Shown here in pieces: positions 1 through 40,168 of a stretch of 40,168 nucleotides of DNA (the first letter of the stretch is position 1; each line of letters opens with the position of its first letter). Where the stretch lies: assembly GCA_025924315.1 (NCBI GenBank), contig JAICIO010000047.1, forward strand, positions 1-40,168, given 5' to 3'. The notes beneath the pieces are model-generated. The model ran no database searches. It saw only the letters and a program-made list of their open reading frames with translations, and was not told the origin of the DNA. This DNA comes from Phycisphaerae bacterium. GTDB lineage: Bacteria; Planctomycetota; Phycisphaerae; Tepidisphaerales; Tepidisphaeraceae. A program made the translations under genes and the position numbers.

Positions 1-73
1 CTGGCCCTCCCGAACGCGGCTGACCCCGAAAAGGCGAGGGCGATCCGCCCTGGCCACGCAACGAATCACAGAC

Positions 74-142
74 CCTGAGCGAAGCGAAGGATCTCGAAAT
101 CGTAAGACGCAGTCGATCCCGGGATCCTTCGCTTCGCTCAGG
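74..142. repeat. inverted repeat before the glycerophosphodiesterase gene
   Basis: Left arm CCTGAGCGAAGCGAAGGAT at 74-92 is perfectly repeated in inverse at 124-142, with a 31-nt spacer. It can form a 19-bp hairpin ending 22 nt before the ATG at 165. There is no T-tract, so it is not a typical terminator for the gene upstream of the window. The sequence differs from the main GTAG repeat family. Confidence 0.85.
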
Positions 143-164
143 ATGACGCGCAGCAAGTAGATTT

Positions 165-932
165 ATGTCGAAAGAAATCGAATGGATCGCCCATCGCGGC
201 GAGTCGTATCTGGCGCCGGAAAACACGATGTCGGCGATCGATCTGGCGTGGAAGCTTGGCGCCGATGCCGTCGAAATCGACGTGCACCTCACGCGCGATG
301 GGCATCTGATTCTCTCGCACGACTACGACACGCTGCGAACATGCGGCGCGAAACACCTCTTCACCGAAAACACGCTCGCCGACCTGCAAAAGCTCGACGC
401 GGGAAAATGGAAGGGCGACGAATTCGCCGGCGAAAAGATGCCGACGATCGACGATGCGCTGGCGACGATTCCGCCGGGAAAACGCATGTTCGTCGAGATC
501 AAAGTCGGCCCAGAAGCGATACCCGCCTTCGATCGCGCGATGCGGCGGTCGAAGAAATCGCCGGAACAAATCGTCATCATCAGTTTCAAAGACGAAACGA
601 TCAAAGCGACGCGCGCGATGCTTCCGCAACTGCAGGCGTATTGGCTCTCGTGTCTGAACCCGGACAAGGAGGCAAAGCAGTTCACTCCGACGGTTGACGA
701 TCTGATCGCGCGGGCGAAGGCGTGCGACGCGACCGGCCTCGATCTGCAGGCGCGCGCGATCATCGACGCGCGATACACGAAAAAAGTTCGCGACGCGGGA
801 CTCGACTTTTATGTCTGGACGATTGACGAACCGGAGCTTGCGAAGGCGATGATCGCGGCGGGGGTTTCGGGGATTACCACGAATCGACCATCGTGGTTGC
901 GGGATCAGCTGAAGAGCACGAATCCGAATTGA
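165..932 (+). CDS. glycerophosphodiester phosphodiesterase
   Basis: Predicted cytoplasmic GDPD-family phosphodiesterase, 255 aa, which would hydrolyse glycerophosphodiesters to glycerol 3-phosphate and an alcohol in phospholipid turnover. The TIM-barrel signature is clear: AHRG near residues 9-12, PENT near 18-21, VEIDVHLTRDGHLILSHD around 36-53, VEIKVG in the middle and FYVWTIDEPE near the C-terminus, ending with GVSGITTNRP. The length is normal for the short UgpQ-like form and there is no signal peptide. The ATG at 165 lacks a strong ribosome binding site. A hairpin repeat lies just upstream, so the gene is probably monocistronic. The family call is sure; the physiological substrate is not. 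Confidence 0.93.
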   Translation: MSKEIEWIAHRGESYLAPENTMSAIDLAWKLGADAVEIDVHLTRDGHLILSHDYDTLRTCGAKHLFTENTLADLQKLDAGKWKGDEFAGEKMPTIDDALATIPPGKRMFVEIKVGPEAIPAFDRAMRRSKKSPEQIVIISFKDETIKATRAMLPQLQAYWLSCLNPDKEAKQFTPTVDDLIARAKACDATGLDLQARAIIDARYTKKVRDAGLDFYVWTIDEPELAKAMIAAGVSGITTNRPSWLRDQLKSTNPN

Positions 933-1173
933 TCAATTTCTCGGCCGCGACGCGTTTATTCAGCGCGGCAACGGAAGACGCGGAGGCTGCGTCGCGCATC
1001 ATCGGGATCGGCGGCAGCGGCGCTATGACAATGGGGGAATCTGTCGTTCCGTCGTACCAGACTCCGCCGATGCCGAGCAGCACGACCGATAAAACGAGGT
1101 AGAACCGCAGAAACTGGAAAACCTGCACACCCACTGTGTGAGGATCGTCGCGAAACGTGTGCCGGATAAGCAC
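874..1173 (-). CDS. possible small single-pass membrane protein
   Basis: Open frame of about 99 aa from a GTG at 1173, not recognised as any family. After a short polar stretch there is one convincing membrane segment (LRFYLVLSVVLLGIGGVWY) followed by a proline- and alanine-rich outer tail. Its 3' end overlaps the last 59 nt of the convergent glycerophosphodiesterase gene. A TATTTA box on the minus strand (1188-1183) lies 9 nt before the GTG, as seen at other leaderless-looking starts here. It is divergent from the ferritin-like gene. It could be a chance frame in GC-rich DNA; the membrane segment and promoter-like box are the only support. Confidence 0.38.
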   Translation of the reverse strand: MLIRHTFRDDPHTVGVQVFQFLRFYLVLSVVLLGIGGVWYDGTTDSPIVIAPLPPIPMMRDAASASSVAALNKRVAAEKLINSDSCSSADPATTMVDSW

Positions 1174-1195
1174 TTTTGAAAGAAATAAATACCGG

Positions 1196-2569
1196 ATGGC
1201 AAATTCTGGTACGGTAACGGCCATGGGCGTGGCGAATCGGTCCATCTCGCACCCGCTCCGCGACGTCGAGGTCGCGTCACTTCAGCTGCGTCGCATTTAT
1301 CGCGTGATGCGGGAAACGATGCGCGCGATGGCGGGGTTCGTTCTGGCCGCCCCGACGCTCGACGTCAAGCGCCTGCTCGGCCGCCATGCCTGGATTGACT
1401 CGCAACATGCCGACGCGCTGCGCACGCGCGTGATGGAGCTGCGCTTCCCGCGCCTCGACGCCGACGACGACATGCCGCCGGCGTGGATGGACTTTCTCTC
1501 GCTCCTGCCGAGGGCTGCGGATGAAGCCGAATTTCTTTCCGGCGTTTACCACGTCGTCAAACGCTGGGTGATTGCTTCGTTGCAAGCCTATCTTGCAGGC
1601 GCGGATGCGATTGATGATGCGCCAAGTCACCTGGTCATCCGCCGCGCGCTGGATGAACTGGAGATGGAGATCGCGGAAGCGAAGCCGTTTTATGGCGCAG
1701 GCGATAAAACCGCATGGGCGAAATTTCTCCAATCCTGTCTGACTGATCTTGCGCAGGGCGCGCAAGCCATCCGCGCCGTTCCCGGTTTCAGCGATCGAAA
1801 ACCGTTCGAGTTGCCGCCCGTTCCCGCCCGCGATCCGTCATTTCACCTCGCGGTGATGCAGGTCCCGCCGCGCCAGCCGCGTAATGGAATCGAATCGCGC
1901 ATCTGGCTCGCGATCGATCACGCGAATGAAACGTGGGCCGCCGAAGTGCCGCTGGGGATGATCTGGAAATATCCCAAAGCGGATTGGGAACTTCTGCGCG
2001 ACAGCACGCGCTGGGCGTATGACGAGCTGCGCCACAGCATGATGGGCGAGCGGCGGCTCAAGGGCTGGGGCTTGGTGCCAGGGCAGGATTATCCCGTCGT
2101 TTCGGATCATTTCCGCGCGCTGCATGAGAACGGTTATACGATTGAAGATGCTTTGCTTCTGCTTCATGCGCTGGAGCTGTCCGGCCCGCATTGGAAGGCG
2201 GGGCTCGTGAAGGAATTCAAACAGCTGGGCGATCAGCCAAGCGCCGTCGATTGCGATTACGATTGGGCCGACGAATCCGGCCACATCCGCGTCGGCCTCG
2301 CATGGACGCGCTATCTTTATCCGCAGCTGACGAAGCAGCAGGTCATCGAACGTCACACGCAGCTGAAGGAGTTCTGGACGAATTGGATGCGGCAGCATCA
2401 CGAAAACGGCACGCACGGTTACGAACGTTTCATGCAACGCATCGAAACGCTCGCTGCCCAAATCGCCCGGGGCGAAGAATCGTGTTCGACCTCCGCCCCC
2501 GCGAAACTCAGTTATGGTGGAACCGATGTCTTTGCCTTCGACATGCCCGCGGACGATGGCAAAACTTGA
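1196..2569 (+). CDS. ferritin-like protein of unknown function
   Basis: Soluble, mostly helical protein of about 457 aa. It has no signal peptide or membrane segment. Several acidic/histidine motifs suggest a ferritin-like diiron helical bundle: HAWIDSQHAD near residues 60-70, DEAEF near 110, RRALDELEMEIAEA around 155-170 and YDELRHSMMGERRL around 275-290. The last has the E-x-x-H spacing of diiron sites. This fold call is inference, and the substrate is unknown. ATGs at 1196 and 1223 are both possible; neither has a strong ribosome binding site. The next gene on the same strand, an RTX-repeat protein, follows 68 nt later and has its own strong ribosome binding site. Confidence 0.75.
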   Translation: MANSGTVTAMGVANRSISHPLRDVEVASLQLRRIYRVMRETMRAMAGFVLAAPTLDVKRLLGRHAWIDSQHADALRTRVMELRFPRLDADDDMPPAWMDFLSLLPRAADEAEFLSGVYHVVKRWVIASLQAYLAGADAIDDAPSHLVIRRALDELEMEIAEAKPFYGAGDKTAWAKFLQSCLTDLAQGAQAIRAVPGFSDRKPFELPPVPARDPSFHLAVMQVPPRQPRNGIESRIWLAIDHANETWAAEVPLGMIWKYPKADWELLRDSTRWAYDELRHSMMGERRLKGWGLVPGQDYPVVSDHFRALHENGYTIEDALLLLHALELSGPHWKAGLVKEFKQLGDQPSAVDCDYDWADESGHIRVGLAWTRYLYPQLTKQQVIERHTQLKEFWTNWMRQHHENGTHGYERFMQRIETLAAQIARGEESCSTSAPAKLSYGGTDVFAFDMPADDGKT

Positions 2570-2637
2570 AACGCCGACAAACCTTCTGTTACATCTGTCT
2601 GTCTGATAGATCACCCGCCAACAGAAAAGGGGCGCGC

Positions 2638-3360
2638 ATGCTGGAATCACTTGAGTCACGAAAGCTCATGACCGTGTTCATGATCCATGGGACGATCACG
2701 ATCGAAGGGACGTCGCAGCGAGATGCCTTCTTGATCGACTTGAGCGCATCAAAAAAATCGGTGCTCGTTAAAGAGGGAAACGGCGACCTCATCACGAGCT
2801 TCCGCCGCGACCACGTCAAGCGGTTGTTTGCCGAACTCTCGGGCGGGGATGATGTGTTCTCGTTACTCACGACGCGCATCCCGAGCACGATCATCGGCGG
2901 CAGTGGCGACGATGGGATTGTGACCGATTCGTCGCATTCCGTGATCTCCGGCGGGGACGGGGACGACACCATTAACGTGCAGGCGCCGTATTCGATCGTT
3001 TCTGGCGGCGCCGGGAATGACGGTATTTCGATTCTGCCGGAGCACGCGGGATCTGACGATCTCCCAACGCCATCGAACGCTCGCGCGTTTCTTTTTTACG
3101 GCGGACTGGGTGACGACACGCTTGTGAACAACGATGCGCATGCCATCGCAAAATTGATGGGCAACGAAGGGAACGATCACCTTTACAGTGCCGGCGCGGG
3201 AGACACGCTCGAAGGTGGTGTGGGCAACGATCGCATCGAGGGGCGGTCGGCCAACCACGTCCTGCGCGGCGGGGCGGGCGACGATACGATTCTGTGGTCC
3301 GATGGCGATTCGGTTTTCGGTGGGCCCGGCGACGATCGGATCATCCATATCGTTCAGTAA
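2638..3360 (+). CDS. RTX-type calcium-binding repeat protein with LExRxL N-terminus
   Basis: Protein of 240 aa starting MLESLESRKLM, the short N-terminal motif of planctomycete surface proteins (often annotated LEPR-XLL). It lacks an ordinary signal peptide. From about residue 70 it carries degenerate RTX nonapeptides: GGSGDDGIV, GGDGDDTIN, GGAGNDGIS, GGLGDDTLV, GGVGNDRIE, GGAGDDTIL and GGPGDDRII. Such repeats bind calcium and fold as a parallel beta-roll outside the cell. The AAAGGGG ribosome binding site at 2625-2631 fixes the ATG at 2638. It is related in design to the three RTX genes at 20.7-24.7 kb but shorter, and it stands alone. No type I secretion genes are in the window, so the export route is unknown. 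Confidence 0.82.
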   Translation: MLESLESRKLMTVFMIHGTITIEGTSQRDAFLIDLSASKKSVLVKEGNGDLITSFRRDHVKRLFAELSGGDDVFSLLTTRIPSTIIGGSGDDGIVTDSSHSVISGGDGDDTINVQAPYSIVSGGAGNDGISILPEHAGSDDLPTPSNARAFLFYGGLGDDTLVNNDAHAIAKLMGNEGNDHLYSAGAGDTLEGGVGNDRIEGRSANHVLRGGAGDDTILWSDGDSVFGGPGDDRIIHIVQ

Positions 3361-3421
3361 GCGTCAGTGTGAAAATCCTTATTTCGCTCGGCGACTGCGT
3401 GAATCGCGTTGATCGGATATC

Positions 3422-4285
3422 TTGATCCATGTGAGCGACATTCGCGTTTCAAGTTGGAACGAGCTGAACGATCACCTTTACGCGGGGTCGTGGAAAGAGC
3501 CGCTTGGGCGATTTCGCTCGACGTTTGCCTTCCGCGGAATGCAGGACGCCGCGGATGATTTGACCACTTCGCTCTTTCGGCTCGGGGGAAGGTTCGTCCA
3601 GCAGGAAACGCATCTGCTGCGGAATTTCCGCAAGTATGCGCACCGTGACGCGGTGCCGGGGGATTCGACGTGGAACTGGCTGGCGCTGGCGCAGCATCAT
3701 GGGTTGCCGACGAGACTTCTCGATTGGACGTTTTCGCCGTTCGTCGCGCTGCACTTCGCGACGCAAGACCTCGATGATTTCGATATCGATGGCGTGGTCT
3801 GGTGCGTCGATTATGTGAAGGCGCATGCGCTGCTCCCCAAGCCGCTGCGCGCGGCGCTGGCGGAGGAGCAGGCGGACGTTTTTACGACGGAAATTCTCGA
3901 TCGCGCCGCCGATTCGCTCGGGAAGTTTGACGACCTCAGCGCCGGCAGCGACTTCGTGGTGTTTCTCGATCCGCCGTCGCTCGACGATCGCATTGTCAAC
4001 CAGTTCGCGCTGCTTTCGCTGATGAGCAGTCCCGAAGCGAACATGCGCGAATGGCTCGAAGGCCACACCGACATCTGCCGCCGCATCATCATCCCCGCCA
4101 AATTGAAATGGGAAATCCGCGACAAGCTCGACCAGGCGAACATCACGGAGCGCGTGCTCTTCCCGGGACTCGACGGCCTGAGTCGATGGCTGAAGCGCTA
4201 CTACAGTCCCCGCACGACACGCAATGAAACGGATTCCTCCCACGATCGAATGAAGGATGATGCGGCGCGGCATCCGGATACGTAA
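3422..4285 (+). CDS. FRG-domain protein
   Basis: Soluble protein of 284-287 aa with an FRG domain, named for its conserved Phe-Arg-Gly and common in mobile and defence-associated bacterial genes; its biochemical role is not established. The hallmark is AFRGMQDAADDLTTSLFR at about residues 36-53, followed by WNWLALAQHHGLPTRLLDWT (about 82-101) and SPFVALHFAT, all classic FRG motifs. No second domain is recognisable. The start is either TTG 3422 or GTG 3431; the only nearby ATG is out of frame. It lies between an RTX gene and trmB, both with their own start signals, so no partner is evident. Confidence 0.88.
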   Translation: MIHVSDIRVSSWNELNDHLYAGSWKEPLGRFRSTFAFRGMQDAADDLTTSLFRLGGRFVQQETHLLRNFRKYAHRDAVPGDSTWNWLALAQHHGLPTRLLDWTFSPFVALHFATQDLDDFDIDGVVWCVDYVKAHALLPKPLRAALAEEQADVFTTEILDRAADSLGKFDDLSAGSDFVVFLDPPSLDDRIVNQFALLSLMSSPEANMREWLEGHTDICRRIIIPAKLKWEIRDKLDQANITERVLFPGLDGLSRWLKRYYSPRTTRNETDSSHDRMKDDAARHPDT

Positions 4286-4327
4286 TCTGCCAGCCGCACT
4301 TAAGTGCCACTGCCCGTACTGCACTGC

Positions 4328-4333
4328 TACAAT
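4328..4333 (+). promoter_or_regulatory. -10 box of trmB
   Basis: TACAAT lies 10 nt before the trmB ATG, so transcription should begin within a few bases of the start codon. No clear -35 was found. The longer in-frame start at 4257 would place this box inside the coding sequence. Confidence 0.55.
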
Positions 4334-4343
4334 CACCCCACGT

Positions 4344-4964
4344 ATGCAGAGCAACAAGGAACTGGTGGTCGAGCCGATTGGCCTCGACGTCGAAACGCTG
4401 CCCAAGCCCATCGATTGGCGAGAAATGTTCGGCAACGATCATCCGGTCGAGATGGAAATTGGATGCGGAAAAGGCACGTTCATCACCGAGCAGGCGAAAG
4501 CCCGGCCGGAGGTGAACTTCTTCGGCATCGAGTGGGCGCGATGGTTCTGGCGCTACACGAGCGATCGCTTGCGCCGGAACAATTGCATGAATGCACGCGC
4601 TGTTCGTGCTGACGCCGGGTTTTTCCTCCGCGAGCATGTTCCGAATGATTCGCTGTCGGTTCTGCATATCTACTTTCCCGACCCGTGGCCGAAAAAACGA
4701 CATCACAAGCGGCGATTGATTCAGGAACCGTTTCTAAAGGAAGTCGAGCGCGTGCTGAAACCGGGCGGGCGACTTCAGGTCGTGACGGACCACAAAGATT
4801 ACTTCGAGCACATCGAGCCGGTCGTGCGGAAGTCGAAGCTCAAAGTGATCGATTACAACCGTCCGGGCAGCGCGGCCGAGGGCGAGTTCGTCGGGACGAA
4901 CTTCGAGCGCAAGTATCGGCGCGAAGGCCGGCCGTTCTATGCGATTGCAGCAGTCAAAGAGTGA
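4344..4964 (+). CDS. trmB: tRNA (guanine-N7-)-methyltransferase
   Basis: TrmB methylates N7 of G46 in the variable loop of tRNA using S-adenosylmethionine. The 206-aa product shows the SAM-binding motif EIGCGKGTF (about residues 33-41), the family signature IYFPDPWPKKRHHKRRL (about 110-126) and the C-terminal GTNFERKYRREGRPFY. An in-frame start at 4257 would add 29 residues absent from the family, and the TACAAT box at 4328 supports the ATG at 4344. It is followed after 15 nt by a REPIN-like repeat and then lpxB, which has its own -10 box. Confidence 0.95.
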   Translation: MQSNKELVVEPIGLDVETLPKPIDWREMFGNDHPVEMEIGCGKGTFITEQAKARPEVNFFGIEWARWFWRYTSDRLRRNNCMNARAVRADAGFFLREHVPNDSLSVLHIYFPDPWPKKRHHKRRLIQEPFLKEVERVLKPGGRLQVVTDHKDYFEHIEPVVRKSKLKVIDYNRPGSAAEGEFVGTNFERKYRREGRPFYAIAAVKE

Positions 4965-4979
4965 TCCACTTCGTCTCTT

Positions 4980-5054
4980 GTAGGGTCCGCTTCAGCGGAC
5001 CGGTTACTCGCATTTCGACCGATGGAATAACCGGGCCGCTGAAGCGGACCCTAC
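4980..5054. repeat. REPIN-like repeat, copy 1 (TCCGC class)
   Basis: Left arm 4980-5006 starts GTAGGGTCCGCTTCAGCGG and the inverted arm 5028-5054 ends GCGGACCCTAC, with a 21-nt spacer. Each arm contains its own palindrome (GGTCCGCT / AGCGGACC). One base in the right arm (GGGCCGCT) breaks the match. It begins 15 nt after the trmB stop. Confidence 0.9.
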
Positions 5055-5073
5055 GCAGTGCTCCTCGAACGAG

Positions 5074-5079
5074 TAAAGT
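5074..5079 (+). promoter_or_regulatory. -10 box of lpxB
   Basis: TAAAGT ends 7 nt before the GTG at 5087, the same spacing as at copA, the antitoxin and the FkbM gene. It favours GTG 5087 as a leaderless start. No -35 is obvious; the repeat element lies directly upstream. Confidence 0.45.
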
Positions 5080-5086
5080 AATCGCC

Positions 5087-6220
5087 GTGCTGCGCAGAAT
5101 CTTCATCACGGTTGCGGAAGTCTCAGGCGACAAGCACGCCGCGGCGCTGATTCGGTCGCTGAAGTCGATCGAGCCCGACCTCATCGTCGAAGGGCTCGGC
5201 GGCCCGCAAATGGAGGCCGCCGGCGCGACGCTTCTTCACAACACCGTGACCGGCGCCGCCATGGGATGGCGCGGAGCGCTCCGCGCGCTTGAGTTCGCGC
5301 GGTGGGTGAAACTGGTTCGCGCCCATTACGCGCAGCACAAACCGGACCTCCACATCTGCATTGATTCGTCCGCGATGAACTTGCCGTTTGCGAAGCTCGC
5401 GAAGTCGTTTGGCGTCCCGGTGCTGTACTACATCGCTCCGCAGCTCTGGGCGAGCCGCGAAGGGCGGATGAAAAAACTGCGGCGCGATGTGGACGCGGTC
5501 GCGAGCATCGTGCCGTTCGAAGAACCGTATTTTCGCCAGCACGGCGTGAACGCGACGTTCGTCGGCCATCCCCTCTTCGATCAGATCCGCGAATCAGCTT
5601 CGCGCGACGCTGAGCCGCGATTCCCCGAGCGCCCGCCGATCGTCGGCATCATTCCCGGCTCGCGGAAATCGGAGGTGAAGCAGAACTTCCCGCATCTGCT
5701 TGAGGTGATGGATCGGATCAAGGGCGAATTTCCGGCGGTGAAGTTTCTCATCCCGACTACATCGTCGGTTCACGCGCTCGTCGCGGGGCTCGCCCGCGCG
5801 CGGAATGAGGTCGAGATCAAGCAGGATGCGTTCGACGAGTTCGTCCCCCAATGCGATTTGTGCATCACGAAATCGGGAACATCGACGGTACATGTGGCGG
5901 CGTATCACGTCCCGATGATCGTTGTGTATCGGATCAATCCGATCCTCTGGCACCTCGCCGCGCGGTGGCTGATCAAGACGAAAAAGATCGCGATGGTGAA
6001 TATCCTCGCGGGGCAGATCGAGCTCGTGCCGGAGTACATCCCGTGGTACGGCTCGAACGAGCCGGTCGCCAACTGCGCCATCGATCTGCTCAAACATCCC
6101 GAAAAACTCGCGGAGCAATCGCGGAAGTTGAAGGAATTGATGGCGACCCTCGACAAGCCTGGCGCATCAATGAATGCCGCGAAGCTTGCCGTTGAACTAA
6201 TGGATGCGAAACAAAAATGA
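5087..6220 (+). CDS. lpxB: lipid-A-disaccharide synthase
   Basis: LpxB (GT19) joins UDP-2,3-diacylglucosamine and lipid X to lipid A disaccharide 1-phosphate at the inner membrane, so this organism should build an outer membrane with lipid A. The 377-aa length is typical. Recognisable motifs are ITVAEVSGDKHAAALI at the N-terminus, the GLGGPQMEAAG segment, PDLHICIDSSAMN, YYIAPQLWASREGR, FVGHPLFD, GIIPGSRKSEV (nucleotide-sugar binding) and CDLCITKSGTSTVHVA. The reading frame is open further upstream, but only from GTG 5087 does the protein match the family. No other lpx gene is in the window. An IS630 element lies directly after the stop. Confidence 0.95.
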   Translation: MLRRIFITVAEVSGDKHAAALIRSLKSIEPDLIVEGLGGPQMEAAGATLLHNTVTGAAMGWRGALRALEFARWVKLVRAHYAQHKPDLHICIDSSAMNLPFAKLAKSFGVPVLYYIAPQLWASREGRMKKLRRDVDAVASIVPFEEPYFRQHGVNATFVGHPLFDQIRESASRDAEPRFPERPPIVGIIPGSRKSEVKQNFPHLLEVMDRIKGEFPAVKFLIPTTSSVHALVAGLARARNEVEIKQDAFDEFVPQCDLCITKSGTSTVHVAAYHVPMIVVYRINPILWHLAARWLIKTKKIAMVNILAGQIELVPEYIPWYGSNEPVANCAIDLLKHPEKLAEQSRKLKELMATLDKPGASMNAAKLAVELMDAKQK

Positions 6221-6224
6221 ACCA

Positions 6225-7195
6225 CTAGAGCGGCGCGCCCAAAGTCGTAGCGTACCCGCAGTGTTGGAAGCAGCCGAGAATGTCGCGGGTGATGACCGCG
6301 TTCATGGCGACTCCAAATGCGTCGTGTAATGCATCGACGGTTCGGGCGGCGATGGATCGAAGCAGGCGTTTGGTCTTGGACCAGATCATCTCGATCGGTG
6401 TGAAGTCCGGCGAGTACGGTGGCAAATACAGCAGCTTTGCTCCGGCGGATTCGATGAGCTCGCGTACGTGCGGGTGTTTGTGGCTCGCCAGGTTATCCAT
6501 CACCACGACGTCGCCCTTGGCAAGGACCGGCACCAGCGCCTCCTGCACATAGCTCTGGAACAACTGGCCGTCCATCGGGCACGCCATCGTCGCTGATGCG
6601 GTCAGACCGCTGAGCCGGACTGCGGCGACGGCGGTCACGATCTTCCAGTGACCGTTGGGGGTGTACGCAACACAACGTGAGCCTTCGGGGCTGCGCCCGT
6701 GCGCTCGCACCAGATTGGTCATCGCGCCGGTTTCATCCAGGAACAGCACACGCGTGAAATCGCCCGCGCACGCGTCGGTCAGCTTCTCCATCCACTGCTC
6801 GCGCTGCGCTTTTACGTCCGGACGCTCTTGCTCCTGGGCATGCAGCGACTTTTTTTTCGCGTGAAGCCCAACTCACGCGCCCAGCGTCCGACGGTTTGAC
6901 GACAGGCGGTAATGCCAAAACGCTTTTCAACTTCTTCAGCGAGTTCGCGCATGAACAGGTCTGGTCGCTCCTGCACGATCTGCCGCAACTGTTCCTTCTG
7001 CTGGTCCGTGAGCGTCGGCTTTCGCCCGCAATTGTCGAATGCCGGAGCGTCGCGATCTTCCTCGCGAAACTGCTGCCAGACCCGCCGCACGCCGGACACG
7101 CTGGCATTGAATTGTTGAGCGATGTCTTCGGTGTCCCAGCCCGCCTGATACAGCGAGATGATCTTGCGTCGTTCGCGATGAGTGAAAGCTTCCAT
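6225..7195 (-). CDS. IS630-family transposase made by -1 frameshift
   Basis: DDE transposase encoded in two overlapping frames. The first frame (7195-6812) carries the helix-turn-helix DNA-binding part (FTHRERRKIISLYQAGWDTEDIAQQF, then VRRVWQQFRE). The second continues to 6225 with the catalytic DDE core: FLDETGA, VVMDNLASHKHP and YLPPYSPDFTPIEMIWSK. A run of eight A on the coding strand (plus-strand T8 at 6850-6857) is a slippery site. A -1 shift there joins RKK to SLHAQEQERPDVKAQREQW, the sequence expected in intact family members, for a total of about 323 aa. The TAG stop at 6227-6225 uses the duplicated target TA. The gene appears intact and possibly active. Confidence 0.9.
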
Positions 7196-7275
7196 GCACG
7201 CAGCTCCTTGAGTGAGAACTGCGCGAAGCTTACGTAAATTTAATGGCTGGCGCTACAAGAAAATGCGCGTTGCTC
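6228..7275 (-). mobile_element. IS630-family insertion sequence, complete
   Basis: Element of 1048 bp flanked by TA at 6226-6227 and 7276-7277, the expected target duplication of IS630/Tc1 elements. Imperfect 25-bp terminal inverted repeats lie at 6228-6252 (GAGCGGCGCGC, 8 nt unlike, GTAGCG) and 7251-7275 (inverse reads GAGCAACGCGC, 8 nt unlike, GTAGCG). It holds one frameshifted transposase gene and nothing else. Confidence 0.9.
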
Positions 7276-7348
7276 TAAGGCACAAAGACACGAAGAGATT
7301 TCCGTTGAGTGAAAATCGCTTCGTGTCTTCGTGTCTTAGTGTTTCAAA

Positions 7349-8065
7349 TCATGGCTGTTTGTGAATCCAGATCACTTCGCCGCTGGTGTGTTGGAGATCG
7401 CCCGCGATGCAGGCAAAAACGGTCTTCGCGACTTCTTCGGGCGAAAGCGTCTTCTCGGTCGGATACTGCTCCTTCGAAGCGATCTTGCGGAACATCTCTG
7501 TTTCCACCGCCGCGGGCGCGACCGTGTGCACGCGGATGTTGTGCGGAGCGCCTTCTCTTGCGAGCGAAAGACCGAGCAGATTCACGCCTGCCTTCGCGGC
7601 GCCGTAGGCCGTGAAGCCGGCGAATGGATCGCGCGCGGCGGCGGAGGAGATGTTCACAATCGCCCCGCGGTTCTGTTTCTTCATGTATGGCCAAACGGCG
7701 CGGCAGGTGTAGAACGTGCTGCTGAGGTTCGCATCGATCACTTCGTGCCACGTTTCAATTGTCGTTTGCTCGATGGTCAGAATCGGTGCAACGCCCGCGG
7801 CGTTGACGAGGGCGTCGACTCGGCCGAATTGCTCCATCGTCGAATTTACCGCCCGCTCGACTTGAGCGTGCTTTGAAACGTCGGCTGCGATGACCAGCGA
7901 TTGCGGAATGCCCCTCGCCACTTCATCCAAATCCTGCTTGGTTCGCGCGAGCAGCGCGACCCGATATCCGCGCGATCCGAGCAATTGCGCGCAGGCGCGA
8001 CCGATCCCTTTGCCGGCGCCGGTCACAATCGCAACAGGAGCGTCCACATTCACCCCGGAGGCCAC
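7349..8065 (-). CDS. SDR-family NAD(P)-dependent oxidoreductase
   Basis: Classical short-chain dehydrogenase of 234-238 aa. The Rossmann motif TGAGKGIG is near residues 16-23, NAAG near 88-91, the catalytic Ser in IVNISSAAA, and YGAAKAG gives the YxxxK pair near residue 155. The NISSA segment and FAGFTAYG resemble FabG-like and sepiapterin-reductase-like SDRs, but the substrate cannot be named. Both GTG 8065 and GTG 8053 are possible starts; the latter overlaps the stop of the HIT gene as GTGA, the usual translational coupling. It forms an operon with that upstream HIT gene. The old hairpin repeat lies just after its stop. Confidence 0.9.
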   Translation of the reverse strand: MASGVNVDAPVAIVTGAGKGIGRACAQLLGSRGYRVALLARTKQDLDEVARGIPQSLVIAADVSKHAQVERAVNSTMEQFGRVDALVNAAGVAPILTIEQTTIETWHEVIDANLSSTFYTCRAVWPYMKKQNRGAIVNISSAAARDPFAGFTAYGAAKAGVNLLGLSLAREGAPHNIRVHTVAPAAVETEMFRKIASKEQYPTEKTLSPEEVAKTVFACIAGDLQHTSGEVIWIHKQP

Positions 8066-8388
8066 TGGAATTCGCGTCCCGCAAGCACGTGAAGATGGAG
8101 ATGAAACACCGATTGCTGCGCGCCGGGCCCGCAGTTGAAGACCGTTCGGTAATCGGTATGACCCATCCCGCTCATGAGCTGCCTGGCGATCAGAAACATC
8201 CCACCGACGAGCTTGGCGTCGTCGGGCGCCATATCATTCAACGAAGGGATGACCTTCTTCGTAATAATGAGCAGGTGGACGGGCGCCGCCGGCTGGATGT
8301 CATGAATCGCGATGTACTGATCGTCCTCATACGCGATCTTCGCCGGAATCTTCCGGGCGATGATTTTGGAGAAGAGGGTTTCTTCCAT
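8050..8388 (-). CDS. HIT-family (HINT-like) nucleotide-binding protein
   Basis: Histidine-triad protein of 112 aa, the usual HINT size. The family hydrolyses nucleoside phosphoramidates and adenylated lysine. The N-terminal CxF-like start is FSKIIARKIPAKIAYEDD, followed by AIHDIQPAAPVHLLIITKK, and the triad HLHLHVLAGREFQWPPG closes the protein. The ATG at 8388 is the only sensible start. It is followed by, and overlaps, the SDR gene. Upstream is a long TGACAACTG-type inverted repeat separating it from the divergent permease gene. Confidence 0.93.
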   Translation of the reverse strand: MEETLFSKIIARKIPAKIAYEDDQYIAIHDIQPAAPVHLLIITKKVIPSLNDMAPDDAKLVGGMFLIARQLMSGMGHTDYRTVFNCGPGAQQSVFHLHLHVLAGREFQWPPG

Positions 8389-8398
8389 AGAATCTCGC

Positions 8399-8487
8399 AG
8401 TTGTCAGTTATCAGTTGACAGTTGTCAGTAAAAACAAAGATAGCCGCGGACAACTCACTGACAACTGTCAACTGTCAACTGACAACT
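8399..8487. repeat. inverted repeat made of GTTGTCAGTT-type units
   Basis: A 31-nt arm at 8399-8429 is matched in inverse at 8457-8487 with a single mismatch. Each arm is itself built from tandem CAGTTGTCAGTT/CAGTTGACAGTT units. It fills most of the gap between the divergent HIT and permease genes, so their promoters must overlap or lie within it. Confidence 0.88.
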
Positions 8488-8497
8488 TTTTCACGCA

Positions 8498-9814
8498 ATG
8501 ATCAACTTTCTCGTCGAAACTTTTCTGCTCGCCCTGAAGAACCTTCGCCTGCACAAGCTGCGAAGCTTGCTGACGGCGCTGGGCATCATCTTTGGTGTGG
8601 CGGCCGTGATCATCATGGTTGCGATCGGCGAAGGGACGAAGCAGACGGCGCTCGAGCAGCTTCAGCAGCTCGGGGCGCGCAACATCCTGATCAAATCGAA
8701 AGCGCCGCCGGAGAGTTCGGACGCCTCCAAGACGACGCAGCGGATGCTTGAATATGGCGTGAAGCGCGTGGATCTCGAGCGACTCAAGGCAAGCATTCCG
8801 CGCATTTCGACATTCGTCCCGCTGCGCGACAGTGGTCAGCCGGTCGTGCGCGGTGATTTGCGCGTGGCCGCCAATGCAATCGGTACCACCCCGGATATCT
8901 TTGACGTGATCAACCTGCATTTGTCGCGGGGAAGTCTGTTCGACTGGCTCCAATACCAGCGCGCTCAGCCCGTGTGCGTGCTGGGATCGATGGCGGCGCG
9001 ACAGCTCTTTCCGTACCAGGATCCGCTCGGCCAAACGATTCGCGTCGGCTCCAGCGGAATGAGCGCCGTCGTTGCGCTGACGGTGATCGGCGTGCTCGAG
9101 CCGACCGGGCTTCGCGCCGGGTCGGAAGGCGCATCGATCATGCAGCGCGATCTCGATATGGATATCTATTTTCCGCTGACGCTCTCGCAGCAGGCGTTCG
9201 GCGACACGATCGTCCGGCGGCAGGCGGGTTCGTTTGAACGCAAGCAGATCGAGCTGAGCGAAGTATGGCTAAAGTGCGATAACGTCGCAGACGTTGAGAA
9301 CTTCTCTTCGCTCGCGGAGAACATCCTGAGCTTGAATCACAAGAACATGACCGACATCGAGATCAAGGCGCCGATCCAGATCCTGCGCAACGCCGAGCGC
9401 CTCAGCCGCATGTTCAACTTCATCATGGGTGGCATCGCGAGTTTCTCGCTCGTGGTCGGCGGGATCGGCATCATGAACATCATGCTCGCGACGGTCACGG
9501 AGCGCACGAAAGAGATCGGCATCCGCCGCGCGCTCGGTGCGAAGCAGAAACACATCACGCTGCAGTTTTTGATTGAGACGACGGTGATTTCGCTCAGCGG
9601 CGGATTGATCGGCATCATGCTCGGCACCGGCGCCGCCAAGGCGCTGCCAATCATCGTCTCCAAGCTCGGCAACGGAAACTATCCCACCGCAATCACGAGT
9701 TGGTCCGTGCTCGGCAGCTTCATCGTCAGCGGAATGATCGGCATCGGCTTCGGCCTCTATCCCGCCGTGATGGCCGCCAGAATGAATCCCATCGAAGCGC
9801 TACGCCACGAATAG
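8498..9814 (+). CDS. MacB-like ABC transporter permease
   Basis: Permease of 438 aa with the MacB/FtsX plan: cytoplasmic N-terminus (ALKNLRLHKLRSLLTALGIIFGVAAVIIMVAIGEG, first membrane helix at about residues 26-48), a large periplasmic MacB-core domain (about 50-310), then three C-terminal helices beginning near GGIASFSLVVGGIGIMNIMLATVTERTKEIGIRRALGA. The last stretch is the coupling region that contacts the ATPase. Such proteins act in mechanotransmission, lipoprotein release or efflux. No ATP-binding subunit or membrane-fusion protein lies beside it, so its partner must be elsewhere. There is no obvious ribosome binding site before the ATG; the long inverted repeat ends 10 nt upstream. Confidence 0.92.
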   Translation: MINFLVETFLLALKNLRLHKLRSLLTALGIIFGVAAVIIMVAIGEGTKQTALEQLQQLGARNILIKSKAPPESSDASKTTQRMLEYGVKRVDLERLKASIPRISTFVPLRDSGQPVVRGDLRVAANAIGTTPDIFDVINLHLSRGSLFDWLQYQRAQPVCVLGSMAARQLFPYQDPLGQTIRVGSSGMSAVVALTVIGVLEPTGLRAGSEGASIMQRDLDMDIYFPLTLSQQAFGDTIVRRQAGSFERKQIELSEVWLKCDNVADVENFSSLAENILSLNHKNMTDIEIKAPIQILRNAERLSRMFNFIMGGIASFSLVVGGIGIMNIMLATVTERTKEIGIRRALGAKQKHITLQFLIETTVISLSGGLIGIMLGTGAAKALPIIVSKLGNGNYPTAITSWSVLGSFIVSGMIGIGFGLYPAVMAARMNPIEALRHE

Positions 9815-9840
9815 CCGTGCGAATGAGCAAATAGTTAGCG

Positions 9841-9857
9841 GCGGAGCGAAGCTCCGC
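9841..9857. repeat. short hairpin after the permease gene
   Basis: GCGGAGC-GAA-GCTCCGC is a perfect 7-bp stem with a 3-nt loop, 26 nt after the permease stop. No T-tract follows, so it may be a repeat remnant or an mRNA 3' end stabiliser rather than an intrinsic terminator. Confidence 0.5.
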
Positions 9858-9891
9858 GGGTTCGAGCTGAGGGTACTGGTGCAGTTTGATT

Positions 9892-10032
9892 TTAGCTGGC
9901 CGTCAACAACCAGAGAAGGAACCAAACAGAAACGATCCCGGACAAAATGATGACTGCAGTCACCATATCCTGTCGGTCTCGTGATGGTCGTCGCGGCGTT
10001 CGATATGCGAGCTTGTGTGGCGTTTGAGCCAT
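9892..10032 (-). CDS. predicted 46-aa single-pass membrane protein
   Basis: Small ORF in an otherwise empty gap of about 360 nt. It starts MAQTPHKLAYRTPRRPS, a positively charged N-terminus, and ends with one strong hydrophobic helix (VTAVIILSGIVSVWFLLWLL) followed by TAS and a stop. The charge pattern predicts N-in topology. A TAGAAT box on the same strand (10047-10042) ends 9 nt before the ATG, matching the leaderless layout of other genes here. No family is recognised. It is antisense to nothing known and lies between the permease gene and a secreted-protein gene. Confidence 0.55.
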   Translation of the reverse strand: MAQTPHKLAYRTPRRPSRDRQDMVTAVIILSGIVSVWFLLWLLTAS

Positions 10033-10041
10033 CCATCCCGG

Positions 10042-10047
10042 ATTCTA
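10042..10047 (-). promoter_or_regulatory. -10 box of the 46-aa membrane protein gene
   Basis: TAGAAT on the minus strand, 9 nt before the ATG at 10032. Confidence 0.4.
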
Positions 10048-10144
10048 ATCGATGAGCGCCAACAATTCCTCGATTTCCCAAACGTGATCAGTCAGCCCCG
10101 CTTCCGAGCTGAGAAAACTCTCGCATTTGCTAACCCAACTCCTC

Positions 10145-10150
10145 TACAAT
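10145..10150 (+). promoter_or_regulatory. -10 box of the secreted protein gene
   Basis: TACAAT lies 26 nt before the ATG at 10177. This leaves a short leader containing AAGGAG at 10166-10171, so this gene is not leaderless. Confidence 0.5.
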
Positions 10151-10176
10151 CGCAGCTCCCCATTCAAGGAGCCGCG

Positions 10177-10680
10177 ATGAAATCATTGGCCTTGACCGTC
10201 CTCTTTTGCGTTGCAGTCATCGTTTGCTTCGGGATCGTCCCCACCCGCGCCGCCAATCCCGTCGCGAACCGCGACGTCAACGACATCTCGCATTTCGTGA
10301 AGTTCGAGACGGGTGGGACGTGGTTGCGCGACGGTGACAAGATCACCATCGACGAGATCCACGGCACATCCGACAAGATCGAGACGGGACAACTCTACGA
10401 GATTAAAGGCACATACACGCTGAAGTCGCACGACAACGCGACGCTGTGTGCTTATACGACGAGCAACGATCCGCGGCATTTCCCGGACATGAAACCGCAA
10501 TCGATGAAGGTCACGAAAGGCGACGGCCACTTCACGATCTACTTCTACACCTGGTGCGACGGCAACGCGCACCTCAGCTTCTATCCAGCCAACGGCGGCG
10601 AATCCTTCGCGAGCGTCTACTTCGGCACCGGCGACAACGTGCTGAAGCATGCGGGATGGCTGGACGATCGGAAGCCATAA
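10177..10680 (+). CDS. secreted protein of unknown function
   Basis: 167-aa protein with a clear signal peptide: MKSLALTVLFCVAVIVCFG, then VPTRAA with probable cleavage after ARA-type residues near 27-29. The mature part is about 140 aa, rich in beta-forming residues, with two cysteines (CAYTTSND and YTWCDGNAH) that could pair. No known domain is recognised. The AAGGAG ribosome binding site, 5 nt before the ATG, and the upstream TACAAT box fix the start. It is likely monocistronic and located in the periplasm or outside the cell. Confidence 0.8.
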   Translation: MKSLALTVLFCVAVIVCFGIVPTRAANPVANRDVNDISHFVKFETGGTWLRDGDKITIDEIHGTSDKIETGQLYEIKGTYTLKSHDNATLCAYTTSNDPRHFPDMKPQSMKVTKGDGHFTIYFYTWCDGNAHLSFYPANGGESFASVYFGTGDNVLKHAGWLDDRKP

Positions 10681-10760
10681 GACGCGCGAGATTTCCAATC
10701 CCCCAAAAATATTCCGCGGGCTGGTTCGTCAAGTGATTGAACTCAGCCATTGGGGGACGC

Positions 10761-11042
10761 ATGCACCGTTCCGGCACCGTGGAATTCGCGCTGACTGTGC
10801 TCATGATGATCGCATTCATGGCCGCGGCTTTGAGGATCTTCGACAGCGACACGAGCGAAGATCGCGATTTCGATGGCGCGAGCCTGATCTTCCTGCCGCG
10901 GATGGAATGCGCTCTCAGCGACGATGAAGTGTTGCAGGAGTCAGTATCGTGCGAGCGCTCGCAGCCATGCGCTACGATTTCGGCGGAAGCTCGCGATGCT
11001 CGCGTTGCCACAGAGACGATAAGTCACGCGCACCATGAATGA
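10761..11042 (+). CDS. possible small membrane protein
   Basis: Open frame of 93 aa from the ATG at 10761, preceded by GGGGGA as a ribosome binding site. One membrane helix (VEFALTVLMMIAFMAAALRIF, about residues 6-26) is followed by an acidic tail (DSDTSEDRDFDGAS). No family is recognised. Its last 71 nt overlap the 3' end of the convergent toxin gene, which makes the C-terminus doubtful. Confidence 0.42.
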   Translation: MHRSGTVEFALTVLMMIAFMAAALRIFDSDTSEDRDFDGASLIFLPRMECALSDDEVLQESVSCERSQPCATISAEARDARVATETISHAHHE

Positions 11043-11298
11043 ACGCGAGGATCTGAACACGATTGTGCGTGAGGAAGTAAATGAGGCGGTAGGATCCGAC
11101 GATCAGCTCGCGAATGTCGCGTCGATCAAATTCAGGAACGATTCGTCCGCGTTCGGCAAACTGATTCAGTGAGCGAGCCGCGTCTCTCGCTTTGCTAACA
11201 AATGTACCTGCGTAATGGGTTGAATCGCGAGCGATGTAGTCGCGGACTTGCTTCAGATCATCTATCGCGATTTCGGTCCATTGGATTCGTCTTCCCAC
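10972..11298 (-). CDS. ParE/RelE-superfamily toxin
   Basis: 108-aa toxin of a type II toxin-antitoxin module. The ParE pattern is clear: IQWTEIAIDDLKQVRDYIARDS, YAGTFVSKARDAA, FAERGRIVPEF, IRELIVGSYRLIYFL and VQILAFIHGARDL. ParE proteins usually poison DNA gyrase, whereas close RelE relatives cut mRNA; the sequence does not decide which. The GTG start at 11298 lies inside the antitoxin gene (37-nt overlap), so the two are translationally coupled and the antitoxin is made first. Confidence 0.9.
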   Translation of the reverse strand: MGRRIQWTEIAIDDLKQVRDYIARDSTHYAGTFVSKARDAARSLNQFAERGRIVPEFDRRDIRELIVGSYRLIYFLTHNRVQILAFIHGARDLSSLWQREHRELPPKS

Positions 11299-11471
11299 TG
11301 TGCGAATCTCCGTTCGGCCTCGTCCTGTTCAACCAACCGGCCCGCTTCGACGTCCTGAAGCCCGCGCGCAATCTTCTGTCGAACGAAGATGTGATATTGA
11401 ATCTCCTCATAGGTGGCATTGTCCGGCACGCGATCGAGGAGCGCCCGGATTTCTTCCTTGGCCGTGTTCAT
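11262..11471 (-). CDS. antitoxin of the ParE-type module
   Basis: Antitoxin of 69 aa encoded directly upstream of, and overlapping, the ParE-like toxin. It contains TAKEEIRALLDRVPDNATYEEIQYHIFVRQKIARGL and an acidic C-terminal tail, a form often found with ParE toxins. The N-terminal half should bind DNA or dimerise, and the tail should cover the toxin. An in-frame ATG at 11480 overlaps the TACAAT box and would lie before the expected transcript start, so ATG 11471 is preferred. Autoregulation of the pair is expected from the family, but no operator is evident. Confidence 0.82.
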   Translation of the reverse strand: MNTAKEEIRALLDRVPDNATYEEIQYHIFVRQKIARGLQDVEAGRLVEQDEAERRFAQWEDESNGPKSR

Positions 11472-11478
11472 TGAATGC

Positions 11479-11484
11479 ATTGTA
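11479..11484 (-). promoter_or_regulatory. -10 box of the toxin-antitoxin operon
   Basis: TACAAT on the minus strand ends 7 nt before the antitoxin ATG at 11471, giving a leaderless transcript. Confidence 0.5.
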
Positions 11485-11505
11485 CCGTTGCGACTGTTGT
11501 CGAAG

Positions 11506-12984
11506 CTAGAACAACTTCAACTTCGGCAGATCGCTGCGGCCCATGAGGAATTTGTCGACGCCAGCGGCGGCGCATCGGCCTTCTGATATCGCCCAGACGA
11601 CGAGCGACTGTCCGCGGCGCATGTCGCCCGCGGCGAAGACGCCGGGGACGCTTGTTTCGTAATCGTCGTTCACGACGACGTTGCCGCGCTGGTCGACTTT
11701 CAGACCGAGCTGGCCGATCGGGCCATCCTGCTCTGGACTCACGAAGCCGAGGGCGAGCAGGCAGAGGTCGCAGTCGAGCTCGAACTCGCTGCCTTCGATT
11801 TCCTTCATCTTCACCGGCCGGCTGCCCTGCATTTCCCATTCGAGGCGGATGCCGTGTAGCTTCTTCACCACGCCGTTCTCGCCCGAGAACTTCTTCGTGT
11901 TGATGGCGAAGTCGCGAATCTCTCCGCCGGCGATGGCGTTGGATTCTTCGTGCGCGCTGCTCGTGCGATAGATCATCGGCCAGTAGGGCCACGGCATGTC
12001 CTGTGCGCGGCCTTCGGGCGGACGCGGAAGCAGTTCGAACTGACGCACGCTCCTGGCGCCCTGCCGCTGCGCGGTGCCGAGGCAATCAGCGCCCGTATCG
12101 CCGCCCCCGAGGATGATCACGTGCTTGTCCTTCGCGTGGATCTGGTTCTCGACCTTATCGCCGAGGTTCACCTTGTTCGACTGCGGCAGGTAATCCATCG
12201 CTAAGTGAATGCCCGCGAGATCTCGACCGGGCACAGGAAGATCGCGCGCCTTCGTCGCTCCGCCGCAGAGAACGATCGCATCGAAATCGCGACGCAGGTC
12301 TTCGACCTTGATGTTCTTGCCGACGTTCGCGCTCGTCACGAACTTGATGCCTTCTTCCTTCATCAAATTCACGCGGCGATCGACGACGGTTTTTTCGAGC
12401 TTGAAGTTCGGGATGCCGTACATGAGCAGCCCGCCGACGCGATCGGCGCGCTCAAAAACGGTCACTTCGTGTCCGGCTCTGTTCAATTGAGCAGCCGCGG
12501 CGAGACCCGCGGGGCCGGAACCGACGACGGCGACTTTCTTGCCCGTGCGCGTCTCGGGAATCCGCGGCTTCACGTAGCCGTGTTTCCACGCGTGATCGAT
12601 GATGTTCTGCTCGATCAGCTTGATCGTGACCGGCTTCTCATTAATGCCGAGTACGCACGCTTCTTCGCACGGCGCCGGGCAAATTCGCCCGGTAAATTCC
12701 GGGAAGTTGTTCGTCTTAAAGAGCATCTCAATCGCTTCTTCCCAGCGATTGCGATACACGAGATCGTTCCATTCCGGGATGATGTTGCCCAGCGGACATC
12801 CGTTGTTGCAGAACGGAATCCCGCAATCCATGCAGCGCGCGCCCTGATCGCGAAGCTTCTGCTCGTGCTTCTTCTCGTCACCAAACGGAATGTAGATTTC
12901 GTTCCAGTCGAGAATGCGCAGCTCAACCGGCCGACGCTTCGGCATCTCGCGGGGAATCTCTTTGAAACCAGTGGGCTTGCCCAT
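11506..12984 (-). CDS. gltD: glutamate synthase (NADPH) small subunit
   Basis: GltD, 492 aa, passes electrons from NADPH through FAD and iron-sulfur clusters to GltB, which makes glutamate from glutamine and 2-oxoglutarate. The N-terminal cysteines that bind 4Fe-4S clusters lie in [17 protein letters not shown] and [12 protein letters not shown] (about residues 51-110). [11 protein letters not shown] binds [12 protein letters not shown] binds NADPH, and [23 protein letters not shown] is the conserved C-terminal FAD segment. An AGGACG ribosome binding site precedes the ATG. The gene follows the Uma2 gene by 17 nt and gltB lies upstream of that, so it may be transcribed from the gltB promoter, the Uma2 promoter, or both. 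Confidence 0.97.
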
Positions 12985-13001
12985 GAATCGCTCACGTCCT
13001 G

Positions 13002-13664
13002 CTAAACTTTATTAGGAAGATGGAACACTTCGGAGACGGGAACAGCGAAATCCGGTAATACATCACCGCCATCGAGTTGATCGGTCTCGCTCAGCGTTCG
13101 CGCCGGCGCATCCGATGCCTGTTCATAGATCGCAATGGTCTTTGTCTTCGGATGAATAAACCAAACAAGCTTTGATCCTGAGTCAAAATACTCAGCCAGC
13201 TTGCGACGCATCTCTGCTTTCGTATTTCCTTCGCTTATCACTTCGATCGCTAAAGTGATGGGAATCCTGGGCACCGCCTGCGCAGGCACCCTGCCACCCG
13301 GCATGTCGCCGAAACTGATAAAGCTGATATCCGGCAGGCGAATGTTTCCGCCGATCATCTTAAGTGTCGCATCCGCGCCTGCCACGGTGCCGAGTTGACG
13401 AGCGCGAACGAAAATGTGCAGTGCTGTCGCAAGGTTCAATGCGATTTGAGCTTCGATCCACCCCACTGGTTTCTCCACCAAAGTGTCGTCGACAAGCTCA
13501 ACCAGACGCTTGTCGCGCTCAACAAAACGCAGGAGATCTTTCTCCGTGGCCGTTCCTGGCCACGGGTCCATGACAATCCGTTCGAGGGGGACATCGCCGA
13601 GTGCATGAAGCCACTCTGCGGCGGTGTGGAACCTCGGTGAAGCTGTTGACGTTACGGCAGTCAT
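13002..13664 (-). CDS. Uma2-family (DUF820) putative nuclease
   Basis: 220-aa protein of the Uma2/DUF820 family, restriction-endonuclease-like fold proteins abundant in cyanobacteria and planctomycetes; the function is unproven. Core motifs are [92 protein letters not shown] and a C-terminal [12 protein letters not shown]. The PD...EV...K arrangement matches the proposed PD-(D/E)xK active site. It lies between gltB (38 nt away) and gltD (17 nt away) on the same strand, an odd place. A TATACT box 8 nt before its ATG suggests its own leaderless transcript. Confidence 0.9.
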
Positions 13665-13672
13665 CAGTGGTC

Positions 13673-13678
13673 AGTATA
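13673..13678 (-). promoter_or_regulatory. -10 box of the Uma2 gene
   Basis: TATACT on the minus strand ends 8 nt before the Uma2 ATG, in the 38-nt gap after gltB. It may also transcribe gltD. Confidence 0.5.
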
Positions 13679-13702
13679 TCAAATCCCAATCGGTCCAGTT
13701 TC

Positions 13703-16700
13703 TTAAACTCCCGCCCCTTGCCGTTCCGCGAGCTGGTTGGCTCGCGCTTCGATTTCGGCCTGGTGCTCGAGCACCCGGCGGTAATCGGTGGGCATTACCT
13801 TGATGAACCAGCGGAGCTCGTTTTCCCAGTCATCCAGGATGGCCTTGGCCTTCGTGCTGCCGGTGAACTTGTAGTGGTTCTCGAGGAGCGTGCGAATCGT
13901 GGTGATGTCTTCGGGCTTCAGCTTCTCGTTGTTCTCGAGCTCGACCATCTCCTTGTTGCAGAGCTTGTCGAACATCGAGTTGTCGTCGTAGACGTACGCG
14001 ATCCCGCCGCTCATGCCGGCGGCGAAGTTTCTGCCGGTCGGCCCGATGACGACAACGCGTCCGCCGGTCATGTATTCGCAACCGTGATCACCGACGCCTT
14101 CAACGACCGCGCTCGCGCCGGAGTTTCGAACGCAGAAGCGCTCGCCGACCACTCCGCGAATGTAGATCTCGCCGGCGATCGCGCCGTAGCAGATCACGTT
14201 GCCGGCAATGATGTTCTCTTCCGGCTTGAACTTCGCGACCTTCGGCGGATAGACGATGATCTTTCCGCCGCTCAATCCCTTGCCGAGATAATCGTTCGCA
14301 TCGCCTTCGAGCTCGAGCGTGAGCCCGCGCGCCGCGAAGCAGCCGAAGCTTTGGCCGGCCGATCCGTTGAACTTGAAGTGAATCGTGTCGTCCGGGAGGC
14401 CCGCGAAGCCGTGCTTCTGGGCGATCATCCCAGAGAGCGTCGTGCCGACGGTGCGGTTGACGTTCTTGATCTCGAGTTCAGCGTTGACGCGCTGCCCGCC
14501 CGCTAAAGCGGGCTCCGCCAACTTCATCAGCTGCGTCTGATCGAGCGACAGGTTCAATTCATGATCCTGCTTGCTCGTGTTGTGGCGCGTGTCGTTTCCG
14601 CGAAGCTCGGGCTTGTGCAGGATCAGGTCGAGATCGAGGTAGCGCGCCTTGGGATGCTGGCTCACGTCGCTGAATTCGAGGAGGTCGGTTTGGCCGACCA
14701 TTTCGTTCACCGTCTTAAAGCCGAGTTCGGCCATGATCTCGCGCAGCTCTTCGGCGACGAAGAACATGAAGTTGATCACGTGTTCGGGCTTGCCGGCGAA
14801 TTTCTTTCGGAGATCCGGGTCCTGCGTCGCGATGCCGACGGGGCAGGTATTCTGATGGCAGACGCGCATCATGATGCAGCCGGACGCGATGAGCGGCGCG
14901 GTAGAGAAGCCGATCTCTTCGGCCCCGAGCAGCATCGCGATCGCGACGTCGCGGCCGGTTTTGATCTGGCCGTCGGTTTGCAGAATGATTCGACCGCGCA
15001 GGCCGTTCATCACGAGGACTTGCTGGGTCTCGGAAAGACCAAGCTCCCACGGAATGCCTGCGTGCTTGATCGACGTCAGCGGTGATGCACCGGTGCCGCC
15101 GCTGTCGCCTGAGATCAGGATGTGATCGGCCTTGGCCTTCGCGACACCCGCGGCGACAGTGCCGACGCCCACTTCGCTCACCAGCTTCACGCTCACGCGC
15201 GACGCGGGGTTCACGTTCTTCAGGTCGTGAATGAGCTGCGCGAGATCTTCAATCGAATAGATGTCGTGATGCGGCGGCGGAGAGATCAGCCCGACGCCCG
15301 GTGTGCTGTGACGAATCTTGCCGATGTACTCATCGACTTTGTGGCCCGGCAGCTGTCCGCCTTCGCCGGGCTTGGCGCCTTGCGCCATCTTGATCTGCAG
15401 TTCGTCGCAGTTGACGAGATATTCCGTTGTCACGCCAAATCGCGCTGAAGCGACCTGCTTGATCGCGCTGCGGCGCAACCACGGCTGACCATCGGGCCAG
15501 CTGCGATGGCTGTCCGGCTTGAATCGTCGCGGATCTTCACCGCCCTCGCCTGTGTTCGATTTTCCGCCGATGCGATTCATCGCGATCGCGAGATTCTCGT
15601 GCGCTTCGGTGCTGATCGACCCAAGCGACATCGCGCCCGTCACGAAGCGCTTCACGATCTCCTTCGCCGGCTCGACCTGATCGAGCGGAACCGCTTCGCG
15701 AACGCCTTTCTTGAAGTTCAGTAGCCCGCGCAGCGTGCAGCGGTTGCGCGCTTCGTCGTTGAGCAGCTGCGTGAATTCCTTGAACGTCTTGTAATTTTCG
15801 ACGCGCACCGCGTGCTGAAGCTTCGCGACGGTATCGGGATTCCACATGTGATACTCGCCCTGGCGCCGCCACTGATATTGGCCGCCGGGATCGAGCACTT
15901 CGCCATCCACATCCACCGGCGGAAAGCCTTTGCGATGGCGTTCGAGTGCTTCGCGCGCCAGCACATCGAGCGTCACGCCGTTGATTCGGCTGGCGGTGCC
16001 GGTGAAATATTGATCGACAACTTCCTTGCTGATGCCGATCGCTTCGAAGATCTGTGCCCCGCGATAGGACTGCACCGTGCTGATGCCCATCTTGCTGGCG
16101 ACTTTCAAGATCGCCTTGTTGGCCGCCTTGATGTAGTTGTAGTTCGCCTGCTTGAGCGTCAGGTCTTTTGGAAGCAGCTTTTCCTTATGAAGGTCGGCGA
16201 TCGTCTCGAACGCGAGATAAGGATTCACCGCGCCGGCGCCATAACCGATCAGCAGACAGAAGTGATGCGCCTCGCGCGCTTCGCCGGTCTCAATGACCAG
16301 CCCGCACTGCGTGCGCGTCCCTTCGCGAATCAGGTGATGATGCACGGCGCTGGTCGCGAGCAGCGACGGAATCGGCGCCTTCTCGCGATCCACGCCGCGG
16401 TCGGACAGCACGAGAATCGATGCGCCTTCGGCGACGGCCTTGCTGGCATTCGCGCAGAGCTCGTCGAGGGCCGTCTTCAATCCGCCTTCGCCGTCACCGA
16501 TGTTGAAGAGCATCGGCAGCGTGGTCGCGCGCAGCTCGCCCGCTTCCACTTGCCGAAGCTTTTCCAAGTCGGTGTTGCTGAGAATCGGCTGCTTCAGCTT
16601 GATGAGATGCGCGTGCTTCGGCGTTTCATCAAGCAGATTCCCTTCGCGGCCGAGATACGTGTAAAGCGAAGTCACCAGCTCTTCGCGAATCGCATCGAGC

Positions 16701-18331
16701 GGCGGGTTCGTGACCTGGGCGAAGAGCTGCTTGAAATAGTTGTAGAGCAGCACGGGCTTCGTGCTGAGGCACGCGAGCGGGGTGTCGGTGCCCATCGAAC
16801 CGAGCGCTTCCTGGCCGATGGTCGCCATCGGCATCATCAGGATTTTCAAATCTTCGTTCGTGTACCCGAACGCATGCTGGCGAACGAGCAGCGTATCGTG
16901 GTCCGGCTGATGAACGTTCTTCGGCTCGGGCAGGCTGTCGAGCTCGATCAGGTTTTCTTCCAGCCAGCGCTTCCACGGCCGGCGGTCAACGAGCTCCTGC
17001 TTGATCTCGTTGTCGTCGACGATCTTTCCCTTCTTGGTGTCGATGAGGAAGATCTTGCCCGGCTGAAGACGCCACTTCTTCACCACATCTTTCGGATCGA
17101 CCGGCACGGCGCCGACTTCAGACGCCATGATCACGAGGTCATCTTTCGTCACGTAGTAGCGCGACGGACGCAGGCCGTTTCGATCGAGCACGGCGCCGAT
17201 CACGGTGCCGTTCGTGAACGCGATCGATGCGGGCCCATCCCACGGCTCCATCATGCAGGCGTGGTATTCGTAAAACGCCTTCAGATCCGGATCCATCAGC
17301 CCGTTGTTCTGCCACGCTTCGGGCACCATCATCAGCACCGCGTGCGGAAGGCTGCGACCGTTGACCGCGAGGAACTGAAGGGCATTGTCGAGCGTCGCGG
17401 AGTCCGAACCCGATTCGGTCACGATCGGATACATCTTCTGCAGCTCATCGCCGAAGACTTCCGATTGCAGCGAGCCGTAGCGCGCCTTCATCCAGTTGCG
17501 ATTGCCCCGCAGCGTGTTGATCTCGCCGTTGTGCGCGAGATAGCGATATGGGTGCGCCAGCTTCCAGCTGGGAAAGGTGTTCGTGCTGAAGCGGCTGTGC
17601 ACGATCGCAAACTTCACCTGGAAATCCGGGTCGGCCAGGTCCTTGTAATATTCGCGCAGCTGGTGGGCCGTGAGCATGCCCTTGTAGATCATCCGGTTCG
17701 CGGACAGTAGGCAGATGTAGAACACATCCTTCGCCGCCTGCGACACGTCGCCGAATTCGATGATGTTCTCCGTGCGCTGGCGCACGAGATACATTCGGCG
17801 GTCAAAGTCCTGGCGGTTGTAAAACGTCTCGCCCATGCCGACAAACGCCTGCCGGATGCGCGGCTCGAGCGTCTTCGGTGTCGGACCCACAGCTTTGTGA
17901 TTCACCGGCACGTCGCGCCAGCCGAGCACGGTCATGCCGTAATCGCGCACGACCTTCTCGAAGATGTGTTCGCATTCGCGACGCGCGACGAGGTCCTTCG
18001 GCAGGAACATCATGCCGACCCCGTACTCACCTTGCTTCGGCAGCTTAAAGCCGAGCTTGCTCGCTTCCTTGCGCCAGAATTTATCCGGCGTGGAAACCAT
18101 GATGCCCGCACCGTCCCCGCTATCGGGTTCACACCCACAGCCGCCTCGGTGGTTCATGTTCTCGAGCATCGTGAGGGCCTGATCGACGATCTTCGCCGAC
18201 GCCTTGCCCTTGATGTGGCAAACGAAGCCGACACCACAGGCGTCGTGCTCGTAGCGGGGGTCGTAAAGCCCCTGCGCAGGCGGCAATCCGGCTGGTCCCC
18301 TGGTGTGCAACTGTGGGTCAAACTGCATCAT
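13703..18331 (-). CDS. gltB: glutamate synthase (NADPH) large subunit
   Basis: GltB, 1542 aa, contains the glutaminase and synthase sites of GOGAT. The N-terminal glutaminase domain begins at Cys32 (HDACGVGFV); this Cys becomes the catalytic N-terminus after propeptide removal. The FMN synthase domain contains [10 protein letters not shown] and [15 protein letters not shown]. The 3Fe-4S cysteines are in [15 protein letters not shown]. The C-terminal beta-helix runs through [12 protein letters not shown] and [27 protein letters not shown]. The frame extends to 18385, but the -35 and -10 boxes lie in that stretch, so ATG 18331 (or 18328) is the start, with GGGA as a ribosome binding site. gltD lies two genes downstream. 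Confidence 0.97.
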
Positions 18332-18357
18332 AAATCGTCCCAAAAATTGAGCAGGGG

Positions 18358-18385
18358 AGTATAGGCCGATTTGTGAGCGACGCAA
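18358..18385 (-). promoter_or_regulatory. promoter of gltB
   Basis: On the minus strand, TTGCGT (18385-18380), a 16-nt spacer and TATACT (18363-18358) form a sigma-70-type promoter. The transcript should start near 18351, about 20 nt before the ATG. Confidence 0.6.
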
Positions 18386-18555
18386 TTAGAAAGCGCGCCC
18401 GCGACGGGGCAGGCGAGGGTTCAGCGAAGGATGTTGATACGACTGCTTAATTCCTGATCGCGCGCAAAAGAAAATTCCCCGTTTGCCTGGAAAGTAGGCA
18501 CGCGAGGTTCCTTTCAAACACCGAGGGAGCTTAGAGCAAGACCTGTTCCGAGCGC
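18386..18555. other. gap between gltB and the next genes
   Basis: I see no convincing gene or RNA between the gltB promoter and the repeat at 18556. It separates the divergent gltB transcript from the 3' end of the secreted-protein gene. Confidence 0.5.
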
Positions 18556-18630
18556 GTAGGGTGCGCTTCAGCGCACCGGTTATTCAAAGATGTAGAAAGC
18601 AAATATCCGGTGCGCTGAAGCGCACCCTAC
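18556..18630. repeat. REPIN-like repeat, copy 2 (TGCGC class)
   Basis: Starts GTAGGGTGCGCTTCAGCGC and ends GCGCACCCTAC in inverse. Both arms are of the GGTGCGCT/AGCGCACC class and perfectly palindromic. It lies 10 nt after the stop of the minus-strand secreted protein gene (18641). Confidence 0.92.
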
Positions 18631-18640
18631 GCGTGCTGGA

Positions 18641-19108
18641 TCACTTCGATACGGCGCGGGTCAGGACGACCGATTCTTCATACAGATCTTTGTTCTCGAG
18701 GTTCTTCTCGATCAGCGACGTGAGTTGGGCTTGCGAGTCAACCGTCTGATCTTTGAAGAACTCATCCTTCAGGTTGCGCAGCTCGAGTTTTCCGTCCTTC
18801 AACCCGACGCGCATGATCAGCCGCTCGTCCTGGATTGTGCCGTCATCCGTCAGCTCGCGCAGGTTCGCGAACTGCGCGTCTTTGACTGCGCCGATGAATG
18901 CGGTGTAACGGCTGGTTTTGTTATCTTCCGTCAACTCAACGTAGTAGTTCTTGTCGTCGAGGTTGCGGATGATCAGGCTCATCGTCTTGTCGCCGTCCTT
19001 GGCTTCCCAATCCCCGACGTAGTTGCGATCGACCTTCGCCTGCTCTTCCGCGCCGACGACGAAGAGGGCGAGAAGAAGTGTGCTGGTGAGAAGTGTAGCT
19101 CGACGCAT
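18641..19108 (-). CDS. secreted protein of unknown function
   Basis: 155-aa protein with a signal peptide (MRRATLLTSTLLLALFVVGA, cleavage expected around residues 20-22). The mature part, about 135 aa, is charged and probably beta-rich (VGDWEAKDGDKTMSLIIRNLDDKNYYVELTEDNKTSRYTAF), recalling small lipocalin-like or META-like folds, but no family can be named. There is no lipobox cysteine. GGAGG, 6 nt before the ATG, is a good ribosome binding site. A REPIN-like repeat follows the stop. Confidence 0.78.
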   Translation of the reverse strand: MRRATLLTSTLLLALFVVGAEEQAKVDRNYVGDWEAKDGDKTMSLIIRNLDDKNYYVELTEDNKTSRYTAFIGAVKDAQFANLRELTDDGTIQDERLIMRVGLKDGKLELRNLKDEFFKDQTVDSQAQLTSLIEKNLENKDLYEESVVLTRAVSK

Positions 19109-19127
19109 GAATGCCTCCGGTTGGATT

Positions 19128-19164
19128 ATTAGTAAACACTAATTTATTGATCGGCGAGCGTCAA
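19128..19164 (-). promoter_or_regulatory. probable promoter and operator of the secreted protein gene
   Basis: TTGACG (19164-19159), a 17-nt spacer and TAGTGT (19141-19136) on the minus strand. The -10 lies in TTAGT-GTTT-ACTAA, an inverted repeat that could bind a regulator. Confidence 0.4.
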
Positions 19165-19503
19165 GCAAATTCTCGATGCGCGCAACGGCTCGAAACTGAA
19201 AAATCGGAGTTTTGAAAAATTTATCTTTAGGCCAGTGCTCAACTTAACGATTCGGCGCTGCGCGCATCGGGTTCAGAATGCGCAACGTCGCCGGAAATAG
19301 GGAGAGAGGTAACTGAAAGGGCGCGATGACCGTGTTCCCAGATGTTCCAACGTGCTCTGCGAAATCAAAATGCAGAACGAACCCACCGATTGCGGAACTC
19401 TTTCTTTTTCCGGGGCTTGTGGTCAGGCTCGGCGCGGAACATTCGTTCCAACATGTTCCAAAGTGACAAAAGATGCGCAGGAATCCGAAACGAACCCACC
19501 GCA
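19165..19503. other. intergenic region with degenerate direct repeats
   Basis: No gene is supported here. It holds two related segments, 19341-19388 and 19451-19501. Both run from ATGTTCCAA(C/A)GTG through AAATGC/AGATGC to AACGAACCCACCG. The second ends at the stop of the LuxR-type gene. They look like decayed copies of one repeat. Confidence 0.5.
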
Positions 19504-20322
19504 TCAGATCGCGAGCTTCAAGGGAGCAGTCGAAGCGTTAGGCGGCATGACCGTTCTCGCGGTCGCGAAGGCGCTCATCAATTCGGCTCGGCTGGTCACG
19601 CCGAGTTTCTCGTAGAGGACTTTCACGTACTCATGAACCGTGTGACGGCTCAATCCGAGACGCGCGGCGATTTGTTTTTCGCCATCGCCGGTGCTGGTCA
19701 GCTCATTGAGCACGCGCTGCACGCGCGGCGGAAGCTGTGCGATTCGCGGATCGAGCGCGGGCTTGCCGCTGGCGCATCCGTAGAGGCGTCCGCATTCCGC
19801 GTGAAATACGTCGAGCATGTCGCATTCGCGCTGCGTGAAGCGCGGATCGTTCTTCGCGCGGTGGATGCCGACACCAAACGGGCTGCCGTCTTTCAGGTTA
19901 AGTTTCGAATAGAGTTGTTGATCGCTGCCGATCGGGGCGCGGATCGCGACGTAATGATCCGACTGATACCACTCGCCATCGGTAACAAACTGCGGCCGCG
20001 TGACCGTGAAATACGGCTTGCGAAGGGTCATCAGGTGAGGGACCGTCGGGTCCATCGTGTTGCCTTCGTCGAAAAACTCCCGCATCTTCTCGATCGCCCG
20101 TTCGCCCATGCCATACGAAACGTGCGTGTCGAACTTGCCGATTCCGCCCGGCGAGCCGGGCGCTTTGAACTCGAACGCGTTGGCCATCGTTCCGCCGACG
20201 ATGCTGCACAAACCGCCGACGATGTGCTTCCGACGGACGTTCACGTCCTGCGGAAGCTCAGAGGTTTCCCCAGCGAGCTTCATGAGAGCGCGGTAATCCG
20301 AATCACGAACGGTGTTCGACAT
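19504..20322 (-). CDS. LuxR-type transcriptional regulator
   Basis: 272-aa regulator. The C-terminal LuxR/GerE helix-turn-helix spans about residues 205-262 (LPPRVQRVLNELTSTGDGEKQIAARLGLSRHTVHEYVKVLYEKLGVTSRAELMSAF). The N-terminal 190 residues look like a PAS/GAF-type sensor, but no ligand can be named; no response-regulator receiver domain is present. The frame is open to 20367, but AGGAG 7 nt before ATG 20322 fixes that start. It is divergently transcribed from the RTX gene at 20692 across a 369-nt region, so it may control that cluster (inference). Minus-strand TATAGT/TATAAC boxes lie around 20386-20398. Confidence 0.88.
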   Translation of the reverse strand: MSNTVRDSDYRALMKLAGETSELPQDVNVRRKHIVGGLCSIVGGTMANAFEFKAPGSPGGIGKFDTHVSYGMGERAIEKMREFFDEGNTMDPTVPHLMTLRKPYFTVTRPQFVTDGEWYQSDHYVAIRAPIGSDQQLYSKLNLKDGSPFGVGIHRAKNDPRFTQRECDMLDVFHAECGRLYGCASGKPALDPRIAQLPPRVQRVLNELTSTGDGEKQIAARLGLSRHTVHEYVKVLYEKLGVTSRAELMSAFATARTVMPPNASTAPLKLAI

Positions 20323-20398
20323 AGTTCCACTCCTATCGACGTCTTCGGCGATGGCAGCGTAGATCACACTTGGGTGAGGCGGGGAGTTATACTATAAT

Positions 20399-20691
20399 TT
20401 GTACACAAGTCTAGCCATTTTTACCTAACCTTTGCGCGACATCTAACCATAGGCAACGCCGTGCTTTCGGCTCATTCAGGGGCACTTTAGTTATAGAAGT
20501 CCTGATAGCCGGTGTACCCCCTACCCCCCATTCAGGGACGCTTGCTGCCCCACTGGACCCTTTTAAAACACCGCACCCAAGTCGCTCGTGCACCGCCGGC
20601 AAACAAAGGCTCGCCGGCGACCGCAACGTGCGGACGAGCGACTTGGACAGGGATTAACACTGAGCCGGAGCCTGGCTCGGGAGGAACAAAC
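20399..20691 (+). promoter_or_regulatory. long structured leader before the RTX gene
   Basis: This region between the divergent LuxR-type and RTX genes contains no ORF. Direct repeats ATTCAGGGGCACTT (20474-20487) and ATTCAGGGACGCTT (20530-20543) could be regulator sites. Downstream, CCAAGTCGCTCGT (20577-20589) pairs perfectly with 20634-20646, with an inner GCCGGC pair (20595-20600 and 20613-20618), forming a large hairpin. It ends 33 nt before the GGGAGG ribosome binding site (20679-20684). Confidence 0.5.
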
Positions 20692-21696
20692 GTGTTCGAG
20701 ACTTTCGAAGGTCGTCGGCTGCTCTCCAGTTCGCTTGTGAACGGCGTGCTGACCGTGACCGGGACCGCGGGCAACGACAACATTTACATCAACGTTGCTC
20801 CGGGTGGAAAGACCAACGTCATGGAAGGCGGCGTCGTCAAGGCGAGCTACACCTCGACGTCGATCAAGTCGGTGGTCGTGAACGCCCAGGCGGGGAACGA
20901 CTCGGTGTACATCGGATCGATCGGCGCAATCAATGCGAAGATCGACGGTGGTATCGGTGACGACATTCTCTCCGGTGGCGACGGCAACGACACCATTCTC
21001 GGCGGAGACGGGAAGGATCAGATCAGCGGGAACAAAGGCAACGACAGCATCGACGGCGGCGCCGGCGACGATAACCTCAGCGGCGCGGTCGGCAACGACA
21101 CCATCCTCGCGGGCACAGGCAACGACCTGATCACCGCCGGCGATGGAAACGACCTGATGGACGGCGGACTCGGCGCCGATCGCTTCCGCGGCGGCACCGG
21201 CACGGACACGGTCACCTACGCGTCGCGCACGAATCCGGTCACCGTCGACATCAGCAGTCTCACGACCGAAACGCCGGACGACGGTGAAGCCGGCGAAAAG
21301 GACTTCGTCGAAGCCGACGTCGAGAACCTGATCGGCGGAAGCGGCAACGACAAGTTCACCGGCACCGTTTTCTCCACGACCACGATTCCGACCGGTTATA
21401 CGAACAACAACAAGTTCGTCGGCAACGGCGGAAACGACACGCTGCTCGGCGGCGATGGCAACGACAACCTCGACGGCTCCTCGGGCAACGACTCGCTCTC
21501 CGGCGGCAAAGGCGATGACGTCATCACCGGCGGAACCGGCACCGACACGCTCAACGGCGATGACGGCAACGACACGATCTATGCCAAGGACAGCGTGAAG
21601 GATTCGATCAACGGCGGCGCAGGCACCGACAAGGCCCAGCGCGACAACGCCGGCGCGATCGTCGATTCCGCCACCGCGGTGGAGTCGTACTTCTAA
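20692..21696 (+). CDS. RTX-type calcium-binding repeat protein (cluster gene 1)
   Basis: 334 aa from a GTG with a strong GGGAGG ribosome binding site 7 nt upstream. The N-terminus FETFEGRRLLSSS is the LExRxL-type surface-protein motif, followed by VLTVTGTAGNDNIYI, shared with its neighbours. The rest is RTX nonapeptides (GGIGDDILS, GGDGNDTIL and many more) in two blocks around residues 80-170 and 230-320. They are split by a non-repeat linker (YASRTNPVTVDISSLTTETPDDGEAGEKDFVEADVENLIGG). It is probably a secreted or surface beta-roll stabilised by calcium. The C-terminal YAKDSVKDSINGGAG motif recurs in the next genes. Confidence 0.85.
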   Translation: MFETFEGRRLLSSSLVNGVLTVTGTAGNDNIYINVAPGGKTNVMEGGVVKASYTSTSIKSVVVNAQAGNDSVYIGSIGAINAKIDGGIGDDILSGGDGNDTILGGDGKDQISGNKGNDSIDGGAGDDNLSGAVGNDTILAGTGNDLITAGDGNDLMDGGLGADRFRGGTGTDTVTYASRTNPVTVDISSLTTETPDDGEAGEKDFVEADVENLIGGSGNDKFTGTVFSTTTIPTGYTNNNKFVGNGGNDTLLGGDGNDNLDGSSGNDSLSGGKGDDVITGGTGTDTLNGDDGNDTIYAKDSVKDSINGGAGTDKAQRDNAGAIVDSATAVESYF

Positions 21697-21719
21697 TCTC
21701 AGATGATCTCGTTCGCCCC

Positions 21720-21790
21720 GTAGGGTCCGCTTCAGCGGACCGGTTACTCCTTCGCGCGAAAAATAACCGGGCCGCTGAAGCGGATCCTAC
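21720..21790. repeat. REPIN-like repeat, copy 3 (TCCGC class)
   Basis: GTAGGGTCCGCTTCAGCGGACC on the left; the inverted arm ends GCGGATCCTAC, with two base changes. It begins 23 nt after the stop of RTX cluster gene 1. Confidence 0.9.
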
Positions 21791-21829
21791 GGGTGACGGA
21801 TCGCATCGAAACTCATCGGGTGGACAGCA

Positions 21830-22035
21830 ATGTTTGAAGCAATTGAACAACTCGAGAATCGTCAGCTTTATTCAACCAGCTCGCTTTCAAGCGGCGTGCT
21901 CACGGTCACGGGTACCAGCGGCGTGGATCACATCTATGTCAGCCAGGCGCCGATCAGATCGACGGCCAGGACGGCCTCGACGACATCCGCGTCGACGTTT
22001 TAGACACCGACAAGAACTGCGAGGACATCGGCTAA
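21830..22035 (+). pseudogene. remnant of an RTX-repeat surface protein
   Basis: The first part reads MFEAIEQLENRQLYSTSS then VLTVTGTSGVDHIYV, the same N-terminus as the intact neighbours. After about position 21943 the match continues only in another frame: ADQIDGQDGLDDIRVDVLDTDKNCEDIG and a stop at 22035, the same C-terminus as the protein ending at 23345. About 1 kb of RTX repeats is missing between them and the frame is lost (stop at 22001-22003), so this is an internal deletion. The spliced remnant is 206 nt long. It shows the cluster once had at least four members. Confidence 0.85.
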
Positions 22036-22050
22036 GCAGAGGAGGCAAAT

Positions 22051-22121
22051 GTAGGGTGCGCTTCAGCGCACCGGTTATTGCCTTGTGGCCGGAATAACCG
22101 GTGCGCTGAAGCGCACCCTAC
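22051..22121. repeat. REPIN-like repeat, copy 4 (TGCGC class)
   Basis: GTAGGGTGCGCTTCAGCGC to GCGCACCCTAC, both arms perfect. It begins 15 nt after the end of the RTX remnant. The preceding GGAGGCAAAT also precedes copy 5, so gene end and repeat were duplicated together. Confidence 0.92.
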
Positions 22122-22199
22122 ACATACGCACGAAAACAACGAATACAGCAACGGAAGTAAACGCAACGAAATGATTTGTATCAGCAGAAAGTAACCAAG

Positions 22200-23345
22200 A
22201 TGTTTAACGAACTCGAACAGCTCGAAAATCGCCGTCTTTATTCTGTTTCCGCGACGCTTGCTCCGAATGGTCTGCTCACGATCACCGGCACCGGCGGCGA
22301 CGACAACATTTACATCAACCGCAGCGTCAACGGGATTACTGTTTACGACCAGAGCGGATCGAACCTGAAGTGGGACTTCACGCCCGGCACCATCAAAAAG
22401 ATGAAGGTCGACATGGGCGCCGGGAACGATCAGTTCTACATCTCGATGGAAGATGCGATCCCCGTCACGATCAAGGGCGGCGATGGCGATGACAACATTA
22501 CCACCGGCACGGCGAGTGACCAGATCGACGCCGGCGCAGGTGATGACGACGTCAACGGCGGCGACGGCAATGACTACATCGATGCCGGCGCGGGCGAGGA
22601 CGGCGTCGGCGGAGGCGACGGCAACGACACGATCCTCGGCAACGACGGCGATGATCTGCTCATCGGCGAGCTTGGGAACGACGTCATCGACGGCGGCCTC
22701 GGCGCCGATCGCATCCGTGGCAGCGAAGGCAACGACACCGTCACGTACGCCACGCGCACCAACAACGTGACCGTCGATCTCAGCGACGACATTTCCGAAA
22801 CGCCGGACGACGGTGAAGCCGGCGAAGGCGACTTCGTCGAAGCCGACATCGAGAACATCATCGGCGGGGCGGGCAACGACACGCTCGTCGGCAGCACGCT
22901 GCCGAACTCGGGCGAGAACTACACCACCAACAACATGATCTGGGGCGGCGACGGCAACGACACGATCCAGGGCCTCGACGGCAACGACGTGCTCGACGGC
23001 GGCGCGGGCAACGATTCGATCGGCGGGAATGCCGGCCGGGACAAGATCTACGGCGGACTCGGCAACGACACCATCCGTGGTCACGGCGGAAATGACCTCC
23101 TCTACGGTCAGGCCCACATCGACAAGATCTGGGGCGGGGACGGTAACGACTATATCGATGGTGGAACAAGCAACGACCGCCTGCAGGGCGACACCGGTGA
23201 CGACACGATCGTGGGCGGATTGGGCGACGATCACGTCTACGCCAAAAACGACGGCGGCGCCGACTCGATCGACGGCAACGACGGCTTCGACGACATCCGC
23301 GTCGATGTGCTCGACACCTACAAGAACTGCGAGGACGTCGGGTAA
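22200..23345 (+). CDS. RTX-type calcium-binding repeat protein (cluster gene 3)
   Basis: 381 aa. It starts MFNELEQLENRRLYSVSA, the LExRxL motif, with no conventional signal peptide, followed by LLTITGTGGDDNIYI. RTX nonapeptides fill about residues 95-175 and 230-350 (GGDGNDTIL, GGLGNDTIR, GGDGNDYID and others). The two blocks are separated by YATRTNNVTVDLSDDISE and TPDDGEAGEGDFVEADIEN, almost the same linker as in cluster gene 1. The C-terminus, YAKNDGGADSIDGNDGFDD then IRVDVLDTYKNCEDVG, matches the neighbouring remnant. The ATG at 22200 has only a weak AGAAAG upstream. It is probably an exported calcium-binding beta-roll. Confidence 0.85.
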   Translation: MFNELEQLENRRLYSVSATLAPNGLLTITGTGGDDNIYINRSVNGITVYDQSGSNLKWDFTPGTIKKMKVDMGAGNDQFYISMEDAIPVTIKGGDGDDNITTGTASDQIDAGAGDDDVNGGDGNDYIDAGAGEDGVGGGDGNDTILGNDGDDLLIGELGNDVIDGGLGADRIRGSEGNDTVTYATRTNNVTVDLSDDISETPDDGEAGEGDFVEADIENIIGGAGNDTLVGSTLPNSGENYTTNNMIWGGDGNDTIQGLDGNDVLDGGAGNDSIGGNAGRDKIYGGLGNDTIRGHGGNDLLYGQAHIDKIWGGDGNDYIDGGTSNDRLQGDTGDDTIVGGLGDDHVYAKNDGGADSIDGNDGFDDIRVDVLDTYKNCEDVG

Positions 23346-23361
23346 CTCTAAGGAGGCAAAT

Positions 23362-23433
23362 GTAGGGTGCGCTTCAGCGCACCGGTTACTACGGTTCGAA
23401 CGCCCTTAACCGGGGCGCTGACGCCCACCCTAC
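23362..23433. repeat. REPIN-like repeat, copy 5 (TGCGC left arm, decayed right arm)
   Basis: The left arm is a perfect GTAGGGTGCGCTTCAGCGCACC; the right arm is changed (GGGGCGCTGACGCCCACCCTAC). It begins 16 nt after the stop of RTX cluster gene 3. Confidence 0.85.
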
Positions 23434-23493
23434 AAGACGCGTGAATTGCGGGACGGAAACATCCGTCACAACCACTGATTGTTTCCACCCGGG

Positions 23494-23525
23494 GGCCGCC
23501 TTCACTGTGAGGGCGGCCTCTTTTT
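23494..23525 (+). terminator. intrinsic terminator after RTX cluster gene 3
   Basis: GGCCGCC (23494-23500), a 10-12-nt loop and GGCGGCC (23512-23518), followed by TCTTTTT. It should end the transcript of the upstream RTX genes. Confidence 0.82.
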
Positions 23526-23605
23526 CCTTTTCTGCTAACGCTCGAGCGCCGCTTCGTGTCTAATCCTCCGTCGCCGGAGAATTTCGATTCCTCTCAGGGG
23601 GACTC

Positions 23606-24673
23606 ATGCACGATCGGCTCGAACCCCGTCGGTTGTTTGCGACCGTTCTTCAGGTCACGTTCACGACGCAGGCGCTCGCAATCTCGGGGGGACTCGGAAA
23701 CAACGACGATATCCTCGTCACCTACAATCCGTCGGACCGACTGCTTCGCGTCTACAACAACGGCGCGCTTCGCGCGACTGGACTTGCCGATACGCTTAAG
23801 TCGATCAACATCAACCTTACGGACTTCACGTCCACCATTTATTACGACACCAACCGAATAACAATCGACTCGAGCGTGCCCGCGCGCATTCCATGCACGA
23901 TCGACACGGGTTACGGGGACGACACGCTCATCGGCGGCAATGGAAACGATCGGCTTTCGACCCAGGGCGGGACCGATCAGATGTTTGGAAACGGCGGCGA
24001 CGACGGAATCGGCCTCATGTCCGGCATCGGTCACGGTGGCGACGGAAACGACACGCTCACCGGGGCGACCGCGTGCGATTTGTTCGGAGACGCCGGGATC
24101 GACACGGTGGATTTCCTGAGCAATGCCGGCGTGTACGTGAATCTTTCGGACGACCTGGCCAACGATGGGCCCGCCGGATCGAACAACAACGCTCACAGCG
24201 ACATCGAGAACATCGTCGGAGGCGACGGAAATGATTACCTCGTCGGAAATTCATCCGCCAACGACATTCGTAGCTTCGGAGGCAACGACACAGTTTATGG
24301 ACTCGATGGAAATGACGTGATCGTCGGAGGCGACGGTGACGACAGCCTCGTCGGCAACGCGAACAGGGACTGGATCCAAGGCGGGACCGGCAATGACGTC
24401 ATCCGTGGCTACGGCGGGAAGGATTCGCTCTTTGGCGAAGACGGCATCGACAAACTTTATGGCGGCGATGGCAACGATTATCTCTACGGCGGATCAAGCA
24501 ACGATCGCCTGCAGGGCGACGCGGGGAATGATGCGCTGTTCGGCCAAAAAGGCGACGATCACTTCTACGCCAAAAACGACGGCGGAATCGATCGCCTCTA
24601 CGGCGACGTCGGCAACGACGACGCGCGGGTCGATGCCGGCGATATCTTGAACCGCATCGAAATTGTCGCGTGA
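23606..24673 (+). CDS. RTX-type calcium-binding repeat protein (cluster gene 4)
   Basis: 355 aa. The N-terminus MHDRLEPRRLFATV is the canonical LEPR form of the surface-protein motif. A beta-rich stretch of about 85 residues precedes the RTX blocks (GGNGNDRLS, GGDGNDTLT and others from about residue 110). A linker, VDFLSNAGVYVNLSDDLAND then GPAGSNNNAHSDIENIVGG, corresponds to the linkers of the neighbours. A second block runs to HFYAKNDGGIDRLYGDVGND. It is the most divergent of the cluster and has its own GGGGGA ribosome binding site and an upstream terminator, so it is a separate transcript. Export is expected but the secretion system is not in the window. Confidence 0.85.
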   Translation: MHDRLEPRRLFATVLQVTFTTQALAISGGLGNNDDILVTYNPSDRLLRVYNNGALRATGLADTLKSININLTDFTSTIYYDTNRITIDSSVPARIPCTIDTGYGDDTLIGGNGNDRLSTQGGTDQMFGNGGDDGIGLMSGIGHGGDGNDTLTGATACDLFGDAGIDTVDFLSNAGVYVNLSDDLANDGPAGSNNNAHSDIENIVGGDGNDYLVGNSSANDIRSFGGNDTVYGLDGNDVIVGGDGDDSLVGNANRDWIQGGTGNDVIRGYGGKDSLFGEDGIDKLYGGDGNDYLYGGSSNDRLQGDAGNDALFGQKGDDHFYAKNDGGIDRLYGDVGNDDARVDAGDILNRIEIVA

Positions 24674-24690
24674 TTCGCGCGATGACGTTT

Positions 24691-24764
24691 GTAGGGTCCG
24701 CTTCAGCGGACCGGTTACTCATCTGTCCGACAGCAAATAACCGGTGCGCTGAAGCGCACCCTAC
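24691..24764. repeat. REPIN-like repeat, copy 6, chimeric
   Basis: The left arm is of the TCCGC class (GTAGGGTCCGCTTCAGCGG) but the right arm is of the TGCGC class (GGTGCGCTGAAGCGCACCCTAC). Each arm is perfectly palindromic on its own while the two no longer match each other. It lies 17 nt after the RTX stop, and its right end supplies the TAG stop of the convergent lipase gene. Confidence 0.92.
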
Positions 24765-25540
24765 GGAAGACAATCCGCTTCGCGCAGTCTTTCGAGCACC
24801 TTCAGATATCGAGGTGTGACATCCCCCGTCTTGTTCTTGATCTCAAGCACGAACCGCCGGTTCACGACGTGTAGATGATCGGCGGGCCAGGTGTCGAGGT
24901 GCTCGCCCCATTTCGCACTCTCGACCGCGACAAGCCCGTCGTTGGGACCTTGAACTTCGGAGATCACCTTGTGCGAGTGGTAAAACATCGGCGGAACGCG
25001 ATGCCATGGGCGCGAGGCGCTGATGGAAAAATACTGAACGCCGGGCACGTCGGCGATCTTTTCGTTGAAGCGCGCGCAGGCTTCGATCGTGAGATCGTTA
25101 CATGCATCAACATCAAGGCCGAGAAACCGCATCACCTGCAATCCGCGAACGCGATCGAGATTGCGGAGGCACCAGTCGGCGTAGGCGCTGCCGTGGTGGG
25201 GCGTGCTGAGCGTGACCAGCGCGGAGACATAGTCGGCCATTTCGAGCTTATGGATCATGTAGCGCGCATCGAGTCCGCCCATCGAATGGGCGAAGATCAC
25301 CACGCGATCTTTCGGGCGGCCGAGGTGCTTGAGCTGTTTGCGGATGATCGACTTGAGCTGCCGCGCTCGCTTCTCGATGCTGCTGGTTGGGTGGACGGTC
25401 GGAATGATGATCGAATGGCCGAGCTTTTCGAACGCGACATCGATGCCGTTGTAATAGCGCAGCTTCAGTTTCCCGACGCCGAGTTCGGCGCGGCCGAAGA
25501 TCCCGTGATGCAGCACGATCGGCGTTGCAGGTTGGGGCAT
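24761..25540 (-). CDS. alpha/beta-hydrolase, lipase-like
   Basis: 259-aa hydrolase related to bacterial triacylglycerol lipases and PGAP1-like esterases. IVLHHGIFG is the oxyanion segment near the N-terminus, VVIFAHSMGGLDARY carries the nucleophilic Ser (AHSMGG, near residue 90), and LVTLSTPHHGSAYADW is the lipase signature. The late Asp in GPNDGLVAVESAKWGEHL and the His in DHLHVVN complete a plausible triad. There is no signal peptide, so it is cytoplasmic or unusually exported. ATG 25546 is also in frame, but TATAAG at 25554-25549 puts the transcript start beyond it. The stop TAG is the GTAG of the adjoining repeat, so the original C-terminus may have been altered. Confidence 0.88.
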   Translation of the reverse strand: MPQPATPIVLHHGIFGRAELGVGKLKLRYYNGIDVAFEKLGHSIIIPTVHPTSSIEKRARQLKSIIRKQLKHLGRPKDRVVIFAHSMGGLDARYMIHKLEMADYVSALVTLSTPHHGSAYADWCLRNLDRVRGLQVMRFLGLDVDACNDLTIEACARFNEKIADVPGVQYFSISASRPWHRVPPMFYHSHKVISEVQGPNDGLVAVESAKWGEHLDTWPADHLHVVNRRFVLEIKNKTGDVTPRYLKVLERLREADCLP

Positions 25541-25548
25541 CGACATTA

Positions 25549-25554
25549 CTTATA
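25549..25554 (-). promoter_or_regulatory. -10 box of the lipase gene
   Basis: TATAAG on the minus strand ends 8 nt before ATG 25540. Confidence 0.42.
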
Positions 25555-25607
25555 GTCGAAAGGCAAGGCCAAACGTTTCGAGCAACTTACAAGGGGCGGG
25601 AATTTCA

Positions 25608-25638
25608 TTGACATGTGCGCGCGCCGATATAGCATAAA
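25608..25638 (+). promoter_or_regulatory. promoter of the PEP-CTERM gene
   Basis: A perfect -35 TTGACA (25608-25613) is followed after 14-17 nt by the AT-rich TATAGCATAAAT (25628-25639), within which the exact -10 is uncertain. The leader to the ATG is about 45 nt. Confidence 0.5.
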
Positions 25639-25685
25639 TTCGACATATCAGATTCTTTGGGGAAACTCTAACGGTTGGGCTGAAA

Positions 25686-27344
25686 ATGCGCCAGTTCTCT
25701 CTCCACCGGATCGCGCTCGCGGGTGTGCTGATCTTCTTTGCTCGGTCGGTCCCGGCGGTTAGCTATTCCTTCTCAGACATCGCCGACAGCAACACACTCG
25801 GTTCCGTGTCGAGTTTCGGTTCGCCGATTTTGAATCTCGATGGGCAACTCTGCTTCTCGGTCCTGCGCACGAACAGCACACGGCAGATCATGGTCGGCAG
25901 CGGGCTGGGCGTTTCCACGGTCGTGGGGACGGGCTCGTTTTACAGCGGCGCCGGTGGGACGGGAACGATGTCAAGCATGAGTCCCGATCCGGGTATGAAC
26001 AACGCTGGCGTGGTCTCGTGGCACTCGGTCATAAACAACTTTGCGAAAGGTGAAAGCATCTTCGTCAATGAAGCCGGAACGACCACCGAGATCTCGCATG
26101 CGGCGTTCCCGGGTCAATTCGCTGCCTACGACAACCACACGTCGATCAACAGCGGCGGGGCTGGCGGCGGAACGCTTACCGGCGGACGCGTCGCTTTCAT
26201 GGGCCAACAAAACGACGGCACGCTTGGCCTTTATAAGGCAAGCAATGGTTCACCCGCGCAGACGATCGTGAGCGGCCCATCGGACAACTATCTCACGTGG
26301 CAAATCTGTTCGTTTGGCACCACGGCCTTCACCGGCACGAAAGGCGGCGTCACCGGCGTTTTCACCGGTATCGCCGGCGGAAGCCCTTCGACGATCGCCA
26401 CCGGCGCATTCAGCAGCGCATCGATCAATGATAACGCCGTCATCGCATTCAACAGCAGCTCCACGATCTTCACCCGCACGATCGGCGGCGGGGGATCAGT
26501 GGCGTTCGTTGGCACAGGCAGCAGTGGATTCACAAGTTTCAATTCGATGGGCGGCGGGGTCATCAACAACGCGGGGTCAATCGTCTTTCTCGCCCAGAAC
26601 ACCAGCACGAGCGCCGCCTCACTCTTTGGCGGGCCGACTGCCGCGAGCGACCGCGTGATCGGCACCGGCTCGTCACTTTTCGGCTCGACCGTGACGAGCA
26701 TCGGCGGATACAGCCAGAACGACAACGGTCAGATCGCGTTTGACGTCACCCTCGCGAGCGGCGCGCAGGCAATCGTTCTAGCGACGCCTGTTGTCACGGC
26801 CGTCAGTGGTTTCAATAACTCGATCTCGACCAATCAGAACCTGCAGAAAGATCTTGGGTTCACCGTCGGCAGCACGAAAGGCAAAGCGCAGATCATGGGC
26901 GATCCGGCTACGCCATCGAACGGCGTGATCGACTATGTCGACTACGAAGGCAGCTCCGTTTCCACGGTAAAAAACGTGGCCGCGACTCAATCGTTCATTC
27001 ATGTCGATCTCGATTATCGGTTTCTCTCGGCGGGCAGCTTCGACATTCTCCTCAACGGCGTCACGTTGCAGACGATCACCGCCGGCGCCTCTGGCAGCTA
27101 TACGCATCTGAGCAACAACTACACGCTGGCGTCATTCGGCCTGTCGCCGGGAAACATGGATCTGGCGGTTCGGCTCGACAGCGGCGCGGATACGCGCGAA
27201 TTGCTCGTCGATAACTTCAACTTCAGCGCGCCCGAGCCGTCGTGTCTCAGCTTGGTGGCGACCTCGACCCTCCTCTTGCTGCGCCGGCGCGGCGGCGGCT
27301 TGATCGCCTATAATGCGCTCGATGGGAACGGCCGTAACCGATGA
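25686..27344 (+). CDS. PEP-CTERM exported protein with beta repeats
   Basis: 552-aa surface protein. The signal peptide covers about residues 1-24 (LAGVLIFFARSVPA). The long body consists of glycine/serine-rich beta repeats with recurring N-x-x-G-x-(I/V)-x-F units (INDNAVIAFNS, INNAGSIVFLAQ, QNDNGQIAFDV), probably a propeller-like fold. The C-terminus carries the PEP-CTERM tripartite signal: APEPSC, hydrophobic LSLVATSTLLLL, then RRRGGG, recognised by exosortase for processing and sorting. Exosortase is not in the window. About 17 residues follow the basic cluster, and its last 23 nt overlap the start of the copA-like gene. Confidence 0.85.
   Translation: MRQFSLHRIALAGVLIFFARSVPAVSYSFSDIADSNTLGSVSSFGSPILNLDGQLCFSVLRTNSTRQIMVGSGLGVSTVVGTGSFYSGAGGTGTMSSMSPDPGMNNAGVVSWHSVINNFAKGESIFVNEAGTTTEISHAAFPGQFAAYDNHTSINSGGAGGGTLTGGRVAFMGQQNDGTLGLYKASNGSPAQTIVSGPSDNYLTWQICSFGTTAFTGTKGGVTGVFTGIAGGSPSTIATGAFSSASINDNAVIAFNSSSTIFTRTIGGGGSVAFVGTGSSGFTSFNSMGGGVINNAGSIVFLAQNTSTSAASLFGGPTAASDRVIGTGSSLFGSTVTSIGGYSQNDNGQIAFDVTLASGAQAIVLATPVVTAVSGFNNSISTNQNLQKDLGFTVGSTKGKAQIMGDPATPSNGVIDYVDYEGSSVSTVKNVAATQSFIHVDLDYRFLSAGSFDILLNGVTLQTITAGASGSYTHLSNNYTLASFGLSPGNMDLAVRLDSGADTRELLVDNFNFSAPEPSCLSLVATSTLLLLRRRGGGLIAYNALDGNGRNR
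27309..27314 (+). promoter_or_regulatory. -10 box of the P-type ATPase gene
   Basis: A perfect TATAAT inside the 3' end of the PEP-CTERM gene, 7 nt before ATG 27322. The ATG at 27313 overlaps the box itself and is unlikely to be the start. Confidence 0.6.
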
Positions 27345-29751
27345 ACCAGTCAACTCCAAGCTAAAGCTCAGCGTCGAAGGGATGGACTGCGCCAGCTGCG
27401 TCGCGCACGTGAAGAAGGCCGCTGAGAAATTGCCCGGCGTGCAGGCCTGCGACGTGAATCTCGCCCGCGGGCGTGCGGTGGTGCAGTATGATCCCGCCCG
27501 CGCGAGCGTCGATCAAATCGCCGCCGCCATCACCGACGCGGGATATCCATCAACCCCCGAACCTGAAGCCGATTCAGGCGAGAACGTCGAAGAGCAGCGT
27601 CTGCATCGTCAGATGCACCACGCGCACTCGTGGCTCCGCCGCGCGATCGTCGGATTTGTTCTCTGGTTCCCCGTCGAGCTCACGCACTGGATCCTGCAGA
27701 TTGGCGGCGTGCACGCTCACCACGGCGTTGCATGGATCGAATGGCTCGCCTTCGCCACGAGCACGATCGCGATCATTTACGTCGGGTCGAGCTTCTACAA
27801 AAGTGCGTGGGGCGCCCTCAAACGCGGCACGAGCAACATGGACACCCTCATCGCGATGGGGGCGACGGTGGCGTATGTCTATAGCCTCATCGCGCTGCTC
27901 GGGTATCTCGCCGGCGCGTGGCGGGTGTTACCCAACTTGTACTTCATGGAAGCCAGCGGCCTGCTCGCGTTGATCAGCCTCGGCCACTGGCTCGAAGCGC
28001 GAGCACGGCAAAGCGCCGGCAACGCCATTCACAAGCTGCTAAACCTTGCCCCCGCGACGGCGTTTCGACTTTCTCCGATCCCCTCTCCCTTCCAGGGAGA
28101 GGGTAAGGGTGAGGGTCGAGCGTCACAGTCGAGCAGTGCTGATTCGCAATTCGATGCCGCTTCAACTTCCACGCCGAACCCTCACCCTGGCCCTCTCCCT
28201 GGAAGGGAAAGGGGACAAGAAGTTGAGGAAGTTCCCGTAAGCGCGCTTCAAAAGGGCGATCGCGTGCTGATCCGCCCCGGCGATCGCGTGCCGATCGACG
28301 GCGTTGTGATCGAAGGTCGATCGAGCATCGATGAATCCATGATCAGCGGCGAACCGCTGCCGGTGGTGCGAACCATCGGCGATACCGTCATCGGCGGAAC
28401 GATCAACCAGGACGGAGCGCTGAAAATCCGCGTGACGAAAGTCGGCAGCGAAACCGCGCTGGCGCAGATCGTCCGCCTTGTCGAGCAAGCCCAGGCGAGC
28501 AAGCCCGCCGTGCAAAAGCTCGCGGATCAGATCGCCGCCATCTTCGTGCCGACTGTGCTCGGAATCGCGATGATCACGGCGATCGGCTGGTACATTTACG
28601 GCCAAGCGCACGGCCTCGACCCCGCCACAACCTGGGCAAAAATCGCCGTCGCCGTCTGCAGCGTGCTGATCATCGCGTGTCCTTGCGCCCTAGGACTTGC
28701 CGTGCCGGCCGCATTAATGGTCGGCACCGGCCGCGGCGCCCATCGCGGCATTCTCATTCGCGATATCGATGCGCTGCAGAAGGCGGAGCAGATCGACACG
28801 ATCGTCCTCGATAAGACCGGCACGATCACCAAAGGCAAGCCGGTGGTGGCGCGCGTCGAAGCGCTGAACGGCGCGACCGAGGACGATGTCGTTCGCCTCG
28901 CCGCCAGCGCCGAACAATACAGCGAGCATCCGCTCGCCAAAGCGATTGTCGCCTACGCGAAATCCCGCAACATCCGCCTCGCCGACCCCACCAGCTTTAC
29001 AAGCGAGCCCGGCCTTGGCGTCATCGCGCAAATCGAAGGACAAGAACTCCTCGTCGGTAGCCCCGCGCTCCTGATCAGCCGTAGCACGGGTTTTCAACCC
29101 GCGCACTCGAGTGCAGGAACGATCGTTCACGTCGCGCGCTTCAATGGCGCGCTTGAGCCTCTGGGCGTTCTTCACATCGCCGACGAAATCAAGTCTGACT
29201 CTGAAGCGGCGATCAAAGAGCTCCACGAGATGCGGCTCACTACTGTACTCCTGAGCGGTGATAATGAGGTTGCCGCGAAAGCGATCGCCCAGCGTGTCGG
29301 CATCGGAGATGTGCGCGCGAATGTGCGACCGGACGGAAAGGCAGAGGTGATCCGCAAGCTTCAAAGTCGACCCGTGTTTCGCAGAGAGTTGCCGGTGATG
29401 GACCCTTCCGTAGTCGCCATGGTCGGCGACGGCATCAACGACGCTCCTGCCCTCGCCCAGGCCGACCTCGGCATCGCCATCGGTTCCGGTTCCGACATCG
29501 CGAAGGAAACCGGCGATATCGTTCTTGTCGGCGGATCGCTTCACGGCATCGCGACGGCAATCCGCCTTTCGCGCGCGACGATGAAAGTCATCCGCCAGAA
29601 CCTGTTCTTCGCGTTCATTTACAACGTGATCGCGATTCCACTGGCGGCGCTGGGATTGCTCAATCCGCTGATCGCCGCCGCGGCGATGGCCTTCTCGGAT
29701 GTGACCGTTCTCGGGAACGCACTGCGCTTGCGAAAAATGCACATCGATTGA
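27322..29751 (+). CDS. copA: P1B-type heavy-metal (copper) transporting ATPase
   Basis: Inner-membrane metal efflux ATPase, 809 aa. One N-terminal metal-binding domain has GMDCASC (residues 20-26), then there are eight expected helices. ISGEPLPV lies in the actuator domain, CPCALGLAVP is the CPC metal site, DKTGTITKG contains the phosphorylated Asp, SEHPLAKAI is the HP motif, and MVGDGINDAPALAQADLGIAIG is the hinge. CPC and the single HMA domain indicate Cu(I), though Ag is possible. Three insertions are absent from typical relatives: a 45-codon palindromic repeat (28080-28214), STGFQPAHSSA (near 29085) and SRPVFRRELPVMDP (near 29365). No copper chaperone or regulator is adjacent. Confidence 0.93.
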   Translation: MGTAVTDEPVNSKLKLSVEGMDCASCVAHVKKAAEKLPGVQACDVNLARGRAVVQYDPARASVDQIAAAITDAGYPSTPEPEADSGENVEEQRLHRQMHHAHSWLRRAIVGFVLWFPVELTHWILQIGGVHAHHGVAWIEWLAFATSTIAIIYVGSSFYKSAWGALKRGTSNMDTLIAMGATVAYVYSLIALLGYLAGAWRVLPNLYFMEASGLLALISLGHWLEARARQSAGNAIHKLLNLAPATAFRLSPIPSPFQGEGKGEGRASQSSSADSQFDAASTSTPNPHPGPLPGRERGQEVEEVPVSALQKGDRVLIRPGDRVPIDGVVIEGRSSIDESMISGEPLPVVRTIGDTVIGGTINQDGALKIRVTKVGSETALAQIVRLVEQAQASKPAVQKLADQIAAIFVPTVLGIAMITAIGWYIYGQAHGLDPATTWAKIAVAVCSVLIIACPCALGLAVPAALMVGTGRGAHRGILIRDIDALQKAEQIDTIVLDKTGTITKGKPVVARVEALNGATEDDVVRLAASAEQYSEHPLAKAIVAYAKSRNIRLADPTSFTSEPGLGVIAQIEGQELLVGSPALLISRSTGFQPAHSSAGTIVHVARFNGALEPLGVLHIADEIKSDSEAAIKELHEMRLTTVLLSGDNEVAAKAIAQRVGIGDVRANVRPDGKAEVIRKLQSRPVFRRELPVMDPSVVAMVGDGINDAPALAQADLGIAIGSGSDIAKETGDIVLVGGSLHGIATAIRLSRATMKVIRQNLFFAFIYNVIAIPLAALGLLNPLIAAAAMAFSDVTVLGNALRLRKMHID
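28080..28214 (+). repeat. inverted repeat inserted in frame in the ATPase gene
   Basis: A 37-nt arm at 28080-28116 (core CTCTCCCTTCCAGGGAGAGG) is matched in inverse at 28178-28214 with few changes, around a 61-nt spacer. It encodes PSPFQGEGKGEG ... NPHPGPLPGRERG, residues foreign to this family, between the LAPATAFRL and VPVSALQKGD segments. Its 135-nt length keeps the frame. Confidence 0.88.
29081..29114 (+). repeat. second in-frame palindromic insertion in the ATPase gene
   Basis: GTAGCA is followed by the hairpin CGGGTT-TTC-AACCCG (29087-29101) and the perfect 12-bp palindrome GCACTCGAGTGC (29103-29114). It encodes STGFQPAHSSA in the nucleotide-binding domain. The GTAG-plus-hairpin form resembles a single REP unit of another family. 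Confidence 0.65.
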
Positions 29752-29947
29752 GGCGTCGTTTTCGCTTGACGCGCGATAGCTGCCCCCCTTTAATACCGCC
29801 ACTTTCGCCCCGGACTGCAAAATGCTCCCAACAGGCGAAATGCCGGTTGACGGCTGGAATCATCCCGGTTGTCATACCGCGCTGCAGGCGGACCTCCGTG
29901 TTTTGGCGTCCCCTTTTTGGATCCTCGTTCTACGCTTCGGACAGATC
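29752..29947. other. gap between the ATPase gene and the acidic-protein gene
   Basis: No gene or clear regulatory site was found; the open frame through it has no start signal and is not convincing. TACGCT at 29931-29936, 11 nt before the ATG at 29948, is a weak -10 candidate. Confidence 0.4.
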
Positions 29948-30370
29948 ATGAACAACGAACTTCAAGACGTACAGGTTGCACTTCTGGCACTCCTCGGCGG
30001 CGAAGGTTTGCTCGATCCGCACAGCCCGCTTCGATTCTCACTCGGAGATTCCATCTTCGATTCGCTCGATCCCGACCTTCTCCCCTCGGCCGCCAAGCGC
30101 AAAAAGCGGGAGGAAGAGGAAGAAGAGGAGGAAGCTGCGGACGAAGAAGAAGCCGATGACGAAGAGGATGAAGAGGAAGAAGACGAGGAAGAGGAAGACG
30201 CCGACGAAGAAGAGGACGAAGACCTCGACGACGAAGACCTCGATGAAGACGAGGATGAGGATGAAGACGAAGACGAGGAAGAGGAAGACGACGAGTTCGA
30301 TGATCCGGACGACGACGACTTCGATGATGACGACGATGACGAGGACGACTTCGACGATGATGATGAGTGA
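29948..30370 (+). CDS. polyacidic protein of unknown function
   Basis: 140-aa protein with a strongly two-part sequence. Residues 1-49 form an ordinary, partly hydrophobic segment (LQDVQVALLALLGGEGLLDP, then LRFSLGDSIFDSLDPDLLP). A basic KRKKR follows at 50-54, and residues 55-140 are almost only Glu and Asp with a few A, F, L and P. The tail must be disordered and carries a huge negative charge. It could mimic nucleic acid, bind cations or basic proteins, or act as a chaperone; none is shown. The codons vary (GAA, GAG, GAC, GAT), which argues for protein-level selection rather than a recent repeat expansion. A strong terminator follows, then a polylysine microprotein. Confidence 0.75.
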   Translation: MNNELQDVQVALLALLGGEGLLDPHSPLRFSLGDSIFDSLDPDLLPSAAKRKKREEEEEEEEAADEEEADDEEDEEEEDEEEEDADEEEDEDLDDEDLDEDEDEDEDEDEEEEDDEFDDPDDDDFDDDDDDEDDFDDDDE

Positions 30371-30399
30371 TCGCTGAAGTGAGCGGAAACGATTGAAAC

Positions 30400-30432
30400 G
30401 AGCGCCGAAAAAAATTCGGCGCTCTTTTTTTT
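30400..30432 (+). terminator. intrinsic terminator of the polyacidic gene
   Basis: GAGCGCCGAA (30400-30409), AAAAA loop and TTCGGCGCTC (30415-30424) followed by eight T. It is a textbook terminator 30 nt after the stop. Confidence 0.92.
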
Positions 30433-30545
30433 GCGCGGAGGAAATTGTCATCGAAGCGCGCGCTTCGCGCGTGAATTACGAGTCGAAGCGCGCGTCGAGC
30501 GAAAAATCGGCCCAGGAAAATTTCTGCGCCAGTTTTGAAAAAACA

Positions 30546-30574
30546 TTGACGTACATTTTTACTATCTTTACATT
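30546..30574 (+). promoter_or_regulatory. strong promoter of the polylysine microprotein
   Basis: TTGACG (30546-30551), a 17-nt AT-rich spacer and TACATT (30569-30574). Transcription should start near 30581, giving a short leader with AAAGGAGGTGA at 30584-30594. Confidence 0.72.
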
Positions 30575-30599
30575 TAGCTGCTGAAAGGAGGTGACGCGC

Positions 30600-30668
30600 A
30601 TGGCTAAGAAGTCCGCTAAGAAGTCGTCCAAGAAGACGACGAAGAAGACCACGAAGAAGAAGAAGTAA
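30600..30668 (+). CDS. 22-residue polylysine microprotein
   Basis: Tiny gene: the product begins MAKKSAKKSSKK and ends TTKKKK, with 12 lysines in 22 residues and only Ala, Ser and Thr besides Met. It resembles the lysine-rich tails of histone H1-like and other nucleoid proteins, so DNA, RNA or polyanion binding is likely (inference). Start and expression are unusually well supported: a near-consensus promoter at 30546, a near-perfect AAAGGAGGTGA 5 nt before the ATG, and a terminator at 30791. The transcript would be about 250 nt, mostly noncoding after the stop. It lies directly after a polyacidic gene, whose product would be an obvious electrostatic partner. Confidence 0.72.
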   Translation: MAKKSAKKSSKKTTKKTTKKKK

Positions 30669-30790
30669 CTTTTCTTCTTTCTCGCCGGACCCGTGGCTCC
30701 AACTAACGACGTCCGGTTGAGCGTGATCTCGTAGAGGAACAACACCTCATTTACGTTTTGGGCCTGGCTCCAACTGAGGCCTCGAAACAA
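30669..30790 (+). ncRNA. long 3' part of the microprotein transcript, possible sRNA
   Basis: Between the microprotein stop and the terminator are 120 nt without an ORF. They contain a CCGGAC/GTCCGG inverted pair (30684-30689 and 30710-30715) and TGGCTCCAACT twice (30694-30704 and 30765-30775). This could be a structured 3' UTR or a dual-function small RNA; expression is unproven. Confidence 0.35.
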
Positions 30791-30835
30791 AAAGAAACCT
30801 TCCCTGCCACGGCGGAAGGTTTCTTTGTTTTTGTT
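30791..30835 (+). terminator. intrinsic terminator after the polylysine unit
   Basis: AAAGAAACCTTCC (30791-30803) pairs perfectly with GGAAGGTTTCTTT (30814-30826), followed by GTTTTTG; the A-rich 5' flank could let it work in both directions. Confidence 0.92.
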
Positions 30836-30864
30836 AGCTCCCCACGCGCGTCGTGATCTCGAAC

Positions 30865-30947
30865 GAAATGCCACCCGGCGCTTCGCTCTGGGGACGCCGT
30901 GAAGGCGCCTCCAAGGCCGTCCCAGAGCGCAGCGCCGGGCGGCATCT
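30865..30947. repeat. inverted repeat before the glycosyltransferase gene
   Basis: The arm at 30865-30896 (core CCCGGCGCTTCGCTCTGG) is matched in inverse at 30918-30947 (core CCAGAGCGCAGCGCCGGG) with a few mismatches and a 21-nt spacer. It is a different family from the GTAG repeats. Confidence 0.85.
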
Positions 30948-30984
30948 CTTCAGGGGAGACTCGCTCGCACTCCCGACTCTCGGT

Positions 30985-30990
30985 TACATT
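30985..30990 (+). promoter_or_regulatory. -10 box of the glycosyltransferase gene
   Basis: TACATT ends 9 nt before the ATG at 31000, again suggesting a leaderless transcript. Confidence 0.45.
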
Positions 30991-30999
30991 CGCCCCCGG

Positions 31000-32166
31000 A
31001 TGAAGATCGTCCACATCATCACACGCCTGATCGTCGGCGGGGCGCAGGAAAACACCCTCCTCAGCTGCGAAGGCCAGCACGATCTCGGCCACGAGGTCAC
31101 GCTCATCACCGGTCCGCCGCTGGGCCCCGAAGGCTCCCTTATGCAGCGGGCCCAAAGCTATGGCTACAAAGTCGAAGTCCTTGAAGAAATGCGGCGATCG
31201 ATCCTGCCCGGGAAAGACTGGAAAACCTATCGAAAGCTCATCAAGCGGTTAAAAGAGATCGACCCCGACGTCGTCCACACCCACAGCAGCAAGGCAGGCA
31301 TCATCGGCCGCTGGGCCGCCCATCGGGCAAAACGCGACGGCAAACCGCTGATCGTGCACACCATCCACGGCCTCGCTTTTACCGCCTCCACCTCGGCAGT
31401 GGTGAATAACGCCTACAAATACTTCGAGCGCAAAACCGCCCCGATCACCGATGTGATCGTCTGCGTCGCCGACGCCATGCGCGATCAATCCCTCGCCGCC
31501 AACATCGGCCGGCCCGATCAATACGTCACCGTCTACAGCGGCATGGACACGCAGCCGTTTCTTCGCCCGCCCGTACCGCGTGACGAAGTTCGCAAAACTC
31601 TCGGGCTGAGCGACGACCACATCGCCGTCGGAACCATCGCGAGACTCTTCGATCTCAAAGGCCACGACGATCTCCTCGATCTCGCGCCGGATCTCTGCGC
31701 CAGATTCCCGAACCTGAGATTCCTCTGGATCGGCGACGGTTCCCTGCGCCCGAGATTCGAACAGCGCATCGCCGAAATGAAATTGCAGGACCGCTTCATC
31801 CTCACCGGTCTTGTCTCACCCAGAAAAATCCCCGAGCTCACCAACGCGATGGACATCCTCGTTCACCCCTCACGGCGCGAAGGCCTCGCCCGCGCCCTCC
31901 CGCAAGGCGAGCTCGCCGGCTGCCCGGTCGTCACCTACGACATCGACGGCAACCGCGAAGCGCTCATCGACAACGAAACCGGCTTTCTCATCCCCCCGTT
32001 CGACAAACAAAAACTCGCCGATGCACTTGCAAGGTTCTTAAGCGATCCCAATCTGAGAAAAGGGATGGGTGCGCGCGGGAGAGAGTTTGCGCTCAAGCGC
32101 TTCGACACCAAGGTCATGATCGACGCGCTCGAACAGGTCTATCGAAGAGAGGCCCGGCCGCTTTAG
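31000..32166 (+). CDS. GT4-family glycosyltransferase
   Basis: 388-aa GT-B-fold glycosyltransferase. The N-terminal acceptor domain starts MKIVHIITRLIVGGAQENTL, with the GG loop typical of GT4. The donor domain includes VGTIARLFDLKGHDDLLDL, FLWIGDGSLRPRFE, FILTGL, DILVHPSRREGLARALPQGELAGCPVV and the E...E pair around REALIDNETGFLIPP. Such enzymes build polysaccharides, lipopolysaccharide or glycolipids. The frame is open upstream to 30853, but that covers a repeat and the -10 box. The PIG-L deacetylase gene follows after 32 nt, making a sugar transfer/deacetylation pair plausible. The donor and acceptor are unknown. Confidence 0.92.
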   Translation: MKIVHIITRLIVGGAQENTLLSCEGQHDLGHEVTLITGPPLGPEGSLMQRAQSYGYKVEVLEEMRRSILPGKDWKTYRKLIKRLKEIDPDVVHTHSSKAGIIGRWAAHRAKRDGKPLIVHTIHGLAFTASTSAVVNNAYKYFERKTAPITDVIVCVADAMRDQSLAANIGRPDQYVTVYSGMDTQPFLRPPVPRDEVRKTLGLSDDHIAVGTIARLFDLKGHDDLLDLAPDLCARFPNLRFLWIGDGSLRPRFEQRIAEMKLQDRFILTGLVSPRKIPELTNAMDILVHPSRREGLARALPQGELAGCPVVTYDIDGNREALIDNETGFLIPPFDKQKLADALARFLSDPNLRKGMGARGREFALKRFDTKVMIDALEQVYRREARPL

Positions 32167-32186
32167 CGGCAGGGATCACAGCGCCC

Positions 32187-32192
32187 TATAAT
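32187..32192 (+). promoter_or_regulatory. -10 box of the PIG-L deacetylase gene
   Basis: A perfect TATAAT ends 6 nt before the ATG at 32199, giving a leaderless transcript independent of the glycosyltransferase gene. Confidence 0.55.
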
Positions 32193-32198
32193 CTCGTC

Positions 32199-32873
32199 AT
32201 GGCATCTTTCCTCGTCGTGGGTCCGCATCCGGATGATCAGGAACTGGGAATGGGTGGGACCATCGCGCTGCTCGCGCAGCAGGGCCACACCGTTCATTTG
32301 CTCGACGCGACTAACGGTGAGCCCACGCCTCTCGGCACCCCCGAGCTTCGCGCCAAAGAAAGCGCCGCCGCCGCGAAGATCCTCGGCGTCGAGCGCTCGC
32401 TGCTCGGTCTCACGAATCGCCAGGTCGTGCACGACCTCAAAAGCCGCCACCTCATGGCCGCTGCGATTCGAAAGCATCGGCCGAACGTGATTTTCCTGCC
32501 ATATCCGATCGACGCCCACCCCGATCACGTCGCCGTCACGAAAATCGGCGAAGACGCACGCTTCGACGCCAAGCTCACTAAGACCGACATCCCCGGCGAG
32601 CCGTTCTACCCCAAGCGCATCATCTATTATTTCTGCACGCACTTGCGGCTGAATTACAACCCCACGTTCTGCATCGACATCAGCAGCACGATCGACAAAA
32701 AGATGCAGGCGATGGAAGCGTATCAGTCGCAGCTCGTGCAGAACGCCTCCGGCGTCCCCGAAATGGTGAAGACGGGCAACGCGTACTTCGGCGGCCGCAT
32801 CGGCACGAAATACGCGGAGCCTTTCTTTACCCACGAGGTTCTGGGGCTTGGAGGATTGGACCACCTTGTCTGA
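32199..32873 (+). CDS. PIG-L family N-acetylglucosamine deacetylase, BshB1-like
   Basis: 224-aa zinc-dependent deacetylase of the LmbE/PIG-L family. The metal site motif VGPHPDDQELGMGG lies at residues 7-20, the second His is in PIDAHPDHVAV (near 108-116), and GTPELRAKESAAAAKILGV is typical of BshB1-type enzymes, which deacetylate GlcNAc-malate in bacillithiol synthesis. The neighbouring GT4 enzyme does not clearly look like BshA, so the substrate could instead be a GlcNAc-lipid or another conjugate. A TATAAT box 6 nt upstream fixes the ATG. The next gene overlaps its 3' end. Confidence 0.9.
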   Translation: MASFLVVGPHPDDQELGMGGTIALLAQQGHTVHLLDATNGEPTPLGTPELRAKESAAAAKILGVERSLLGLTNRQVVHDLKSRHLMAAAIRKHRPNVIFLPYPIDAHPDHVAVTKIGEDARFDAKLTKTDIPGEPFYPKRIIYYFCTHLRLNYNPTFCIDISSTIDKKMQAMEAYQSQLVQNASGVPEMVKTGNAYFGGRIGTKYAEPFFTHEVLGLGGLDHLV

Positions 32874-33258
32874 CGCGAAAGGCTCCAGCATCGTCCCATA
32901 TGCTTCGCCCGACATAGCGAATTGTCGGACGCCAATTGTCTTGAAACTTCAGCTGGCGAGCTTCGCGCTATTTGTCGCATCGATTTGTTTTTCGATCATC
33001 GGAGTCCACTCGGCTCAAAGAATCGAAGGTTCCGAGATTTTGTACGGAACCGCGCACATAGCTGCGTATGAGTTTCTTTTTTCTGACATCCCGGGTTTCG
33101 TCGGTGCTGTGCTGTTCCTCTTCGTCATCATTGGCGCGTTTGCCATGCGAAATATGAGAACGCCGGTTTGGACCGCGCCTATGCTGATCCTGATGTTCGT
33201 TTCCGCGTTCTTCCTTCTTTGTTATTGGGCGCTCTGGGTCGATAACGCATTTCCCTGA
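32866..33258 (+). CDS. predicted three-helix membrane protein
   Basis: About 130 aa, not recognised. After a polar N-terminus of about 30 residues come membrane helices at LQLASFALFVASICFSIIGV, IPGFVGAVLFLFVIIGAFAM and APMLILMFVSAFFLLCYWAL. The start is uncertain: TTG 32866 has GGAGG 11 nt before it and overlaps the PIG-L stop by 8 nt, and TTG 32848 is also in frame. The overlap implies co-translation with the deacetylase gene. A REPIN-like repeat begins 4 nt after the stop. Confidence 0.65.
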   Translation: MSDAKGSSIVPYASPDIANCRTPIVLKLQLASFALFVASICFSIIGVHSAQRIEGSEILYGTAHIAAYEFLFSDIPGFVGAVLFLFVIIGAFAMRNMRTPVWTAPMLILMFVSAFFLLCYWALWVDNAFP

Positions 33259-33262
33259 TTGG

Positions 33263-33326
33263 GTAGGATGTGCTTCAGCAGACCATCGACGTGATGGTGA
33301 AGATGGTGTGCTGAAGCACACCCTAC
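33263..33326. repeat. REPIN-like repeat, copy 7 (TGTGC class)
   Basis: The right arm GGTGTGCTGAAGCACACCCTAC is a perfect palindrome of the third sequence class; the left arm GTAGGATGTGCTTCAGCAGACC has two mismatches. The CGGTTA extension of the other copies is missing. Confidence 0.88.
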
Positions 33327-33366
33327 GCCAGTCCAGGCGAACGAGCTCGTCTGATCGCGAAGCGCG

Positions 33367-33474
33367 TTACGGAATCCAAAACTCCCGCGTCACCACGATC
33401 ATTGCAACTGCGACAGCGAAGAAGACGACCAGCTCGAACACACCCATCAGGATGTCCAGCATGCGATCGCTCAT
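33367..33474 (-). CDS. predicted 35-aa single-pass membrane protein
   Basis: Small ORF in a 420-nt region that otherwise holds only a repeat. It begins MSDRMLDILMG, and VFELVVFFAVAVAMIVV forms one membrane helix, ending TREFWIP. No family is recognised. The ribosome binding site is weak (GAGCAG). It is oriented against the flanking genes, and a plus-strand frame through the same region looks like noise. Confidence 0.42.
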   Translation of the reverse strand: MSDRMLDILMGVFELVVFFAVAVAMIVVTREFWIP

Positions 33475-33666
33475 AGATCTGCTCGAAAAAGAAGTGTCAG
33501 CGACGCAGTGCCTGTGGAGCAATACAAATGCCCGTGCCTTTGTGGGCCTTTCTGCAAAAACAGCTGGTAACCTGGCGAGATTGAACCGGTCGAACGGCGA
33601 CGAAGTGCGACACCGGCACCGCCACGTGCGATGATTGTCGCACTGTACCCAATCGGTTTGCTGTTG
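33475..33666. other. gap before the YmdB-family gene
   Basis: No supported gene or RNA was found. The region separates the small minus-strand ORF from the plus-strand phosphoesterase gene. Confidence 0.4.
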
Positions 33667-33672
33667 TACCCT
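33667..33672 (+). promoter_or_regulatory. -10 box of the YmdB-family gene
   Basis: TACCCT ends 8 nt before the ATG at 33681; it is weaker than the other boxes but has the same spacing. Confidence 0.35.
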
Positions 33673-33680
33673 ACCCCGGC

Positions 33681-34535
33681 ATGTCACTTCGGATTCTGGT
33701 CCTGGGGGATATTGTCGGCAGGCCCGGCCGACAGATTGTTCACCAGAAGCTCCCACAAATCGTTCGGGAAAAGAAAATCGACTTCGTCATCGCCAACGCC
33801 GAGAACATCGCCGGCGGAAGCGGCATCACGGGCAACTTGTTCAACAAGCTGCGGTCGTACGGCGTCGATGTCGTTACGCTTGGCGATCACATTTACAAGA
33901 AGCTCGACATTGTTCAGACGCTGAATAACTCTGAGCGCATCGTTCGCCCCGCGAATCTTTCGAACAACGCCGCCGGTCGAACCCACACCGTCGTCACGAC
34001 GAACAACGGCGTGCCCGTCTGCGTCTTCTCCATGCTCGGCCGGATCTTCATGAACTTCCCCGCGGATGATCCCTTCGCCGCCGCCGACAAGGTGCTGCAA
34101 CAGGTTCCGCGGAACGTGAAGGTCTGCATCGCCGACATGCACGCGGAGGCGACGAGCGAAAAAGTCGCGATGGGCCATTACCTCGACGGCCGCGTGAGTC
34201 TCATCGTCGGCACGCACACGCACATTCCGACCGCCGACGCGCGGATCCTCCCCGGCGGGAGCGCGTACATCACGGACCTCGGCTTGTGCGGCCCGTACGA
34301 CAGTGTGCTCGGAAGAAGAAAAGACCGCGTGGTGCGCTACATGACCACGAACATGCCGCAAGCCTTCGACGTCGCCACGGGCGACGTGCGCCTCAGCGGC
34401 GTCGTCGCCGAAATCGACGACACCACCGGCCGTGCGATTTCCATCGAGCGCGTCGAAGCCGCCGGCGAACTCAGCGGCGACGCCTACGACGCCGACGATC
34501 GCGCCAACAGCAACTACCACGCGTCTGGGGAGTGA
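33681..34535 (+). CDS. YmdB-family metallophosphoesterase
   Basis: 284-aa cytoplasmic metallophosphoesterase of the YmdB family; its Bacillus member acts on 2',3'-cyclic nucleotides and affects biofilm and RNA turnover. Metal-ligand motifs are visible: LGDIVGRPGR (residues 8-17), IANAENIAGG, TLGDHIYKK, ADMHAEATSEK and VGTHTHIPTADARILPGG. Family members usually have GNH in the third motif; here it is GDH, an Asn-to-Asp change at a metal-binding position. About 20 extra residues follow the core (AGELSGDAYDADDR). It is followed after 21 nt by a REPIN-like repeat and is probably monocistronic. Confidence 0.93.
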   Translation: MSLRILVLGDIVGRPGRQIVHQKLPQIVREKKIDFVIANAENIAGGSGITGNLFNKLRSYGVDVVTLGDHIYKKLDIVQTLNNSERIVRPANLSNNAAGRTHTVVTTNNGVPVCVFSMLGRIFMNFPADDPFAAADKVLQQVPRNVKVCIADMHAEATSEKVAMGHYLDGRVSLIVGTHTHIPTADARILPGGSAYITDLGLCGPYDSVLGRRKDRVVRYMTTNMPQAFDVATGDVRLSGVVAEIDDTTGRAISIERVEAAGELSGDAYDADDRANSNYHASGE

Positions 34536-34556
34536 AGCATTCGCGCTGGCTTTGTT

Positions 34557-34633
34557 GTAGGGTCCGCTTGAGCGGACCGGTTATTCGCCTTTTCGCACGT
34601 GAAAAATAACCGGTCCGCTGAAGCGGACCCTAC
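34557..34633. repeat. REPIN-like repeat, copy 8 (TCCGC class)
   Basis: GTAGGGTCCGCTTGAGCGGACC (loop TTGA) to a perfect inverted arm ending GCGGACCCTAC. The spacer GGTTATTCGCCTTTTCG is shared with copy 10. It lies between the convergent YmdB-type gene and the minus-strand membrane-protein gene. Confidence 0.92.
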
Positions 34634-34638
34634 AAGGC

Positions 34639-35355
34639 TCAAAAATAAAAATCCTTGTCCTGCGTTCCGAGCGCCATCCCTGCGGGCGCGGCCGCGGTCA
34701 CGAAAAAGAAGAATGAAAGCCCACAAAACCTTCCTCCGAAGATCAGCGTGAGGAAGCCCAGCGCGCAAAGCACCATCGAGATGATGAGAAGCGTGCGCTT
34801 TCGAACGGGTGGCATTTCCGGCTCGCCCATGCTGCTAGACGCGTACCAAAGCTCAGGCTTTTCGACTGCGGAGTGCGCGTGGCTCGCGGCGATCGCCGCG
34901 CGGAGCTCAGCGGCGATCGATTCGTTCACATTTCGCCACGGCGTCAGATAGATCTCGGCGGCTTGTCGATGATGCGCGCGCACCCAGAGCTTTCCGTTTG
35001 TGATGACGCGAACCTCTGTGATATCTCGCCGTGGCCATGAGCGATTGCTCTTCGGATTCATTCCGCGAACGCTTAGCAATTTGAGTGAGCCATCGTCGAT
35101 TTCGAAAAGCAGGTGCCGCCGCAGACGATGCGCGAAATGCACAACGACGATCGCGAGGATGATCCCGTATTCAATCGCTCCGCCGAGGATGGCTGGTTCG
35201 CCGACGCTCATGATCGACGCCATGAGCACAAATGAGCCGAGAATCACAATCCAGATGACATGCTTGCGGAGATATCGGATCGATGGAATCGGCGGAATGT
35301 CGATTCGCGTGACGCCGGCCGTCGTTTGCACCGTCACGCCTGCGCGACGAAGCAC
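34639..35355 (-). CDS. membrane protein with PH-like domain (second gene of pair)
   Basis: About 238 aa from GTG 35355, 14 nt after the stop of the upstream gene. A short N-terminal beta strand (GVTVQTTAGVTRIDIPP) is followed by two membrane helices (IWIVILGSFVLMASIMSV and AIEYGIILAIVVVHFA). Next comes a soluble, beta-rich region (LLFEIDDGSLKLLSV, ITEVRVITNGKLWVRA), and then two more helices near the C-terminus (LLIISMVLCALGFLTLIF and GLSFFFFVTAAAPAGM). The soluble part looks like a bacterial PH-like domain, by inference only. The open frame further upstream overlaps the previous gene in another frame and is not used. Confidence 0.72.
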   Translation of the reverse strand: MLRRAGVTVQTTAGVTRIDIPPIPSIRYLRKHVIWIVILGSFVLMASIMSVGEPAILGGAIEYGIILAIVVVHFAHRLRRHLLFEIDDGSLKLLSVRGMNPKSNRSWPRRDITEVRVITNGKLWVRAHHRQAAEIYLTPWRNVNESIAAELRAAIAASHAHSAVEKPELWYASSSMGEPEMPPVRKRTLLIISMVLCALGFLTLIFGGRFCGLSFFFFVTAAAPAGMALGTQDKDFYF

Positions 35356-35369
35356 ATTATCCGGCGACG

Positions 35370-35933
35370 CTACTTGCTCGGAGTTTCCGGTTGCTGATTG
35401 TTCCACCCCAGCGCTCCGCGAAGTGCGACTTCGACACCATTTTCCGCCAGTTCGAGATGCGACAGCAGCGAAACAATCTCGCCGCCTCTCACTCTCACGA
35501 CGATTTGAAAACAGCGATCGCTCTTTTCTCTCGGCACCCGCGCGAGCCACAGCGCCTTGAGCTCTTCAATTCGCCACATTTCGTTCCGCTCGCCGAGCAT
35601 TCCTTCGCTGCGGATCTGCAATCCCGCGGGCGAGGCGAACAGCACATATCGCCGCGAGGCTTCGTCGATCGCATTGACCCACGCAAAAGCGCACAGTGCC
35701 GCGACGAACACGCTGATCATCGACAACCCGAGCGGCGTGAGTGGCGTACTCGGATCGAGCGACGCCAGCGCCCACACCGCGAATCCGCATAAAATCGTCA
35801 GCGTCGTCGCGAAAACCCCACCCGCGCGCCGCAGCCCGATCATCGGCCGCGTGAGTGTCACGCCCCTTGCGCCGACTTCAACCGTCGCATGCGACGCAGC
35901 GTGTGCGGCTATGTACGCGATCGGTTGGGACAT
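35370..35933 (-). CDS. membrane protein with PH-like domain (first gene of pair)
   Basis: 187-aa protein with the same plan as the next gene: an N-terminal beta strand (ATVEVGARGVTLTRP), two membrane helices (VFATTLTILCGFAVWALASL and LGLSMISVFVAALCAFAWV), then a soluble segment with alternating strands (YVLFASPAGLQIRSE, IEELKALWLARV, CFQIVVRVRGGEIVSLLSH). The family is unknown. It is the first gene of a two-gene operon with the protein encoded at 34639-35355. An inverted repeat of TTATTGATT units lies just upstream, where the promoter should be. Confidence 0.72.
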   Translation of the reverse strand: MSQPIAYIAAHAASHATVEVGARGVTLTRPMIGLRRAGGVFATTLTILCGFAVWALASLDPSTPLTPLGLSMISVFVAALCAFAWVNAIDEASRRYVLFASPAGLQIRSEGMLGERNEMWRIEELKALWLARVPREKSDRCFQIVVRVRGGEIVSLLSHLELAENGVEVALRGALGWNNQQPETPSK

Positions 35934-35946
35934 GGGCTGTAGTGAT

Positions 35947-36001
35947 TTATTGATTATTGATTAACAGGATGCGCGGATGCTGGTTAATCAATAATCAATA
36001 A
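35947..36001. repeat. AT-rich inverted repeat
   Basis: TTATTGATTATTGATTAAC (35947-35965) is perfectly repeated in inverse at 35983-36001 around a GC-rich 17-nt loop. It is very AT-rich for this genome and sits between two minus-strand genes, 22 nt before the end of the CsrA-deaminase gene, with no T-run typical of a terminator. Confidence 0.88.
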
Positions 36002-36023
36002 CCGTTTCTCGATCAGCACCTGT

Positions 36024-36710
36024 TCACTCGACGCCGATATCCTCGTTCCACAGCGCCGGATTGTCGCGGATGAACTTCGTCATCATCTCGATGCATTCCG
36101 GATCGTGCTGATCGACGACTTCGATGCCGTTGGCGCGCATGAAGTCCGGCGATTTTCCCCATTTGCCTTCGCCGCCGGGGAAGGTGACGGATTCGCCGAC
36201 GATCACCTTGGGCACGCCGAACTGCACCGCAGCGCCGGTGCATAGGTAACACGGCATGAGCGTCGAATAGAGGACAGTGTCGGCGTAAGTTTTCTGCCGA
36301 CCCGCGTTGGTCAGGCAATCGATCTCGGCGTGCGCCATCGGATCACCGTGCTGCACGCGCCGATTGTGCCCGCGGCCGATGATCTGGCCGTTGCGCACCA
36401 GCACGGAACCGATCGGCAATCCGCCTTCGGATAATCCTTTCTTCGCTTCCTCGATCGCAGCGCGCAGAAATGGATCCATTTCGGTTGTTCCTTTCGATTG
36501 GCCGGCGGGCGCGAGATCGGCCGGGCGTAACTGCGACGCCAACTGATTCTCAAGAACGATCTCGTCGTAAACTTCCTTGCGATGGATCGCTACCGACGGC
36601 GGGGCGATGAATCCAAGCCGCACTTTGTCCCCGCGGACATCGACGACTTTCATCTCCACATCCGATCCGATCATGACGGACTGCGTCCGGCTCCGAGTCA
36701 GCACCAGCAT
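36024..36710 (-). CDS. CsrA-cytosine-deaminase-like fusion
   Basis: One uninterrupted 228-aa frame joins two unrelated proteins. Residues 1-60 are a CsrA carbon storage regulator: MLVLTRSRTQSVMIG, VRLGFIAPPSVAIHRKEVYD, an RNA-binding repressor of translation. A linker follows (NQLASQLRPADLAPAGQSKG), then a nucleoside/cytosine deaminase domain from about residue 78. Its zinc motifs are HAEIDCL and PCYLCTGA; PIGSVLVRNGQIIGRGHNRR and the long C-terminus resemble yeast-type cytosine deaminases. AAGGAG before ATG 36710 fixes the start. The internal ATG 36479 has its own AAAGGA, so the deaminase may also be made alone. An in-frame start at 36785 is less likely. Confidence 0.88.
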   Translation of the reverse strand: MLVLTRSRTQSVMIGSDVEMKVVDVRGDKVRLGFIAPPSVAIHRKEVYDEIVLENQLASQLRPADLAPAGQSKGTTEMDPFLRAAIEEAKKGLSEGGLPIGSVLVRNGQIIGRGHNRRVQHGDPMAHAEIDCLTNAGRQKTYADTVLYSTLMPCYLCTGAAVQFGVPKVIVGESVTFPGGEGKWGKSPDFMRANGIEVVDQHDPECIEMMTKFIRDNPALWNEDIGVE

Positions 36711-36754
36711 GGCGGCTCCTTCCTGGGATAAGGTGCCAGCATATGTCACCTCTC

Positions 36755-36770
36755 GTGGGCTCCATCCCAC
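36755..36770 (-). promoter_or_regulatory. GGA-loop hairpin upstream of the CsrA fusion
   Basis: On the coding strand GTGGG-ATGGAG-CCCAC forms a small hairpin with GGA in the loop, the form of a CsrA binding site, about 45 nt before the CsrA ATG; a second GGA-rich stretch is the ribosome binding site itself. Autoregulation is possible only if the transcript starts upstream of it. Confidence 0.3.
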
Positions 36771-36807
36771 GCACTCGAGGCGCATGAAAGTATAACCGCG
36801 AAGAGTT

Positions 36808-36881
36808 GATCCGCAGATTACGCAGATTTTCGCAGATTGAATTCACCTTTAATCTGCGCGAATCTGCGAAATCTGCGGATC
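36808..36881. repeat. inverted repeat of CGCAGATT units
   Basis: The arm at 36808-36838 (GATCCGCAGATTACGCAGAT and onward) is matched in inverse at 36851-36881 with few mismatches and a 12-nt loop. Each arm contains three AATCTGCG-type units. It separates two divergent genes. Confidence 0.9.
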
Positions 36882-36906
36882 TTTATCTTTTGACCGCGCA
36901 ACGACC

Positions 36907-36912
36907 GATAAT
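36907..36912 (+). promoter_or_regulatory. -10 box of the FkbM methyltransferase gene
   Basis: GATAAT ends 7 nt before the ATG at 36920, consistent with a leaderless transcript. Confidence 0.45.
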
Positions 36913-36919
36913 CTGAAGA

Positions 36920-37702
36920 ATGAGCGCGCCCGCGGACGTTCCGATTACGCTGGTGGACATTGGTTCCAGCGGCGGAATTGCGCCGCAGTGGGAATCGGTG
37001 CGGAATCTCACCGTCGTCGAATTCGAGCCCGACGAACGCGCGCCGCTGCGACCGTTGCGATCCGATATCAAGCGCGTCGTGTTACGCACGCCGCTGTGGG
37101 AGCGCGCGGGCGTTTTGGACTTTCATCTGACGGCCAAGCAGCAGGCGTCGTCGCTCTTTCTCCCGAATCAGGAAATCTTCGATCGCTATCCGTCGCCCGA
37201 GCGCGTCGCGACGCAGCGCACGATGCAGATCAAGGTCGATACGCTCGCCAATCAGCTCAATGACGCGGGCATCGATCGTGTCGACTTCATCAAGCTCGAC
37301 GCGCAAGGCGCCGAGCTCAACATTCTGCGCGGATCGGAAGATCTGCTGCTGCGGTCGGTCGTCGGCCTCGAGATCGAAGTCGAATTCCTGCCGCTCTATC
37401 ACGGCCAGCCCCTTTTCGGCGATGTGGATGAATACGTCCGCTCGCTCGGCTATGAGCTCTTCGAGCTCCGCCCGACGCAATGGAAATACGCCGAAGGCGC
37501 TGGCATGAAATCGCGAGGGCAACTCGCCTTCGCCGATGCACTCTACTTCCGCACATTTGATTCGATGGATTGGAATGACGCCGACGCCGCGCGAAAGCTT
37601 CTCGCCTTCATCCGCATCGCCGAACTTCACGAGCGCGCCGACTTCGCCGCGCATCTTATCGCACAGGGTAAGCGAGCCGGCCTCATTCGGCAGGCGGCAT
37701 AA
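36920..37702 (+). CDS. FkbM-family methyltransferase
   Basis: 260-aa SAM-dependent O-methyltransferase-like protein. LVDIGSSGGIAPQW (about residues 10-23) is the SAM-binding loop. VVEFEPDERAPLRP follows the second strand, and VDFIKLDAQGAELNILRGSEDLL (about 119-141) is the FkbM signature. VVGLEIEVEFLPLYHGQPLF also fits the family, whose members methylate sugars or natural products. The acceptor is unknown. Its last 20 nt overlap the convergent membrane-protein gene. The glycosyltransferase at 31 kb is not close enough to imply one pathway. Confidence 0.88.
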   Translation: MSAPADVPITLVDIGSSGGIAPQWESVRNLTVVEFEPDERAPLRPLRSDIKRVVLRTPLWERAGVLDFHLTAKQQASSLFLPNQEIFDRYPSPERVATQRTMQIKVDTLANQLNDAGIDRVDFIKLDAQGAELNILRGSEDLLLRSVVGLEIEVEFLPLYHGQPLFGDVDEYVRSLGYELFELRPTQWKYAEGAGMKSRGQLAFADALYFRTFDSMDWNDADAARKLLAFIRIAELHERADFAAHLIAQGKRAGLIRQAA

Positions 37703-38312
37703 CGGCGGTTGCCAGCTGGCACCGGCCGCTCTTCTCATCAACAACCAAACCAAGATGCTTTGCGATCATTGAGCGCAAGAGGAGAGCGTCTCTTCGCTTG
37801 GCTAACGTTACATTCCAGGGGAAGCTCTTCCGAAATCTGATTTCCAGTGCGTACCAGCTTACGCGCATGCGCTCCATGTCTTCTGCAGCTCCGTTTAGCC
37901 GCGGTCGCCCCTTTGAATTTGTAACTTGAAGCTTGTTCGCATGAACGCTCAATCGCCAATCAGCGGCCGAAAAAAAGCCGAGACAAGCGAGGCCGACCGT
38001 GAAAGGAATGATCACTGTCATCTTCCCAACCGGGGCGAGGAAGCGCTGGGCGATTTCATGCCTGCTTGCATGGAGTAGTGCATCAATGACTTGTCCCGGC
38101 GGCGCGCCTTCGTACCAATCGCTCGCAACAACTGCCACAATTGCTCCGGCGATGAACAAAAACCACAACGCCGCTCCCGTGATGAAGCCCATCAGCAGCC
38201 AGTAGGAAAGCGGCCGCTTCTTCCGGTACGCAACGAATCCATCATGCACTTCAGTGATCACGAGGCCCGGCTTTGCTTCCGTGCTGTAATTCAGAGTGTC
38301 GCGCGCTCGCAT
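37683..38312 (-). CDS. membrane protein with PH-like domain, rsmG operon
   Basis: 209-aa protein with the same general plan as the pair at 34.6-35.9 kb: N-terminal strand (LVITEVHDGFVAYRKKRP), membrane helices (LLMGFITGAALWFLFIAGAI and MTVIIPFTVGLACLGFF), then a soluble beta-rich part (LSVHANKLQVTNSKGRP, RMRVSWYALEIRF) ending in MIAKHLGLVVDE. The family is not recognised. It begins 9 nt after the rsmG stop, so it is probably the second gene of that operon. Confidence 0.7.
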   Translation of the reverse strand: MRARDTLNYSTEAKPGLVITEVHDGFVAYRKKRPLSYWLLMGFITGAALWFLFIAGAIVAVVASDWYEGAPPGQVIDALLHASRHEIAQRFLAPVGKMTVIIPFTVGLACLGFFSAADWRLSVHANKLQVTNSKGRPRLNGAAEDMERMRVSWYALEIRFRKSFPWNVTLAKRRDALLLRSMIAKHLGLVVDEKSGRCQLATAVMPPAE

Positions 38313-38321
38313 GGGTAACTC

Positions 38322-39029
38322 TCAGGTTAAGGGCTTCCCTTTCGCCACGCTCGCCGCGCGCGGGAAGCCTTTCCGGGTGAAGCTGGTTTTGCGGATCTCG
38401 ACGATCACGTGATGTTCGGCGCCGGGAAGTTCAACCGGGTGAACGGTGGGCGGCATTCCGCCGAGGATCAGGATCGCTTTTTTGGCGACGGGCAGTTCTT
38501 CGGTGATCTTCGCGCCTTTCATGGCGAGGACTTTTCCGCCCTTTTTCGCGAGCGGAAGGCACCATTCGGCGAGCCAGACCAACTCGCCGACGGCGCGGGC
38601 GGTCACGATGTCGAAGGACTCTCGCAGTGAATTGATACCGGCGTCTTCGGCGCGCTGGGCGACGACGTTGAGATTGAGCAGCGGCAGCGCGTCGGCGACG
38701 CGGCGCAGGAACTCCGCCTTTTTCTTGGTCGCTTCAATCAGCGTGACGTGAATATCCGCCCGCGCGATCGCCAGCGGAATCCCCGGCACGCCGCCGCCGG
38801 TGCCGACGTCCGCGAGGCGGATCTTTTCCTTTGGCAGGAAGGGCAGCAGCGTGAGCGCGTCGCCGATGTGCCCAACCTCCCCGGCCTCACGCGTGACGAT
38901 GCGCGTGAGGTTCATCGTCTGATTCGCCTCGATCAGCAGATCGAGATATTTCGACAGCAACCCATGCTGCGGCGGCGAGAGCGTGACGCCGGCGCGTTTC
39001 GCCAGATCATTCCATAATTGAACTTCCAT
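38322..39029 (-). CDS. rsmG: 16S rRNA (guanine527-N7)-methyltransferase
   Basis: RsmG (GidB) methylates N7 of G527 in 16S rRNA; its loss gives low-level streptomycin resistance in other bacteria. The 235-aa product has the N-terminal helical part (HGLLSKYLDLLIEANQTMNLTRI), the SAM loop LADVGTGGGVPGIPLAIA (about residues 71-88), VTLIEATKKKAEFLRRVA and VTARAVGELVWLAEWCLPLAKKGG, all family hallmarks. The C-terminus is extended by about 15 basic residues. It heads an operon with a membrane-protein gene; it is not next to mnmG or parAB as in many bacteria. Confidence 0.94.
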   Translation of the reverse strand: MEVQLWNDLAKRAGVTLSPPQHGLLSKYLDLLIEANQTMNLTRIVTREAGEVGHIGDALTLLPFLPKEKIRLADVGTGGGVPGIPLAIARADIHVTLIEATKKKAEFLRRVADALPLLNLNVVAQRAEDAGINSLRESFDIVTARAVGELVWLAEWCLPLAKKGGKVLAMKGAKITEELPVAKKAILILGGMPPTVHPVELPGAEHHVIVEIRKTSFTRKGFPRAASVAKGKPLT

Positions 39030-39050
39030 CGGCTTTGATGATAACGGCGG

Positions 39051-39108
39051 GTAGGGTGTGCTTCAGCACGCCGCGGCTTGAAAATCGGTGTGCTGAAGCA
39101 CACCCTAC
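39051..39108. repeat. REPIN-like repeat, copy 9 (TGTGC class)
   Basis: GTAGGGTGTGCTTCAGCACGCC (one G-T wobble) to the perfect arm GGTGTGCTGAAGCACACCCTAC, with a short spacer. It is the only copy between two divergent genes, ending 4 nt before the PhyH ATG, so it may supply or disturb their promoters. Confidence 0.9.
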
Positions 39109-39112
39109 ACGA

Positions 39113-39979
39113 ATGACGATGCGACTTACCGACGAACAGCTCGCGCTGATGCCTTCCGATGACGACGTGAAGTTCTATCGCGAGCATGGATATTACCTCT
39201 CGAAGAAGATTTACTCCGACGAGCAGATCGAATCCGCCCTTCGCGGGGCGGATCGATTTTACAAGGGCGAGCGCGACGATCTCGTAAAGGCGCAGGACAA
39301 GTTTATCCCAGGGTGGAACGCATCGCAGGGCGATGTGCTGCGGAAGAACGATTACTCGTCGTTTCAGAATCGAGAGCTGTTTAACTTCGTGCGCAATCCG
39401 CTCGTCGGCGCGATCGCGGCGAAGCTGAGCGGCTCGCCGACGATTCGGCTCTGGCACGATCAGCTGCTCTGGAAGCCGATCGATCGGCCGGACAAGAAGG
39501 CCAACGTCGGCTGGCACACCGATCGCGGATACTGGAAAACTTGCACGTCGACGAACCTCATCACCGCGTGGGTGCCGTTTCACGATTGCGATGAAGCGAT
39601 GGGCACCATCACGATGATCGACGGCAGCCACAAGTGGCCGGACAACACAGAGAAGCTCGACTTCTTCAGCAGCGATCTCGAGGGACTCGAGAAGAACTTC
39701 AACACCGGCGGAAATCCGATCATCAAAGCGCCCGCGAATCTGAAGAAGGGCTGCGTGAGCTTTCACCACTGTCTGACGATCCATGGGTCAGGTCCGAATC
39801 GATCCGACAAACCGCGGCGGTCGATCGCGATTCACATGCAGGATGAGACGAACCGGTATCTGGAATATCGCCGCGGCGATGGCAGCCTCGCGATGCATTG
39901 GAACGATCGACTGTGTCGAAAGATCGACGGCAGGCCGGACTACACCGATCCGAACGTCTGCCCGGTGTTGTGGGAATAA
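39113..39979 (+). CDS. phytanoyl-CoA dioxygenase (PhyH) family protein
   Basis: 288-aa Fe(II)/2-oxoglutarate-dependent oxygenase. The iron ligands are His and Asp in WHTDRGYW (around residue 133) and a distal His in CLTIHGSGPNRSDKPRRSIAIHM, whose Arg would bind 2-oxoglutarate. The N-terminal DDDVKFYREHGYYLSKKIYSDEQIE and TAWVPFHDCDEAMGTITMIDGSHKW are also typical. Substrates in this family range from lipids to small metabolites and cannot be named. ATG 39113 and 39119 are both possible; the frame open to 39035 runs through the repeat. The gene seems monocistronic. Confidence 0.9.
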   Translation: MTMRLTDEQLALMPSDDDVKFYREHGYYLSKKIYSDEQIESALRGADRFYKGERDDLVKAQDKFIPGWNASQGDVLRKNDYSSFQNRELFNFVRNPLVGAIAAKLSGSPTIRLWHDQLLWKPIDRPDKKANVGWHTDRGYWKTCTSTNLITAWVPFHDCDEAMGTITMIDGSHKWPDNTEKLDFFSSDLEGLEKNFNTGGNPIIKAPANLKKGCVSFHHCLTIHGSGPNRSDKPRRSIAIHMQDETNRYLEYRRGDGSLAMHWNDRLCRKIDGRPDYTDPNVCPVLWE

Positions 39980-40016
39980 TACGGATCTCACTTAATTCGC
40001 GCGCGAGATGGCTCTT

Positions 40017-40093
40017 GTAGGGTCCGCTTCAGCGGACCGGTTATTCGCCTTTTCGAACCCAAGAAATAACCGGTCCGCTCAAGCGGACCCTAC
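40017..40093. repeat. REPIN-like repeat, copy 10 (TCCGC class)
   Basis: GTAGGGTCCGCTTCAGCGGACC to the inverted arm ending GCGGACCCTAC (loop CTCA in the right arm). The spacer shares GGTTATTCGCCTTTTCG with copy 8. It begins 37 nt after the PhyH stop. Confidence 0.92.
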
Positions 40094-40147
40094 AAATGCG
40101 CGCGGGAATTAAATGAGAAAGCTTTTTTTCTCAATTGGAAAAGCAAA

Positions 40148-40168
40148 TAACCGGTGCGCTGAAGCGCA
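40148..40168. repeat. REPIN-like repeat, solitary right arm cut by the window end
   Basis: TAACCGGTGCGCTGAAGCGCA is the start of an inverted TGCGC-class arm. No left arm of that class is found in the preceding 70 nt, so it is either a single REP unit or part of a compound structure with copy 10. Confidence 0.75.

Follow-up and report, generated by a model that had tools for sequence, protein, structure and literature searches.

The question raised by this locus is whether a CsrA domain and a cytosine deaminase domain that share one reading frame in a Phycisphaerae bacterium form a single, maintained protein, and, if so, what such a protein might do. The window, by which we mean the whole stretch of DNA analysed, comprises 40,168 nucleotides (GenBank assembly GCA_025924315.1, contig JAICIO010000047.1), and the genome to which it belongs is denoted G000. 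On its minus strand, from 36710 to 36024, a single frame of 228 amino acids encodes, in order, a CsrA domain, a linker and a yeast-type cytosine deaminase. The features of the locus are as follows.

36027..36710, minus strand: CsrA-cytosine deaminase fusion of 228 aa, with full-length homologues in nine further genomes.
36716..36724, minus strand: Shine-Dalgarno AGGAAGGAG of the fusion, which includes GGA motifs; identical stretch in G020.
36543..36710, minus strand: CsrA domain, residues 1-56, with L4, R6, R44, I51 and N55 present; Pfam PF02599, 71.5 bits.
36480..36542, minus strand: linker, residues 57-77, of low confidence at about 67-75 (AlphaFold2 pLDDT <50 at 67-75).
36027..36479, minus strand: yeast-type (Fcy1-like) cytosine deaminase domain, residues 78-228; phmmer to yeast cytosine deaminase 1.1e-33, Foldseek to 1ox7_A 6.6e-18 with rmsd 1.1.
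36489..36494, minus strand: internal Shine-Dalgarno AAAGGA before ATG 36479; among the other fusions, G020 alone has a comparable site where the domain starts.
38322..39029, minus strand: rsmG (GidB 16S rRNA methyltransferase), conserved upstream neighbour; Pfam GidB.

The frame opens with an ATG at 36710, preceded by the Shine-Dalgarno at -14 to -6, and closes with a stop codon at 36026-36024; its translation contains zero internal stops. A second in-frame ATG, upstream at 36785, would give an alternative of 253 amino acids. In Pfam, CsrA matches residues 1-51 against a cut-off of 27 bits, and dCMP_cyt_deam_1, the zinc domain of cytidine and deoxycytidylate deaminases, matches residues 80-172 with 77.3 bits (cut-off 25). 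The initial annotation, which had named no strand and had described a complete CsrA with its Shine-Dalgarno running without a stop into a complete deaminase, is borne out. An AlphaFold2 model built from 28 input sequences has a mean pLDDT of 86.6; the deaminase domain is confident, the strands and helix of the CsrA part appear at lower confidence, and residues 1-3, like the low-confidence part of the linker, fall below 50.

The initial annotation had suggested searching for the same architecture in related genomes, and the full-length fusion (query residues 1-226, free of stops) is indeed found in nine others, at 63-77% identity. Our family sample consists of 26 genomes from 22 genera, all from the same family as the window; the carriers make up 10 of these genomes and 8 of these genera (G000, G001, G006, G007, G013, G014, G016, G020, G022 and G023), and in each carrier the fused gene is the sole match at E<=1e-30. 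Since the fusion occurs in ten genomes, one of which (G013) is assembled as a single contig, it is no accident of assembly, and an artefact of that kind is ruled out. As for the other members of the family, a close deaminase exists in free form in nine (G002, G003, G005, G009, G011, G012, G015, G017 and G021), G025 has a remote free deaminase only, and six have no deaminase match at E<=1e-30.

Beyond the family, we searched a class sample of 397 genomes that includes the 26, keeping the best stretch of each match and reading the frames of a subset of loci. Matches at E<=1e-35 occurred in 133 genomes, and only the same ten began at residue 1. Five began later but before the end of the linker, in G298 (residue 18, two stops), G060 (35), G293 (44), G017 (46) and G204 (49, three stops); of these, the frames of G060 and G017 were read and proved to be without CsrA. 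The class-wide search for CsrA covers its best matches, and other CsrA fusions may exist in the class. A phylum sample of 392 genomes gave three matches at E<=1e-60, of which the window's alone is fused; this sample drew no other fused genome. Six copies in public records (L040-L045, from a scan that retained 80 of 158 loci) come from Phycisphaerales or Phycisphaerae metagenome assemblies, one of them labelled Humisphaera; since six of our genomes encode identical proteins, these copies are not additional cases. An origin in a phage or another mobile element was rejected: one pattern-based scan of viral contigs yielded no confirmed relative, and none of 11 matching plasmid records covered 80% of the query.

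It is important to establish whether these carriers hold one gene or two. In the ten linkers, the coding frame has 0 stops in 349 codons; the two alternative frames have 8 and 5, and shuffling gives an expectation of 8.2. These counts are not independent, because the linkers are related. Linker length ranges from 23 to 42 codons, with insertions and deletions that keep the frame. Linker dN/dS is 0.16 and 0.81 in the two same-genus pairs, looser than in either domain, and by eye the linkers fall into two sets: those of G000 and G020 are short and contain a methionine, and the other eight are longer. The initial annotation had named relatives with separate csrA and deaminase genes as the finding that would tell against a fusion. 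Upstream of the nine free deaminases we found no csrA in the DNA examined, about 1.5 kb in three cases and about 5 kb in six (two matches were at chance level, E 0.26). The stop-free frame in 10/10 carriers, together with the absence of csrA beside 9/9 free deaminases in this DNA, excludes two separate genes.

Without a stop between the domains, the gene cannot yield free CsrA unless by processing or frameshifting. It could, however, yield free deaminase. In the window, the ATG at 36479 follows AAAGGA at a spacing of 9 nt, and in G020 an internal ATG follows AGGAG at the same spacing; both coincide with the start position used by free relatives (MDPF; MDQF in G020), so that in these two genomes internal initiation could add a free deaminase to the fusion. 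In G022 an ATG earlier in the linker, after AAGGAAGGG, is a possible internal start, and in the remaining seven fusions we saw no linker ATG with a good Shine-Dalgarno. Of the proposal in the initial annotation that an internal start would yield both fused and short forms, the well-formed start stands, convincingly in two of ten genomes and possibly in a third, and the products are narrowed to the fusion and possibly the free deaminase. One might go further and regard the gene as chiefly a device for making free deaminase, in which translating the CsrA frame that precedes the internal ATG would supply or control initiation there. The three genomes just described are what such a reading would predict, but seven fusions have nothing as good, and we consider it improbable.

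We turn to the deaminase half, whose chemistry bears on one suggestion made for this locus, namely that an RNA-binding module might direct deamination to RNA. The best solved relative of the C-terminal half is yeast cytosine deaminase, at about 43% identity, and structures of that enzyme also take the top ranks in Foldseek; no CsrA chain was present among the best 50 rows listed when the model of the fusion was the query. Eight residues, N116, H127, E129, C154, C157, F177, W221 and D224, do not vary across an alignment of 28 sequences, of which 7 are fused and 21 free. Among them, H127, E129, C154 and C157 align with yeast H62, E64, C91 and C94, which we take to be the zinc site of cytosine deaminase. 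The other four, N116, F177, W221 and D224, align with yeast N51, F114, W152 and D155, which PMC11000218 describes as the free-base pocket, comprising ligand-contact and exit residues. The deaminase part has dN/dS of 0.10 and 0.05 in the two same-genus pairs (Nei-Gojobori method, custom script) and 0.08-0.14 in three wider pairs, in which synonymous sites are near saturation. The known yeast-type enzymes (Fcy1; PDB 1uaq, 1ox7, 1p6o) thus resemble this domain in sequence, in fold and in all zinc and cytosine-pocket residues; they differ in that the solved ones are free homodimers, whereas here an RNA-binding regulator stands at the N-terminus.

If CsrA brought the deaminase to mRNAs, it might produce C-to-U edits near GGA sites. 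Physical tethering speaks for such a mechanism, and the wider deaminase superfamily does hold the tRNA editor TadA; the match to TadA is weaker, with the NCBIfam TadA equivalog scoring 75.2 bits, below its cut-off of 150. Against editing stand the nearest relative in both fold and sequence, the invariance of F177, W221 and D224, and the free relatives, whose identity is 76-81% in eight genomes and 65% in the ninth. A conserved pocket for free cytosine and close likeness to unfused relatives make RNA editing unlikely, and we assign it a very slight probability indeed; the targeted RNA deamination raised in the initial annotation is not upheld, given a catalytic domain of the yeast free-cytosine type in which all eight pocket and zinc residues are invariant. 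A role in defence was likewise considered and rejected: the NCBIfam equivalog for anti-phage dCTP deaminase scores 27.8 bits against a cut-off of 400, and PADLOC gives a weak partial match of 28.1 bits over residues 125-170.

We ask next whether the CsrA half is still a CsrA. Every one of the 10 fusions, and of the 30 other CsrAs examined, keeps the RNA-binding residues L4, R6 and R44. The importance of L4 and R44 for RNA binding is stated in PMC7652899, and that of V51/N55 for FliW binding in PMC7829508. At these FliW-contact positions, I51 and N55 are each found in 9/10 fusions, the window included; the exception is G020, which has lost both (K51 and R55) and has D in place of H at 43. The window's CsrA scores 71.8 and 68.2 bits against two NCBIfam csrA equivalog cut-offs of 73 and 70.1, and these slight shortfalls mark it as a somewhat diverged CsrA. 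Indeed, the window and G020 hold the most diverged fused CsrAs, with 59% and 56% identity to the normal copy of the window's genome.

That normal copy is a separate csrA directly downstream of fliW, an arrangement seen in 10/10 fused genomes (Pfam FliW was confirmed for G000). Because every carrier keeps a normal fliW-linked csrA, the fused CsrA is an extra copy. By its Pfam match, its RNA-binding residues and its FliW contacts it belongs with CsrA/RsmA of the FliW-linked type; it differs from the free CsrAs of the family, which have about 80-115 amino acids and no enzyme domain, in ending in a deaminase of 150 amino acids. Other unusual csrA genes were seen in this family. A degenerate tandem CsrA pair occupies one frame of 141 amino acids at G000:C1:113990-114289 (L005, L009, L010), and similar two-piece matches occur in G015, G002 and G009. 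In G021, whose cytosine deaminase is free, there are two extra free csrA genes (L140 on G021:C14 and L141 on G021:C18), with no fliW in the flanks examined.

The conservation of the CsrA half allows two further explanations to be weighed. The first, the main rival to the reading we prefer, holds that CsrA does no more than help the deaminase to dimerise, to stay stable or to be expressed, and that RNA binding is incidental. Both parent families form dimers, as stated for CsrA (PMC7652899) and for yeast cytosine deaminase (PMC11000218); in addition, the linker is less constrained, and the CsrAs of G000 and G020 have diverged. A CsrA with that role would have no use, however, for L4, R6 and R44 in every fusion or for the FliW-contact residues in nine of them, which are superfluous in a pure dimeriser. 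We judge this explanation to be rather unlikely.

The second holds that an extra csrA was fused neutrally, by read-through, with an adjoining deaminase gene, and that its CsrA half is decaying. The distribution is patchy, with free forms interspersed, and the divergence in G000 and G020 could be read in the same way. Decay is hard to reconcile with the substitution rates in the CsrA part, where dN/dS is 0.11 and 0.04 in the two same-genus pairs and 0.12-0.23 in three wider pairs whose synonymous sites are near saturation (same script); that is, four of the five pairs lie at 0.04-0.15 and the fifth at 0.23. Moreover, the frame has been kept in eight genera despite linker indels. Both domains, then, are under purifying selection, and neutral fusion seems to us very improbable.

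Patchiness also raises the issue of how many times the fusion arose. The deaminase tree requires the fused state to change at least three times with 31 rows, or twice with the 26 rows that remain when five long or remote ones are removed. There, G000 and G020 group with the free deaminases of G021, G002, G015, G005 and G011 (93/93 and 90/94), away from the other eight fusions, and the unconstrained trees separate this pair from those eight. Nonetheless, a single clade of ten fusions is not rejected by either part (p-AU 0.214 for the deaminase; 0.08 for CsrA, with 66 columns), nor is a clade of the other eight established by the CsrA tree (p-AU 0.077). The species tree, from rpoB and gyrB, is poorly resolved, 5 of 26 genomes having no rpoB match, including G014 and G020. 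These trees are compatible with one ancient fusion followed by later separations as well as with two or more fusions.

The neighbourhood gives a further indication. Upstream of the fusion, on the same strand, rsmG is found in 7/10 genomes; in six it lies within about 350 bases, and in the window it is 1.6 kb from the fusion gene with other genes between. No rsmG was present in the flanks examined of G016, G023 and G007. The same gene is upstream of the free deaminase in 3/9 genomes, adjacent in G002, at about 0.7 kb in G015 and at about 3.8 kb in G021. This shared locus, which sets the fusion beside rsmG rather than beside flagellar genes as in the FliW-linked type, suggests that gain, or else loss, of the fusion took place there. 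For the ten taxa with rsmG nearby, a branch of the unrooted deaminase tree (94/94) sets seven fused rows apart from the rest; in the rsmG tree of the same taxa, by contrast, the unfused G021 falls among the fused and two changes are needed.

We also inspected the leaders. An ANGGA motif within -60 is present in 4/10 fusions and so is not conserved, by which we reject general autoregulation through GGA sites in the leader. The GGA at the Shine-Dalgarno of the window and of G020 would fit self-control in those two genomes, although a Shine-Dalgarno often holds GGA anyway. TATAAT-like boxes, at about -52 to -14 of the fusion start, were noticed in the leaders of G006, G014, G023 and G007 (L012, L013, L018, L019), where the fusion may own a promoter.

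The cytosine deaminase is not the only enzyme to which CsrA is joined in this family. In G005, CsrA is fused to PurN (GAR formyltransferase) in a protein of 281 amino acids (L143:3359-4204, minus strand; G005:C41:115427-116269), with Pfam scores of 82.0 bits for CsrA and 148.5 bits for Formyl_trans_N; no other CsrA match in that genome exceeds the Pfam cut-off. Like the deaminase fusion, it has an N-terminal CsrA, a short linker and a C-terminal enzyme of nucleotide metabolism; it differs in serving purine synthesis instead of cytosine salvage and in being confined to one genome. Most genomes of the family have a free PurN, and no other protein spanning CsrA and PurN was found among the 26, nor among the 53 of 397 class genomes that match at E<=1e-70. 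A second candidate, in G276, begins to match at residue 16, but on reading has an RNase H-like domain instead. Of 16 loci fetched from the class's other families, 15 (L221-L233, L235, L236; G276, G178, G353 and others) were judged by eye to encode a PurN with an RNase HI-like domain at its N-terminus; L224 is the one for which Pfam confirmed RNase_H and RVT_3. That CsrA has been joined to two nucleotide enzymes within one family favours a functional reason, although two cases may be coincidence.

These genomes show directly that the fusion is conserved, that its RNA-binding and catalytic residues are intact, that purifying selection acts on each of its halves and that a normal csrA exists separately. 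The reading we prefer, and to which we give an even chance, is that of a bifunctional protein, in which an extra CsrA module binds GGA-containing mRNAs and an active cytosine deaminase is attached to it, coupling pyrimidine salvage with mRNA control of the CsrA type. The N-terminal module would form a CsrA dimer on such mRNAs, and the C-terminal module would convert free cytosine to uracil for salvage. A 2:2 assembly is likely, given that both parent families are homodimeric and that the linker seems to be flexible. The choice of mRNAs repressed by the CsrA part might then depend on how active the salvage enzyme is or on whether its substrate is bound, and probably also on FliW; equally, RNA binding might determine how much enzyme there is or where it lies. 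Besides this, the internal start could supply free deaminase in the window's genome. Regulation of, or by, the salvage enzyme, which the initial annotation had offered in part, is plausible. Since nine relatives have the deaminase without the fusion, the coupling cannot be essential.

A more specific version of this bifunctional protein would be a metabolite-gated CsrA, whose fused enzyme senses cytosine or uracil and switches the mRNA binding of the attached CsrA, possibly also under FliW; the CsrA-PurN protein would then be a second instance of a recurring recruitment of CsrA to nucleotide enzymes in this family. We put this forward tentatively. A possible working model is PyrR, which has the fold of a pyrimidine-salvage enzyme and also binds RNA and regulates expression. 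PyrR uses one domain for both jobs and acts by attenuation, and we claim no homology.

Both families are well known, but their combination, or any other fusion of CsrA to a deaminase or enzyme, was not found among the literature titles and abstract openings listed. The protein is small, simple assays exist for both halves, and each carrier's own normal CsrA and the unfused deaminase in close relatives offer natural comparisons, which makes the idea directly testable. PMC7652899 describes control of CsrA through small RNAs and through partner proteins, FliW and CesT among them. A covalently attached metabolic enzyme, if the bifunctional reading is true, would be a new route by which metabolic state feeds into CsrA control. 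Even if the attachment were structural only, it would indicate that a global regulator can be reused as a protein module. For the bacteria that carry it, the fusion points to a direct and so far unstudied connection of pyrimidine recycling with the control of mRNAs.
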